Assembly: GCF_000176855.2 (NCBI RefSeq)
Contig: NC_015138.1
Coordinates: 2,666,001-2,730,000 of the forward strand
Source of the DNA: Paracidovorax avenae ATCC 19860
GTDB lineage: Bacteria; Pseudomonadota; Gammaproteobacteria; Burkholderiales; Burkholderiaceae_C
Length of the DNA: 64,000 bases
Reading direction: 5' to 3'
The translations under genes and the position numbers were made by a program. How positions within the stretch are numbered: the stretch's first letter is position 1; each line of letters begins with the position of its first letter. The notes beneath the pieces were generated by a model that was not told the origin of the DNA, searched no databases, and saw nothing but the letters and a program-made list of their open reading frames with translations. Below are positions 1 through 64,000 of the stretch, piece after piece.

Positions 1-588
1 CTGATCACCAGCGACTACGACGAGAACGACAAGCCCTTCCTGACGGGCGAGCGCACGGCCGAAGGCTTCTACAAGACCCGCAAGGGCATCGACCAAGCCA
101 TCAGCCGTGCCGTGGCATACGCCGAGTATGCGGACCTGGTCTGGTGCGAGACCGGCACGCCGGACCTGGAATTCGCCCGCAAGTTCGCCGAGGCCGTGCA
201 CGCCAAGCACCCGGGCAAGCTCCTCGCGTACAACTGCTCTCCGTCGTTCAACTGGAAGAAGAACCTCGACGACGCGACCATCGCCAAGTTCCAGCGCGAA
301 CTGGGCGCCATGGGCTACAAGTACCAGTTCATCACGCTGGCCGGCATCCACAGCATGTGGTTCAACATGTTCGACCTGGCGCAGGACTACGTGAAGCGCG
401 GCATGTCCGCCTACGTGGAAAAGGTGCAGGAGCCCGAATTCGCGGCCCGCGAGCGCGGCTACACCTTCGTGTCGCACCAGCAGGAGGTGGGCACGGGCTA
501 CTTCGACGAGGTGACCACCGTGATCCAGGGCGGAAAGTCCAGCGTGACCGCGCTGACCGGCTCCACCGAGGAAGAGCAGTTCCACTGA
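1..588 (+). CDS. aceA: Isocitrate lyase, C-terminal part
   Basis: The frame is open from the first base, so the gene begins before the window; 195 residues are visible. Isocitrate lyase cleaves isocitrate to glyoxylate and succinate in the glyoxylate shunt, in the cytoplasm. The visible part carries family signatures: [19 protein letters not shown], the segment [15 protein letters not shown], and the C-terminal tail [19 protein letters not shown] typical of the proteobacterial enzyme. The catalytic KKCGH loop lies upstream and cannot be checked. A GC-rich hairpin follows the stop. Identification is firm; completeness of the N-terminal half is unknown. Confidence 0.96.
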
Positions 589-611
589 CCTGCCCGTTGA
601 CCTGCCGCAGC

Positions 612-632
612 GGCGGGCCCTTGCGGCCCGCC
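612..632. terminator. GC hairpin after aceA
   Basis: Perfect 8-bp inverted repeat GGCGGGCC / GGCCCGCC with a 5-nt loop, 24 bp after the aceA stop. There is no T-run, so it is not a canonical intrinsic terminator. It may protect the aceA mRNA 3' end or help factor-dependent termination. Confidence 0.45.
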
Positions 633-651
633 CGCGGGCACGGGTTAGAAT
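621..651 (+). promoter_or_regulatory. Candidate sigma-70 promoter for the thrS leader
   Basis: TAGAAT at 646-651 is a good -10. The best -35 is TTGCGG at 621-626 with a long 19-bp spacer, so the -35 call is weak. Transcription would begin near 658, about 28 nt before the leader peptide start. Confidence 0.4.
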
Positions 652-685
652 GCCTGCATCAACCACTTGCAAGGGCGAGAAAGGC

Positions 686-736
686 ATGACGGTTATGACA
701 CCGCGAACTACGGAGACCCCCTCCAGCAGCCGCTAG
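686..736 (+). CDS. Threonine-rich leader peptide of thrS
   Basis: A 16-codon reading frame, [16 protein letters not shown], with five Thr codons (ACG, ACA, ACT, ACG, ACC) among its first 11 codons and a TAG stop. It is in a different frame from thrS and too short to appear in ordinary gene calls. Purine-rich sequence (AGGGCGAGAAAGG) precedes the ATG. A complete set of alternative RNA structures ending in an intrinsic terminator follows, and the next gene is threonyl-tRNA synthetase, so the peptide most likely senses charged tRNA-Thr by ribosome stalling. The frame and codons are seen directly; the sensing role is inferred from the classical thr and pheST leader systems. Confidence 0.8.
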
Positions 737-815
737 GCTGCATGTTCGCGCCTGCACGTCACTCACTGTTGCCTGCAACCCCGAAAAAGCGCGGACATCG
801 TTCCGCGTTTTTTTT
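702..815 (+). promoter_or_regulatory. Transcription attenuator of thrS
   Basis: Four mutually exclusive segments can be read. Segment 1 CGCGAAC (702-708) lies within the leader peptide at its Thr codons. Segment 2 GTTCGCGC (744-751) pairs with segment 1 over 7 bp. Segment 3 GCGCGGAC (789-796) pairs with segment 2 over 8 bp including one G-U. Segment 4 TCCGCG (802-807) pairs with CGCGGA (790-795) to form the terminator stem, followed by eight T (808-815); the A-tract 784-788 can extend the stem. A ribosome stalled on Thr codons would cover segment 1, free segment 2 for segment 3, and let transcription reach thrS. Confidence 0.82.
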
Positions 816-867
816 CGCCTTCGCTTTTCTCGCGCATCCTCCCCCGTCGAACCCAAGGCTTCAGCAC

Positions 868-2787
<1,920 letters not shown>

Positions 2788-2874
2788 TGCATTGCCGGGT
2801 ACGCCGCAGAGGTCCCGCCGCGCTGCGGCGTATCGCCACATTTTTCGTGGCTTGTTGATTGAAGGAATACAGCC

Positions 2875-3462
2875 ATCGCTACTGAATTTCGTGACCGTCG
2901 CCAGCGCGAGGAGCGCAAGCACCGCCTGAACCGTGAAATCATGGCTCCCGAGGTTCGCCTCTCCGGGCCGGACAACGAGCCGCTCGGGGTGGTCAGCCTC
3001 ATGGAAGCCCTCCGCATGGCGGGCGAGTTGGATGTGGACCTGGTGGAGATTGCCGCTACGGCCAACCCTCCCGTGTGCCGCCTTGTGGACTATGGAAAGT
3101 TCAAGTACCAAGAGCAGAAGCGCGCGGCCGAGGCCAAGGCCAAGCAGACGGTCATCGAAATCAAGGAAGTGAAGTTCCGTCCCGGTACGGACGACGGCGA
3201 CTACAACATCAAGCTGCGCAACATCCGCCGTTTCCTCGCCGAAGGTGACAAGTGCAAGATCACGCTCCGCTTCCGCGGCCGTGAAATCACCCACCAGGAA
3301 ATCGGCCTCGCGCTGCTCAATCGGATCCGCGACGACCTCGGGGACACGATCCTGGTCGAGCAGTTCCCGAAGCTCGAAGGGCGCCAGATGATCATGATGA
3401 TCGCGCCCGGCAAGCGCAAGCCCGCCGCGAAGCCGGTGGCGGAAGGGGCCCAGGCCACCTGA
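2875..3462 (+). CDS. infC: Translation initiation factor IF-3, AUC start
   Basis: IF-3 binds the 30S subunit and checks start-codon and initiator-tRNA pairing. The frame gives the full 195-residue family length only if it begins at ATC 2875 (product (M)[18 protein letters not shown]...), with Shine-Dalgarno GAAGGA at 2861-2866, 8 nt upstream. The first ATG (2941) would remove 22 conserved N-terminal residues. Non-canonical AUU or AUC starts are a known family trait: IF-3 discriminates against them and so represses its own synthesis. The N-terminal domain, basic linker and C-terminal domain ([27 protein letters not shown]) are all present. It lies 87 bp after thrS and before rpmI. Confidence 0.97.
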
Positions 3463-3482
3463 GTGGCGGGCCAGGAGTGTCT

Positions 3483-3600
3483 CCGGATGCATGCAAGTGC
3501 ATCCGGGCATGGCATGGGTTTCGTACCCTGCCGCGGCCGTCCATGGCGGCCGCAAAAGAAGTGGCTCGGGGCCTGCAAGTTTGCGGATGGGTCTGCAAAC
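3483..3600 (+). promoter_or_regulatory. Structured leader between infC and rpmI
   Basis: The 170-nt gap holds three hairpins: CCGGATGCA / TGCATCCGG (3483-3506, 9 bp), GCGGCCG / CGGCCGC (3533-3553, 7 bp) and GTTTGC / GCAAAC (3579-3600, 6 bp). In enterobacteria ribosomal protein L20 represses rpmI-rplT by binding structured RNA here, so an autoregulatory element is plausible. No match to a specific L20-binding consensus was established. Confidence 0.4.
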
Positions 3601-3632
3601 GCCTCGCGAGCACGACAAAAAGGAGCATTGAA

Positions 3633-3836
3633 ATGCCCAAAATGAAGACCAAGAGCAGCGCGAAAAAGCGTTTCCGCGTTCGTCCCGGTGGCACCGTCAA
3701 GCGCGGTCAAGCCTTCAAGCGTCACATCCTGACCAAGAAGACCACCAAGAACAAACGCCATCTGCGTGGTGCGGTTACTGTGCACGAGACCAACATGGGC
3801 TCGATTTCACAGATGCTGCCCGGCATGGGCGTTTAA
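3633..3836 (+). CDS. rpmI: 50S ribosomal protein L35
   Basis: 67 residues, starting [17 protein letters not shown], the typical L35 N terminus, with the conserved [18 protein letters not shown] block. The strongly basic composition fits a small rRNA-binding protein of the large subunit. The ATG at 3633 has AAGGAGC 7 nt upstream; the longer in-frame extension lies in the structured leader and has no L35 similarity. rplT follows 26 bp downstream, the standard order. Confidence 0.98.
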
Positions 3837-3862
3837 TTTACTGACGAACAAGGAGTACACAC

Positions 3863-4225
3863 ATGCCTCGCGTCAAACGTGGTGTAACGGCACGCGCCCG
3901 TCACAAGAAAGTCCTGGCCCTCTCCAAGGGTTTCCGCGGCCGCCGCGGCAACGTCTTCCGCATCGCCAAGCAGGCGGTGATGAAGGCAGGCCAATACGCC
4001 TACCGTGACCGCCGTACCAAGAAGCGCGTGTTCCGCCAACTGTGGATCGCCCGTATCAATGCCGCTTCCCGCGAACTGGGCCTGACCTACAGCCAGTTCA
4101 CGAACGGCCTGAAGAAGGCTGCCATCGAGATCGACCGCAAGATGCTGGCCGACCTCGCGGTGCACGACAAGGCTGCCTTCGGCAGCATCGTGGAACAAGT
4201 CAAGGTCAAGCTGGCCGCCGCTTGA
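3863..4225 (+). CDS. rplT: 50S ribosomal protein L20
   Basis: 120 residues beginning [18 protein letters not shown], with [20 protein letters not shown] and [20 protein letters not shown], full-length L20. It assembles early on 23S rRNA and in other bacteria represses its own operon by binding the leader RNA. Shine-Dalgarno AAGGAG is 7 nt upstream of the ATG. Two hairpins follow before pheS. Confidence 0.98.
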
Positions 4226-4235
4226 TCTCACGATC

Positions 4236-4262
4236 GGCAGCTATCCTCTCCGGGTAGCTGCC
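4236..4262 (+). terminator. Hairpin after rplT
   Basis: Perfect 8-bp stem GGCAGCTA / TAGCTGCC with an 11-nt loop, 10 bp after the rplT stop. No T-run follows, so it may act with the second hairpin rather than alone. Confidence 0.4.
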
Positions 4263-4276
4263 TGCGCAACAACAGC

Positions 4277-4315
4277 AAGGGCTAGGGCTTGAAAAGGCGC
4301 TAGCCCTTGTTTATT
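4277..4315 (+). terminator. Terminator-like hairpin before pheS
   Basis: Nine-base stem AAGGGCTAG / CTAGCCCTT (4277-4285 with 4300-4308) followed by the T-rich tract GTTTATTT. It sits 25 bp before the pheS ATG, so it may end the infC-rpmI-rplT transcript partly or act as an attenuator of pheST. No Phe-rich leader peptide comparable to enterobacterial pheM was found here. Confidence 0.55.
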
Positions 4316-4339
4316 TCTCCAAGACGACAAAGAGTTGGT

Positions 4340-5392
4340 ATGAACGAGCTGGATTCCCTGGTAGATGCCGCCCGCAGGATGTTCGCGGACGCGGCCACGC
4401 CCACCGACCTGGAAAATGCCAAGGCCCAGTTCCTGGGCAAGGCCGGGCGTGTGACCGAACTCCTCAAGGGCCTGGCCCAGCTGCCTGTCGAGGAGAAGAA
4501 GTCCCGGGGAGCCGCGGTGAACGTGGCCAAGCAGGCCATCGAGCAGGCCCTGAACGAGCGCCGCCAGGCCCTGGCCGACGCCGAGCTGCAGGCGCAGCTG
4601 CAGGCCGAGGCGCTCGACGTGACGCTGCCCGGACGCCAGCGGGGGCAGGGCGGCCTGCATCCCGTCTCGCTCACCCTGGAGCGCATCGAGGGCATCTTCG
4701 GATCCATGGGTTTCGACGTGGCGGACGGCCCGGAAATCGAATCCGACTGGTTCAACTTCACGGCATTGAACACGCCGGAGGACCATCCCGCGCGGTCGAT
4801 GCACGACACCTTCTATGTGGAGGGCGGCACGGCGTCCGCCCCGCTGCTGCTGCGCACGCACACCAGCCCGATGCAGATCCGCCATGCCGTCCAGCATGTG
4901 AAGAAGCACCGCGCGCTGCTGGACGCCGGCCAGCCCATGCCCGAGATCCGCGTGATCGCCCCGGGCCGCACCTACCGGGTGGACAGCGATGCCACGCATT
5001 CGCCGATGTTCCACCAGTGCGAAGGGCTCTGGATCGGCGAGAACGTCAGCTTCAAGGACCTGAAGGTCGTGTTCACCGCCTTCTGCCGCACCTTCTTCGA
5101 AAGTGACGACCTGGTGCTGCGGTTCCGCCCGAGCTTCTTCCCGTTCACCGAACCGAGCGCCGAAATCGACATCCAGTTCCAGGATGGTCCGCTGGCAGGC
5201 CGCTGGCTGGAAGTGGCGGGCTCCGGGCAGGTGCATCCCAACGTGGTGCGCAACATGGGGCTCGATCCCGAGAAGTACATCGGTTTCGCATTCGGCATGG
5301 GCCCAGACCGCCTGACCATGCTGCGCTACGGCGTCAACGACCTGCGCCTGTTCTTCGACGGCGACATCCGCTTCCTCTCGCAGTTCCAGTAA
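4340..5392 (+). CDS. pheS: Phenylalanyl-tRNA synthetase alpha subunit
   Basis: 350 residues. The alpha subunit forms the catalytic part of the alpha2-beta2 enzyme that charges tRNA-Phe. N-terminal coiled-coil, then the class II core: [10 protein letters not shown], the motif 2 region ([20 protein letters not shown]), [13 protein letters not shown], and motif 3 [17 protein letters not shown]. The ATG at 4340 gives the usual MNELDSLV start with AAAGAG upstream; an in-frame ATG 33 bases earlier lies inside the terminator-like hairpin. pheT follows after 73 bp. Confidence 0.98.
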
Positions 5393-5465
5393 GCGCTGAA
5401 CCCCTTTTCGACTTCGCCGCGCGGGCCCGGCCCCTGCGGCGCCGGCCGCTCCTTTTGAACCGACT

Positions 5466-7904
5466 ATGCAATTTCCTGAATCCTGGCTGCGCGAATTCTG
5501 CAACCCGCCCCTGTCCACGGCAGAGCTGGCCGAAACCCTCACCATGGCGGGCCTGGAGGTGGAGGACCTGTCCCCCGTCGCGCCCCCGTTTCACGGGGTG
5601 GTGGTGGGCGAGATCAAGGAAGCGGTGCAGCATCCCAATGCCGACCGGCTGCGGGTGTGCCAGGTCGATGTCGGCCAGCCCACTCTGCTGAACATCGTCT
5701 GCGGTGCGTCCAACGCCCGCGTGGGCATCAAGGTGCCCTGCGCCACGGTAGGGGCTGAACTGCCTCCGGGCGAGGACGGCAAGCCTTTCGCCATCAAGGT
5801 GGGCAAGCTCCGCGGCGTGGAGAGCCAGGGCATGCTCTGCTCCGCGCGCGAACTCAAGCTCTCGGAAGACCATGAGGGCCTGCTCGAGCTGCCGGCGGAT
5901 GCGCCGGTGGGGCAGGACATCCGCCAGTACCTCACCCTCGACGACACGCTGTTCACGCTCAAGCTCACGCCCAACCTGGCCCACGCCCTGAGCGTGTACG
6001 GCATCGCGCGCGAAGTTTCAGCGTTGACGGGCGCACCGCTGCGCGAGCCCGTGTTCGCCGCGGCTCCGGTGGGCAGCGCCGACGTGCTGCCCGTCAAGAT
6101 CAGTGCACCGGACCTGTGCGGACGTTTCTCCGGCCGCGTGGTGCGCCACATCAACGCGAAAGCGTCCACGCCCCGCTGGATGCTGGACCGACTCGCGCGC
6201 TGCGGCCAGCGCAGCGTATCGCCGCTGGTGGACATCTCCAACTATGTGATGTTCGAGCTGGGCCGGCCTTCGCACATCTTCGACCTGGAGAAGATCCATG
6301 GCGGGCTGGACGTGCGCTGGGGCCGCGAAGGCGAGTCACTGAAGCTGCTCAATGGCGCCACGGTCGATGTCGATGGCCAGGTCGGCGTGATCTCCGACGA
6401 ACGGCAGGTGGAGTCGCTGGCTGGCATCATGGGCGGGGACGCCACCGCGGTGTCCGACGATACGCGCCACATCTACATCGAGGCGGCCTTCTGGTGGCCC
6501 AAGGCGGTGGCAGGCCGGTCGCGCCGCTTCAACTTCTCCACTGATGCGGGCCATCGCTTCGAACGCGGCGTGGACCCGCGGTTGACGGTGGAGCACATCG
6601 AGCGCATCACGCAACTGGTGCTTGAGATCTGCGGCACGCCCGAGACGGTCTGCGGCCCGATCGATGACCAGGCACCGAACCTGCCGCAAGCCCGGCCGGT
6701 GACGCTGCGGGTCGAGCGTGCGGCCAAGGTGATCGGCATGCCGCTCACGCTGGCGCAGTGCGCCGATGCCCTGCGCAAGCTCGGGTTGCATCCGCAAGAG
6801 GGTGAAGGGCGCCTCACGGTCACGCCGCCGTCCTATCGTTTCGACATCGCGATCGAGGAGGACCTGATCGAGGAAGTGGTGCGCATCGTAGGCTATGGCC
6901 AACTGCCCGAGACGCCTCCGCTCGCCCCGATCACTCCCAAGCTGCGGCGTGAAGACCGGCGCAGCGCATTCGCGGTGCGGCGGGAGCTGGCTGCCCTCGG
7001 CTACCAGGAAACCATCAATTTCAGCTTCGTGGAAGAGCAGTGGGAGCGTGACCTCGCGGGCAATGCAGAACCCATTCGCCTGCTCAATCCCATCGCCAGC
7101 CAGATGAGCGTCATGCGCTCGTCGCTGCTGGGATCGCTGCTGCAGGTACTGAAGTTCAACCTCGACCGCAAGGCACCCCGGGTGCGCGTGTTCGAACTGG
7201 GCCGCGTGTTCCTGCGCGATGCGGGCGTGGCCAGCTCCGACACCACGGTCGAAGGTTTCCACCAGCCCATGCGTGTCGCGGGCGCGGCCTACGGAGCAGG
7301 GGATGTGCTGCAGTGGAGCCGCAAGGACGATGCCGTGGACTTCTTCGACGTGAAGGGTGACGTGGAAGCGCTGCTCGCTCCACGCAAGGCCGTGTTCGAG
7401 CCCGCCGAGCATCCGGCGTTGCACCCCGGACGTTGCGCGCGCGTGCTGCTGGAAGGGCGCAGCATCGGCTTCATTGGCGAGCTGCACCCCAAGTGGCGCC
7501 AGCAATGGGATTTCGCGCAGGCTCCGGTGCTGTTCGAACTCGAGCTGGATGCGGTGCTGGCGCGAGATGTCCCGCGGTTCGCCGCGGTGGGCAAGCAGCA
7601 GGCCGTGGAACGTGACATCGCCATCGTCGTGTCCGAGCAGACGACCCATGCGGACGTGATGCGCGTAGTCGGCAGCGCGCTGCCCGCGACGCGCCTGCGC
7701 TCGGCGGTGCTCTTCGACGTGTTCCGGCCCAAGCGCGGCAAGGATGGCGAGCCCGTGGCCGGCTTTGCCCCCGGAGAGAAAAGCTTCGCGGTGCGACTGG
7801 CCCTGGGCGACGGCGTGACGGCGCTCACCGACGCGGAGATCGACGAATCGCTGCAGGCGGTGTTGCAGAAGCTGGAGCAGCAACTGGGGGCGCGACTGCG
7901 GTGA
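5466..7904 (+). CDS. pheT: Phenylalanyl-tRNA synthetase beta subunit
   Basis: 812 residues, typical length. Begins [17 protein letters not shown]. Domain order: N-terminal tRNA-binding OB domain ([15 protein letters not shown]), B3/B4 editing domain, B5 domain, core-like domain, and the C-terminal ferredoxin-fold anticodon-binding domain ([17 protein letters not shown]). Pairs with pheS. Its stop overlaps the ihfA start by 4 bp (ATGA), suggesting translational coupling, the order seen across proteobacteria. Confidence 0.98.
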
Positions 7905-8269
7905 TGACTTTGACCAACACTTCCAAGGGCTCGGACATGATGGAACTGGCCGTGGAGAGCCTGGAGACGCCTGCGCTGACCAAGGCGCAGCTCGCTGAAC
8001 TGCTGTTCGACCAGATCGGCCTGAACAAGCGCGAGTCCAAGGACATGATCGATGCGTTCTTCGACCTGATCGCGCAGCGCCTGGTGGACGGCCAGGACGT
8101 GAAGATTTCCGGGTTCGGGAATTTCCAGATACGCACCAAGGCACCGCGCCCGGGGCGTAACCCGCGTACGGGGGAAGCCATTCCGATCCAGGCGCGCCGG
8201 GTAGTCACCTTCCATGCCAGCACCAAGCTGAAGGAGCAGATCCAGGGCGGCGGGTCGTCCGCCGCCTGA
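7901..8269 (+). CDS. ihfA: Integration host factor alpha subunit
   Basis: 122 residues from the ATG overlapping the pheT stop; an internal start at 7937-7942 would give a protein nearer the usual 100 residues. IHF alpha-beta bends DNA sharply and serves recombination, phage integration and sigma-54 promoters. The HU/IHF fold is clear: [47 protein letters not shown]. The Pro of the RPGRNP arm that intercalates into DNA is present. Part of the pheST-ihfA unit. Confidence 0.96.
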
Positions 8270-8375
8270 CGAGGGTGGGGCGCGTACACCGGCTGTCACT
8301 TGACTGAGCCGCTGGCGCGTTCCCCGGCCCTGCAGTACCCTTCCCGCCGTCCGCCTTCACCCTTTGCGCACTTCC

Positions 8376-8768
8376 ATGGGCACGCCGCTTCCTTCCATTC
8401 CCGCGAAAAGGTACTTCACCATTGGCGAAGTCGCCGAGCTGTGCGGAGTCAAGCCCCATGTGCTGCGGTACTGGGAGCAGGAGTTCACGCAGCTGCGCCC
8501 CATGAAGCGCAGGGGAAACCGCAGGTACTACCAGCATCACGAGGTGCTGATGATCCGGCGCATCCGGGAGTTGCTGTATGACCAGGGTTTCACGATCAGT
8601 GGCGCGCGCAACCGCCTGCAGGAGGTGGACAGCCATGGAGAGGGTGACGATGGTGAAGCGTCCGTGGCGACGGGCGGTGCAGGCGCTGACGCTGAGCGCG
8701 GCGGCCTGTCCCTGGAAGGGATGCGGAAAGAATTATTGGAAATTCGTGCACTTTTGTCCGGCCACTGA
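8376..8768 (+). CDS. MerR-family transcriptional regulator
   Basis: 130 residues. The N-terminal winged helix-turn-helix (about 10-80) contains YFTIGEVAELCGVKPHVLRYWEQEF and RRYYQHHEVLMIRRIRELLYDQG, diagnostic of the MerR family. The tail is short, Gly/Ala-rich and ends in a short helix; no cysteine cluster for metal binding is visible, so the signal is unknown. The ATG at 8376 is chosen over an upstream TTG. It lies 106 bp after ihfA, an association common in beta-proteobacteria, and just before tRNA-Pro. Confidence 0.88.
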   Translation: MGTPLPSIPAKRYFTIGEVAELCGVKPHVLRYWEQEFTQLRPMKRRGNRRYYQHHEVLMIRRIRELLYDQGFTISGARNRLQEVDSHGEGDDGEASVATGGAGADAERGGLSLEGMRKELLEIRALLSGH

Positions 8769-8785
8769 TTTTTTGCCTATATAAT
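8754..8785 (+). promoter_or_regulatory. Promoter of tRNA-Pro
   Basis: TATATAAT at 8778-8785 supplies a consensus -10 (TATAAT, 8780-8785) 11 bp before the tRNA. The -35 is probably TTGTCC (8754-8759), 18 bp from TATATA or 20 bp from TATAAT. It overlaps the end of the preceding coding sequence. Confidence 0.65.
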
Positions 8786-8796
8786 CTAAGTCTTGT

Positions 8797-8873
8797 CGGC
8801 GTGTAGCGCAGCCTGGTAGCGCACTTGCATGGGGTGCAAGGGGTCGCGAGTTCGAATCCCGCCACGCCGACCA
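8797..8873 (+). tRNA. tRNA-Pro (anticodon GGG)
   Basis: 77 nt folding as a cloverleaf: acceptor stem CGGCGTG / CACGCCG, anticodon stem CTTGC / GCAAG with loop ATGGGGT (anticodon GGG, reading CCC and CCU), T-loop GTTCGAATC, discriminator A and encoded CCA. No integrase or attachment-site repeat was seen beside it. Confidence 0.97.
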
Positions 8874-8883
8874 TTGATGTGAG

Positions 8884-8920
8884 AGGCCCAGCTTTGAAAG
8901 AAGCTGGGCCTTTTTTCTTT
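8884..8920 (+). terminator. Intrinsic terminator after tRNA-Pro
   Basis: Eleven-base stem AGGCCCAGCTT / AAGCTGGGCCT (8884-8894 with 8901-8911), 6-nt loop, then a T-rich run. It begins 10 bp after the tRNA. Confidence 0.92.
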
Positions 8921-8989
8921 TCCGGGGCCCGTGCTCCAGACTTCGCTTCAGGGCGGCTGGCGCTGTCCGGCGCTGCGTCCGTCCGCAAT

Positions 8990-9022
8990 CAAAAAAAGGC
9001 CCGGTGCAACGCACCGGGCCTT
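8990..9022 (-). terminator. Intrinsic terminator of the DUF3309 gene
   Basis: Twelve-base stem AAGGCCCGGTGC / GCACCGGGCCTT (8996-9007 with 9011-9022), 3-nt loop. On the minus strand it is followed by at least seven T (plus-strand A-run 8991-8997), 38 bp past the stop of the leftward gene. Confidence 0.88.
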
Positions 9023-9059
9023 GTCGCTTTCGGCCTCATGCATAGGCCCCGGGCTACTG

Positions 9060-9218
9060 TCAGATGCGTCCCATCAGCAGCAGGATGAGCAGAATCACCA
9101 CGACCAGGCCCACGCCGCCGCTGGGCCCATAGCCCCAGGAGCGGCTGTGCCCCCAGGTCGGGAGCACACCGATCAGGATGAGGATCAGGATGATGAGCAG
9201 GATGAGGGAGATCGACAT
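9060..9218 (-). CDS. DUF3309-type small membrane protein
   Basis: 52 residues, almost entirely two hydrophobic segments (MSISLILLIILILILIGVLP and VGLVVVILLILLLMG) joined by the conserved turn TWGHSRSWGYGPSGG. This matches the DUF3309 family of tiny proteobacterial membrane proteins; function unknown. The longer frame upstream has no such similarity; the ATG at 9218 is preceded by GGAAGGG. Own terminator downstream; transcribed away from the PIP-box gene. Confidence 0.85.
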   Translation of the reverse strand: MSISLILLIILILILIGVLPTWGHSRSWGYGPSGGVGLVVVILLILLLMGRI

Positions 9219-9350
9219 GGTGTTGCCCTTCCGTGTGTTGTGGAGAGATGGTGTGAGGCATTGTTGAAGGGGGCACGGGAGCGGGCGGCAGGCCGGAAGC
9301 GCTCGCGGGCGTAGGAGGGAATCGACGCAACTGGCGCAGGTGCTTGCTGT

Positions 9351-9375
9351 TTCGCGTGCCTGGGAGCAGCTTCGC
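9351..9375 (+). promoter_or_regulatory. Perfect PIP box
   Basis: TTCGC (9351-9355), exactly 15 nt, TTCGC (9371-9375). This is the plant-inducible-promoter consensus bound by HrpX/HrpB-type AraC regulators of type III secretion genes in Xanthomonas, Ralstonia and Acidovorax. It lies 71 bp before the ATG at 9447. Confidence 0.85.
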
Positions 9376-9407
9376 GGTGGCCGCGCGCGGATATGCCGGT
9401 CCCCGCA

Positions 9408-9413
9408 CACACT
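9408..9413 (+). promoter_or_regulatory. -10 element of the PIP promoter
   Basis: CACACT matches the YANNNT -10 motif and starts 32 nt after the PIP box, within the spacing usual for functional PIP promoters. A start site near 9420 is implied, which rules out the in-frame ATG at 9393. Confidence 0.6.
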
Positions 9414-9446
9414 GGTGCCCAACCCAGACTCATTACCCTCGATTCC

Positions 9447-10217
9447 ATGAACGCACGCACCGGCGCTCTTTCGTCACCGTTGTCAGCCCTGCGCCCCCCG
9501 TTGTCCCAGGCGGCGGATGCCGCATCGCCGCAGTCGCGGCCGGAATCGCGCAAGGGGCCGGAAACTCCGGTGGGTTTGACGGCTCGCAAGCGCACGGCAT
9601 CCAGCGCCGGACTCGATGCATTGCCACCGCGCAGCCAGTTGCGCGCAAGTCCTTCAGGCGTGGGTGGCAGTTCGCCGCTCAAGCGACAGCGCACATCAGA
9701 CAACCCGGCAGACACGCCGGCAGTGGCCATGCACCCTGATGGGGAGAAAGCTCCCGGCAGCGGAGCGGCCCTATCGTCGGGACAAGGTCGCCCCGCAACG
9801 GCGCCAACGCTGCATGGTTCGGCTGGCGAGACGCTGCAAATCCTCAAGCCGTCCGGCAGCGAATTCCATGGGCATACAGGCACGGACATGCCACCCGAGG
9901 TGGACAATGGACCGCCGCATGCCGGCGGGCCGGAGTTCACCATGCCGCACTTCGCGCCGAAGCCGTCCCAACCGCATTTCGGCCAGGGGGACAATGACCC
10001 GGAAGACGGCGAAGATGGACCTCACCGTGCTGACGGCTCCACGCGCAAGGCCATCACGGCGCAGGAGCAGCAGATGGCGAACCAGAATGCGCTCACTGAA
10101 GCCTCCGTGCGTGCACAGATGCAGGCTGCGCTCAACGAATTCACGATGAAGAGCATGGAAGCCCTGGCCAAAGCGATCAAGTCGATGGCCAAGGCTGTGG
10201 CCGATCTGGTCAGCTGA
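9447..10217 (+). CDS. Candidate type III secreted protein
   Basis: 256 residues, unknown function. It sits behind a perfect PIP box with a matching -10 motif. The N terminus (MNARTGALSSPLSALRPPLS) is rich in Ser, Ala and Pro and lacks a Sec signal or acidic residues, as in type III secretion signals. Residues to about 200 look disordered (Pro/Ser/Gly/His-rich) with small basic clusters (ARKRT, KRQRT). The last 45 residues form one amphipathic helix (QMQAALNEFTMKSMEALAKA, then IKSMAKAVADLVS), reminiscent of the C-terminal helix of T3SS needle subunits. Secretion is inferred; it could be an effector, a pilus-related protein or a helper. Confidence 0.65.
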   Translation: MNARTGALSSPLSALRPPLSQAADAASPQSRPESRKGPETPVGLTARKRTASSAGLDALPPRSQLRASPSGVGGSSPLKRQRTSDNPADTPAVAMHPDGEKAPGSGAALSSGQGRPATAPTLHGSAGETLQILKPSGSEFHGHTGTDMPPEVDNGPPHAGGPEFTMPHFAPKPSQPHFGQGDNDPEDGEDGPHRADGSTRKAITAQEQQMANQNALTEASVRAQMQAALNEFTMKSMEALAKAIKSMAKAVADLVS

Positions 10218-10424
10218 CCTGCCCAGTGCGGCACTGCTGCAAGCGGGCGTGTGGCGGTTCGTGGAATGCGTGATACCCGCCGATCGGACCGTTGATTGGC
10301 ACAGGGAGCGTGTGAGCGCGGCATGCCGCCGAATTGATCCGGGCACGCGAGGCGCTGGTGTCGCTGTCCGCGGTCAGGCCTATTTCCGACAGGCGGGGAC
10401 CTCCAGGACTGGCCACAATGCGCC

Positions 10425-10988
10425 ATGGCGACCGAAAAACAGAAAATGCTGGCCGGCGAGCTCTACCATGCCGGCGATCCGGAACTGCAGGCCGACATGG
10501 CCGCCGCGCGCCGCTGGATGGCGCGGTACAACGACATGGCGGCCCACGCCAGCCTGGATGCGCGCGGGCGGCACATGCTGCTGCTGGAGGGCCTCGGGTC
10601 CGTCGGAGAAGGCACGGCGGTGCGGCCGCCATTCCATTGCGACTACGGTTTCAACATCCACCTGGGATCGGGTGTGTTCCTGAATTTCAACTGCGTGATC
10701 CTCGATGTGGTGGAAGTGCACATCGGCGACGGAACGCAGATCGGGCCCGGCGTGCAGATCTATGCGGCGGACCATCCCCGCGACGCAGCCACCCGTGCCA
10801 CCGGGCTGGAGTCGGGCCGGCCGGTGCGCATCGGCCGCGACGTCTGGATCGGCGGCGGGGCGATCCTGCTGCCGGGCATCACGGTGGGGGATGGAGCGGT
10901 GATCGGCGCGGGCAGCGTCGTCACGCGCGATGTGGCGGCCGGCGCCACCGTGGGCGGCAATCCCGCGCGGCCGCTGCGCCCCCGCTGA
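10425..10988 (+). CDS. Sugar O-acetyltransferase, Maa/NodL type
   Basis: 187 residues. Acetyl-CoA-dependent transferase of the left-handed beta-helix family that acetylates maltose, galactosides or lipo-oligosaccharides. The N-terminal Maa domain (KQKMLAGELYHAGDPELQAD) is followed by hexapeptide repeats (IHLGSGVFLNFNC, IGDGTQIGPGVQIYAADHP, IGRDVWIGGGAILLPGITVG, VIGAGSVVTRDV) and the NPARPLRPR end. The His in YAADHP is the expected catalytic base. Substrate unknown. It stands alone, 207 bp after the PIP-box gene, with no clear terminator between. Confidence 0.92.
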   Translation: MATEKQKMLAGELYHAGDPELQADMAAARRWMARYNDMAAHASLDARGRHMLLLEGLGSVGEGTAVRPPFHCDYGFNIHLGSGVFLNFNCVILDVVEVHIGDGTQIGPGVQIYAADHPRDAATRATGLESGRPVRIGRDVWIGGGAILLPGITVGDGAVIGAGSVVTRDVAAGATVGGNPARPLRPR

Positions 10989-11047
10989 GCCACCGCTGAG
11001 AGGTACGCCGCGAGACCGCCGTACCGCGGATTTCCTCGCAGCGGCGT

Positions 11048-12895
11048 TCAGGTGCCGTCCGGCTCTCCCAGGAAGCCGCCGCTCTGGTGCGCCCACAGCC
11101 GGGCATATACGCCGCCCTGGGCCAGCAGTTCGGCATGCGTGCCCTGCTCGGCGATGCGGCCGGCGTCGAGCACGATGAGCCGGTCCAGCGCCGCGATGGT
11201 GGAGAGGCGGTGGGCGATGGCGATGACGGTCTTGCCCTGCATCAGGGTATCCAGGCTCTGCTGGATGGCGGCTTCCACTTCCGAATCGAGCGCGCTCGTG
11301 GCCTCGTCCAGCAATAGGATGGGCGCATCCTTGAGCATGACCCGGGCGATGGCCACGCGCTGGCGCTGGCCACCCGACAGCTTCACTCCGCGCTCGCCCA
11401 CCTGCGCGTCGTAGCCGCTGCGGCCCTGCAGGTCGGTGAGCTGGTCGATGAAAGCGGCGGCTTCCGCGCGTTCCGCAGCCTCGTGCATCTGCGCGTCCGT
11501 GGCATCGGGGCGGCCGTAGAGGATGTTGTCGCGCATCGATCGATGCAGCAGGGAGGTGTCCTGCGTGACCATGCCGATGGACTGGCGAAGGCTGTCCTGG
11601 GTCACGTGGGCGATGTCCTGGCCATCGATGAGCACGCGGCCAGCCTGCACGTCGTGGAAGCGCAGCAGCAGGTTCACGAGCGTGGACTTGCCCGCACCGG
11701 AGCGTCCGATGAGGCCGATGCGCTCGCCAGGCCGTATGGTCAGGTGCAGGTCGTCGATCACCGGGCGGCCCGGCTGGTAGCCGAAGGTCACGCCCTCGAA
11801 CTTCACCTCGCCGCGCGTCACCGCCAGGGGGCGGGCGTCCGGTGCGTCCACCACGGTGCGGGGGCGGGTGAGGGTGTTGATGCCGTCCTGGATGGTGCCG
11901 ACGCTCTCGAACAGCGTGGTCACTTCCCACATGACCCAGTGCGCATGGCCCGACACCCGCAGCGCCATGGCCGTGACCGCCGCCACCGCGCCAGCGCCCA
12001 CCTGGCCCATCGACCAGAGCCACAGCGCCGTGCCGCAGGCTCCCAGGATCATGGCCACGACCAGCACATGGTTGACGATCTCGAAGGTGCTGACGAGACG
12101 CATCTGCGCATAGCCCGTATGCTTGAAGGCATCCATGGCCGCGCGGGCGAATTCCGCCTCGCGCCGCGTGTGGGAGAACAGCTTGACGGTGGCGATGTTG
12201 GTGTAGGCGTCGGTGATGCGGCCCGTCATCACGGAACGGGCATCGGCCTGCGCCTTGCCCACCTTGCCCAGCCGGGGCACGAAGTACCAGCAGGCTGCGG
12301 CGTAGCACAGCACCCACAGCGCGAAGGGCACGAGCAGCCTGGCATCGAAGCCGGCGGCCAGTGCAAGGATGGTGACCAGGTAGACGCCCATTCCGATCAC
12401 CACATCGGTGGTCGTGAAGATCATGTCGCGCACGGCCAGCGCCGTCTGCATGATCTTGGTGGTGATGCGGCCGGCGAACTCGTCCGCATAGAAGGACATG
12501 CTCTGGCCGAGCATCAGGCGGTGGAAGTTCCAGCGCAACCGCAGCGGGAAGTTGATGGCGAGCACCTGGTGCTTCACGCTCGTCTGCAGGACCACCAGGC
12601 CGATGCTGGCCGCCATCAGGCCGACGATCAGCCAGAGCGCGCCCCGGTGCCCGGTCCAGAGACTGTCGGGAGCCGTTCCGGACAGCCAGTCCACCAGGTG
12701 CCCCAGCACCGAGAACAGGAGCGCCTCATAGACGGCGATGGCCGCGGACAGACCCGCCATCGCCATCACATGGCCGCGCAGGCCTTGCGTGCAGGCCCAC
12801 ACGAAAGCCATGAAACCCTTGGGTGGCAGGGTGGGTTCGGTGGAGGGGTAGGGGGGGACGCGGTTTTCGAAGTACTGGAACACGGGCAGGCTCAC
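11048..12895 (-). CDS. ABC exporter, fused permease and ATPase
   Basis: 615 residues. N-terminal membrane domain (six helices, about 30-340) and C-terminal ATPase: Walker A GRSGAGKST at 397-405 (Lys403), Q-loop MVTQDTSLL, signature LSGGQ at 506-510, Walker B ILLLDEATSAL and switch AHRLST. This is the MsbA/multidrug half-transporter arrangement, working as a homodimer in the inner membrane. Substrate cannot be read; lipid, drug or peptide are possible. Transcribed leftwards, divergent from the ArsB-like gene. Confidence 0.93.
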   Translation of the reverse strand: MSLPVFQYFENRVPPYPSTEPTLPPKGFMAFVWACTQGLRGHVMAMAGLSAAIAVYEALLFSVLGHLVDWLSGTAPDSLWTGHRGALWLIVGLMAASIGLVVLQTSVKHQVLAINFPLRLRWNFHRLMLGQSMSFYADEFAGRITTKIMQTALAVRDMIFTTTDVVIGMGVYLVTILALAAGFDARLLVPFALWVLCYAAACWYFVPRLGKVGKAQADARSVMTGRITDAYTNIATVKLFSHTRREAEFARAAMDAFKHTGYAQMRLVSTFEIVNHVLVVAMILGACGTALWLWSMGQVGAGAVAAVTAMALRVSGHAHWVMWEVTTLFESVGTIQDGINTLTRPRTVVDAPDARPLAVTRGEVKFEGVTFGYQPGRPVIDDLHLTIRPGERIGLIGRSGAGKSTLVNLLLRFHDVQAGRVLIDGQDIAHVTQDSLRQSIGMVTQDTSLLHRSMRDNILYGRPDATDAQMHEAAERAEAAAFIDQLTDLQGRSGYDAQVGERGVKLSGGQRQRVAIARVMLKDAPILLLDEATSALDSEVEAAIQQSLDTLMQGKTVIAIAHRLSTIAALDRLIVLDAGRIAEQGTHAELLAQGGVYARLWAHQSGGFLGEPDGT

Positions 12896-13130
12896 TCCTG
12901 ATCAGGCCGCAATGGTAGGTGTGCTGCGCGCCGCACATGCGGGAGGGGTCAATCGGCGCCATGTAGGCCAAGGTCGCGTTCTGGGCGGCAAGGGCCATTC
13001 CTGCCCATGGCCACGGCCGGGTTCCCTAGAATCCGCGTCCGGCAGGCGGCAGCGCCCCTGCGAGAGAACCATACAACAGCGCGCGCCGGGGGCTGTCCTG
13101 GCGGCCGCGCACAGAAAGGAATCGCTTTCC

Positions 13131-14405
13131 ATGCTGACAATGGCCCATCCCGGGTGGACGTGGGGCGTGATCGCCGTCGCCACCGCCGCCGTCATCCTGC
13201 GGCCCGCGCGCGTTCCCGAGGCCGTGTGGGCCGTGGGGGGCGCCCTCGTGCTCGCCGTGTCCGGCCTGCTGCCCTGGGCGGAGGCATGGAAAGGCGTGCT
13301 GCGTGGACACGACGTGTATCTGTTCCTGGCCGGCATGATGCTGCTGTCGGAAATGGCACGCCGCGAAGGAGTGTTCGACTGGCTGGCCGTCGAGGCGGCA
13401 CGCCGGGCGCGGGGCTCCGGCGAGCGCCTCTTCGCATGGGTTTTCGGTGTCGGCACGCTCGTGACCGCGACGCTGTCCAACGACGCCACGGCCGTCGTGC
13501 TCACGCCGGCGGTGATTGCCGTGGCACGGGCCGTCGGCGCGGCGCCCCTGCCGTATCTGTTGATCTGCGCCTTCGTGGCCAACGCGGCCAGTTTTCTCCT
13601 GCCCATCTCCAATCCGGCCAACCTGGTCCTTTGGGGTGGAGGGCAGATGCCGTCGCTGCCCCATTGGCTGGCATTGTTCGGCCTGCCGTCCGTCGCGGCG
13701 ATCGGTTCCACCTACTGGGTCCTGAAATGGCGCGTCCGGCGGGACATCGACCGGCCCGTGGCCGCCGAGGTGCCAGCCCGTCCGCTGGGTGCCGGCGGCC
13801 GCCTGGCCGCTGCAGGGCTGGCGGTGTCGGCGGTAGTACTCGTGGGGTGCGCCTGGTGGCGGATTCCGCTGGGCGCCCCGACGCTGGGGGCGGCTCTGCT
13901 GACATTGGTGTTGCTGCGGGCGGGCTGCGGCCACCAGGTGGGGCCGGTGTTGAAGTCGGTGTCCTGGGGCGTGCTGCCCCTGGTGGCCGGGCTCTTCGTT
14001 TTCGTGCAGGCACTGGAAGTCACCGGGGTGGTGGGACACCTGGCCCGCATGCTGGCCGAGGCAGCGGCGGCCGCGCCGCTGGCCGCAGGCCCGGTGCTCG
14101 GCGCGCTGCTCGGCTTCGGCGCCAATTTGGTGAACAACCTGCCGGCCGGCCTGCTGGCCGGTGCCGCCCTGGAAACCGCCCATGCCGCAGAGCCGCTGCG
14201 GGCCGCAGCACTCATCGGTGTCGATCTCGGCCCCAACCTTTCCATCACCGGCTCGCTCGCGACCCTCCTGTGGCTGGCGGCTCTGCGGCGCGAAGGCATC
14301 GAGGTGAGCGCGCTGCAGTTCCTGAAGTTCGGCGCCTGGGTGATGCCCCCGGCGCTCGCGGCAGCTCTCCTGGTGCTCATGGGCATGACGGCCGCCGGGC
14401 TGTAG
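13131..14405 (+). CDS. ArsB/ion transporter-superfamily membrane protein
   Basis: 424 residues, strongly hydrophobic with about 10-12 helices. Family signatures are ATLSNDATAVVLTPAV, LPISNPANLVLWGG and the second-half NLVNNLPAGLLAGAA, as in ArsB and related ion-transporter permeases. The ATG at 13131 follows AGAAAGGA; the frame upstream has no family similarity. No arsR, arsC or arsA is nearby, so arsenite or antimonite efflux is only one possibility. Divergent from the ABC exporter, 235 bp apart. Confidence 0.85.
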   Translation: MLTMAHPGWTWGVIAVATAAVILRPARVPEAVWAVGGALVLAVSGLLPWAEAWKGVLRGHDVYLFLAGMMLLSEMARREGVFDWLAVEAARRARGSGERLFAWVFGVGTLVTATLSNDATAVVLTPAVIAVARAVGAAPLPYLLICAFVANAASFLLPISNPANLVLWGGGQMPSLPHWLALFGLPSVAAIGSTYWVLKWRVRRDIDRPVAAEVPARPLGAGGRLAAAGLAVSAVVLVGCAWWRIPLGAPTLGAALLTLVLLRAGCGHQVGPVLKSVSWGVLPLVAGLFVFVQALEVTGVVGHLARMLAEAAAAAPLAAGPVLGALLGFGANLVNNLPAGLLAGAALETAHAAEPLRAAALIGVDLGPNLSITGSLATLLWLAALRREGIEVSALQFLKFGAWVMPPALAAALLVLMGMTAAGL

Positions 14406-14608
14406 GCCGCTGGCGCCCGCCCGGGCCTCCCGGCAGCACAGTGAATACCCATGAAAGCTATGGAGGAGGGGTAGATGATTGTCACAAAAAAGCCCAAACG
14501 GCCCCGGCTCGCAAAAACGGCGGTCCGTTGAAGCTATCCTCAGACGTTTCATCCCATCCCGCTGTGCCGCATCCACGTGCTCCGCGCGTGTTCCGTTTTC
14601 CGCCGCCC

Positions 14609-17600
14609 ATGCCTTCGCCCATCGCTTTGCGCCTGCCTGCACGGTTTCCGTGGCTGGGCATTTCCGCGGTGCTGCTGGCCCTGGGCGTGGGTGCCGGGCT
14701 CTGGCAATGGCAGCGGACGTCGGTGGACGCCATTGCGCAGGCGCGTTTCGAGCGCAAGGCGTCTGCGGCCACCGTCGCGCTCGAGACCCATGTCGGACGC
14801 TACCTCGGGCTGCTCACCGGGGTGCGCGGGCTCTTCATCGCCAATCCCCACCTGACCCGTGCCGAGTTCGACAATGCCTTGCGCGAACTGCGGCTCTGGC
14901 CCCAGTACGCAGGTATCGTCAATCTGGCGTTCACGCGCTACGTACTGAGCGCCGACAGGGCCGCATTCGAAGCGTCGGTGCGGGCCGATGCCTCCCTGGC
15001 CGCGGACGGCATGCCACCGTTCGCCATCCGCCCGGAAGGCGATCGCCCGGACTACTACATCGCGGACTACGTGTGGCCGCGGTCGGGCAACATGGGAGTC
15101 GTGGGGCTGGACATCGGGGCCGTGCCTGCCACCATGGAGTCCGTGCGCTACAGCCGCGACAGCGGCAGCGCCATCGCTTCCGCCCCCTATGACATGCTGC
15201 AGGCCTCCGAGCACCGGTCTGCATTCAGCCTGCGCCTGCCGGTGTTCACCGACGGCGCGGGAGGCGGCCAGCGTTATGTGGGTTCCGTGGCGGCCGCGAT
15301 ACGTTTCCATGACCTGGTCAGCGCGCTGCGCGAGGAGGGGCGCCTCACAGGGCTGGACCTGGGTGTGCAGGATGTCGGTTCGGTACGGGGCGCACCGCCC
15401 GCTGGCACCCGGTCGATGCTGGAACTGCCTGCCACGGCGTCCGGCGCGCATCGCTACGAGCGCGAGCTGCAGATCTACGACCGGCGGTGGAAGCTGACGT
15501 TCGTTTCGCAAAACAGCTTCCTGTCGCCTGCCGAGCAGGCGGTGCCCTGGCTGGCCGCAACAGGAGGAGCGCTGGCCACGTTGCTGCTGGTGCTTCTGGC
15601 GGCCTCCTGGCGCTGGCGGCACGCCGCGCTGAAAGATCCTTTCCAGACGCTGTTCGACCAGGCCGCGGTGGGGGTGGCGCAGGTGGATACAGCAACGCGG
15701 CGCTTCGTGCGCGCGAATGCGCGCTTCTGCCAGATCCTGGGCTATGAACCGCAGGAACTGCTGGCACTCACCGTGCGCGACGTGACCCACCAGGACGACC
15801 AGGCCGAGACCGAGGCCGTGATCGACCGCCTCGCGGCGGGTGGGCAGCAGGAATACCGGTACGAGAAGCGCTACCGCCGCAAGGACGGCCAGATGGTCTG
15901 GGCGGAACTGCGTCTGGCGCCGATGCGCAACGACCGCAGGCAGCCGGCCCAGCACATCGCCGTGGTACAGGACATCAGCGACCGCAAGCAAATGGAAGCG
16001 GCGCAGCGCGACAGCGAAGCGCGGCTGCGGCAGATTCTCTACCGCCTGCCGGTGGGGGTCTGCCTCGTCGCGCGGGACGGAACACTGAGCTTCCGCAACG
16101 AGCGCTTCGAGCAGATCTGCCGCCATGCCGACGCAGTGCCTTCCACGGTGCGGGAGTGGTGGGAGGCGGTGCAGCCGGACGCGCTGCGCCGGGAGCAGGC
16201 CATGGCGGACTGGGACGCCGCGTGCACTGCCGCACGGGCCGGCGACGGCACGCTGCCGTCCCGCGAATACGCCATCACCTGCGGCGATGGCTCCGTGCGC
16301 ACGGTGGACATGGCCGGGGTGTTGCTGGACGGTGCCTGCCTCATCACGATGGTGGACCTGAGCCAGCACAAGGCCGCTGAGGAGGAGATCCACTACCTGG
16401 CCTACTACGATCCCCTGACGCAGCTTCCCAATCGGCGGCTGCTGGTGGACCGGCTGCAGCAGGCACTGGCTGCCAGCGTGCGCCGCGGACGGTGCGGCGC
16501 GGTGCTCATGCTGGATCTGGACAATTTCAAGACCCTCAACGAGACGCAGGGGCACGAGCGCGGCGACATGCTCCTGCGCCAGGTGGCCCAGCGCCTGCGT
16601 GGCTGCGTGCAGAACGAGGACACGGTGGCGCGGCACGGGGGCGACGAGTTCGTCGTGGTGCTGGAAGACCTGGGCCAGAGCCCGCAGGGCGCGGCTGCCC
16701 GGGCGGAAGAGATGGGGCAGAAGATCCTGGCGGCGATGCGCCATCCGTTCATGCTGGAGGGCGAGGCCCACCATACGACGTTGAGCATGGGCGTGACCGT
16801 GTTCCAGGGAGCGCGGGAGACGGTGGACGAGTTGCTGCAGCGCACGGACCTCGCCATGTACCAGGCCAAGGCCAGTGGCCGCAATGCACTGAGGTTCTAC
16901 GATCCGCAGATGCAGGCATCGGTGGCTGCGCGTGCGGCCCTGGAAACCGACCTGCGGGACGGCCTGGGCCGTGGCGAGTTCGAGCTGTTCTACCAACCCC
17001 AGGTGCACCACGGCCACATCGTGGGAGCCGAGGCCCTGCTGCGGTGGCGCCATCCGGCCCGCGGTTTCGTCTCGCCTGGCGAGTTCATTCCGCTCGCGGA
17101 GGAAACCGGGCTCATCCTTCCCCTGGGGGAATGGGTGCTGCGCGCAGCATGCGAGCGGCTGGCCCAATGGTCGCGCCATCCGGTGCTGTCCCAGATCAGC
17201 CTGTCGGTGAACGTGAGCGCACGGCAGTTCCACCAGGGTGGATTCGTCGGGCAGGTGCTCGCGGCGCTGGCGGGCACGGGCGCGGAAGGGCGCCGCCTCA
17301 AGCTCGAGATGACCGAAAGTCTCCTGCAGCAGGACCTGGAAGACACCATCCAGAAGATGCAGCAGTTGCGCGCCTATGGCGTGGGATTTTCCCTGGACGA
17401 TTTCGGTACCGGGTATTCGTCGCTGGCCTACCTCAAGCGCCTTCCGCTCGATGAGCTCAAGATCGACCAGAGCTTCGTGCGCGACGTGCTCACCGATCCG
17501 AACGATGCCTCCATTGCCCGGACCATCGTCGCCCTGGGAACCAGCCTGGGCCTGCGGGTGATCGCCGAAGGCGTGGAGACGGAGGCCCAGCGCGTTTTCC

Positions 17601-17731
17601 TGGAGCGCAACCATTGCCACGCCTGGCAAGGGTATCTGTTGAGTCGCCCGGTGAGTGCGGACGACTTCGAGCATCTGGTCCTTTCGTTCCCGCCAAAGGA
17701 TGCAGCTGTCGCGTCTCCGCGAACGGAATGA
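14609..17731 (+). CDS. CHASE-PAS-PAS-GGDEF-EAL c-di-GMP protein
   Basis: 1040 residues, inner membrane. One helix near 17-35, a periplasmic CHASE sensor ([20 protein letters not shown] onwards), a second helix near 315-335, two PAS domains, GGDEF and EAL. The cyclase motif is intact (RHGGDEF, 677-681) but the inhibitory I-site reads QNED instead of RxxD. The EAL motif is intact (VGAEALLRW, 808-810), with NVSARQF and DDFGTGYSS, so phosphodiesterase activity is likely. The start at 14609 is the first ATG before the first helix. A possible promoter (TTGTCA near 14480) lies upstream. The ligand is unknown. Confidence 0.93.
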
Positions 17732-17741
17732 GGTGGCAGGC

Positions 17742-18077
17742 GTGGCGGAGCTCAAGATCCTCGTGCTGTACGCCGTGACGGCGCTGGCGGAAATCGCGGG
17801 ATGCTACCTGCCGTGGCTGTGGCTGCGCCAGGACCGCAGTGCCTGGCTCCTGGTGCCGGGGGCTGCGTGCCTGGCCCTGTTCGCCTGGCTTCTCACCCTG
17901 CATCCTGCTGCAGCCGGACGTGTCTATGCCGCCTATGGCGGGGTGTACGTGGCCGTGGCGCTGGGATGGCTCTGGGCGGTGGACGGCATCCGGCCCGACC
18001 GCTGGGATCTCGCCGGCGCGGCGGTGACGCTGGCGGGCATGGCCATCATCGCCTTCGCGCCCCGCGGCGCGGCGTGA
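17742..18077 (+). CDS. ynfA: UPF0060 membrane protein YnfA
   Basis: 111 residues from GTG 17742. Four hydrophobic segments with the strongly conserved blocks [34 protein letters not shown] and [13 protein letters not shown] identify the YnfA/UPF0060 family, small inner-membrane proteins linked to the small multidrug-resistance fold; function not settled. GTG is chosen because it gives the family length; GAGG lies upstream. It begins 10 bp after the preceding stop, so the two may be co-transcribed. Confidence 0.93.
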
Positions 18078-18245
18078 AGCCGGCCCTCGGCCCCCGGCCG
18101 CCGGGCTCCGGCCGTCGCGGCGGCTGCGCCTTGGAGCGACTAACACGGCCCAGGGAAGCGGTTCTGGCCAGGCGCCGTATCGCAGGCAGTACGAGTAATA
18201 CGACAAGATGCGGCAACGACGCCAGAAGGGTCGTGTTCGCCGCTC

Positions 18246-19457
18246 TTAACGGAAGAGCGACCGCAACTCGCTGCCGGACATGCCCCGGCCGATGGCCTCC
18301 TTCCAGGGGGACAGGTCGTGATTCACCGCGGGATTCCAGCGGCTGGCGGGCCGGTCGGTGCAGGTGGCGATCGCGGCGTGGGCAAGGTCCATACGGGCCA
18401 CGCGGCTGCCTTGCGGGTGCGACCACGCCGGATGGCGCATGCCCAGCGGCATGGACTGGATGGGGTCCTGTTCCCGCACGAACTGGCGCAGCGCGAACCG
18501 CATTCCGGGGTTGCTCCCCAGGCGCAGTTCCAGCGCCTCCTGGAATCTCCCTTCGATCCCGTCCGGGGCGATCCTGGGAGGATTGAACGCGTAGGTACTC
18601 ACCTGGCCGTCGATTTCCTTGTGCCGCAGGAAGTTGGCGATGTCCACCCCTGCGAGGATGCCGACCGCCGCTCCCAGGCTGTGGCCCGTCACCGAAACCG
18701 ACAGCAGCCGGCCCGCATTCCGGGCATCGGCTGCGCTCGCGGCCAGCAGCGACCGCAGGGTGCGCCCCTCCGCCCGGGATGCCCGGGCCTCTTCATGCCA
18801 GCGGTCCTGCCAGCCCATGCCCACGGCCCCGAGGGTCGGCAGATGGTCGCCGAACGGATTGCGGTGCGGCCGTGTCCATTGGCTGCTGAAGTCGCAGAGC
18901 AAATCCCCGCGATCATCCATGCGCGTGCCGGAAAAGGCCAGCACCAGCACTTCGGCATCCTGCGTGGCGCCTTTCCAGCACCGTAGCGCGGGCGTGGACC
19001 ATGCGGATTCGAAGCCCAGCTCTCCCACGGACGGAATCCGGCTGGCATCCTCGGTGTAGGCATGCCCTGAAAGGGCGCGCATGCATTCGAGCACTTCACG
19101 CCGCATCCGCTCCAGGGCCGCCGGAGAAATGGAAACGTGGCCGCCGCCCTCGACCGGGGCCGTCGGCAGGTCCACGCAGGCCAGTGCCCGGCCCAGGTCC
19201 ACCTGGGTCAGGTCGATGCCACCCGGAGGGTGAGCGACGTTGCGTGGCGGGGCCGGATGGGCTGGACCCGGGCGAGCGGCGAGCGGGCCATGGACCGCCA
19301 GGCGCGGTGCGGCTCGGGTCGGAAGGTGCATGCCGTTCTCGGTAAGCCTGTGCGGCCGTCCCCCACCGGGGGACGCAGCCTGAAGTGCAGGCGATAGGGA
19401 CCGTGGCATCGTGGAGGGGAGTATGTTGCCTCGCGAGGAGAGGGGACGTGTGGCCAT
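18246..19457 (-). CDS. Class 3 lipase, candidate type III effector
   Basis: 403 residues. Residues 1-110 are Ser/Pro/Ala-rich with no Sec signal (MATRPLSSRGNILPSTMPRS). From about 120 an alpha/beta-hydrolase of the class 3 lipase type follows: LVLAFSGTRMDD, nucleophile elbow VTGHSLGAAVG with Ser260, then probable Asp331 (REQDPIQSMP) and His380 (NHDLSPW). A perfect PIP box lies 131 bp upstream on the same strand; the frame is open further upstream, but starts beyond 19588 would precede the promoter. Control region plus N terminus suggest delivery into plant cells by type III secretion. Lipid substrate unknown; secretion is inferred. Confidence 0.78.
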   Translation of the reverse strand: MATRPLSSRGNILPSTMPRSLSPALQAASPGGGRPHRLTENGMHLPTRAAPRLAVHGPLAARPGPAHPAPPRNVAHPPGGIDLTQVDLGRALACVDLPTAPVEGGGHVSISPAALERMRREVLECMRALSGHAYTEDASRIPSVGELGFESAWSTPALRCWKGATQDAEVLVLAFSGTRMDDRGDLLCDFSSQWTRPHRNPFGDHLPTLGAVGMGWQDRWHEEARASRAEGRTLRSLLAASAADARNAGRLLSVSVTGHSLGAAVGILAGVDIANFLRHKEIDGQVSTYAFNPPRIAPDGIEGRFQEALELRLGSNPGMRFALRQFVREQDPIQSMPLGMRHPAWSHPQGSRVARMDLAHAAIATCTDRPASRWNPAVNHDLSPWKEAIGRGMSGSELRSLFR

Positions 19458-19753
19458 GTCGGACGGGTCATCGGAAGGGACGCTGCGGGAAGGCGGTGGG
19501 CGGGTGAATGCCTCCGTTGTTCTGCATGCCGGAATTTGACGGCAGCCCGTATTGCAGCATCGGCATGCCAGGCACCGGCCCCCGCGGGCGAAGCACCGGT
19601 GGCACGCGCGAAGCCCGGAAACAGCTGGCGGGCCGGTGGGCCACGGTATCATCCGGCGCTGCCCGGCAGACATGGGAGGCTTTGCCGTCCGTCCGTTCCG
19701 GGCATTGCCTTGCCGCCCTTTGCCACGCTGCACCCACGCCTGCCGCCCCATCC
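19458..19753. other. Divergent control region between lipase and smc
   Basis: 296 bp without a gene. It holds the leftward PIP box (19588-19612) and must also contain smc expression signals; no clear -35/-10 pair for smc stood out. Confidence 0.5.
19588..19612 (-). promoter_or_regulatory. Perfect PIP box for the lipase gene
   Basis: On the plus strand GCGAA (19588-19592), 15 nt, GCGAA (19608-19612), which is TTCGC-N15-TTCGC read leftwards towards the lipase. No perfect YANNNT element was found 30-32 nt downstream; GATGCT (27-32 nt) is the closest. Confidence 0.75.
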
Positions 19754-22700
19754 GTGCGCCTCAATTCCATCAAACTCGCCGGCTTCAAGTCGTTCGCCGA
19801 ACCTACGCACTTCGTGCTGCCGGGGCAGCTCGTGGGCGTGGTGGGGCCCAACGGCTGCGGCAAGTCCAACATCATGGATGCGGTGCGCTGGGTGCTCGGA
19901 GAGTCCAAGGCGAGCGAACTGCGCGGCGAATCGATGCAGGATGTGATCTTCAACGGAACCACGCACCGCAAGCCCGCCAGCCGCTCGAGCGTGGAACTGG
20001 TTTTCGATAACGCGGACCACCGCGCCGGCGGGCAGTGGAACCAGTACGCCGAGATTGCCGTCAAGCGCGTGCTCACGCGGGAGGGCAACAGCAGCTACTT
20101 CATCAACAACCAGCCCGTGCGCCGCCGCGACGTGCAGGACGTGTTCCTGGGCACCGGCCTGGGTCCCCGCGCGTACGCCATCATCGGGCAGGGAACGATC
20201 AGCCGCATCATCGAATCGCGTCCGGAAGAGCTGCGGCTTTTCCTGGAGGAGGCGGCAGGTGTCTCCAAGTACAAGGAGCGCCGCCGCGAGACCGAGAACC
20301 GCCTGGCCGACACGCGCGAGAACCTCACGCGCGTGGAGGACATCCTGCGCGAGCTGAACGCGAACCTGGAGCGCCTGGAGAAGCAGGCGGAGGTGGCGGC
20401 ACGCTACAACGCGCTGCAGTCGGACGTGACGCTGCGGCAGCACCAGCTCTGGTTCCTCAAGCGCGCCGACGCGGAAGCCGAACAGAGCCGCGTTCGCACG
20501 GAAGGGCTGCAGGCGGTGAACGATCTCGAATCCCGCATGGCGGACCTGCGCCATGTGGAGGCGGATCTGGAAACCATCCGCCAGGCCCACTATGCCGCTG
20601 GCGACCAGGTCAACCAGGCGCAGGGCCGGCTTTACGAGGCGACCGCGGAGGTCGGCAAGCTGGAGGCGGAGATCCGCTACGTGGTGGAAGGGCGCCAGCG
20701 CGTGGAGCAGCGGCTGGCCCAGCTGGCCGAGCAGATCGTGCAGTGGTCGGCCCGCAAGGAAGAGGCCGAGGACGAGATGGAAAACCTCGCCGGTGCCGGC
20801 GTGGATGCGGAAGAGCGCGCAGAAATGCTCGCCGCCCAGGTCGAGGAGCAGGCGATGCAGATGCCCGACCTGGAGGAGGCCCTGCGCCAGGCGCAGCAGC
20901 GCTCCGAGGCGCAGCGTGCGTCGGTGGTACAGGTACAGCAGCAGATCCAGGTGCTCGCCGCCGAGCAGCGCAGCCTGCAGGAGCAGCGGCGCCAGGCGGA
21001 GTCGCGGCACGAGCGCCTGCGTGCCGACCGCAATGCGCTGGCAGCCCCCGACGAAGCACGCCTTGCCAATCTGAACGGGCAGTTGCAGGAGGCCGAGGAA
21101 GCCGCCGAAATGGCGGAGGCGCGGCAGGCTGAACTGCAGGACAGCGTGCCCCAGCTGGACGAGGAGCGCCGCCAGCGGCAGCAGGCCGCCAATGCCGAAG
21201 GCGCCCGCCAGGCCGACCTTTCGGCGCGGCTGGAAGCGCTCAAGGCCCTGCAGGAGAAGGTTCGAACGGACGGCAAGCTCAAGCCGTGGCTGGCCCGGCA
21301 CGGGCTGGACGGGCTGCAGGGCCTGTGGAGCCGGCTGCACATCGAGCCCGGCTGGGAGAACGCGCTGGAGGCCGCGCTGCGCGAGCGCCTGGGCGCGCTG
21401 GAGGTCGGGCGCCTGGATACTGTCCGCGGATTCCTCGGGGCCGGTGGGCAGGATGCACCCCCCGCCCGCCTGGCCTTCTACAGCGCGCCCTCCGCGGCAG
21501 GGACGTCCGGCACGGCGCCGGCCGCACCACGGCTGGCCGACCTGCTGCGGGTGCCGGAAGCAGGCCTGCGTGCCGTTCTGGAGGACTGGCTGCAGGGCTG
21601 CCAGACGGCCGCCACGCTGGACGAAGCGCTGGACCGCCGCACGCAGCTGAGGCCCGGCGAGGCGATCTACGTTCCCGGCGGGCATGCGGTCAGCGCGCAC
21701 GGCGTGAGTTTCTATGCGCAGGATTCGGAGCAGTCGGGCCTGCTCGCCCGCGCACAGGAAATCGAGCATCTCGAGAAAGAACTGCGGGCCCAGGCGCTCA
21801 TCCACGAGGAATCCCGCACCGCGCTCGTCCGCGCCGAGGCTGCGTATGCGGATGCCTCGCAGCGGCTGGTGACGGCCCGGCGCGAAGCTACGGAAGCCCA
21901 GGGCCGGCGCCACGAGTTGCAGGTCGAGAGCCTGCGCCTGAACCAGTTGGCGGAGCAGGCCCGGGCGCGCAGCGAGCAGATCGGCGCCGATCTGGCTGAG
22001 GTGGAGGCGCAATTGGCGGACCTTCAGGAGCGTTCGGTGGCTTCCGAGGCGCGTTTCGAAGAACTCGACATGCAGCTTGCCGACAGCCAGGAGCGCCATG
22101 CCCAGTTGGGCGACCGGGTGATCGAGGCCGAGCGGCGCCTGAACGAGTGCCGCGAGCAGCAGCGCGCCCTGGAGAGGCAGGCGCAGGAAGCGACGTTCTC
22201 ACGCCGCAGCCTGGAAGCGCGGCGGGCCGAACTGGCGCGCACCATCGACACCGCGCGCGCGCAGGTCTCCTCCCTGGAGGACGAGCGCCAGCGCGCGCAG
22301 GACGAAATGGGCCGCCTGTCTTCTGCGGCGGCGCAAGGGGGCCTGCAGCAGGCGCTGGATCTGAAGATGGAGCGCGAGAAGGCACTGGCAGCGCAGCGCA
22401 GCGAGTATGACGATCTCACGGCCCGCCTGCGCGCGAGCGACGAACGGCGGCTGCAGCTGGAGCGCGCTCTCGATCCGCTGCGCCAGCGCATCACCGATTT
22501 CCAGCTCAAGGAACAGGCCGCCCGGCTGGGCCTGGAGCAATACACCAGCCTGCTCTCCGATGCGCAGGCCGACCTGGACGCCGTGGCGCGCTCCATCGAA
22601 GAGGGCGGCGTGCGGGCCGCCGGGCTGCAATCCGAGATCGACCGGCTCCACCGCGAGATCACGGCCCTGGGCGCGGTCAACCTCGCCGCGCTGGACGAGT

Positions 22701-23281
22701 TGCAACTGGCCCGCGAACGCAAGACCTTCCTCGATGCGCAGACCGAGGACCTGACCCTCGCCATGAACACGCTCGAGGATGCGATCCGCAAGATCGATGC
22801 CGAGACGCGCACGCTGCTGTCCGGCACCTTCGAGACAGTGAACGGCCATTTCGGCCGCATGTTCCCCGAACTGTTCGGCGGCGGACAGGCGCGCCTCATC
22901 ATGACCGGTGACGAAATCCTGGACTCCGGCGTGCAGGTGATGGCGCAGCCCCCGGGCAAGAAGAACCAGACCATCCACCTGCTCTCCGGCGGAGAGAAGG
23001 CGCTGACGGCCATCGCGCTGGTCTTCGCCATCTTCCAGCTCAACCCTGCGCCGTTCTGCCTGTTGGACGAAGTGGACGCGCCGCTGGATGACGCGAACAC
23101 CGAACGCTATGCCAAACTCGTCGCGAGCATGAGCCGCGGCACGCAGTTCCTTTTCATCAGCCACAACAAGATCGCCATGGAAATGGCCGAGCAACTCATC
23201 GGCGTGACGATGCAGGAGCAGGGGGTTTCGCGCATCGTCGCCGTGGACATGGAGTCTGCGCTGTCGATGGCTGAGGCCTGA
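19754..23281 (+). CDS. smc: Chromosome segregation protein SMC
   Basis: 1175 residues from GTG 19754, where the conserved RLNSIKLAGFKSF begins; the longer upstream frame lacks family similarity. SMC dimers with kleisin partners organise and separate chromosomes. N-terminal ATPase half has Walker A GPNGCGKSN; two long coiled coils (heavily Glu/Gln/Arg/Ala) flank a hinge near 500-660; the C-terminal half has LLSGGEKALTAIAL and Walker B FCLLDEVDAPLDDANT. Full length. Followed by zipA and ligA. Confidence 0.97.
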   Translation: MRLNSIKLAGFKSFAEPTHFVLPGQLVGVVGPNGCGKSNIMDAVRWVLGESKASELRGESMQDVIFNGTTHRKPASRSSVELVFDNADHRAGGQWNQYAEIAVKRVLTREGNSSYFINNQPVRRRDVQDVFLGTGLGPRAYAIIGQGTISRIIESRPEELRLFLEEAAGVSKYKERRRETENRLADTRENLTRVEDILRELNANLERLEKQAEVAARYNALQSDVTLRQHQLWFLKRADAEAEQSRVRTEGLQAVNDLESRMADLRHVEADLETIRQAHYAAGDQVNQAQGRLYEATAEVGKLEAEIRYVVEGRQRVEQRLAQLAEQIVQWSARKEEAEDEMENLAGAGVDAEERAEMLAAQVEEQAMQMPDLEEALRQAQQRSEAQRASVVQVQQQIQVLAAEQRSLQEQRRQAESRHERLRADRNALAAPDEARLANLNGQLQEAEEAAEMAEARQAELQDSVPQLDEERRQRQQAANAEGARQADLSARLEALKALQEKVRTDGKLKPWLARHGLDGLQGLWSRLHIEPGWENALEAALRERLGALEVGRLDTVRGFLGAGGQDAPPARLAFYSAPSAAGTSGTAPAAPRLADLLRVPEAGLRAVLEDWLQGCQTAATLDEALDRRTQLRPGEAIYVPGGHAVSAHGVSFYAQDSEQSGLLARAQEIEHLEKELRAQALIHEESRTALVRAEAAYADASQRLVTARREATEAQGRRHELQVESLRLNQLAEQARARSEQIGADLAEVEAQLADLQERSVASEARFEELDMQLADSQERHAQLGDRVIEAERRLNECREQQRALERQAQEATFSRRSLEARRAELARTIDTARAQVSSLEDERQRAQDEMGRLSSAAAQGGLQQALDLKMEREKALAAQRSEYDDLTARLRASDERRLQLERALDPLRQRITDFQLKEQAARLGLEQYTSLLSDAQADLDAVARSIEEGGVRAAGLQSEIDRLHREITALGAVNLAALDELQLARERKTFLDAQTEDLTLAMNTLEDAIRKIDAETRTLLSGTFETVNGHFGRMFPELFGGGQARLIMTGDEILDSGVQVMAQPPGKKNQTIHLLSGGEKALTAIALVFAIFQLNPAPFCLLDEVDAPLDDANTERYAKLVASMSRGTQFLFISHNKIAMEMAEQLIGVTMQEQGVSRIVAVDMESALSMAEA

Positions 23282-23347
23282 TGTCCTACAGCAAATCCGC
23301 ATGAAGCAGGGCACCCGGCCACCGCGTTACATCGTTTCACTCACACC

Positions 23348-26729
<3,382 letters not shown>

Positions 26730-27033
26730 GCCAGGTTGCAGCAGTGGTGCCGCGGCGGGGCACGGGCCTGGCACGGTCCAGTACCTGTCTTGCCCGTAAC
26801 TATCCAGCGTGTGAAACCGGGCAGCCTGTGGGTCAGGTTTGCTCGAATTAATCCGCTCTGCGCGACTAATACGCCGTTTTTATCAATTGGCGGTCGAGTA
26901 TTTAGTAATCGAATGGGTGTAAGCCCCCAATATTCCATGATTGCCGGCGAAGCAATCACGGCTATGATTTGGCGCTGGCACCATTTCCTGAAATAGGAAA
27001 ACAAATAATACTTTTAATACGTTTGGTTGCACC
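26730..27033. other. Low-GC control region before vgrG
   Basis: 304 bp without a gene, clearly AT-richer than its surroundings from about 26840. It holds an inverted repeat TGATTGC / GCAATCA (26938-26958) and the palindrome at 26984-27000. AT-rich hexamers such as TAATAC near 27006-27020 could be vgrG promoter elements. It marks the left edge of the accessory segment. Confidence 0.5.
26984..27000. promoter_or_regulatory. Palindrome upstream of vgrG
   Basis: TTTCCT, 5 nt, AGGAAA, a perfect 6-bp inverted repeat 33 bp before the vgrG ATG. It may be an operator overlapping the promoter. No regulator is known for it. Confidence 0.3.
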
Positions 27034-29553
27034 ATGACACGTCGAGTCACTATTCAAACCCCGCTGGGCGATGCGCTGAATTTCCGGGAGCTTAGGGGCA
27101 GGGAGGAACTGAGCCAGGTCTTCAGCCTCGACATCGACCTGCTGAGCGAAGACAAGAGCATCGACCCCAAGGCCCTGCTGGGCAAGAGCGCCACGGTGGT
27201 GGTGGAGACCGAAGGCGGAGGCCGGCGCTACCTCGACGGGATCGTGACGCGCTTCGGTACGCAGGGGCAGGACCACCGCTTCTACGCCTACCGCCTGCGG
27301 CTGCAGCCCTGGCTCTGGCTGGCCTCGCGCAAGAGCGATTTCCGGATATTCCAGAACAAGAGCGTGCCCGACATCATCGAAGAGGTGCTGGGCGCGTACG
27401 GATATCCGATGGAAAAGAAACTCAGCCGCAGCTACCGCACATGGGAATACTGCGTGCAATATGACGAGAGCGACCTGCAGTTCGTCTCGCGGCTGATGGA
27501 GCACGAGGGCATCTATTACTACCACCAGCATGCGCAGGGCCAGCACACGTTGACGCTGGCCGACGACATCGTGGCCTCACACCAGCCGCTGCCCGGGGCG
27601 GCCACGATTCCGTTCTATCCGCCCGAGAAGTCGGCCACGGCGGACCGCGAAAACATCCACGCCTGGGAGCTGCACGAGGAGATCCACTCGGGCCGCTTCT
27701 ACAACGACGACTACGACTTCAAGAAGCCCAAGGCGGACCTGGCGAACATGCGGCAGATGCCGCCCGGGCACAGCCACGACGCCTACGAAACCTACGAGTG
27801 GCCCGGGGGCTACACGGAGTTCGGCGACGGAGAAGCCTATGCGCGGGTGCGGCTGCAGGAGAACCTGAGCGGGCGCAGCACGGTGCGCGGCGAATCGCGC
27901 CACCGGTCGCTGGCGACGGGCTACCTCTTCACGCTGGAGAACTACCCGCGCGGGGACCAGAACCAGCAGTACCTGATCACCGGCCTGCAGTACCACTTCA
28001 AGGAGAACCCGCGGGTGAGCGCGGCGAACCCGGGGGGCAAGGGCACGGTGCAGGAAGAGGGCTCGTTCCAGCGGTTCACGCTGCAGGCGCAGCCCACGAG
28101 CCTGCCGTACACGCCGGCGCGCGTGACGCCGAAGCCGAAGACGACGGGGCCGCAGACGGCGGTGGTGGTGGGCCCGCCGGGCGAGGAGATCTGGCCGGAC
28201 CAGTACGGGCGGGTGAAGGTGCAGTTCCACTGGGACCGGCAGGGCAAGTTCGACGAGCAGTCCAGCTGCTGGATCCGGGTATCGCAGGGCTGGGCGGGGC
28301 AGAACTACGGGAGCATCTACCTGCCGCGCATAGGCCAGGAGGTCATCGTGGACTTCCTCTCCGGGGACCCGGACCAGCCGATCATCACGGGGCGGGTGTA
28401 CAACGCGGACCAGATGCCGCCGTGGAAGCTGCCGGAACACAAGACGCAGTCGGGCACGCTCACGCGCTGGAGCAAGGGAGGAGGCGGGGCGAGCATGCTG
28501 CGCTTCGAGGACCAGAAGGGGATAGAGCACCTGGAGCTGTCGAACACGTACGGCAACACGTACCTGAACATGGGGTACCTGATGCACCAGGGCACGGGGT
28601 CGCAGCGGGGCTATGGCTTCGAGCTGCGCACGGACCTGTGGGGCTCGATCCGGGCGGACAAGGGCCTGCTCATCACCACGTACAACCAGGATTTCACATC
28701 GCGCGTCTCGGTGAACAATCCCGACGGCTTCGAGCACATGGGGGCGACGCTGGCCAACACTGCCTCGCTCATGCAGGAAGCCGGGCAGGCGGTCTCCTCG
28801 GCGCAATCCACCATCGGTACGCTCAATGCGGCGAAGTCCTCGCAGATCTCCAGCCTGGGATCGGCCATCGCCGCGATCACGGGTGGCGGTGCGGGTGGAG
28901 CGGCCTCCCTCGCCAAGATGGCCTCGGCGCTTTCGGGCGGAGGCGGCGGTGGCGCGGAAACCGCCATGCCTACCGACACCGACCCCGCCATGGCCGACGC
29001 GCGCAGCCTGATGGACCTGTCGCGGGACATTACCAAGCCGGTGGTCTCGATCGTGAGCCCGGAAGGCCAGAGCCTCATCAGCCCCAAGCCGATCGTGGTC
29101 AGCTCCGGCCAGAGCACCTCGGTGCGCGCGCAGCAGCACGTCACCGTATCGAGCGGTGCCCAGCTGACCCAACTGGCCAAAAGCGGCATGTTCACCCATG
29201 TCACCGAGGGCGGGCAGACCAATATCGTCTCGGCCGGCGACGTGGCTTCCGTCGCCAAGACCGGCCACATGAACCTCGTGGCGGAACAGAACATCACCGT
29301 GTCGTCCACGGCGCTCAATGCCCACCTGCTGGCCAAGGAGAACACCGTGGTCAGCGCGGAAACCGACACGGTCTTCGTCAGTGCGGGCAAGCACATCACC
29401 GAGGTGGCGGGCGAGAGCATCACGCTGGTGTGCGGCAAGGCTTCCATCACGCTCAAATCCGACGGCACCATCGTGCTCAATGGCGTGAAGGGCGTCTTCA
29501 ATTTCGAGGACGACCTCGACCAGTTCGGCAAGAAGATCAACCTGAATTGCTGA
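27034..29553 (+). CDS. vgrG: Type VI secretion tip protein VgrG
   Basis: 839 residues. VgrG trimers cap the T6SS tube and carry effectors. The N-terminal gp27-like part includes YRLRLQPWLWLASRKSDFRI and LMEHEGIYYYHQH; the gp5 OB part includes WPDQYGRVKVQFHWDRQGK and VIVDFLSGDPDQPIITGRVY; a DUF2345-type beta-helix tail runs from about 660 (SIVSPEGQSLISPK onwards). A Gly/Ala-rich linker near 610-640 is unusual for its length but no lytic domain is obvious. It heads a cassette with the chaperone and Rhs genes and likely loads that Rhs protein. No T6SS structural genes are in the window. Confidence 0.96.
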   Translation: MTRRVTIQTPLGDALNFRELRGREELSQVFSLDIDLLSEDKSIDPKALLGKSATVVVETEGGGRRYLDGIVTRFGTQGQDHRFYAYRLRLQPWLWLASRKSDFRIFQNKSVPDIIEEVLGAYGYPMEKKLSRSYRTWEYCVQYDESDLQFVSRLMEHEGIYYYHQHAQGQHTLTLADDIVASHQPLPGAATIPFYPPEKSATADRENIHAWELHEEIHSGRFYNDDYDFKKPKADLANMRQMPPGHSHDAYETYEWPGGYTEFGDGEAYARVRLQENLSGRSTVRGESRHRSLATGYLFTLENYPRGDQNQQYLITGLQYHFKENPRVSAANPGGKGTVQEEGSFQRFTLQAQPTSLPYTPARVTPKPKTTGPQTAVVVGPPGEEIWPDQYGRVKVQFHWDRQGKFDEQSSCWIRVSQGWAGQNYGSIYLPRIGQEVIVDFLSGDPDQPIITGRVYNADQMPPWKLPEHKTQSGTLTRWSKGGGGASMLRFEDQKGIEHLELSNTYGNTYLNMGYLMHQGTGSQRGYGFELRTDLWGSIRADKGLLITTYNQDFTSRVSVNNPDGFEHMGATLANTASLMQEAGQAVSSAQSTIGTLNAAKSSQISSLGSAIAAITGGGAGGAASLAKMASALSGGGGGGAETAMPTDTDPAMADARSLMDLSRDITKPVVSIVSPEGQSLISPKPIVVSSGQSTSVRAQQHVTVSSGAQLTQLAKSGMFTHVTEGGQTNIVSAGDVASVAKTGHMNLVAEQNITVSSTALNAHLLAKENTVVSAETDTVFVSAGKHITEVAGESITLVCGKASITLKSDGTIVLNGVKGVFNFEDDLDQFGKKINLNC

Positions 29554-29588
29554 AAACAGCCCCATCGACCAGAGAAAGCAGAACGCGC

Positions 29589-30023
29589 ATGCGCTACCAC
29601 TTCCAAGAAGGCCACATCGAAGCCCCGGACCACGTCACCGACCGCACCGTGCACCTGCTCGCGCCCACCCCCGGCACGGGCGAGATGACCGTCGCCATTT
29701 CCAAGGATCTGCTCGAATCCGGCGAAACCCCGCCGGAATTCCTTCAGCGGCAGCTCGGCGACCTGTCGCGGCAGGTCGCCAAGTTCAGCAGGGGCGAGGT
29801 GCAGCCGGCCATGCTCGGCGCGCCCGAGCAGAAGATCGGCGGCTCGAAATTCACGGTGAGCTACAAGCAGCAAGGACGCATGGTCCATCACGTGCAGTCG
29901 CTGTTCCTGTTGCCTGATGGGCACACGGTGCTCAACCTGACCTTTTCCCTGCCCGTGCCTTTCACGGAAGAACACCTGCGGCAGGTGGACGGCGTGCTGG
30001 CCAGCTTCGTGCTGCGCCAGTGA
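29589..30023 (+). CDS. EagR-type effector chaperone (DUF1795)
   Basis: 144 residues, starting MRYHFQEGHIEAPDHVTDRT; DcrB/DUF1795 fold (VAISKDLLESGETPPEFLQR, then FTVSYKQQGRMVHHVQSLF). Eag proteins bind the hydrophobic N-terminal helices of prePAAR effectors, keep them soluble and load them on VgrG. Its place between vgrG and an Rhs gene with prePAAR and membrane helices is the standard arrangement. The gene is 36 bp after vgrG and 75 bp before rhs. Confidence 0.88.
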   Translation: MRYHFQEGHIEAPDHVTDRTVHLLAPTPGTGEMTVAISKDLLESGETPPEFLQRQLGDLSRQVAKFSRGEVQPAMLGAPEQKIGGSKFTVSYKQQGRMVHHVQSLFLLPDGHTVLNLTFSLPVPFTEEHLRQVDGVLASFVLRQ

Positions 30024-30098
30024 CGGGCGCACGGTGCGCGTGCCCGGAATCTGCCGCATGCGCGCCGCCGATGAAAACACCAGATAGGAGACACCAGC

Positions 30099-33000
30099 AT
30101 GGGAGGCATGGCGGCGGCGAGGCAGGCGGACGAGATAGGACACGTGTCGGTGTGGGCGAGGCTGGCGCGTGTGGGGTTGAGGCTGGCGTCGGGGATGGTG
30201 GAGACGCTGCTGGTGGCGGGGGTGGTGGCGCTGGCGGCGGGGGTGTCGGTGGCGACGATGGGGTGCGGTGCGATCCTGGCGTGCGGTCTGCTGGCGGGGT
30301 TCATCGGGGGAGCGACGGGCTGGAGCGACTACAAGGAAAAAAAGATCCAGGAGATGACCGAGGACATCGGGGATCTGGACATCACGGGCACGCTGGGCAT
30401 CCGCGGGGCGGCGACGGTGCGCATCAACGGCCGCGCGGCGATGCGTGCGGTGGCGGATGCGGCCGTGTGCCGCGACCATGGCCAGCCGAACCCGAACTTC
30501 ATCGCCGAGGGTTCGGACTCGGTCTTCATCGAAACGTACCCGGCCGCGCGCAAGGGCGACAAGATGATGTGCGCGGCGCAGATCGCCAGCGGCTCGGACG
30601 ACGTGCTGGTGGGGGGCAACAAGACGGCGTACCTGGAGATCGCCGACGACCGGGCGTGGTGGGAGACGGCGCTGGAGATCGGGGTGGGCCTGGCGATGGG
30701 CCGGGGCAACTTCCTGGGCAAGGTGGGGTGCCTGGCGCTGGGGGCGGTGGTGGGCATGGCGGGCGACGCGCTGGGGCGGGGCTTCCGTGCGCTGATCGGC
30801 TACCCGGTGCACCCGGCCACGGGCGGCAAGGTGCTGGACGGCAGCCAGGACACGGACTTCGTGCTGCCCGGGCCGCTGGGCATTGCCTGGCGGCGCTTCT
30901 ACAGCAGCCACGACCACCGGGAGGGCAGCCTGCATGGCGCGGGCTGGAGCGTGCCCTACGAGATCGAGTTGCACGTCGAGCGGCCGGGCGCCGGTGCGCC
31001 GCCTTCGCGCATCACCTACGTCAACCCGCAAGGGCGGCACATCGGGCTGCCGGATGTCGAGCCGGGCACGGCACTCTTCAACGTCGGCGAGGGCTTCACC
31101 CTGGGCTGCACGGCGGGCGGCCACTACGAAGTGGGCGAGCTCGACCACGTGGCCTACCAGTTCGGCCCGGCGCCGCAGGAAGCGGGCACGCATGTGCTGA
31201 AACTGCTGCGCATCCGGGACCGGTTCGGGCACTGGGTGGGGCTGCGCTACGACGGCGAGCGGCGCCTGGCGGGCATCGCGGACCACCTGGGCCGGTTATT
31301 GCGGCTGGACTATGAGCCGGGCAGCCGGCGGGTGGTGGCGATCCACCTCGTGCAGGCCGCGCCGGGCGAACAGCTGGGCCTGCTGGCGACCTACCGTTAC
31401 GACGCGGGCGGCCAGCTCACGCAAGTGCAGGACCGCACGCGCGCGACCGTGCGGCGCTTCGCCTACGCCGAAGGCCTGATGGTGCGCCAGGAGGACGCGG
31501 CCGGCTTCGCGTGCCACTACGCCTGGGAGGATGCGGCGCAGGCCAGCGGCCCCGAGCGGCAGGACGGTGCGCGCGGGCCCGATGGCCGGCCCCTGCGCGA
31601 CCGCCGGGTGGTGCGGCACTGGACGGAGGACGGCGAGAACTACGCCATCGCCTATGGCTTCGATGGCGGCTTCGATAGCGGGCCCGCCAGCGAGGCCGGT
31701 GGCTGGACAAGCGCAACCGACCAGCTCGGGCGCGAGGAGCGCTGGCAGTGGGACCGCTGGCACAACCTCACGGCCTACACCAACGCGCTGGGCGCCACGT
31801 GGCGGCTCGTGTGGAACGAGCGGCGCGAGTTGCTGTCGTGCACCCGGCCCTCGGGGGCGAGCACCACCTTCCAGTACGACGACAACGGCATGCAGACGGG
31901 CGTGGTGGACCCGCTGGGGCGGCTCACGCGCACGCTCTGGGACAGCCGGTGGTTCGAGCCGCTGCGCACCACGGGCCCGGATGGCGCCACGTGGCGCTAC
32001 GAATACGACCGCCAGGGCCTGCTGGTGCAGGAGACGGCGCCCGATGGGGGGGTGACGCGCTACGCCTACGACGCGCAGGGCCAGGTGGTGCAGATCGAGG
32101 ACGCCCTGGGTGGGGCCAGGACCTTGCAATGGAACGAGCGGGGCCTGCTGGTGCGCTATACGGACTGCTCGGGGCGCACGACGCGCTACGGCTGGGACGG
32201 CTGGGGCCAGCTGCAATCGGTGACCGATGCGCTGGGCCAGCAGACGCAGGGCGTGGTGGATGCGCGCGGGCTGCTGCGCTCGCTCAGGCTGCCCGATGGC
32301 AGCAGCCAGGGGTTCGAGTACGACGCGGGCGGGCGGCTGGTGGAGCACACGGACGCGCTCTCGCGGGGCACGCGCTACGGATACAACGCGCGCGGGCAGT
32401 TGCTGTGGCGGCGCGACGCGCAGGGCCGGGAGATCGGCGCGGCGCACGATGGCGCACACCGGCTCTCGGCACTCGCCACGGAAAACGGTGGCGTGTACCG
32501 GTTCCGCTACGACGATGCGGACCGGCTGGTGGAGGAAGAGCGCCTGGACGGCACGCGGGTGGGGCTGGAATACGACGCGGACGGGCACGTGGTGGCGGTG
32601 GTGCACCACCCGGCGCGGGGCGACGACGTGTTCCATGAACTGGAGACCCAGGCGCAGGACGGCACGCTGCGGGAAGGCCCGGCAGCCCGAAACGCGCAGG
32701 TGCCGCGGCGCACGGAGCTGCAACGCGACGCGCTGGGGCGGCTGGTGCAAAAGCGGGTGGGCGCCAGCGTGCTGCGCTACCGCTACGACGCGGGCGGTCG
32801 GCTGGTGGAGGCATCGCGCTGGCGGCGCCAGGCCGGGGAGCAGGCCGAAACCCCAGCCGGCGCTGAAGCCGAAACGGACAACGCCCCCCTGGAGCTGCAG
32901 CACACGACGCGTTTCGAATACGACGCGCTGGGCCGCATCGTGGCCGAGCACGCGCAGGATGCGGCGAGCGGGCAGGTGCACACGCTGCGGCACGAACACG

Positions 33001-35123
33001 ACGCGCTGGGCAACCGCACGCGCACGCAGCTGCCGGCCGTGGTCAGCCGTGCAGGCCAAGCGGTGCTGCGGCGCAGCCTGAACTACCTGCACTACGGCTC
33101 GGGGCACCTGCACCAGATCAACCTGGGGCTGGCCGAGGAAAGGGCGCAGGAGGCATCGCCGGAAGCACCGCAGCAGGGATTGACGGGCGAAGCCGGCCAA
33201 GGCGATGCCCTGGCGGGCGTGCTGCCCGAACCGGTGCGCGAGGTGCACCGGCTCATCGCCGACATCGAGCGCGACGCGCTGCACCGGGAGGTGCTGCGCA
33301 CGCAGGGCACGCTGTCCACGCGTTACGCACTGGATGCGCTGGGCCGGCGCACGGGCAGCTGGACGCGCTCGGGGCTGGGGCTGCAGGACGCGGCGGGCGA
33401 GGACTGGCGCGGGGCGTGGCAGCAGCAGGTGGAGGCGCTCGCCCAGCGCGGCCCCTCGGCGGCGGTGGGGCTGCTCAAGCAGTACCGCTACGACGCGGTG
33501 GGCGAGCTGCGCGAGAGCGTGCACAGCCACAAGGGGCGCACGAGCTGGCGCTATGACGCCACGGGGCGGGTGGAGCAGGCGCTGCGCGCGGGCCCCGGGG
33601 CGCAGCCGGGCGCGGGCGTGCAGGGCCGCTCGGAAGAGGTGTTCCGCTACGACCCGGCGGGCAACCTGCTGGATGCGAGCCTCGCGTCGCGCATGGCGGC
33701 CAACGATGGAGGCCCTGGAGGCTCCGGCACGGGCTCCACGGGCTACCTGCGCGACAACCTGGTGCGGGTGTATGAGGACAAGCGCTTCGCCTACGACGGC
33801 TTCGCGCGGCTGCGCGAGAAGCGCATCGGGCGGCACACGGTGCAGCGCTTCGAGTGGGACGATGAAGACCAGTTGGTAGCGGTGGAGACCACGCGCCACC
33901 CGGGCACGGCCCAGGCCACGCGCCAGCGGGTGGAGTTCCGCTACGACGCGCTGGGCCGGCGCATCGCCAAGCAGGATGCGTTCGGGCGCACGGAGTTCAT
34001 CTGGGAGGGCATGCGGCTGATCGAGGAGCGGCGCGGCTCGAAGGTGGTGAGCTACGTGTACGAGCCGGGCAGTTACGTGCCGCTGGCGCGCATCGATGCG
34101 GATGGGCAGCGGCTGGAGGGCAGCGGGCACGGCGGGCTGGTGGGCAGCGCAGGAGCGGATGCTGCAGGCCCGGCAGGCACCCGAGGCCCTCCAGGCAGCC
34201 AAAGCAGCCGCCACGCCGCGCTGAACCCGATGGCCGCGCCCGGCAGCAGCGCGGCAGCGCATGCCGCTTCCGCTTCAGCCCAAGGACCGGCACACGCCCA
34301 TGCCCAGACCCCGTCCGAACCCCGCCTGCGCGCCAGTGCCCAGGTGAGCTACTTCCACAACGACCCCTCGGGCCTGCCGGAAGAGGTGACGGACGAAGCC
34401 GGCGAGGTGCGCTGGCGCGCGAGCTGGCGCACCTGGGGCAGCGCATTGGAGGAGCGCTGGGAGGCCGTGCGCATCGACGGCAGCGCCATTCCCGCGGTGC
34501 AGCAGCGGCACCGGGACGAGGACACGCTGGAGCAGAACCTGCGCCTGCAGGGCCAGTACCTGGACCGCGAGACGGGGCTGCACTACAACACCTTCCGGTA
34601 CTACGACCCGGATGTGGGGCGGTTCATCAGCCCGGATCCGATCGGGCTGGCGGGTGGGCTCAACCTGCAGCACTATGCGGTCAATCCGCTATCCTGGATC
34701 GATCCGCTTGGTCACGAAAAGTATGTAATTATTGGAGAAGGCCAAAGCGGTGTAAATGAATATGCAAGAATAATGTCTGAAAATCCAAAACTGAAAGGTC
34801 ATGAATTCAGGACGATTCAAGGTGACTGGAACCCGATGATGAAAAAGTCCGGAGCGAGTCGTTTGGAGTTCGGCAGTGCGGAATGGGAGCGCAAGGCGAT
34901 CCAGGTGAATATTGACTGGATCAAGGACAGACATGCCGAGGGGTATAAATTCATCGACATCGGAGAAGACAGCTCTCCAAACAGAAGTTCTTTCTACAAG
35001 GCAGAGAAGGAAACTCTCTCTGCGTTGGGTGTGAAGCCCATGAAGGGTAACTCCACCCACATTGCAGCAGCCCGGGCAGCTGCAAAACCCAGTGGAAGAC
35101 CGCCTTCCAAAACAGGATGCTGA
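30099..35123 (+). CDS. prePAAR-Rhs type VI effector with C-terminal toxin tip
   Basis: 1674 residues. Order: prePAAR motif MAAARQADEIGH (4-15), hydrophobic helices (about 36-75), PAAR domain (about 95-185), then a long Rhs/YD-repeat shell. The core ends with DPIGLAGG (from Asp1513) and WIDPLG (Asp1535-Gly1538), the region where Rhs proteins cleave themselves. The remaining 136 residues are the toxin tip, beginning HEKYVIIGEGQSGVNEYA and containing WERKAIQVNIDWIKDRH and KFIDIGEDSSPNRSSFYKAE. I recognise IDIG...SFY..E as a recurring polymorphic-toxin pattern but cannot assign its activity. GC falls sharply at the tip (22 of 60 bases G or C in 34741-34800). Confidence 0.93.
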   Translation: MGGMAAARQADEIGHVSVWARLARVGLRLASGMVETLLVAGVVALAAGVSVATMGCGAILACGLLAGFIGGATGWSDYKEKKIQEMTEDIGDLDITGTLGIRGAATVRINGRAAMRAVADAAVCRDHGQPNPNFIAEGSDSVFIETYPAARKGDKMMCAAQIASGSDDVLVGGNKTAYLEIADDRAWWETALEIGVGLAMGRGNFLGKVGCLALGAVVGMAGDALGRGFRALIGYPVHPATGGKVLDGSQDTDFVLPGPLGIAWRRFYSSHDHREGSLHGAGWSVPYEIELHVERPGAGAPPSRITYVNPQGRHIGLPDVEPGTALFNVGEGFTLGCTAGGHYEVGELDHVAYQFGPAPQEAGTHVLKLLRIRDRFGHWVGLRYDGERRLAGIADHLGRLLRLDYEPGSRRVVAIHLVQAAPGEQLGLLATYRYDAGGQLTQVQDRTRATVRRFAYAEGLMVRQEDAAGFACHYAWEDAAQASGPERQDGARGPDGRPLRDRRVVRHWTEDGENYAIAYGFDGGFDSGPASEAGGWTSATDQLGREERWQWDRWHNLTAYTNALGATWRLVWNERRELLSCTRPSGASTTFQYDDNGMQTGVVDPLGRLTRTLWDSRWFEPLRTTGPDGATWRYEYDRQGLLVQETAPDGGVTRYAYDAQGQVVQIEDALGGARTLQWNERGLLVRYTDCSGRTTRYGWDGWGQLQSVTDALGQQTQGVVDARGLLRSLRLPDGSSQGFEYDAGGRLVEHTDALSRGTRYGYNARGQLLWRRDAQGREIGAAHDGAHRLSALATENGGVYRFRYDDADRLVEEERLDGTRVGLEYDADGHVVAVVHHPARGDDVFHELETQAQDGTLREGPAARNAQVPRRTELQRDALGRLVQKRVGASVLRYRYDAGGRLVEASRWRRQAGEQAETPAGAEAETDNAPLELQHTTRFEYDALGRIVAEHAQDAASGQVHTLRHEHDALGNRTRTQLPAVVSRAGQAVLRRSLNYLHYGSGHLHQINLGLAEERAQEASPEAPQQGLTGEAGQGDALAGVLPEPVREVHRLIADIERDALHREVLRTQGTLSTRYALDALGRRTGSWTRSGLGLQDAAGEDWRGAWQQQVEALAQRGPSAAVGLLKQYRYDAVGELRESVHSHKGRTSWRYDATGRVEQALRAGPGAQPGAGVQGRSEEVFRYDPAGNLLDASLASRMAANDGGPGGSGTGSTGYLRDNLVRVYEDKRFAYDGFARLREKRIGRHTVQRFEWDDEDQLVAVETTRHPGTAQATRQRVEFRYDALGRRIAKQDAFGRTEFIWEGMRLIEERRGSKVVSYVYEPGSYVPLARIDADGQRLEGSGHGGLVGSAGADAAGPAGTRGPPGSQSSRHAALNPMAAPGSSAAAHAASASAQGPAHAHAQTPSEPRLRASAQVSYFHNDPSGLPEEVTDEAGEVRWRASWRTWGSALEERWEAVRIDGSAIPAVQQRHRDEDTLEQNLRLQGQYLDRETGLHYNTFRYYDPDVGRFISPDPIGLAGGLNLQHYAVNPLSWIDPLGHEKYVIIGEGQSGVNEYARIMSENPKLKGHEFRTIQGDWNPMMKKSGASRLEFGSAEWERKAIQVNIDWIKDRHAEGYKFIDIGEDSSPNRSSFYKAEKETLSALGVKPMKGNSTHIAAARAAAKPSGRPPSKTGC

Positions 35124-35124
35124 A

Positions 35125-35547
35125 ATGCTGGATTTTTCTGAAGATTGTTTTGCGACCTACATTCATCTCCCCATCCATCCGGATCGGGAGCCCATGATGA
35201 ATGATTATTATCGCCGTGTCCTGGGGTTTTCGGGTGAGTACAGTGAGTTCTGGGTGCGGGAAGACGGTTCACTGAGGCTTCAGTTCAAGGATGTGGAAAA
35301 TATCGATGAAATCAACAAGCTTCGCCCACCATCCCTGGCGAGCATCTTCATGCCAGGCGACTTCATCGGTCTTTGCGATCGCTGGGTGCGTGCTGGGGCG
35401 AAAATTGAACTGCTTCTCCTCGATCCGGTAGGGTTTACCGCTGTTGTCGTTGATCCTGCAATGAACCGTCTGGAGTTCAGGGGTGAAAGCAATTCCGGAA
35501 ATTCAGATGTCGATATGAGCAATTGGGATTTCTTCAGAAGGCTCTGA
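35125..35547 (+). CDS. VOC-fold protein, candidate Rhs immunity protein
   Basis: 140 residues. The ATG lies one base after the rhs stop, the usual place for an immunity gene. The sequence fits one VOC (glyoxalase/bleomycin-resistance) unit: YIHLPIHPDREPMMNDYYRR VLGF, then SLRLQF, and after a linker GLCDRWVRAGAKIELLLLD and VVVDPAMNRLEFRGE. The usual metal-ligand positions hold His and Glu. GC content is nearer that of the toxin tip than of the Rhs shell. Immunity function is inferred from position only; a stand-alone metabolic VOC enzyme is the alternative. Confidence 0.65.
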   Translation: MLDFSEDCFATYIHLPIHPDREPMMNDYYRRVLGFSGEYSEFWVREDGSLRLQFKDVENIDEINKLRPPSLASIFMPGDFIGLCDRWVRAGAKIELLLLDPVGFTAVVVDPAMNRLEFRGESNSGNSDVDMSNWDFFRRL

Positions 35548-35608
35548 TGGTAGGCTGTGAAAATATCTGCAAGCCGTATTTCTGATGCGAGGCACAGTTT
35601 GATTTTCG

Positions 35609-35986
35609 ATGATTTCTTTCATCTTTCCCAATATTTTTTTTCAAGACCCCGGGTTGCTGCTTCAATTCTACGTCGTGGAGCTGTCGCTTTTTGAGATTTC
35701 AGCTGATTATGGAATGAATTCACGCCTGATCGTCGCGAAGGAAAACCCGAACGTTGGATTGGTCATTTCCGAGGGGGATCCGGCCCCTGTCTCTTCCCGT
35801 CCTCTGTTTACCATGGTCGTTACGGAAATCGAGGCTCTTTTCCACAGGCTGGCGAATTTCAATTTCTCGACAGGGGCAGAATTGTTGACGAAGCAATCCC
35901 TCTTCGAGTGGCCTCTGGGCCAGAACATGACACTGAAGGATCCTGCGGGCAATATTTTTATTATCGAACGCCCTTACGCTGCCTGA
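35609..35986 (+). CDS. Second VOC-fold protein
   Basis: 125 residues, also VOC-like: IFFQDPGLLLQFYVVELSLF, NPNVGLVISEGD, TMVVTEIEALFHRLANF and MTLKDPAGNIFIIERPY. It starts 61 bp after the first VOC gene and is only distantly similar to it. The Shine-Dalgarno sequence is poor. Its stop codon (35984-35986) lies inside the IS target duplication; joining the flanks across the IS shows the stop was already present, so the gene is not truncated. Could be a second immunity gene, an orphan from an earlier toxin, or unrelated. Confidence 0.6.
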   Translation: MISFIFPNIFFQDPGLLLQFYVVELSLFEISADYGMNSRLIVAKENPNVGLVISEGDPAPVSSRPLFTMVVTEIEALFHRLANFNFSTGAELLTKQSLFEWPLGQNMTLKDPAGNIFIIERPYAA

Positions 35987-35987
35987 T
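35984..35987. repeat. Target-site duplication, left copy (TGAT)
   Basis: TGAT directly before the left inverted repeat; the matching copy is at 37274-37277. Four bp is within the range reported for IS5-family elements. Confidence 0.75.
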
Positions 35988-37273
35988 GGGAACCTCTCAA
36001 AACCCGGCCACTCCCTTGTTCACCGACAAGACCTGAGCCGTCCTCCTTGCCATGATCTCTCCTCGCAGCGCCTTGAAGTTCGATCTGTTTGCCGAGGCGT
36101 CGCGCCAGCATAAGAGAGATGAAGTGGGCGATCCGTTGCAGGTGATCGCGCGGCACATCGACTTCGCCGAGCTGGCGCGGCTGGTGGATGCACTCATCGA
36201 GCGCGGCGATGGCCGCAAGGGTGGTCGGCCGGCCTATCCCATCGAGGTGATGGTGCGCATCCTGGTCTTGAAGCGCCTGTACAACCTGTCGGACGAGCAG
36301 ATGGAATACCAGTTGCTGGACCGGGCGAGCTATCAGCGCTTTTGTCTGCTGCAAGACGCGATGAACGTGCCGGACCGCAACACGATCTGGCGCTTCGGCG
36401 AGCGGCTGGGCGTTGACGGGGCGACGGCGTTGTTCCAGGGTGTGGATGCGCAACTGCACCGCCATGGCTACATCGCCCGTGGCGGACAGGCCATCGATGC
36501 CACGCTGGTGCCCGCGCCCCGCCAGCGCCTGGACAGGCAGGAGCGCGAGGCCCTGGCCGAAGGCAGAACGCCCGATTGGAGCGAGGCCGAGCGCCGGCAA
36601 AAGGATGTGGACGCCACGCACACGAAGAAGCACGGCAAGGGCTACTTCGGCTACAAGCTCAGCGTGAGCGTGGACCTCAAGCACGGCTTCATCCGCAGGA
36701 TCGCCACGGGCACGGCCAGCGAGCATGACGGACACCACTTCGACGAGGTGCTGGACCTGCACAACACCGGGCGTGCAGTGCATACGGACAAGGCCTACGC
36801 GAGCCGGCAGCGCCAGCAGCTACTCAAGGTGCTGGGCTTGGTGGACGCGATGCAACGCAGGGCTCGGCCGGGCAAGCCACTGAGCGAGTGCCAGCAAAGG
36901 CGCAACCAGCGCATCGCAAAGAAGCGTGCCAAGGTGGAGCATGTGTTTGCCGGTCTCCGTCACCTGGGCGGCAAGTTCGTTCGCACGATCGGGCAGACCC
37001 GCGCCACGGTGGCGATGACGATGATGGCTGCCTGCTACAACCTCAAGCGCCTGGCGTCGTTCCTGCATCGGCAAGTGGATGCGTTCTTCAAGCCATCGGC
37101 TGCCAAGGCACGGGTGCGCCTGCAACCGTCAAAAGCGTGAGCCTTGCGGGGGGCAAAGGCCCCTGTACATGGGCTGCGTCCCACCCACCGAGCAGGTGTC
37201 CGAGCGCATTCGGGGCGCTGGAATCTGACGACACGCCGGAAAAACTGGCTGGTGGCGGTTGTGAGAGGCTCCC
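35988..37273 (+). mobile_element. Complete IS5-family insertion sequence
   Basis: 1286 bp bounded by 17-bp terminal inverted repeats, GGGAACCTCTCAAAACC (35988-36004) and the complement of GGGAGCCTCTCACAACC (37257-37273), matching at 15 of 17 positions. TGAT flanks both ends. One full-length transposase gene occupies most of it. Its GC-rich composition contrasts with the low-GC VOC genes. The intact ends suggest a recent insertion. Confidence 0.93.
36052..37140 (+). CDS. IS5-family transposase
   Basis: 362 residues. N-terminal DUF772-like domain (GRPAYPIEVMVRILVLKRLY, NLSDEQMEYQLLDRASYQRF) then the DDE catalytic domain: Asp in GGQAIDATLVP, Asp in VHTDKAYAS, Glu in KKRAKVEHVFAGLRHLGGK. Cuts and joins the element ends. 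Full length with no frameshift, so probably active. ATG 36052 is the first start inside the element. Confidence 0.95.
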   Translation: MISPRSALKFDLFAEASRQHKRDEVGDPLQVIARHIDFAELARLVDALIERGDGRKGGRPAYPIEVMVRILVLKRLYNLSDEQMEYQLLDRASYQRFCLLQDAMNVPDRNTIWRFGERLGVDGATALFQGVDAQLHRHGYIARGGQAIDATLVPAPRQRLDRQEREALAEGRTPDWSEAERRQKDVDATHTKKHGKGYFGYKLSVSVDLKHGFIRRIATGTASEHDGHHFDEVLDLHNTGRAVHTDKAYASRQRQQLLKVLGLVDAMQRRARPGKPLSECQQRRNQRIAKKRAKVEHVFAGLRHLGGKFVRTIGQTRATVAMTMMAACYNLKRLASFLHRQVDAFFKPSAAKARVRLQPSKA

Positions 37274-37628
37274 TGATGTGCCGAGGTCTGACAGGATTCT
37301 GCAGACAGCCTCCGTCGATTGGCAACGGCATCGCCCAACGCCGGGCATGTTGTCCAATACGAAAATCCAGTTCCGGATCGAATGGCAGCCACCTTCTGCG
37401 CACCGTTGCGTGCGTGAAGGTTTCCTTCTTCGGGTGCCCAATGTTTGTTCCGCAACATTGCCACCGTCAGCGCCATGATGTCTGGCGCGAGCCACCTCAT
37501 GCACGGCGCACCGGCAAGCTGCGCACGCTCAAAATGGCAGCGGCAGGAGATACTGCCGACCGATGGCGAAACCCGCTGATGAAGTCCCGTATCGCCTGTC
37601 ACCCCCCACAGCCCAGGAGTTCCTGTCC
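37274..37628. other. Region after the IS without a convincing gene
   Basis: 355 bp. The frames crossing it on both strands are short or lack recognisable domains. It is probably the former continuation of the low-GC stretch plus the upstream region of the next gene. A near-PIP sequence (TTCGG-N15-TCCGC, 37429-37453) has one mismatch and was not accepted. Confidence 0.4.
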
Positions 37629-38375
37629 ATGTCGTCATCCATTTCACCGGACCTCATTGCCGCCCTGGCCCCCACCGGCCGGCTCCGCGCCTCCATCAAC
37701 CTGGGCAACCCCCTGCTGGCCCACCGCAAGACCGATGGCGAGCCGGACGGGGTGTCCGTGGACTTGGCCCGTGCATTCGCCGGTCAGCTGGGCGTGGAGC
37801 CCGAATGGCTGGTCTTCGACAAGGCGGCCGAGTCGGTCCAGGCCGTCAGGCAGGGCCATGCAGATATCGGTTTCTTCGCGGTGGATCCTTTGCGCGGGGA
37901 GGGCATCGTCTTCACGGCGCCCTATGTGCTGATCGAAGGCGCGTACCTGGTGCGGCACGACTCGCCCATCCACGACAACGCGCAGGTGGACCAGGCCGGA
38001 ACGACGGTCACTGTGGGGCAGGGCAGTGCCTACGACCTTTTCCTTACGCGTGAACTGAAGGCTGCGCAGATCGTGCGCGCAGCCAATTCCCAGGCAGTGG
38101 TGGAAACCTTCCTGGCGCAATCGCTGGATGTGGCTGCGGGCGTGCGGCAGCAGCTGGAGGCCAATGCGCGCCAACACGCAGGGCTGCGCCTGCTGCCAGG
38201 GCGGTTCATGGTGATCCAGCAGGCCATGGGCCTGCCCGGCGGCCGGCCGGACGCGGCTGTGCGGTGCCTGCGGGATTTCGTGGAGGACATGAAAGCCCGG
38301 GGACTCGTGGCAGAAGCGCTGAAGCGGCATGGTGTCCAGGGCGCGTCGGTCGCTCCTGCGGCAGCGGCCACCTGA
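37629..38375 (+). CDS. Solute-binding protein family 3, no signal peptide
   Basis: 248 residues with the type 2 periplasmic-binding fold: RLRASINLGNPLLAHRKTDG, GVSVDLARAFAGQLGVEPEW, VRQGHADIGFFAVDPLRGEG, VFTAPYVLIEGAYLV. Such proteins usually feed amino-acid ABC transporters. Oddly, the ATG at 37629 begins MSSSISPDLIAALAPTG with no signal peptide, and the 22-residue upstream extension is not hydrophobic either. No permease or ATPase gene is adjacent. It may be cytoplasmic, acting as a sensor or cyclohydrolase-like enzyme, or its start may be lost. Confidence 0.8.
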   Translation: MSSSISPDLIAALAPTGRLRASINLGNPLLAHRKTDGEPDGVSVDLARAFAGQLGVEPEWLVFDKAAESVQAVRQGHADIGFFAVDPLRGEGIVFTAPYVLIEGAYLVRHDSPIHDNAQVDQAGTTVTVGQGSAYDLFLTRELKAAQIVRAANSQAVVETFLAQSLDVAAGVRQQLEANARQHAGLRLLPGRFMVIQQAMGLPGGRPDAAVRCLRDFVEDMKARGLVAEALKRHGVQGASVAPAAAAT

Positions 38376-38499
38376 TCCGCTGACGCCTGTATTTCCACTC
38401 CGACAGGCAGCTGGCCGACATCGGGCTGCTGTCCGTACCGACAGGCAGGTGGAGCCGTGACGCGGCAGCATCGGTGTTTTGCCTCCAAGGAGAACCGCC

Positions 38500-38976
38500 G
38501 TGCGATTCCTGTCGCTCCGTCATCCCGTCCCTTCCCCTTTCCGCGCCCGTCTTGCCCTGGCGGCCGTGATGCTGGCCTGTTCGGCATCCGGGCCCGCCCT
38601 GGCCCAGCAGACTGCGAAGCAGCCCGCGACTGCCTCGGCGCCCCTGCCGGAAAAAAAGACCCAGGATGCCTTGCGCTACACCTGCGGCGGTATCGGCCTG
38701 GACGAGTCCACTGCCATGCGTGCCGCGATGAAGTACCATCCCCTGTCGCTGCTGTTCGCGGCGGGTGGTGGCGACTACCTGGCGGACGTGCAGGTGAAAC
38801 TGGTTCCCCAGGGCTGGGGCGATGCCGGGGCGCTTTCCTTCACCGCCACGGGCCCGGTCTGCCTGCTGGACCTGCCGGCGGGCAGCTATGAGGTGGAGGC
38901 CACGTCCGCCGGCAAGCAGAAGCGCCAGACGGTGATGGTGGACAAGGAGCCGAAAACGCTGGACTTCCGGTTCTGA
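38500..38976 (+). CDS. Exported carboxypeptidase-regulatory-like protein
   Basis: 158 residues from GTG 38500, preceded by AAGGAG 7 nt upstream, which outweighs an upstream TTG. The N terminus has a signal peptide (RARLALAAVMLACSASGPALAQ) with likely cleavage after ALA. The mature part contains RYTCGGIGLDESTAMRA and a small beta-sandwich (DVQVKLVP, VCLLDLPAGSYEVEATSAG) like carboxypeptidase-regulatory domains. Periplasmic or outer-membrane location is likely; function unknown. Confidence 0.75.
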   Translation: MRFLSLRHPVPSPFRARLALAAVMLACSASGPALAQQTAKQPATASAPLPEKKTQDALRYTCGGIGLDESTAMRAAMKYHPLSLLFAAGGGDYLADVQVKLVPQGWGDAGALSFTATGPVCLLDLPAGSYEVEATSAGKQKRQTVMVDKEPKTLDFRF

Positions 38977-38982
38977 CGCCTG

Positions 38983-39498
38983 TCACCGCACTGTCAGCAG
39001 GTGCTGGACGATCTTCTCCCATTCCCCGGGCTCGACGGGGGTGATGGACAGGCGATTGCCGCGTTGGAGCACGCGCATGCCCGCCAGTGCCGGGTGTTCC
39101 CGCAGTTCGGCCAGGCCGACCAGGCGGGTTTTGCGCAGCGCCTGCACATCCAGCAGCAGCCACCGGGGTCGGGCGGGCGTGGACTTGGGGTCGTAGTAGG
39201 GCGACGCCGGATCGAATTGCGTCGGATCGGGCCGCGTGCCCGAGGCGACGCGCGCGATGCCGGCGATGCCCGGCTCGGGGCAGCTGGAGTGGTAGAACAA
39301 CACCCCGTCGCCCACCTGCATCGCATCGCGCATGAAATTGCGCGCCTGGTAATTGCGCACGCCGGTCCAGGGCACCGTGGCACCGGGCGCCGCCAGCGCA
39401 TCGTCGATGGAGCATTCATCCGGTTCGGACTTCATGAGCCAGTAACGGGGCGCGCCTGGTTCGGCACTGTCGTCGGAGGTGGGGGCGGGCGCTGTCAT
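38983..39498 (-). CDS. EVE-domain protein
   Basis: 171 residues. The EVE fold (PUA-like) binds modified bases: PRYWLMKSEPDECSIDD, TVPWTGVRNYQARNFMRD, MQVGDGVLFYHSSC and GIAGIARV are the hallmark blocks, closest to the conserved single-domain EVE proteins. Its ATG overlaps the stop of the upstream SNF2 helicase gene by 4 bp, so the two are probably translated together. Ligand in this group is not known with certainty. Confidence 0.9.
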   Translation of the reverse strand: MTAPAPTSDDSAEPGAPRYWLMKSEPDECSIDDALAAPGATVPWTGVRNYQARNFMRDAMQVGDGVLFYHSSCPEPGIAGIARVASGTRPDPTQFDPASPYYDPKSTPARPRWLLLDVQALRKTRLVGLAELREHPALAGMRVLQRGNRLSITPVEPGEWEKIVQHLLTVR

Positions 39499-42404
39499 GG
39501 CCCGATTGTGCGCCGCCTGCCCGTACCTCCCCAGCGCGGATCACCATCTTCCGGAATGGCCAGGGGATTGCGCAACGGCTCCGACAAAGGGGCCAGCAGG
39601 GCGTGCAGGTCGTCTTCGCTGAATTTCGGAACGCCGGTGGTGTCGTGGCCCAGCACGCCGTCCGCCAGCGCCTGCTTGCGCGCCTGCAGCTCCAGCATGC
39701 GTTCCTCTATGCTGCCTTCGGCCACCAGGTGGTGGACGAAGACGGGCTTGTCCTGGCCGATGCGGTGGGCCCGGGCCGATGCTTGCTCCATCACCGCTGG
39801 ATTCCACCAGGGGTCGAGATGGACCACCGTGTCGGCGGCCGTGAGGTTCAGCCCCGTCCCTCCGGCCTTCAGGCTGGCCAGCAGGATGGGGGCAGAGCCT
39901 TCTGCCGATGGATCCTGGAAACAGCGCACGACGGATGCGCGCTGGCGTGGCGCGGTGGCGCCCGTCAGCGCCAGCCAGGTCAGGCCAAGCGCGTCCAGCC
40001 TCTGTCCTGCGAGTTCGAGCATGCCCGTGAACTGCGAGAACACCAGCACCCGCCGTCCTTCGGCGACCAGCGCTGGCAACAGCTCGGCCAGCCGGTCCAG
40101 CTTGGCACTTTCCATGCCATGCGCGTCGGGCAGCCCCTTGACCAGCCGGGGATCGCAGCAGACCTGCCGCAGCTTGAGCAACGCGTCCAGGATGGTGATG
40201 AGCCCGCCTTCGAAGCCCCGGCGCTCGAGTACACGCCGCACCTGCTTGTCCGCGCCGGTGCGTACCGCCTCGTAGAGCTCGCGCTGCCGGCCCTGGAGCG
40301 CGACGCGCTCGGTGATGGTCGTGCGCGGCGGCAGTTCCGGTGCGACATCGTCCTTTCGGCGCCGCAGGATGAAGGGGCGCACGCGCCGGGCCAGCAACTC
40401 GGCGCGCAGGGTTTCACCGTTCTCCTCGATGGGTTTGCGCCAGCGCTGCGCGAAGCTGCGCGCGTTGCCGAGAAAGCCGGGCATGAGGAAGTCGAAATGC
40501 GTCCAGAGCTCGCCGAGGTGGTTTTCCAGAGGCGTTCCGGTGAGGCACAGCAGGTGTTCCGCGCGCAGCCGGCGCAGCACGCGCGCCCCCCGGCCGCCCG
40601 CGTTCTTGGCCATTTGCGCCTCATCGAGGATGAGCAGGTGCCAGGCCTGCGCCGCCAGTGCATCGGCATCCCGCCAGAGCAGGGGATAGGTGGTAAGGAC
40701 GAGGTCGCTGGCGGCCGCGCGCGGAAAGTCGCGGGCCCTGTCGGGGCCGTGCAGCGCCAGCACGCGCAGGCCCGGTGCCATGCGCGCGGCCTCGGCCTGC
40801 CAGTTGAAGAGCAGGGAGGTCGGCACGACGACCAGCGCCGGCCGCTGCAGGCGGCCCGCCTCCTTTTCTGCCACCACGTGCGCCAGGGCCTGCGCGGTCT
40901 TGCCCAGGCCCATGTCGTCCGCCAGGATGCCGCCCAGCCCATGGGCGCGAAGGTACTGCAGCCAGTCCAGTCCCTCGCGCTGGTAGGGGCGCAGGGTGAT
41001 GGCCAGGCCGTTCGGCACCGGCACCGGCTGTGGCGTGCCTTCGTCCCGCAGCCGCTGCGCGAGCTGTGCGAGTCCCGCGTCGCCCAGCAGTTGCCAGCCG
41101 AGATCGTGTCCGGTGTGCGCCTGCCTGCCTGCCACGCGGACGGACTGGTCCAGTGCCGCGCGCAGGGCCTCGATGCGCCGCGCCTCCCAGGCACCCAGCC
41201 GGAACGGATCGCCTGGACGCCGCTGGTGCAGCGCCGGGTCGGTGAGCAGGTCGACCATGGCCCCCACGATGGCCTTGAGCGGCGCGGCGGGTGCGTCGAT
41301 GCGGCGCCCGCCTGGCGCGCGCAACTGGACCGTGGAGTGGTCATCGATGGCTGCCAGCGCGCGGGCATCCAGCCATCGCGGGTCGCGGCGCAACAGATCG
41401 GCCACCATGGGTGAGAGATCCAGGGTTTCTCCATCGATGTCCACGCCCAGGCTCAGCAGCCACGCCCCCTCGCGCTCCGGCAGCCGCAGCTTCTGCACGG
41501 GCCGCGTGCGGGGCTCCGCGGTGTCGACCTCCCGTCCGAGCACTTCGCCCGTGGCGTGGTCCAGGATGAGCCGCCACCGCGATACCGGAGTGCTTTCGTG
41601 CGCAAAGCCGGGGGCCAAGACCACCGACCACCCGGTGGCCCGCAGGCGCGGCACCGCGTCGGCCCAGAAGTCGCCGAAAGCCGCTTCCTGCGGCAGCGTC
41701 CACGCCGGTCCCGGAGGAATGGCAGCAACGGCGGCACCGTCCTGCACAGGTGCCTGTTCCGGCAGCGCACTGCCCACGAGGCCCAGTGCGTCGCCCGGCC
41801 CGCGCCACTGCAGCCGATCCGCGGGTACCGGCACGAGCCCCGTGTCGCGCAGGGCGTCCATGGCGTCGGCCTCGGCATGCACATCGCGGTGCAGCCACCC
41901 TCCCGCGGCGCCGGGCACGGCCATGCGCGCAGGTGGCCGCGTATTGAGGATGCTGGCGGGGGCGGGCACCGTCCAGAGGGTCCCATCTTGCAGCCGGTAG
42001 GTCCAGTCCACCCACGCCAGCGTCACCTGGCCACCCCGGGGACCCATGCCGCCGTGCGCCCGCATGCCCAGAAGGCCGTCGCCGCGGCCCAGCGTGCGCA
42101 GGGTGAGCCGGGGTTGGAAGGCGGACGCGCTGGAGGACGTTGGGACGGTGGCGGCACCGCCCGCTGAGGTGCCGTGTTGTGTCGGGGAGGCCTCCGGCAC
42201 AAGCGATGCCTGCCTTGCAGCGCCTGCCTCCTGCAGCCGTTCCATGGCCTGGCGCGCCTGGACATCCGTCAGGGGTGGAAGGCTGGCCAAGGCCTCCGCA
42301 CCGAGCGCTGCGCCCAGCGCGTCCACCCAGGCCTGCACGGCAGAGTCATCCGGCACGCCGGGGGGTGGGGGAGAAGGCAGCGGCGCGCCGGGAGGACGGG
42401 GCAT
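39495..42404 (-). CDS. SNF2/Rad54-family helicase
   Basis: 969 residues from ATG 42404; earlier starts lie in the next gene's region. The N-terminal 350 residues are variable. The SNF2 motor follows: motif I ILADDMGLGKTAQALAHV, motif II LLILDEAQMAKN, motif III LTGTPLENHLGELW, and the C-terminal helicase half with VFSQFTGML, LLASLKAGGTGLNLTAAD and HRIGQDKPVFV. ATP-driven DNA translocase, probably remodelling protein-DNA complexes or aiding repair. Operon with the EVE gene downstream. Confidence 0.92.
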   Translation of the reverse strand: MPRPPGAPLPSPPPPGVPDDSAVQAWVDALGAALGAEALASLPPLTDVQARQAMERLQEAGAARQASLVPEASPTQHGTSAGGAATVPTSSSASAFQPRLTLRTLGRGDGLLGMRAHGGMGPRGGQVTLAWVDWTYRLQDGTLWTVPAPASILNTRPPARMAVPGAAGGWLHRDVHAEADAMDALRDTGLVPVPADRLQWRGPGDALGLVGSALPEQAPVQDGAAVAAIPPGPAWTLPQEAAFGDFWADAVPRLRATGWSVVLAPGFAHESTPVSRWRLILDHATGEVLGREVDTAEPRTRPVQKLRLPEREGAWLLSLGVDIDGETLDLSPMVADLLRRDPRWLDARALAAIDDHSTVQLRAPGGRRIDAPAAPLKAIVGAMVDLLTDPALHQRRPGDPFRLGAWEARRIEALRAALDQSVRVAGRQAHTGHDLGWQLLGDAGLAQLAQRLRDEGTPQPVPVPNGLAITLRPYQREGLDWLQYLRAHGLGGILADDMGLGKTAQALAHVVAEKEAGRLQRPALVVVPTSLLFNWQAEAARMAPGLRVLALHGPDRARDFPRAAASDLVLTTYPLLWRDADALAAQAWHLLILDEAQMAKNAGGRGARVLRRLRAEHLLCLTGTPLENHLGELWTHFDFLMPGFLGNARSFAQRWRKPIEENGETLRAELLARRVRPFILRRRKDDVAPELPPRTTITERVALQGRQRELYEAVRTGADKQVRRVLERRGFEGGLITILDALLKLRQVCCDPRLVKGLPDAHGMESAKLDRLAELLPALVAEGRRVLVFSQFTGMLELAGQRLDALGLTWLALTGATAPRQRASVVRCFQDPSAEGSAPILLASLKAGGTGLNLTAADTVVHLDPWWNPAVMEQASARAHRIGQDKPVFVHHLVAEGSIEERMLELQARKQALADGVLGHDTTGVPKFSEDDLHALLAPLSEPLRNPLAIPEDGDPRWGGTGRRRTIGP

Positions 42405-42456
42405 GGCGGCATTGTGCAGCCAGGCCCGGGCGTCTGGCGCACCCGGGGTGGCGGCC

Positions 42457-43032
42457 TCAGTGCGCCGGGGGAGCACCCTCGCCAGGGGCGGGCAGCAGCA
42501 GCCCTGCCGCCTTGGCCACCTGCACGCAGTCGCGCAGGTGGAGTTCGCCCAGGTAGCGCAGCGTGGCGTAGCCCAGGGCTGCGGATACGGCCTGGCCTGC
42601 CAGGGGGACGAACTTGGCTGCCTGCTGGGCAGTGAGGCGCACACCGATGAGGCGCAGGGCGCGCATCACCAGTTCCCGCGTGACGATGCGGCCGATCAGT
42701 GCAGAGCCCACCATGCCCACGGCCTTCTGCACCTGCTCGCGCTTGTGCGGCGTGAGCCGGTCGATCTGTTCGGGCGTCAGGCCGAACTCGGCGTTGATTT
42801 CCGGGATGAGGCGGGTGAGCAGGGCCGCATCCACCGCCCAGTCGAGCCCGGGCACGGGAACGACGCCGGCAGCGGCCGCCATGAGGGCGCGGCGATGGAG
42901 AAGCTTCCGGCTGCGCCGCACCGCCGATTCCAGCGCCGGGTGGCCGCTGGCCATGGCGCCGGCATCCGGTGATGGTACGGAGCCGGCGGCCTCCTTGGAG
43001 TCGCGGGAAGGGGAGGAAAACGGACCGGCCAT
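42457..43032 (-). CDS. DUF697-like membrane-associated protein
   Basis: 191 residues from ATG 43032. Residues 45-170 contain KLLHRRALMAAAAGVVPVPG, LTRLIPEINAEFGL and the helices GVRLTAQQAAKFVPLAG and AALGYATLRYLGELH, resembling DUF697/YcjF C-terminal domains often linked to GTPases. Two hydrophobic helices suggest membrane association. Function unknown. It lies 23 bp downstream of the YeaQ-type gene and 52 bp before the helicase. Confidence 0.7.
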   Translation of the reverse strand: MAGPFSSPSRDSKEAAGSVPSPDAGAMASGHPALESAVRRSRKLLHRRALMAAAAGVVPVPGLDWAVDAALLTRLIPEINAEFGLTPEQIDRLTPHKREQVQKAVGMVGSALIGRIVTRELVMRALRLIGVRLTAQQAAKFVPLAGQAVSAALGYATLRYLGELHLRDCVQVAKAAGLLLPAPGEGAPPAH

Positions 43033-43055
43033 CGCCTTGTGGTGCAGCGGCTTGG

Positions 43056-43307
43056 TCAGGACTTGCTGCGGATCATGCCGTAGAGGACCAGCAGCACGAT
43101 GGCGCCGACGATGGAGGCAATCCATCCCGCTGCCTCGCCCTGCTGGTACCAGCCCATGGCGACGCCTACATAAGTTGCCAGGAAGGAGCCTGCCACCCCG
43201 AGCAGCGAGGTCATGATCCAGCCGAGCTTGTCATCCCCGGGCTTCAGGGCACGGGCGAGCAGACCGACGACGAGGCCGACGAGCAGGGTACCGATCAGGG
43301 AAAACAT
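43056..43307 (-). CDS. GlsB/YeaQ/YmgE-family membrane protein
   Basis: 83 residues with three hydrophobic segments: MFSLIGTLLVGLVVGLLARA, GWIMTSLLGVAGSFLATYVG and IASIVGAIVLLVLYGMIR. The Gly pattern and LARALKPGDDKLG loop are typical of the transglycosylase-associated (YeaQ) family, small stress-induced inner-membrane proteins of uncertain role. First gene of the leftward set. Confidence 0.92.
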   Translation of the reverse strand: MFSLIGTLLVGLVVGLLARALKPGDDKLGWIMTSLLGVAGSFLATYVGVAMGWYQQGEAAGWIASIVGAIVLLVLYGMIRSKS

Positions 43308-43725
43308 GGCGTGCGATCGCTTTCGATGGAATAAGGGAAACGGGAGGGGGGAACGGCACGCGTCGCCGCATGCCCGTGCTTCAATCTACCCGGCCCGGCA
43401 GTACCGCCATGTCGGACAAGGCGCATAGCGGCCGCTGAGGGCTCTCCGTGTCTTTCCAATGTAGAACCGGTGTCGGAGCCTTCCCACATCCGGACGGGAG
43501 GGCTTCCGGTGGCAGGGGGTGGGCGGCACGTCTATTGTTTGAACCTGTGCAAGCCAGCGAAGGGTGCAAGGACAGAGAAACGGAGCGCGCCGCAGTCGGG
43601 TTCGAGCGCGGAAATCGAACCGCGGATCTTGGAAAACCGCTGCCCTGGACAGGGCGAGGAGATGACCGGATGGACTGCTGCCCAGCAGAACCAGACCACC
43701 CGGCAGGGCCGGGCGTGAAAGGCGA
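43308..43725. other. Gene-free stretch
   Basis: 418 bp between two leftward genes. No convincing coding frame, tRNA or intrinsic terminator was found; frames crossing it have no domain similarity. It should contain the promoter for the YeaQ-type gene near 43308-43400, but no clear -35/-10 pair was identified. Confidence 0.45.
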
Positions 43726-44313
43726 TCAGTTCAGCGGGTTCTGTGCCGACGCGGACGGGGTGGCGACCGCCTGGTCTTCGCTGAGCACGCGGCGGGCACC
43801 GTTGAAGCGGCGTTGCCAGTATGAAGCGCTCATGTCTTCCACCCGGACTTCCGCACCGCTGCGGGGCGAGTGGATGAACTTGCCGTCGCCCAGATAGAGG
43901 CCCACATGGCTGTAGGCACGGCGCATGGTATTGAAGAAGACGAGGTCTCCGGGCTGGAGATCCTTCTTGTCGATGGTCTCGGTGGCTGCGGCCTGTTCAT
44001 TGGCCCGGCGGGGAAGGGCAAGACCGATGGTCTGGCCGTAGATCGCACGGATGAAGCCGCTGCAATCGAACCCGCTGTCGGCCGTGTTGCCTCCACGGCG
44101 GTACGGGACACCGAGAAAGCCCATCGCAGTGGAGATCAGTTCGCCGGTACGGTCCTGAACGCTGGCCCGCACTTCACGCAGCTGATTGAGCACCTGGTGC
44201 CTGTCGATGAGGAATCGATCCAGGTCATCAGGCGCCGGAGTGGCTGCGTTGTTGTGGGGAGCGGCATGGGCGGTGGCGCAAACCAGTAACAAAAGGCAAA
44301 TCCAACGTGACAT
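43726..44313 (-). CDS. NlpC/P60 cell-wall peptidase
   Basis: 195 residues from ATG 44313, giving a clean signal peptide (MSRWICLLLLVCATAHA). The NlpC/P60 domain (about 58-180) has the catalytic Cys84 in DSGFDCSGFIRAIYG, His136 in YSHVGLYLG and a third polar residue His148 in KFIHSP. Periplasmic gamma-D-glutamyl-diamino acid endopeptidase that trims peptidoglycan stem peptides. Divergent from the sugar dehydrogenase gene. A longer in-frame start is possible but would bury the signal peptide. Confidence 0.92.
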   Translation of the reverse strand: MSRWICLLLLVCATAHAAPHNNAATPAPDDLDRFLIDRHQVLNQLREVRASVQDRTGELISTAMGFLGVPYRRGGNTADSGFDCSGFIRAIYGQTIGLALPRRANEQAAATETIDKKDLQPGDLVFFNTMRRAYSHVGLYLGDGKFIHSPRSGAEVRVEDMSASYWQRRFNGARRVLSEDQAVATPSASAQNPLN

Positions 44314-44445
44314 GGGGCGCGAGGGTATCACGCGTTGGCCTTGTTTTAATTGCAAAAAATGTAGCTGCAGGTCTTTTTTCATGGCCTGGGGCTATCGCCG
44401 GGCGTGTCCCTGCGGCACGTTATCCGGTAACACCCCGGAGGCGGG

Positions 44446-45669
44446 ATGGCCCTCTGTCCGACACAAGGAAGCGCTTTGAAAACACGCGACATCGGTGCAA
44501 TTGCGAGGATTTCGCTGAAATTGTCCGCCTTTTGCATGGTCATGGCGGCAGGCCCAGGGAGTGCGGTGGCAGCGGAAACAGGCCTTCCGCCGGTCCGTCC
44601 AGTGGAATCTCCGGTGTCTGTCACAGTTGATGACATTACGGATGGGTTATCCAACCCCTGGGGGCTGGCATTTCTCCCTGATGGCCGTTTCCTCGTGACG
44701 GAACGGATCGGGCGGCTGCGGGTGGTGGAGGTCGACGGGAGGAAGGGGGATCCATTGCAAGGGCTGCCTCCCGTTGCCGCGGGCGGTCAGGGCGGGCTGC
44801 TCGACATCGCGACGGATGCGCAGTTCGAGCGCAACCGCCGCATCTTCTTCTGCTTCTCCGAGCCGGACGGGCGCAATGGCGATGTGAACAGCACGGCGTT
44901 GGCCAGCGCGATGCTGCCGCCGGGCGAAAAAGCGCTGCAGGATGTGCGCATCATCTTTCGCCAGCAGCCCAAGGTGGCGAGTCGCCTGCATTTCGGATGC
45001 CGCATCGCCCAGGCGGGAGACGGGTCGATCTTCCTCACGCTGGGTGAGCGCTTCGAACGCAAGGAGGATGCGCAGAAGCTGGACAACCACCTGGGCAAGG
45101 TCGTGCATGTGATGCCTGACGGCTCGCCCGCACCCGGCAATCCCTTCGTCGGGCGCTCGGGAGGGCTGCCCGAGATCTGGAGCTGGGGGCACCGCAATTC
45201 CCAGGGTGCGGTGATCGGGCCGGATGGCAGGTTGTGGATGCACGAGCACGGTCCGCAGGGCGGTGACGAAATCAATGTGCCGCAGGCCGGCCGCAACTAT
45301 GGATGGCCCGTGGTCACCTTCGGCGAGAACTATGGCGGCGGAAAGATCGGCGAAGGGCTGACTCAGAAGGCCGGCAAGGAGCCGCCGCTGCATTACTGGG
45401 TACCGTCGATCGCCCCATCGGGCATGGCGTTCCTGACGAGCGATCGCTATGGGTCTGCATGGAAGGGCAGCCTGTTCGTCGGTTCGTTGAAGTTCGCGCG
45501 GCTGCACCGCCTGGAACTGAAGGACGGAAGGGTGGTGCGGGACGAGTTCCTGCTCTCGGGCCTGGGCCAGCGGATCCGCGATGTGCGCCAGGGACCCGAT
45601 GGCTGGCTCTATGTGCTGACGGACAGTCCGCAGGGCCGGCTGATGCGGCTGCGTCCGCCCGGTTCCTGA
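44446..45669 (+). CDS. PQQ-dependent aldose sugar dehydrogenase (YliI-like)
   Basis: 407 residues. A secretion signal (SLKLSAFCMVMAAGPGSAVAA) precedes a six-bladed propeller: LSNPWGLAFLPDGRFLVTER, GGQGGLLDIATD, RLHFGCRIA, WSWGHRNSQGAV, MHEHGPQGGDEIN and YGWPVVTFG are the soluble glucose/aldose dehydrogenase blocks that bind PQQ and calcium. Acts in the periplasm. ATG 44446 is listed; a TTG at 44476 with AAGGA upstream would give a more typical signal peptide. Lies 132 bp from the divergent peptidase gene. Confidence 0.9.
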   Translation: MALCPTQGSALKTRDIGAIARISLKLSAFCMVMAAGPGSAVAAETGLPPVRPVESPVSVTVDDITDGLSNPWGLAFLPDGRFLVTERIGRLRVVEVDGRKGDPLQGLPPVAAGGQGGLLDIATDAQFERNRRIFFCFSEPDGRNGDVNSTALASAMLPPGEKALQDVRIIFRQQPKVASRLHFGCRIAQAGDGSIFLTLGERFERKEDAQKLDNHLGKVVHVMPDGSPAPGNPFVGRSGGLPEIWSWGHRNSQGAVIGPDGRLWMHEHGPQGGDEINVPQAGRNYGWPVVTFGENYGGGKIGEGLTQKAGKEPPLHYWVPSIAPSGMAFLTSDRYGSAWKGSLFVGSLKFARLHRLELKDGRVVRDEFLLSGLGQRIRDVRQGPDGWLYVLTDSPQGRLMRLRPPGS

Positions 45670-45745
45670 GGGCGCGCCTTGCCGGACAGGCCGGCCATGT
45701 TGCGACAATGCACCTTTCCTTGTTCATGGCTTGCCTTTTCAAACA

Positions 45746-46360
45746 ATGCTGCTTGATGCCCTCGAATCCCAACTCGTGCTGGTGGACTACCAGGAACGCC
45801 TGATGCCCGCCATCTCCGACGGCCCGTCCGTGCTGGCCAATGCGCGGCTGCTGGCGCAGGTGGCCGGTGCGCTCGACGTGCCCGTGTGGGGCACCGAGCA
45901 GAATCCTTCCCGGCTGGGCCCGAACGAAGCCGCGCTGCGGGCGCTCTGCCGCAGGACGCTGGCCAAGATGCAGTTCAGCGCTGCGGAAGAAGGCCTGGGC
46001 GAATGGCTGCGTCCGCCGGCCAGGCCGCAGCAGGGCGGCAACGCCCGCAGCCTGCCGCGCCACCTGCAAAAGCCCGCCCAGCCGCAGGCCGCGGCCGATG
46101 CGCGCGGCAGCATCGTGATCGCCGGCTGCGAGGCGCATGTGTGCCTGCTGCAGACGGCGCTGGACCTGCTCGAGGACGAGTTCGAGGTCTGGGTGGTGAC
46201 CGACGCGTGCGGCTCGCGCACCGAGCGCAACCGTGATGCCGCGTTCGACCGGCTGGCGGGGGCGGGGGCGGAGCTGGTCACCACAGAAATGGTGGCGTTC
46301 GAATGGCTGCGGGGCTGCGAACACCCGGCATTCAAGGAAGTGCTTGCATTGGTGAAATAG
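45746..46360 (+). CDS. Isochorismatase-family cysteine hydrolase
   Basis: 204 residues from ATG 45746 (MLLDALESQLVLVDYQERLM). Catalytic triad of the family is visible: Asp14 (VLVDYQ), Lys74 (LAKMQFSA) and Cys133 (GCEAHVCL). The relatives include YcaC-type hydrolases. A Pro/Gln/Arg-rich stretch of about 35 residues (84-120, WLRPPARPQQGGNARSLPRH) is inserted before the cysteine strand, which is unusual. Substrate unknown. It may be co-transcribed with the dehydrogenase, 76 bp upstream. Confidence 0.88.
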   Translation: MLLDALESQLVLVDYQERLMPAISDGPSVLANARLLAQVAGALDVPVWGTEQNPSRLGPNEAALRALCRRTLAKMQFSAAEEGLGEWLRPPARPQQGGNARSLPRHLQKPAQPQAAADARGSIVIAGCEAHVCLLQTALDLLEDEFEVWVVTDACGSRTERNRDAAFDRLAGAGAELVTTEMVAFEWLRGCEHPAFKEVLALVK

Positions 46361-46468
46361 CGGGTGGCGGCGCGGCTGTCAGCCTGCCGCAAGCGGGGGG
46401 TGAATGATGTGGTCTGCCACGCCTGCGTGCGAACATGCGCGGGCCATAACGACAAGCAGGAGACACCC

Positions 46469-48394
46469 ATGGGCCGCTATGCCGATTTCCACCGCAGCTC
46501 CCTGCAGGAGCGCGACGCTTTCTGGGCCGAGCAGGCCCGCCTGATCGACTGGCAGGTGCCGCCCCGGCGCATCTGCAACTACGACCGGCCGCCGTTCGCG
46601 CGGTGGTTCGAGGGCGGCACCACCAACCTCTGCCACAACGCGGTGGACAGGCATCTCGCACAGCGCGGCAGCGAGGCGGCGCTGATCGCGATCTCGTCCG
46701 AAACGGATTCCGAGCGCATCTACAGCTTTGCCGAGTTGCATGCGGAGGTGCAGCGCATGGCGGCCACCCTGCGGTCGCTCGGGGTGCAGGCGGGGGACCG
46801 GGTGCTGATCTACATGCCGATGGTGGCCGAGGCCGCGTTCGCCATGCTGGCCTGCGCCCGCATCGGGGCGCTGCACTCGGTGGTGTTCGGCGGTTTCGCG
46901 TCGGGCGCGCTGGCTTCGCGGATCGACGATGCCGAGCCGGTGGCCATCGTCAGCGCGGACGCGGGCTCGCGCGGGGGCAAGGTGGTGCCGTACAAGCCGT
47001 TGCTGGACGAGGCGCTGCGGCTGTCGCGGCATCAGCCGGGCGCGGTGCTGCTCGTGGACCGGGGGCTGGCCCCGATGGAACTACTGCCTGGACGGGACCA
47101 CCGCTGGGAGGATCTGCGGACGCGGCATCTGGACGCGCGGGTGGACTGCGAGTGGCTGGACGCGACCCATCCGAGCTACACGCTCTACACCAGCGGCACC
47201 ACCGGCCGGCCGAAGGGTGTGCAGCGGGATACGGGCGGGTACGCGGTGGCGCTGGCGGCCAGCATGCGGCACATCTTCGATACCGGGGCGCAGGGTTCCG
47301 GTGGCGCCCAGGCCCCGGGCGTGTTCTTCGCCACCAGCGACATCGGCTGGGTGGTGGGGCACAGCTACATCGTCTATGGCCCGCTCATCGCCGGCATGGC
47401 GACGGTGATGTACGAGGGCCTGCCGATCCGTCCGGACGCGGGCGTCTGGTGGCGCATCGTCGAGCGGCACCGCGTGACGCACATGTTCTCGGCGCCCACG
47501 GCCGTGCGCGTGCTGAAGAAGCAGGATCCGGAATGGCTGCGGCGCTACAACCTGTCGAGCCTGAAGGCGCTGTGGCTGGCGGGCGAGCCGCTGGACGCCC
47601 CCACGGCGCAGTGGATCGGCGAGGCCCTGGGCGTTCCCATCGTGGACAACTACTGGCAGACGGAGACCGGCTGGCCGATCCTCACGCTGGCCAACGGGGT
47701 GGAGCCGCAGCCGTCCCGCGCGGGCAGCCCGGGCAAGGCCATGTACGGCTACGACGTGAAGCTGATCGACCAGGCCACGGCCGAGGAACTCACGGAGCCG
47801 GAGCGCAAGGGCGTGCTCGCCATCGAGGGGCCGCTGCCTCCGGGCTGCATGCAGACCGTGTGGCGCGACGACGAGCGCTTCGTCCAGACGTACTGGAAGA
47901 GCATTCCCGGGCGCCTGGTGTACAGCACGTTCGACTGGGGCATCCGGGACCGGGACGGCTACTACTTCATCCTGGGACGCACCGACGACGTGATCAACGT
48001 GGCCGGGCACCGGCTGGGGACCCGGGAGATCGAGGAGGCGATCGCCGCCCATCCGCAGGTGGCGGAGGTGGCCGTGGTGGGCGTGGCCGATGCGCTCAAG
48101 GGCCAGGTGGCGATGGCCTTCGCGGTGGCGCGCGATCCGGCGGCCGTGGCCGACGCATCAGACCGCCAGCGGCTGGAAGGGGATGTGATGCAGATCGTGG
48201 ACCAGCGCCTTGGCGCAGTGGCCCGGCCTTCGCGCGTGCATTTCGTGACGCTGCTGCCCAAGACGCGCAGCGGCAAGCTGCTGCGCCGCGCCCTGCAGGC
48301 CGTGGCCGAGCAGCGCGACCCGGGGGACCTCACCACCATGGAAGATCCCTCGGCGCTGCAGCAGGTGCGGGACCTGCTGGCTGGAGCAGCGTAG
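46469..48394 (+). CDS. prpE: Propionyl-CoA synthetase
   Basis: 641 residues. Acyl-CoA synthetase of the ANL superfamily, ATP + propionate + CoA to propionyl-CoA. Motifs: YTSGTTGRPKGVQRDTGGYA, WVVGHSYIVYGPLI, DNYWQTETGWPI, and the C-terminal acylated-lysine site KTRSGKLLRR. The PrpE-type N terminus RYADFHRSSLQERDAFWAEQ and the block CNYDRPPFARWFEGGTTNLC distinguish it from Acs. ATG 46469 has CAGGAG 8 nt upstream. No prpBCD genes adjoin. Confidence 0.93.
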   Translation: MGRYADFHRSSLQERDAFWAEQARLIDWQVPPRRICNYDRPPFARWFEGGTTNLCHNAVDRHLAQRGSEAALIAISSETDSERIYSFAELHAEVQRMAATLRSLGVQAGDRVLIYMPMVAEAAFAMLACARIGALHSVVFGGFASGALASRIDDAEPVAIVSADAGSRGGKVVPYKPLLDEALRLSRHQPGAVLLVDRGLAPMELLPGRDHRWEDLRTRHLDARVDCEWLDATHPSYTLYTSGTTGRPKGVQRDTGGYAVALAASMRHIFDTGAQGSGGAQAPGVFFATSDIGWVVGHSYIVYGPLIAGMATVMYEGLPIRPDAGVWWRIVERHRVTHMFSAPTAVRVLKKQDPEWLRRYNLSSLKALWLAGEPLDAPTAQWIGEALGVPIVDNYWQTETGWPILTLANGVEPQPSRAGSPGKAMYGYDVKLIDQATAEELTEPERKGVLAIEGPLPPGCMQTVWRDDERFVQTYWKSIPGRLVYSTFDWGIRDRDGYYFILGRTDDVINVAGHRLGTREIEEAIAAHPQVAEVAVVGVADALKGQVAMAFAVARDPAAVADASDRQRLEGDVMQIVDQRLGAVARPSRVHFVTLLPKTRSGKLLRRALQAVAEQRDPGDLTTMEDPSALQQVRDLLAGAA

Positions 48395-48405
48395 TGCAGT
48401 GGGGC

Positions 48406-48427
48406 GGGGCGGTGCATGCACCGCCCC
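48406..48427. terminator. Palindrome between convergent genes
   Basis: GGGGCGGTGCA / TGCACCGCCCC, a perfect 11-bp inverted repeat with no spacer, between the stops of prpE and the fadD-like gene. No T-run on either side. It may serve both transcripts as a 3'-end structure. Confidence 0.5.
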
Positions 48428-48431
48428 CGGC

Positions 48432-50105
48432 TCACCCGGCGGTGCGCAGCTGCGCGCGCAGGATCTTGCCCACGGGTGACTTCGGCAACTGCGTGCTGAA
48501 GACGATCTGCCGGGGCACCTTGTAGGCCGTGAGCTGCGTGCGGCAATAGCGCTCGATGGCCTCCGTGTCCAGCCCGGTGCCGCGGGGCACCACGTAGGCC
48601 CGTACGGCCTCCCCGGTGGCGGCATCCGGCACACCGACCACCGCCGCCTCGAGTATGCTGGGATGCGCCGCCAGCACGTCTTCCACTTCATTCGGATAGA
48701 CGTTGAAGCCCGACACGAGAATCATGTCCTTCTTGCGGTCCACGATGCGCACATGCCCATCGGCATCCATTTGCGCGATGTCACCCGTGCGGAGCCAGCC
48801 ATCGGCAATGGTGCTCGCGCTGTCCTGCGGCGAATTCAGGTAACCGGCGGCCACCTGGGGCCCTTGCACGAGCAGCTCGCCGCGTTCGCCGACGCCCAGG
48901 TCGTTGCCGTCTGCATCGACGATCCGCACCTGGCAGCCGGGCATGGGCAGGCCCACGGAGCCCGTGCGGGGTGCCCCGGTGGGTGGATTGCACGACACGA
49001 TGCAGGTGGTTTCCGTCATGCCATAGCCTTCCAGGATGGGGCAGACCAGGGCCGTCCACGCCTGGGCGGTGGAGGGGCGCAATGCCGTTCCGCCCGAGAA
49101 GGCGAAGCGGAGCTTCGGGGGGCGCTCCTGAAACCAGGGTTCCCCGAGCAGCCCGGCGTAGAGCGTGTCCACGCCGGACATCCAGTCCACCTCGAAATCC
49201 TCGAAGGCGCGGCGCAGGTTGGCGACCGGCCTGGGATTGGGCACGAGCAGGTTTCTCGCGCCGAAGGTGAAGAACACCAGGAAGTTCACCATGAAGGCGA
49301 AGATGTGGTATAGGGGCAGCACGGTCAGGATGGTCTCGCCGCGGCGGGGGCCGTCATAGGCCTGCAGGAAATCCCGCGTCATCTGGAGCGTCGCGAGGAT
49401 GTTCCGGTGGGTGATCACCGCACCCTTGCTGCGGCCCGTGGTGCCGCCCGTGTATTGGTACAGCGCGACCGGGTGGTTTCGCCAGGTGGGCCTGCTTCGC
49501 GCCTGTCCTGCCCGCAGGGCGTGCGCCATGCGGATGGGCGCCGCGTCCGATACCGGGCGGCCGGATGCCGGGAGCGCATCGCGGATGGCCGAGGCGACGG
49601 GCTCCGCAAAGAAATCCCACGGGCTGGCGGTCATGAGCCGGAGTCCCAGTTCCGCGGCGACGGGCTGTGCCACCTGCAGGAACAGTTCGGAGGCCAGGAG
49701 CAGCCTGGCGCCGGAGTCCTGCAACTGCAGCCTCAGCTCCCGCTCGGTGTACAGGGGGTTGACGTTCGTCACGATCAGCCCGGCCTTCCACGCGCCGAAG
49801 ACCGCGATGGGATAGTGCAGGCAGGTGGGCAACTGCACGGCGATGACCTCGCCGGCTTCGAGCTCCATGTCGTGGACCAGGAAAGCCGCGAAGGCGTCGG
49901 ACAGCGCATCCACGTCTTCGAAACTGTGGAAGGTGCTGGCACCCGTCGGGAGCACGAGGCCGAATGCAGGGTTTCCCTGGTAACGGCCTGCGGCTTCGGT
50001 GGCCAGCGTGGCGGCATTCGCGGGCAGGGACGCGAGGTCCACGTCGTAGCCGCGCAGGCTGGGGGGAAAGGAGGCTTCCCAGAGTCCTCGGTGCAGGGCG
50101 GTCAT
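48432..50105 (-). CDS. Long-chain fatty acid-CoA ligase (FadD-like)
   Basis: 557 residues, typical FadD length. ATP-dependent activation of fatty acids. AMP-binding motifs YTGGTTGRSKGAVITHRN, GYGMTETTCIVSCNP, DGWLRTGDIAQMDADG and VDRKKDMILVSGFNVYPNEV; the C-terminal lysine is in KSPVGKILR. Lies 39 bp downstream of the NTF2-like gene and close to fadH, fitting a fatty-acid degradation set. Confidence 0.93.
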   Translation of the reverse strand: MTALHRGLWEASFPPSLRGYDVDLASLPANAATLATEAAGRYQGNPAFGLVLPTGASTFHSFEDVDALSDAFAAFLVHDMELEAGEVIAVQLPTCLHYPIAVFGAWKAGLIVTNVNPLYTERELRLQLQDSGARLLLASELFLQVAQPVAAELGLRLMTASPWDFFAEPVASAIRDALPASGRPVSDAAPIRMAHALRAGQARSRPTWRNHPVALYQYTGGTTGRSKGAVITHRNILATLQMTRDFLQAYDGPRRGETILTVLPLYHIFAFMVNFLVFFTFGARNLLVPNPRPVANLRRAFEDFEVDWMSGVDTLYAGLLGEPWFQERPPKLRFAFSGGTALRPSTAQAWTALVCPILEGYGMTETTCIVSCNPPTGAPRTGSVGLPMPGCQVRIVDADGNDLGVGERGELLVQGPQVAAGYLNSPQDSASTIADGWLRTGDIAQMDADGHVRIVDRKKDMILVSGFNVYPNEVEDVLAAHPSILEAAVVGVPDAATGEAVRAYVVPRGTGLDTEAIERYCRTQLTAYKVPRQIVFSTQLPKSPVGKILRAQLRTAG

Positions 50106-50144
50106 GTCTCCTGTGTCTCCATTCTTTTTCTTGGGCTCCCGACG

Positions 50145-50585
50145 TCAGGCCCGGGTCTTGAATGCGGGCATGGTGTCGGCAAGGCGCTTGCCCATTTCCG
50201 CGCCCAGGGCCTGAAGGCCGCTCATCGGACGCACCATGACCTCGAATTCCACGATCCGGCCCTCTTCATCGAAGCGGATGAGATCGATGCCCTTGAGGTC
50301 CTTGCCGGCGACGCTCGCGCTGAACTCCAGTACCACATTCAGGCCGTCGCCGCTGACCAGCTGGCGGTGGTAGGTGAAGTTCTCGAACACCTGGATCACG
50401 GTGGTCAGCGCCAGGATGAGCGCCGGGGCCGGCGCATAGGCCGTGTGCGCCATCGGCGAGCGGAATACCGCATCGGGATGGACGATGGTGTGCAGGTCGG
50501 CGAGATCCTTCCTGGCGATCATTGCGTGCCAGAAGTCGAGCGATGGGGCGACGGCGGGATGGGTGTGGGGTGGGGCCTGTGTCAT
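50145..50585 (-). CDS. NTF2-like (SnoaL-type) protein
   Basis: 146 residues with the cone-shaped NTF2 fold: SLDFWHAMIARKDLADLHTI, HPDAVFRSPMAHTAY, TVIQVFENFTYHRQLVSGDG and IDLIRFDEEGRIVEFEVMVR. Family members include ketosteroid isomerases and epoxide hydrolases as well as non-enzymatic proteins. Its place between fadD-like and fadH genes suggests a role with acyl-CoA intermediates, but activity cannot be read. Confidence 0.88.
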   Translation of the reverse strand: MTQAPPHTHPAVAPSLDFWHAMIARKDLADLHTIVHPDAVFRSPMAHTAYAPAPALILALTTVIQVFENFTYHRQLVSGDGLNVVLEFSASVAGKDLKGIDLIRFDEEGRIVEFEVMVRPMSGLQALGAEMGKRLADTMPAFKTRA

Positions 50586-50636
50586 GGAAATGTCTCCTCT
50601 GTGGATGGAACGACGGGATGGAAGGGGCCCTGTGGA

Positions 50637-52685
<2,049 letters not shown>

Positions 52686-52698
52686 TTATCACCGATAA
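52686..52698. promoter_or_regulatory. Candidate operator TTATC-N3-GATAA
   Basis: Perfect 5-bp inverted repeat with a 3-bp spacer, 19 bp before the fadH start, in the divergent gap with the TetR gene. Position fits repression of fadH; binding by the adjacent regulator is inferred. Confidence 0.45.
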
Positions 52699-52714
52699 GA
52701 TTTGGGCAATAAAA

Positions 52715-52735
52715 ATGCGCCAAACGGTGGCGCAT
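52715..52735. promoter_or_regulatory. Second palindrome in the fadH-tetR gap
   Basis: ATGCGCCA, 5 nt, TGGCGCAT, a perfect 8-bp inverted repeat in the middle of the AT-rich 141-bp gap. Alternatively a structural hairpin in either leader. Confidence 0.4.
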
Positions 52736-52808
52736 CGGCACGCAAGCCCATGGTAGGCCTTAATCTTATTGCTGTAAAGATACTTGCCTGTGCTAAGTTC
52801 CGCCACCC

Positions 52809-53447
52809 ATGAAGACTTCCGCCCCGCGCTCTCGAGACACCTACCACGTGGGCAACCTCGCCCCGCGCCTGCTGGGGGCCGCGCGGGAGATGCTGGAGGA
52901 AGTGGGGCCCACGAAGCTCTCGTTGCGGGCCGTGGCCGAGCGGGTCGGCGTCAGTTCGGCCGCGGCCTACCACCACTATGCCCACCGGGCGGAGCTCATC
53001 GGGCATCTGGCGGGCGCAGGCTTTCGCGAACTGGCCGAGGCCATCGCCGGGCGCGAGAAGGAGGTCTCCGGCGTGCGCAAGCTGCGCGACGCCAGCCTGA
53101 TCTACTTCCGCTTCGCGCGCAGCAATCCGGCCCTGTACCAGCTCATGTTCGGCGCGGAGTTCGCCACCGGCGAGATGATTCCCGAACTGCGCTCCGCACG
53201 GGAACTGGCCTTCGGCGAGCTGAGGAGCACGATCGCCGAGGTGCTCGGAAGGGATGTGCAGACCCCCGAGGTACGCAGGGCTGCCCGCGCAGCCTGGTCC
53301 TATACGCACGGGCTCACGTCGCTCGTGATCCATGGCGTGCTGCATATCCCGGCAGGCATGACGGAGGAGCGTTTCCTCGACGGCACGCTGCAGGGCCTGG
53401 GGCATCTCTTCCAGATGGGAGCGCAAGGCGGCTCCGAAGCGGGCTGA
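52809..53447 (+). CDS. TetR-family regulator
   Basis: 212 residues. N-terminal TetR helix-turn-helix: RLLGAAREMLEEVG, LSLRAVAERVGVSSAAAYHH YAHRAELI. The C-terminal ligand domain has the WHG-type pattern (FRFARSNPALYQLMFGAEFA, AAWSYTHGLTSLVIHGVLH). Divergent from fadH over a 141-bp gap with two palindromes, so it probably represses fadH, and perhaps the NTF2-like and fadD-like genes, with an acyl-CoA-like inducer (inference). Confidence 0.92.
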   Translation: MKTSAPRSRDTYHVGNLAPRLLGAAREMLEEVGPTKLSLRAVAERVGVSSAAAYHHYAHRAELIGHLAGAGFRELAEAIAGREKEVSGVRKLRDASLIYFRFARSNPALYQLMFGAEFATGEMIPELRSARELAFGELRSTIAEVLGRDVQTPEVRRAARAAWSYTHGLTSLVIHGVLHIPAGMTEERFLDGTLQGLGHLFQMGAQGGSEAG

Positions 53448-53484
53448 CTGCGCTCCGCGGCTTGCAGGCGGCTACAGGCCGGCG

Positions 53485-56400
53485 TCAGACGACCACGGGC
53501 GGGCGCCAGGTTTCCGGGGCGCGCCACTGCACCACCCAGCCGGGAAATTCCTCGGGAGGCATGGGCCGGGAGATGCAGTATCCCTGGGCCAGGGTGCAGC
53601 CCAGGCGCATCAGGGTCAGGCCCTGGGCCTCCGTTTCCACGCCCTCGGCCACGATGGAATAGCCGAAGGAGCGCGCGAGCCCGATGACGCCCTGCACGAT
53701 GGCGTAGTCGCCCCGGTCGCTCATCATGCCGTGCACGAAGCTGCGGTCGAGCTTGAGCGTGTCCATGGGCAGCCGGCGCAGGTAGGACAGCGACGAATAG
53801 CCCGTCCCGAAGTCGTCGAGGGACACGGTGATGCCGAGTTCACGCAACTGCGTCAACTGCGGCGCCACGTGGTCCATGTCGTAGAGTGCCGCGCTTTCGG
53901 TGATTTCCAGGTCGAGCAGGCGGTGCGGTATGCCGGGCCGCTGGGCCATGCGGCCTGCCAGCCACTGCGCGAACCCTGGCTGCTGCAGGTGGCGCGCCGA
54001 GATGTTCACGCTCACCGGCAGTTCCAGGCCGCCGGCACGCAGTTGCTCGATCAGGTCCAGCGCCGAATCGACCACCCATTCACCGAAGGCGGCTTCGAGT
54101 TCCGCGCCTTCGATCAGATGGAGGAAGGCACCCGGCGCCAGGATGCCCTGGCCGGGGTGCTTCCACCGGGCCAGCGCTTCCGCGCCGACGACGGTGCCGG
54201 AGCGCATGTCCACCTTGGGCTGCAGGTAGAGCATGAACTGTCCCCGGGCCAGGGCTTCGCGCATGCGCTCGGCCTGCTCGCGCAGCGTCTGCCGGGCGCG
54301 TTCCTGCGCGGCGTCGAAGGGTTGCACCCGGTTGCGCCCGCCCTGCTTGGCGCCATACATCGCATGGTCTGCATGGCGCAGCAGCGTGTCGGCATCGGAG
54401 GCGTCTTCCGGATAGAGCGTGTAGCCCACGCTGGCCGTGACGGTGACACGCTCCGTGCCCAGCGTGTAGGGGGCGGCGAGATTCTCCATGAGGCGGCGCA
54501 GCAGCTGTTCGGCATCGGCGCGCGATTGCAGCTCGGGCATCAGCAGCACGAATTCGTCCCCGCCGAGCCGTGCCACACAGTCCACGGGCCGCAGGGCCCG
54601 GGTGAGCCGGCCGGCCACGATCACCAGGAGCCGGTCGCCCGCGCTGTGGCCCAGCCGGTCGTTCACGGGCTTGAATCCATCGAGGTCCAGGTAGGCCACG
54701 CCCAGTTGCCATCCGCCGGCGCGTGCCTGCGCCATGGCCTGCTCCAGGCGGCGTGCGAGCTGCACCCGGTTGGGCAGGCCGGTGAGCGCATCGAAATGGG
54801 CCAGTTGCTGGAGCATGTCCTCCTGCACGCGCTGGCTGGTCACGTCGATGGAGACGCCGAGCATGCGCCCGGGGCGGCCCCGTTCGTCGTAGCCCACGAT
54901 CTTGCCGAGGTTGCGCACCCAGCGGCCCGCGGGAGCGCCCGGGGGCGCGGACGGGCTGGGCGCCACCTGCCAGGTCGCATCGAAGTGGGAGTCGGGGTGG
55001 GCGACGTGCCGCTCCAGGGCATCGGTGACGTTCTCGATGTCGGCGGGCGCCATGCCGCTGGTCCAGTGCACCCCTGTGCCCCCCGGAGGCTCGGCGGTGG
55101 CTGCCATGCCGTGCAGTTCGCGCCAGCGCGCATCGCCCGTGACCGTGCCCGTGGAAATGTTCCAGTCCCACAGGCCGAGTGAGGCCGCCGACAGGGTGAG
55201 CGACAGCAGCGCCTCGCGGTCGCGGATGAGGTCTTCGTTGCGCTTGCGTTCGGTGATGTCGTGCGCGGAGACCAGCCAGACGGGGGTTCCGTCGAGCTCG
55301 GCGGCATGTAGGGACTGCAGCAGGGTGCGGTCGCCGCCGGTGCGCGGATGGATCGTGATTTCGAGCGCGTTGTGGACGGTACGGCCGCTCATGGTGTCGA
55401 GCAGCTGCCGGCGGCCTTCCGCGGAGAACAGGCCGAGCTCCACGGCCGTGCGGCCCAGCGCCTGGTCGCGCGGAATGCCGGTCAACCGCTCCCAGGCCTC
55501 GTTGACCATCAGGTAGGCGCCATCCGCGCGGCGCGACATGAGCACGGGGTACGGCATCAGCTCGAAGATGCGCATGAAGCGGTCTTCGGACTGGCTCAGC
55601 CGCTCGGCCGCGCGCTTCCACTCGTCGATGTCCTGCATGACGCCCCGCACGCCGGTGACGGCGCCGGCTTCGAGCACCGGTTCGGCATGGACGCGTACCC
55701 AGACCGCACGGCCGTCGTCCGCCCTCAGGATCTGCGCCTCGCAGGACCATCCCACGGCGTTCTGGTGGCCGCGCCGGAACAGGTCCGCCAGGGTGTTCCT
55801 GAACGGCGCGGCGACGAAGTCGCGCAGGTATTCGACGGGCCCGGGCAGCAGGCCGCCGCGGGGCAGGCCGTGGATGTCGAAGCACACGTCCGACCAGTAC
55901 ACCAGCCCCTGGCCGTGCCGGTGCTCCCAGACGCCCAGGCCCGCCATGCGGCCGGCCTGCACCAGCAGGCCGTGGGCGGCAGCCAGCTGGTCGTGCGCGC
56001 GCTGCGTGGCGGACAGGTCCTGGAAGACCGAAACGATGCATTCTTCGCCGCCGATGCTGGCACGGCTGGCCGAAAACAGGCCCGGCACGACCCGCATGCC
56101 CGCGACCTGCACCTGGATGGGCATCCTCTGCACGCGGCCTTCGCGGCGCAGGGTGGCCAGCATGTCCTCCCGCGCCTGCTGCGACGGCCAGAGCCCGAGT
56201 TCGAGCGACGTGCGGCCGACGGCGGCGGCGCGGGGGATGCCGAACAGCGCGGAGAAGGCCGGGTTGACGTCGATGCAGCGGCCGTCTTCCAGGCGGGTGA
56301 TGCAGGCCGGATCCGGCAGTATTTGATAAACGACGGAGTGCTGCTCTTCGGAGAGCCTGACGTCGTCCTGCACCTGTCGCAGGGCCGTCGCGTCCAGGTG

Positions 56401-57267
56401 GATGCCGGCCATGCGGAGCACCTTGCCCTGGGCGTCGCGCTCGCACACCTGCCCGCGGGAGATGATCCAGCGCCAGCGGCCCTCGGTGTCCCGCATGCGG
56501 TATTCCACGCTGAAGGTGGATTCGAGCCCGGCCACCATGTGCTGCAGCTGCGCGGCGAGCCGTTCGGTGTCATCCGGATGGCGCAGGGTGGTCCATCGGT
56601 CCACGTGGCAGCCTTCGCCGCCGGGCTCGATGCCGAGTGCTTCATAGACAGGGCCGTGGCAGACGAGGCGCCGCTCCTGGACGAACCATTCCCAGCGCCC
56701 CCCGCCGCTGGCGTCCAGCATCGCGTTCAGGTCGGACTGCTGGCGCCCGAGCGTATTGGCCGCCTGCGCACGGCCGAGCACCAGTTTCGCGCCCCCTCCC
56801 AGGAGCAGCACCCCAGCAAACCCGGCCCAGGGCGCGTGGCCGCCCCATGCGCGTGCGACGAGTGCCAGCATGAGCCCCAGGCCGGCGAGGTCCAGCCAGG
56901 ACATCCGGGGCGGGAGGCGGCGCTGTGCCAGGCGCCATGCGAGGCCCAGCGCGCAAGCCACTGCGAGCAGGCCGGCCGCCTGCGGCGTGGCCGCGGGCAG
57001 CAGCACGGCGCTGCCCAGGGCCGCCACCAGGGCACTCACCGCGCCGGCCTGCAGGCCGAAGCAGAGCGCCGCGACGGCCGTGGGGACGGCGTCCATCCAG
57101 GCGGCGGTGGCCAGGGAACCCCATGAGGCCGCGCCTGCGGCCAGGCCTGCGAGCACGGGGAGGATGCGCCGGGAGGACGCACCGGCCAGGAGGCGCGGAG
57201 GCACGGCGGCCAGCAAGCCCACCAGTGCCAGGTGGAGCCAGAAGGAGAGGCCCGCTTCACCCGCCAT
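53485..57267 (-). CDS. Membrane multi-PAS GGDEF-EAL c-di-GMP protein
   Basis: 1260 residues from ATG 57267. N-terminal membrane region of about 6-7 helices (1-165), then at least four PAS/PAC units, GGDEF and EAL. GGDEF is intact (RLGGDEFVLLMPE, 902-906) and preceded at the right distance by RPVD, an intact I-site for product inhibition. EAL is intact (VGAEALARWKHP, 1030-1032), with NISARHL and [13 protein letters not shown]. Bifunctional potential. The end is convergent with the TetR gene, 37 bp apart. Confidence 0.93.
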   Translation of the reverse strand: MAGEAGLSFWLHLALVGLLAAVPPRLLAGASSRRILPVLAGLAAGAASWGSLATAAWMDAVPTAVAALCFGLQAGAVSALVAALGSAVLLPAATPQAAGLLAVACALGLAWRLAQRRLPPRMSWLDLAGLGLMLALVARAWGGHAPWAGFAGVLLLGGGAKLVLGRAQAANTLGRQQSDLNAMLDASGGGRWEWFVQERRLVCHGPVYEALGIEPGGEGCHVDRWTTLRHPDDTERLAAQLQHMVAGLESTFSVEYRMRDTEGRWRWIISRGQVCERDAQGKVLRMAGIHLDATALRQVQDDVRLSEEQHSVVYQILPDPACITRLEDGRCIDVNPAFSALFGIPRAAAVGRTSLELGLWPSQQAREDMLATLRREGRVQRMPIQVQVAGMRVVPGLFSASRASIGGEECIVSVFQDLSATQRAHDQLAAAHGLLVQAGRMAGLGVWEHRHGQGLVYWSDVCFDIHGLPRGGLLPGPVEYLRDFVAAPFRNTLADLFRRGHQNAVGWSCEAQILRADDGRAVWVRVHAEPVLEAGAVTGVRGVMQDIDEWKRAAERLSQSEDRFMRIFELMPYPVLMSRRADGAYLMVNEAWERLTGIPRDQALGRTAVELGLFSAEGRRQLLDTMSGRTVHNALEITIHPRTGGDRTLLQSLHAAELDGTPVWLVSAHDITERKRNEDLIRDREALLSLTLSAASLGLWDWNISTGTVTGDARWRELHGMAATAEPPGGTGVHWTSGMAPADIENVTDALERHVAHPDSHFDATWQVAPSPSAPPGAPAGRWVRNLGKIVGYDERGRPGRMLGVSIDVTSQRVQEDMLQQLAHFDALTGLPNRVQLARRLEQAMAQARAGGWQLGVAYLDLDGFKPVNDRLGHSAGDRLLVIVAGRLTRALRPVDCVARLGGDEFVLLMPELQSRADAEQLLRRLMENLAAPYTLGTERVTVTASVGYTLYPEDASDADTLLRHADHAMYGAKQGGRNRVQPFDAAQERARQTLREQAERMREALARGQFMLYLQPKVDMRSGTVVGAEALARWKHPGQGILAPGAFLHLIEGAELEAAFGEWVVDSALDLIEQLRAGGLELPVSVNISARHLQQPGFAQWLAGRMAQRPGIPHRLLDLEITESAALYDMDHVAPQLTQLRELGITVSLDDFGTGYSSLSYLRRLPMDTLKLDRSFVHGMMSDRGDYAIVQGVIGLARSFGYSIVAEGVETEAQGLTLMRLGCTLAQGYCISRPMPPEEFPGWVVQWRAPETWRPPVVV

Positions 57268-57448
57268 GGAGCGCCCCCCGTGCAATGCCTGGCGCTCCGG
57301 ACCGGACGGCCGGGAGTGCTCGGGCTTGGCGGGCAATGTCGGGCATATGGCCGAGTTTAGGCGCTCGCGGAGCGATCCTGGCGGCAATTGCTGCCACGAT
57401 TCCACAAATTATCGGGCTGCCGCAGCGCGAAGCGCCGCGGCTTGCGGA

Positions 57449-58354
57449 TCAGCGTCCGCGCGGGCGTACCAGCCCGGTGGAGAGCATGGTGCCGCACACG
57501 ATGACCGCGCCGCAGCCGAGCATCCATGGCGTGATCGATTCGCCCAGGAACAGGGCGCCGTAGGCCACCGCGAACACGGGGGCCAGGAAAGTCACGGCGA
57601 GCGCCCGGCTCGGCCCGGCATGCGCGATCAGGCGGAAGTACAGGATGTAGGCGATGCCCGTGCACAGCACGGCGATGGCGATGACCGCGGCCCAGGCCCC
57701 GGGGCCCGGGGCGCGCGCCGGCCAGGACCACAGCGCGGGCAGGGCGAGCGCGAGGGTGGCGCCCAACTGGCTGCCCGTGGCGGTGGCCAGTGGCGGCAGC
57801 CCCACCAGGTGCTGCCGGGCATAGCTGGCGCCCACGGCATAGCAGGTGGTGGCAAGGAGGCAGGCGCCGACCGCCCAGATGGCATGGTCCGATTTGAAAC
57901 CGATCGCGGCGGGCGCGCGCCAGGCCAGCAGTGCCACGCCAGCGAAGCCGATCGCCAGTCCGGCCCATCGCAGCCGGCCGATGCGGTCGCCGAGCCATGC
58001 CCAGGCCACGAGCGCGCCGAACAGCGGCACGGTGGCATTCAGAATGGACGACAGCCCCGTGGTGATGTGCAGCACGGCCCAGGCATAGAGTGCGAACGGG
58101 ATGGCGGAGTTGATGACGCCGCCCAGCAGGATCGGCTTCCAGTGGCGGCGCAGCGCGGGCCACTGGCCCTGGCGCAGCAGGATGGGCCAGAGGAACAGGG
58201 TGGCCAGCGACACGCGCAGCCCCGCCGTGGGCAGCGGGCCGAATTCGGACGCGCCCAGGCGCATGAAGAGGAAGGAGGCGCCCCAGAGGGCGGAAAGCAG
58301 CAGGAATTCGCCGAGCCAGTGGCGGGCGGGCAGCACGCCGGCCGCCGCGTTCAC
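57449..58354 (-). CDS. DMT-superfamily permease (EamA)
   Basis: 301 residues from GTG 58354. Ten hydrophobic helices in two EamA repeats: LLLSALWGASFLFMRLGASE, TTGLSSILNATVPLFGALVA, SRALAVTFLAPVFAVAYGAL and LGESITPWMLGCGAVIV. Probable metabolite or drug exporter. The start overlaps the ogt stop by 4 bp (GTGA), so it is translated from the same mRNA. Substrate unknown. Confidence 0.9.
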   Translation of the reverse strand: MNAAAGVLPARHWLGEFLLLSALWGASFLFMRLGASEFGPLPTAGLRVSLATLFLWPILLRQGQWPALRRHWKPILLGGVINSAIPFALYAWAVLHITTGLSSILNATVPLFGALVAWAWLGDRIGRLRWAGLAIGFAGVALLAWRAPAAIGFKSDHAIWAVGACLLATTCYAVGASYARQHLVGLPPLATATGSQLGATLALALPALWSWPARAPGPGAWAAVIAIAVLCTGIAYILYFRLIAHAGPSRALAVTFLAPVFAVAYGALFLGESITPWMLGCGAVIVCGTMLSTGLVRPRGR

Positions 58355-58959
58355 GCAGCCACCCCGGTGCGCGGGCCGGCGGTGCCGCAGGCGGTGGCGT
58401 CGCCCTCCGGCCAGAGGGGCAGGGTGCGCAGGTGGTCCGGAAGCGCTCCTTCCAGCCGCAGCAGGGCGGTTTTGCGCGGCAGGCCGCCGGCGTACCCGGT
58501 GAGGGTGCCGTCCGACCCGAGCACGCGGTGGCACGGCACGATCACGCTGACCGGATTGCGCCCGACCGCCGCGCCCACGGCCCGCACTGCGAGCGGACGG
58601 CCCAGGGCGCGGGCCAGGGCCGCATAACTGGTGACGGCGCCGTGCGGTATCTCCACGAGAGCCTGCCAGACATCGCGCTGGAAGGCGGTACCGGCCGTGA
58701 GATCGAGCGGAATGTCGAACCGGCTGCGCCGGCCTTCCAGGTATTCGCGCAATTGCAAGGCCGTGGCGGCCAGGACCGGGTGCGAAGGGTCTTGGGGCCA
58801 GGCTCCGGGGCCGTCGAGGCGGCCGGTGGGCTGGTGGCGCTGGCCGTCGAACCAGATCCCGGCCAGGCCCGCGGCCGAGGCAGCGAGGCGGATGTCGCCG
58901 AGCGGGCTGGGGATGCGCATCTGGACGAGGGCAGCGGGAGAAGCAGTAGGGAGCGGCAT
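58351..58959 (-). CDS. ogt: Methylated-DNA-protein cysteine methyltransferase
   Basis: 202 residues. Removes methyl groups from O6-methylguanine by suicide transfer to Cys143 in VIVPCHRVLG. The DNA-binding helix region (GTAFQRDVWQALVEIPHGAV TSYAALARALG) and RAVGAAVGRNP precede it; YAGGLPRKTALLRLEG follows. Lies 73 bp downstream of the Ada-AlkA gene, so the pair covers both methyl-transfer activities of Ada. Confidence 0.95.
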   Translation of the reverse strand: MPLPTASPAALVQMRIPSPLGDIRLAASAAGLAGIWFDGQRHQPTGRLDGPGAWPQDPSHPVLAATALQLREYLEGRRSRFDIPLDLTAGTAFQRDVWQALVEIPHGAVTSYAALARALGRPLAVRAVGAAVGRNPVSVIVPCHRVLGSDGTLTGYAGGLPRKTALLRLEGALPDHLRTLPLWPEGDATACGTAGPRTGVAA

Positions 58960-59032
58960 GGCGGGAGTCTGTCGGTGGAAAGGGAGGGATCGGAGGAGCC
59001 GGGAGCGTGGCGTGCGGTCAGGGACCGTGCGG

Positions 59033-60637
59033 TCAAGGCGGCGGCGGCCGGGTTCCGGCCGGCTCCGGGCTGCCCGTGCCGGCCCAGGCACGCACGACGG
59101 CGTAGCTGCGCCACGGCCGCCATGCCCGGGATGCTTCCTCCGCCGCCCGGGCCGGCCGGGGGGCGGACTGCACCGCCAGTGCCTTGTGCAGCGCGACGTC
59201 GCCTGCGGGAAAGGCGTCGGGCCACCGCAGCGCGCGCATGGCAATGTACTGCGCCGTCCAGTCGCCGATGCCGGGCAGGGTACGCAGGGCAGCGACGGTG
59301 GCTTCCACATCGGCCGCGGCGTGCAGTGCGAGACGGCCTTCCGCCACCGCGCGGGACAGCGCCAGGATGGCCGCCTGGCGCTGTCGCACGATGCCGAGCC
59401 GGCCCAGCGCGTCGCCGTCGCAGCCGGCCAGCACCGAAGGTGCTGGGAACAGCCGGCAGAGATCCGGCCAGGGGGTGGCGATGGGCTCGCCCCAGCGCTC
59501 CACCACGCGCTGCGCCAACGTGCGTGCCGCGGCGACCGTGACCTGCTGGCCGAGCACCGCGCGCACGGCCAGCTCGAAGCCATCCCACGCGCCCGGGACG
59601 CGCAAGCCGTCGCCGTGCGGGAAATCGCCGTGCAGCACGGCATTGATCGCCTCGGGGTCCGCGTCCAGGTCCAGCATGCCGCGCACCCGGGCGATGACAC
59701 CCGGCAGGGCTGGCAGGAGGCTGCTGGAGACGGTCAGGACCACATGCGGCTTCGGCGCACCGCCCCGAGCGGCTGCCGTGCCGCCGTCGAAGCGCGCCGC
59801 CAGCCAGCCGGTGCACTCGCGTCCTTCCGCGTCCGCCAGCCTGGCCGTGCGGCGCAGTTCGAGGCCCGCGGCCGCATCCACGGCTTCCATGCCCTGGATG
59901 CGTCGCTGCGCGAAAAAGCCCAGCAGGGCCGCGATGTCCAGCGGCGGCCGGTAGGCCAGGCGCACCGCGCCGGTGCCCGGGCCCGCAGCGGCAGGGCTGC
60001 CCGCGCGGCGCAGCGCGGTGGGCTGGAGGCGGTAGTGTTCGGAAAAAGCGGCATTGAAGCGCCGGACGCTCCCGAAGCCGCTGGCCAGCGCGACCTGGGT
60101 GACGGGCAGGTCGGTATCGGTGAGCAATTGCTTGGCCGTCAGCAGCCGGCGCGTCTGCAGGTACTGGAGCGGCGAGATGCCCAGGGCTGCCTCGAACACG
60201 CGGCGCAGGTGCCGGTCGCTCACGCCCAGGCGGGCTGCCAGGCGCTGGATGGGAGCGCTGCCGCTTCCTGCCGCAGGGGCGTCCCAGGCACCTTCCGCAT
60301 CCAGGAACCGCAGGGCCTCGCGCACCAGGATGTTGCGTGCGTCCTGCACGGACCAGGCCGGCACGCGCGGAGCCAGTTCCGGCCGGCAGCGCAGGCAGGG
60401 CCGGAAACCGGCATTTTCCGCCTGGGCGGCCAGTGCAAAAAAGCGGCAGTTCTCGCGGCGCGGCGTGCGGACCGCACAGACGGGCCGGCAGTAAATGCCC
60501 GTGGACGTGACGCCGGTGAAGAACCGCCCGTCGAACCGCGCATCGCGTGCCGCAAGGGCCAGGTAGCGTCCGTCGTCCAGCGCATCGGCGCTGGGCGGGG
60601 CGGCAGGGGCGTCGGGCGATTGCATGCAGGCCATCAT
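59033..60637 (-). CDS. Ada-AlkA fusion: AraC-type regulator and 3-methyladenine glycosylase
   Basis: 534 residues. N-terminal Ada zinc domain FTGVTSTGIYCRPVCAVR and FRPCLRCRPE, with Cys50, 54, 81 and 84 as ligands and Cys50 the methyl-acceptor equivalent of Ada Cys38. Next an AraC helix-turn-helix (LAARLGVSDRHLRRVFEAAL, VTQVALASGFGSVRRFNAAF), then AlkA (about 220-500): VRAVLGQQVTVAAARTLAQR, hairpin LPGIGDWTAQYIAMRALRW and catalytic Asp in FPAGDVALHKAL. Senses methyl damage and excises alkylated bases. Heads ogt and the permease; start among 60637/60634/60625 uncertain. Confidence 0.93.
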   Translation of the reverse strand: MMACMQSPDAPAAPPSADALDDGRYLALAARDARFDGRFFTGVTSTGIYCRPVCAVRTPRRENCRFFALAAQAENAGFRPCLRCRPELAPRVPAWSVQDARNILVREALRFLDAEGAWDAPAAGSGSAPIQRLAARLGVSDRHLRRVFEAALGISPLQYLQTRRLLTAKQLLTDTDLPVTQVALASGFGSVRRFNAAFSEHYRLQPTALRRAGSPAAAGPGTGAVRLAYRPPLDIAALLGFFAQRRIQGMEAVDAAAGLELRRTARLADAEGRECTGWLAARFDGGTAAARGGAPKPHVVLTVSSSLLPALPGVIARVRGMLDLDADPEAINAVLHGDFPHGDGLRVPGAWDGFELAVRAVLGQQVTVAAARTLAQRVVERWGEPIATPWPDLCRLFPAPSVLAGCDGDALGRLGIVRQRQAAILALSRAVAEGRLALHAAADVEATVAALRTLPGIGDWTAQYIAMRALRWPDAFPAGDVALHKALAVQSAPRPARAAEEASRAWRPWRSYAVVRAWAGTGSPEPAGTRPPPP

Positions 60638-60910
60638 AGGCGCCGGCCGGCGGGGCGCTGGCCGTTTCCGGACCTGTGCCTGCTGCCCCGGGGGGGCCTG
60701 GGTGGCGGGCGCCAAGAAGCGGCCTCCGCCTACGCGTGGCCCGCCTGCCGGGCATGTGCGCGACGCCTACAATCCCCGCGAATCCGCAGATGGCGCGCCT
60801 CCGTTACCCGGGAGCGCGCCGCATCCGCTCCACCGGCCCATGCACTGCCGCGCCGGCCCCATCCGGGCGCCGTGGCCGCAGTGCGGGCCTGCCAGCAAAG
60901 GAACCATCCC

Positions 60911-62299
60911 GTGCAGCTTCATTCCGCCATTTTCAAGGCCTACGATATCCGCGGCGTCGTGCCGACCACCCTGACCGAAGATGTCGCGCGCGCCCTGGGC
61001 CGTGCATTCGGCACGGCGGCCCGCCGCGAAGGCCAGGCCACCGTGGCGGTGGGACGCGACGGGCGGCTGTCCGGCCCTGCGCTGTCCCGCGCGCTGATCG
61101 AAGGGCTGGTGGATGCCGGCATCGAAGTGATCGACGTCGGCGCCGTGACCACGCCGATGCTGTACTTCGCGGCCCACACCCTGTGCCAGAGCGGCATCCA
61201 GGTGACGGGCAGCCACAATCCCAAGGACTACAACGGCTTCAAGATGGTGCTGGCCGGCCGCGCCATCTACGGTGAGGAAATCCAGGGCCTGCGCCGCACG
61301 ATGGAAGAGGAAAGCTGGGACCTGCAGCCCGGCGGCTCGGTGCGGCAGGCCGACGTGCTGGCCGCTTACGTGCAGCGCATCACGTCCGACGTGAAGCTCG
61401 AGCGCCCCATCAAGATCGTGGTGGACAGCGGCAACGGCATCGCGGGCGCCTCGGCACCGGGCATCTTCCGTGCGCTGGGCTGCGAAGTGATCGAGCTGTT
61501 CTCACAGGTAGACGGCAACTTCCCCAACCACCATCCCGATCCCAGCAAGCCCGAGAACCTGCGCGACCTGATCCGCGCGCTGCAGGAGAGCGACGCCGAG
61601 CTGGGCCTGGCCTTCGACGGCGACGGCGACCGGCTGGGCATCGTCACCAAGGATGGGCAGAACATCTTCCCCGACCGCCAGATGATGCTGTTCGCGCGCG
61701 ACGTGCTCTCGCGCGTGCCGGGTGCTCCCATCCTGTTCGACGTGAAGTGCACCCAGCGCCTGGCGCCGGCCATCGAGGCCGTGGGCGGGCAGGCCGTGAT
61801 GTACAAGACGGGTCATTCGCTCATCAAGGCGCGCATGAAGGAGCTCGATTCGCCCCTGGGCGGCGAGATGAGCGGCCACATCTTCTTCAAGGAACGCTGG
61901 TTCGGCTTCGATGACGGCACCTACGCCGGCTGCCGCCTGCTCGAGATCCTGAGCCGCCATGACGACCCGAGCGCAGTGCTCAACGACCTGCCCACCAGCC
62001 ATTCCACGCCCGAGCTGAACGTGGCCTGCGAGGAAGGAGAACCCCACCGCCTGACAGCCGAACTGCAGGCGCTGGCGCAGAGCGCATTCCCGGAGCCGGC
62101 GCGCATCAGCACCATCGACGGCCTGCGCGTGGACTGGCCGGACGGCTTCGGCCTGATCCGCGCGAGCAACACCACGCCGGTACTGGTGCTGCGTTTCGAA
62201 GGGCATACGCCCGAGGCGCTGCACCGCATCGAAGGCGCCATGCTGGAGCTGCTGCAGCGCGTGAAGCCCGGCGCCGCTCCGGGCGCGGCCGCGCATTGA
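60911..62299 (+). CDS. Phosphomannomutase/phosphoglucomutase
   Basis: 462 residues from GTG 60911, with AAAGGAA upstream. Converts 6-phosphosugars to 1-phosphosugars for polysaccharide and LPS precursors (AlgC/ManB type). Active-site Ser101 in TGSHNPKDYNG, metal loop DGDGDR (from Asp236), sugar loop GGEMSGH and phosphate loop RASNTTPVLVLRFEG. Divergent from the Ada-AlkA gene. Followed 11 bp later by a nitrilase-family gene and then waaA, consistent with an envelope operon. Confidence 0.95.
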   Translation: MQLHSAIFKAYDIRGVVPTTLTEDVARALGRAFGTAARREGQATVAVGRDGRLSGPALSRALIEGLVDAGIEVIDVGAVTTPMLYFAAHTLCQSGIQVTGSHNPKDYNGFKMVLAGRAIYGEEIQGLRRTMEEESWDLQPGGSVRQADVLAAYVQRITSDVKLERPIKIVVDSGNGIAGASAPGIFRALGCEVIELFSQVDGNFPNHHPDPSKPENLRDLIRALQESDAELGLAFDGDGDRLGIVTKDGQNIFPDRQMMLFARDVLSRVPGAPILFDVKCTQRLAPAIEAVGGQAVMYKTGHSLIKARMKELDSPLGGEMSGHIFFKERWFGFDDGTYAGCRLLEILSRHDDPSAVLNDLPTSHSTPELNVACEEGEPHRLTAELQALAQSAFPEPARISTIDGLRVDWPDGFGLIRASNTTPVLVLRFEGHTPEALHRIEGAMLELLQRVKPGAAPGAAAH

Positions 62300-62310
62300 G
62301 GACCGTGGCC

Positions 62311-63063
62311 ATGCGCGTCGCGGCGGCCCAGGCCAGTTCGCTGCCCGGCGGGCCGGCAGCGAACGTCGGCAACCACTTGCGCTTCGCCGAGGCCGCGGCG
62401 GCGGCGGGCGTGCGGCTGCTGGTCTTTCCCGAGCTCTCGCTGTCGGGCTACGACCTCGCGGGCCTGGCCCAGTCGGCTGTCCAGCCGCTGGACGAAGCGC
62501 TCGCGCCGCTGCGCAGTGCCGCGCGTCGCCATGGCATGGCACTGGTGGCCGGTGCGCCGGTTGTCTCCTCGCAGCCCGGCGGCAAGCCCGGAATCGGTGC
62601 CATCACCTTCCGGCCGGACGGCGGCGTCAGCGTGTACCGCAAACGCCATCTGCACCCGGGAGAAGAACTCTACGCCGAGCCGGGAACGGAGGAGGCGCAT
62701 GTACAAGACTTCGAGGGCCTGCCGGTGGCCATGGCGGTATGCGCCGACGTCTCCCATGCATCGCATGCCGATACGGCTGCGCGCTCGGGAGCGGCGCTGT
62801 ATGCCGCTGGGATGGTGATCTCCAGCGGCGGCCATGCGCACGACACGGCATGCGCGCAGGGCCACGCGAAGCGCTGCAGGATGGCGGTGCTGCTGGCCAA
62901 CCACGGCACGCCGACCGGAGGCTATGACTGCGTGGGCCGCAGCGCATTCTGGGCACCCGGAGGTGAGCGCATGGCCGAAGCTCCCGGCACGGGGGACTGG
63001 CTCGTCATCGCGGAACGCACCATGGCGGGCTGGACCGCTTCCACGTGCCGCGTGGCGCCGTGA
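62311..63063 (+). CDS. Carbon-nitrogen hydrolase (nitrilase family)
   Basis: 250 residues from ATG 62311. The Glu-Lys-Cys triad of the family is present: Glu41 (LVFPELSLSGYDL), Lys111 (VYRKRHLHPGEE) and Cys144 (MAVCADVSHASH). Hydrolyses amide or nitrile C-N bonds; substrate unknown. No signal peptide, so cytoplasmic. Between phosphomannomutase and waaA, overlapping the waaA start by 4 bp. Confidence 0.88.
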   Translation: MRVAAAQASSLPGGPAANVGNHLRFAEAAAAAGVRLLVFPELSLSGYDLAGLAQSAVQPLDEALAPLRSAARRHGMALVAGAPVVSSQPGGKPGIGAITFRPDGGVSVYRKRHLHPGEELYAEPGTEEAHVQDFEGLPVAMAVCADVSHASHADTAARSGAALYAAGMVISSGGHAHDTACAQGHAKRCRMAVLLANHGTPTGGYDCVGRSAFWAPGGERMAEAPGTGDWLVIAERTMAGWTASTCRVAP

Positions 63064-64000
63064 GCGTCTCTCGCTCTGTTTACTCCGCGCTCATGTGGGG
63101 CGCCCGGCCCCTGTTGCTGCGCAAGCTGCGCCGCCGCGCGGTGGCCGAGCCGGGCTACGGCCATGCGGTGGAGGAGCGTTTCGGGCAGTATGGACAGGCT
63201 GCGGCACCTGGGAGGGACTCCCCTGACGGACCGCTGGTCTGGATCCATGCCGTCTCGCTGGGCGAAACCCGCGCCGCTGCCATCCTGCTGAACGAACTGC
63301 GCAGCCAGTTGCCCGGCATGCGCCTGCTGCTGACCCACGGCACCGCCACGGGCCGCGCCGAAGGGGCCAGGCTGCTGCGGCCCGGTGACGTGCAGGTCTG
63401 GCAGCCATGGGATACCCCTGGAGCCGTGGGCCGCTTCCTCGAGCATTTCCGGCCCGCGATCGGCGTGCTGATGGAAACCGAGATCTGGCCCAATCTGGTG
63501 GCGGGCTGCCGGCAGCGCGGCATTCCACTGGTGCTGGCCAATGCGCGGCTCAACGAGAAGTCGCTGGCGGGCGCGCGGCGCTGGGCCTGGCTGGCGCGGC
63601 CCGCCTACGCAGGACTGTCGGCGGCCTGGGCGCAGACCGAGGCCGATGCCGAACGCCTGCGCGCGGCCGGTGCCCGGGTGGAAGGCGTCTTCGGCAACCT
63701 GAAATTCGACGTGGTGCCCGATGCGGCGCAGCTGGCGCAGGGCAGGGCATGGCGCGACGCCAGCCCGCACCCGGTGGTTCTGCTGGCCAGCAGCCGCGAG
63801 GGCGAGGAAGCGCTGTGGCTGGAGGCTTTGCATGCCTTGCAGTCCACCACGGGAAGCATGGCCCATGCCGGCGTGCAGTGGCTGCTCGTGCCGCGCCACC
63901 CGCAGCGCGTGGCCGAGGTGCGCCAGCGCATCGAGGTGGCCGGCCTCACGGTCTCCAGCCGCAGCGGCTGGGCCGGTGCGCCCGGCGCGGCCGACGTGTG
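63060..64000 (+). CDS. waaA: Kdo transferase, 5' part
   Basis: The frame from GTG 63060 is open to the window end, 313 residues visible. Transfers Kdo from CMP-Kdo to lipid A at the inner membrane. N terminus SVYSALMWGARPLLLRKLRR, then IHAVSLGETRAAAILLNELR (catalytic Glu region), LMETEIWPNLVAGC, LANARLNEKSL and VPRHPQR are the KdtA/WaaA blocks. The start overlaps the nitrilase stop (GTGA). The C-terminal part lies outside. Confidence 0.95.
   Translation, partial: MSVSRSVYSALMWGARPLLLRKLRRRAVAEPGYGHAVEERFGQYGQAAAPGRDSPDGPLVWIHAVSLGETRAAAILLNELRSQLPGMRLLLTHGTATGRAEGARLLRPGDVQVWQPWDTPGAVGRFLEHFRPAIGVLMETEIWPNLVAGCRQRGIPLVLANARLNEKSLAGARRWAWLARPAYAGLSAAWAQTEADAERLRAAGARVEGVFGNLKFDVVPDAAQLAQGRAWRDASPHPVVLLASSREGEEALWLEALHALQSTTGSMAHAGVQWLLVPRHPQRVAEVRQRIEVAGLTVSSRSGWAGAPGAADV

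Follow-up and report, generated by a model that had tools for sequence, protein, structure and literature searches.

Gene neighborhood and layout of the locus

The window, meaning the whole 64,000-nucleotide stretch of Paracidovorax avenae ATCC 19860 DNA that was analyzed, starts inside a gene for isocitrate lyase, which ends at position 588. A gap of 279 nt separates this gene from thrS, and reading the sequence after 588 revealed no T-run terminator belonging to isocitrate lyase itself. The gap holds a short leader frame containing threonine codons, segments that can pair in alternative ways, and a hairpin followed by eight T residues (Table 1). The end of the T run is only 52 nt from the ATG of thrS at 868. 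Downstream of thrS, the stretch 2788–2941 belongs to infC, where the first in-frame ATG (2941) comes ~11 residues into the gene model. The infC start is likely an unusual codon, as is known for IF3 genes.

Of 133 loci, 102 have TANAAT at 20–75 nt 5' of the leader ATG; in a control stretch the count is 6 of 133. Transcription in the window would start near 657–660. A promoter scan found no full sigma-70 promoter in the window, and the same program scan put the hairpin on the minus strand only.

Table 1. Features of the thrS leader and the adjoining gene cluster (window coordinates)
Feature	Position	Strand	Remarks
-10-like TAGAAT	646..651	+	Putative; TANAAT conservation among loci
Shine–Dalgarno-like GAGAAAGG of leader	677..684	+	Columns -15, -14, and -12 conserved at 94–96% in 135 leaders
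Nearly fixed nucleotide block GGTTATGACACCGCGAACT around leader start	691..709	+	Leader alignment, motif and codon counts
Leader frame, 13 codons	695..736	+	Stop TAG 734–736; Thr codons at 698, 707, 710, 716
Segment 1, CGCGAAC	702..708	+	Overlaps Pro-Arg-Thr codons; pairs with segment 2 in fold
Segment 2, GUUCGCGC	744..751	+	Shortly 3' of leader stop
Segment 3, GCGCGGAC	789..796	+	5' arm of terminator and partner of segment 2
Terminator stem-loop, segments 3 and 4	790..807	+	Arms 790–795/802–807
Eight-T run	808..815	+	Predicted end of terminated leader RNA
thrS, threonyl-tRNA synthetase	868..2787	+	TIGR00418, 721 bits against a cut-off of 384
infC, rpmI, rplT, pheS, pheT, ihfA	2788..8269	+	NCBIfam; cotranscription with thrS probable (inferred)
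Next strict terminator after 815	8884..8911	+	Just 3' of tRNA-Pro 8797–8873

A threonine-rich leader frame

For the leader alignments, the -10 count, and the pairing, masking, and codon analyses, 137 loci were taken by the motif [AG]TGACNCCNCGNAC from 187 nonduplicate loci (L002–L191). Removing two near-identical rows leaves 135, removing five without a matched terminator leaves 132, and applying both steps leaves 130. Conservation at the fixed bases of the motif is imposed by this choice; the wobble bases, the GGTT sequence, and the later codons are not imposed.

The first-pass annotation had described a 16-codon frame running from ATG 686 to the TAG stop at 734–736, with Thr at codons 2, 5, 8, 9, and 11. 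That frame exists as described, but its start is not borne out by the 135 leaders, where the conserved start is ATG 695. ATG 686 was rejected; it lies one base 3' of the AAGG of the Shine–Dalgarno-like GAGAAAGG and outside the conserved block, while ATG 695 stands 10 nt from this element. Because conservation extends from this element via GGTT to ATG 695 across the 135 leaders, the leader is taken to have 13 codons, with Thr as codons 2, 5, 6, and 8.

Beyond codon 5, Thr makes up 24.5% of the residues to the end of the 135 leaders when they are read in frame, compared with 1.6% and 2.4% in the other frames. All four Thr codons are in use at codons 6 and 7. A run of at least three Thr per six codons is found at 76 of 110 family loci, where Ala comes next at 32 and Thr on the reverse strand reaches 4. 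The predicted leader is thus a short frame rich in the codon that would do the regulating, as judged from the in-frame Thr excess and its conservation.

The same composition bears on whether the leader responds to threonine in particular. Its translation might instead control thrS through general translation or Rho coupling, a reading that could draw on the 12 of 135 leaders with two Thr only and on the Pro and Arg codons, which are as fixed as Thr 5 in the motif-selected set. We consider this improbable, given that Thr alone is strongly enriched after codon 5 (Ser is next at 9.8%) and that Thr is kept in the diverged leaders of other families.

Alternative pairing of the leader RNA

Three mutually exclusive stems can be drawn. 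The 1:2 stem joins CGCGAAC at 702–708 with GUUCGCG at 744–750 (7 bp), the 2:3 stem joins GUUCGCGC at 744–751 with GCGCGGAC at 789–796 (8 bp, with one G-U at 746/794), and the 3:4 stem joins CGCGGA at 790–795 with UCCGCG at 802–807 (6 bp plus G-U and A-U flanks). Rechecked on the sequence, these stems and the eight T residues are those of the first-pass annotation, as is the overlap of segment 1 with Thr codons; 702–708 overlaps the Pro-Arg-Thr codons. RNA folding, which it had named as a check, was carried out with RNAfold on 672–820 and gave -62.9 kcal/mol compared with -44.6 for shuffles (z -4.86; 0 of 200 shuffles as good).

Among 3000 dinucleotide shuffles of 589–867, an intrinsic terminator arose in 36, a terminator accompanied by a short frame enriched for any single amino acid in 9, and a terminator with a Thr-rich frame in 0. 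Each of the four strict terminators of the real window, both strands counted, has close by a short frame in which one amino acid or another is abundant, so only the match between Thr and thrS, together with conservation, carries weight. The intrinsic terminator stands between leader and thrS at 790–815 in the window and has a counterpart in 132 of the 137 motif-bearing loci.

The geometry of the stems was compared over the 132 loci with a terminator. Segment 2 begins at a median of -0.5 nt from the leader stop, and the two pairings share at least 4 nt of segment 2 in 89% of the loci. Against shuffles, the mean z is -1.28 for the 1:2 pairing (115 loci below zero) and -1.50 for the 2:3 pairing (123 below zero). 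Part of both signals is background, as the z of an unrelated control window is likewise negative, at -0.50. The conserved, mutually exclusive arrangement is significant over the set and weak in many single loci, with p 0.05 reached in 34% (1:2) and 40% (2:3) of them and a p of 0.11 for the 1:2 pairing of the window itself. A perfect 6-bp partner for segment 3 is present in 92 of 130 loci (shuffled mean 47.5, maximum 58), and the two bases adjoining this pairing are themselves paired in 164 of 260 cases (permuted 131.8 ± 5.9, maximum 151). Since the sequences share ancestry, these last two statistics are support rather than a probability.

When ribosome positions are mimicked in the window fold, the 8-bp 2:3 stem forms if segment 1 is masked, segment 3 is left free if segment 2 is masked, and 1:2 forms with no mask. 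The contrast is less sharp over 130 loci, where the pairing of segment 3 with upstream sequence is 0.90 in the stalled state, 0.69 with the ribosome at the stop, 0.58 with no ribosome, and 0.76 in the shuffled control. Once segment 4 is present, even a stalled ribosome leaves the terminator as the minimum free energy structure, which means that the choice must be kinetic.

Distribution within the family

A search for thrS in 120 family genomes matched 119, and the upstream region was read in 110, the window's own genome included; the nine matches left out were two weak ones (G008 and G048) and seven that were partial or split. An MTPRT-like leader lies 5' of thrS at 93 of the 110 loci. With the wobble positions left open, the motif is found in 216 of 299 family genomes, with one match per positive genome and a single positive (1 of 299) for the reversed control. 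No second copy of the leader was found in the window's own genome at up to three mismatches. The leader is present at loci named Variovorax, Xenophilus, Acidovorax, Delftia, Comamonas, Hydrogenophaga, Ottowia, Rubrivivax, Leptothrix, and Roseateles, among others. Rhodoferax and Polaromonas loci are mixed, and the leader was not found in Limnohabitans, Hylemonella, and Tibeticola loci.

The comparison of thrS upstream regions that the first-pass annotation proposed thus finds the leader, the Thr run, the -10 element, the terminator, and the mutually exclusive middle segment recurring in the family. The refuting condition that it set, relatives devoid of the Thr codons or of the stems, was checked in this way and did not go against it. 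Its claim of a full attenuator logic holds up in anatomy and conservation; what did not hold is the leader start, and the MTPRT-like leader is absent from 17 of the 110 loci. The hairpin is kept in 11 of those 17.

These hairpin-only loci (L008, L014, L026, L113, L128, L132, L135, L143, L164, L165, and L189) carry GCGCGG..CCGCG or GTGCGG..CCGCA, and several have a TAAAAT-like element close 5'. One of them, L189, has a diverged frame, MQIFRTSLPTS.

Diverged leaders in other families and beyond the order

Elsewhere in the order, 87 of 97 genomes from outside the family were read. A loose Thr criterion picked out 30 of the 87 loci, and five of these (L198, L206, L220, L224, and L274) were dropped by eye, which is a matter of judgment. 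This leaves diverged Thr-rich leaders at ~25 of 87 loci, with peptides such as MQLNRTTTTS, MFKRTTTTRISR, MSFRTTTTGTLNQG, MAVRTTTTHP, and MRPPTTSFTRLPG that keep the Thr run. Stem pair 2 in these 25 loci is T-A in 14, C-G in 3, T-G in 2, and unscored in 6; of the 110 family loci, 21 were unscored, and the other 89 comprise 87 with C-G and 2 with T-A. Judged from the aligned sequences, the shift from C-G to T-A is a two-sided, compensatory change of the stem. Relatives that keep the Thr leader and stems, joined by diverged leaders with a compensatory change elsewhere in the order, lend support to the attenuator reading of the first-pass annotation.

Counted as at least three residues in six codons over the 87 order loci, Arg (27) and Val (23) are about as common as Thr (24); a tRNA-Val gene can explain much of the Arg and Val runs. 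This gene, tRNA-Val(GAC), stands just 5' of thrS at 19 of the 25 leader-bearing loci scanned outside the family, so in those families the hairpin may double as the end of the tRNA transcript. The origin of the attenuator may lie in a tRNA terminator: in a side reading, the terminator may come from that of the tRNA-Val gene, with the Thr frame captured between tRNA and thrS. Scan by scan, tRNA-Val(GAC) was just 5' of thrS at 15 of 15 loci (L207, L209, L212, L217, L218, L220, L235, L236, L263, L265, L266, L271, L287, L292, and L293) in one and at 16 of 26 in the other.

A further reading is that the hairpin and T run are simply the 3' terminator of the upstream gene (isocitrate lyase here, tRNA-Val in other families), the small frame being incidental. 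This would suit the tRNA-Val(GAC) neighbors, the 17 out-of-family loci that carry the hairpin without a convincing Thr leader, and the isocitrate lyase gene, after whose end at 588 no separate T-run terminator was noted. For the window it is disfavored and very unlikely. A conserved -10 element separates the upstream gene from the leader, a tRNA scan found no tRNA gene in the window's own thrS upstream locus, and the in-frame Thr excess would go unexplained. In a crude test on 70 long loci with a leader, the C-terminus of isocitrate lyase was found upstream at 36 and not at the other 34, which indicates that the leader follows thrS and not that neighbor.

Outside the order, a survey of 75 genomes of the class yielded 29 loci that were read, and the Thr criterion picked out one of these 29 loci from other families. 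Short Thr frames with the peptides MSTTTDHR, MTRTFDI, METTRIPR, MDTTRAHR, MSTTIAPR, MSTTPLQR, and MTRTFAH are found at seven loci; the titles place six among Lysobacterales kin and the seventh only in Pseudomonadota, and five of the seven have a terminator. Five Lysobacterales-like loci (L062, L090, L095, L096, and L281) share a possible frame of greater length 5' of thrS, with the ending ..ARGNAGRACDMSTT.. (variants LTAGLACDMDTT); L089, L067, and L102 have shorter Thr frames. The sequences make it possible that the Lysobacterales-like frame is an analogous Thr leader of different sequence. No Thr-rich frame was found in three Pseudomonas loci. ThrS of the Lysobacterales-like L062, L089, L090, L095, L096, and L281 is 72–74% identical to that of the window, compared with 55–69% for other families of its own order; an old transfer of thrS possibly lies behind this similarity.

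A nearly fixed nucleotide block at the leader start

The start of the leader is conserved beyond what an attenuation model needs. The block GGTTATGACACCGCGAAC, 18 nt in length, is near-invariant even at wobble positions, with codons 2–4 of the 135 leaders being ACA in 134, CCG in 135, and CGA in 127. Conserved codons at the beginning of thrS vary in these loci: Thr is ACG in 65, ACT in 10, ACC in 10, and ACA in 7, and Pro is CCC in 105, CCT in 15, CCA in 11, and CCG in 4. The window's thrS has 24 Thr codons, none of them ACA or ACT, and both of these are used at the leader start. A mini-hairpin formed by GGU and ACC, with the AUG in its loop, is predicted at -1.8 to -3.9 kcal/mol. Pairing of segment 1 explains part of the block, leaving out GGTT and the A of ACA.

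The block might also be read as a site on the RNA to which ThrRS or tRNA-Thr binds directly, the peptide being secondary. This would fit the nearly fixed wobble bases of codons 2–4 beside varying thrS-start codons and the possible AUG-holding mini-hairpin, but it is highly improbable: many leader-bearing loci of other families have lost GGTT, segment 1 pairing accounts for a portion of the block, and the in-frame Thr excess needs translation. Somewhat less remote, though still doubtful, is that the leader-start block GGTTATGACACCGCGAACT acts as a second sequence-specific sensor, an RNA bound by ThrRS, tRNA-Thr, or the initiating ribosome. This draws on the rare ACA, CGA, and ACT codons and on the mini-hairpin; if it were true, attenuation would respond to stalling at codons and to direct binding alike.

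A model for threonine-sensing attenuation

The leader with its Thr codon excess, the stems, which pair above shuffled controls, and the conservation of this anatomy make ribosome-mediated attenuation the best reading. We put the probability at roughly 86% that the element is a ribosome-mediated transcription attenuator that senses tRNA-Thr charging at the head of the thrS cluster. In this model, transcription would begin at ~657–660, and the leader would be translated from ATG 695. With ample Thr-tRNA, the ribosome would run to the stop codon and cover segment 2, allowing 3:4 to form, so that transcription would end in the T run and thrS would be off. With Thr-tRNA in short supply, the ribosome would stall at Thr codons 5–6 (707–712) and cover segment 1; segment 2 would then take segment 3 once it was made, the terminator would be blocked, and thrS and the following genes would be transcribed. 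In an untranslated leader, 1:2 would form and termination would be the default.

The reach of the switch probably extends past thrS. A scan of the window found no strict plus-strand terminator between 815 and 8884, and since the next one comes only at 8884–8911, the downstream genes of the thrS–infC–rpmI–rplT–pheST–ihfA cluster are probably governed by the same attenuator.

Relation to known systems and biological meaning

The thrS gene is controlled differently in well-known systems. E. coli thrS has a translational operator bound by ThrRS. Like the leader proposed here, it serves feedback control of a proteobacterial thrS, and the downstream gene order is similar, but there translation is blocked by a protein, whereas here a leader frame and a terminator lie 5' of thrS. 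In the Firmicutes, thrS T-box leaders bring about antitermination when tRNA-Thr is uncharged. Antitermination with uncharged tRNA-Thr would be the shared outcome; in the T-box the RNA itself binds the tRNA. A search of Rfam leader families, T-box included, found no match, the gathering threshold giving only tRNA-Pro. A permissive Rfam scan of 580–900 returned four chance-like hits to other families, of which STnc320 (E 0.66) is one, and all were set aside as chance.

The closest relatives in architecture are the attenuators of amino acid operons (thrL, hisL, leuL, and trpL) and that of E. coli pheST, with its pheM leader, where leader attenuation of a synthetase operon is already known. All share with the thrS leader a short frame biased toward the regulating codon, three alternative stems, and an intrinsic terminator 5' of the structural gene. 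As with pheM, a synthetase operon would be under control, though with Thr as the codon and thrS as the gene. A comparative study of the attenuation of aminoacyl-tRNA operons by Lopatovskaya and colleagues, reportedly from 2010, may already list a thrS leader, and no priority is claimed for an attenuator of thrS in the Burkholderiales.

A leader called thrL has also been described 5' of thrS in Streptomyces lividans on the basis of RNA-seq (PMC8079986). It is likewise a short Thr-containing leader (MKRVRPFLETTPGFVPAR) before thrS, but it differs in that its authors call it leaderless, its termination is unclear, a U-rich stretch is absent, and it has two Thr (PMC8079986). No sequence likeness was seen between MKRVRPFLETTPGFVPAR and the MTPRT leader. 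In a literature search, no listed paper was recognized as dealing with a thrS leader attenuator in the Burkholderiales or Lysobacterales, and, as far as its main text goes, PMC2965389 does not include thrS. Given the pheST and Streptomyces lividans precedents, the type of switch is already known.

What the thrS leader offers is a concrete and widely conserved answer to how ThrRS is tuned in many Burkholderiales, unlike the E. coli operator or the Firmicutes T-box. Its placement before thrS–infC–rpmI–rplT–pheST–ihfA could link the supply of IF3, L35, L20, PheRS, and IHF-alpha to threonine charging. The related leaders number in the hundreds; in places they have been lost or pared down to the hairpin, and together they form a natural series for the rise and decay of an attenuator.
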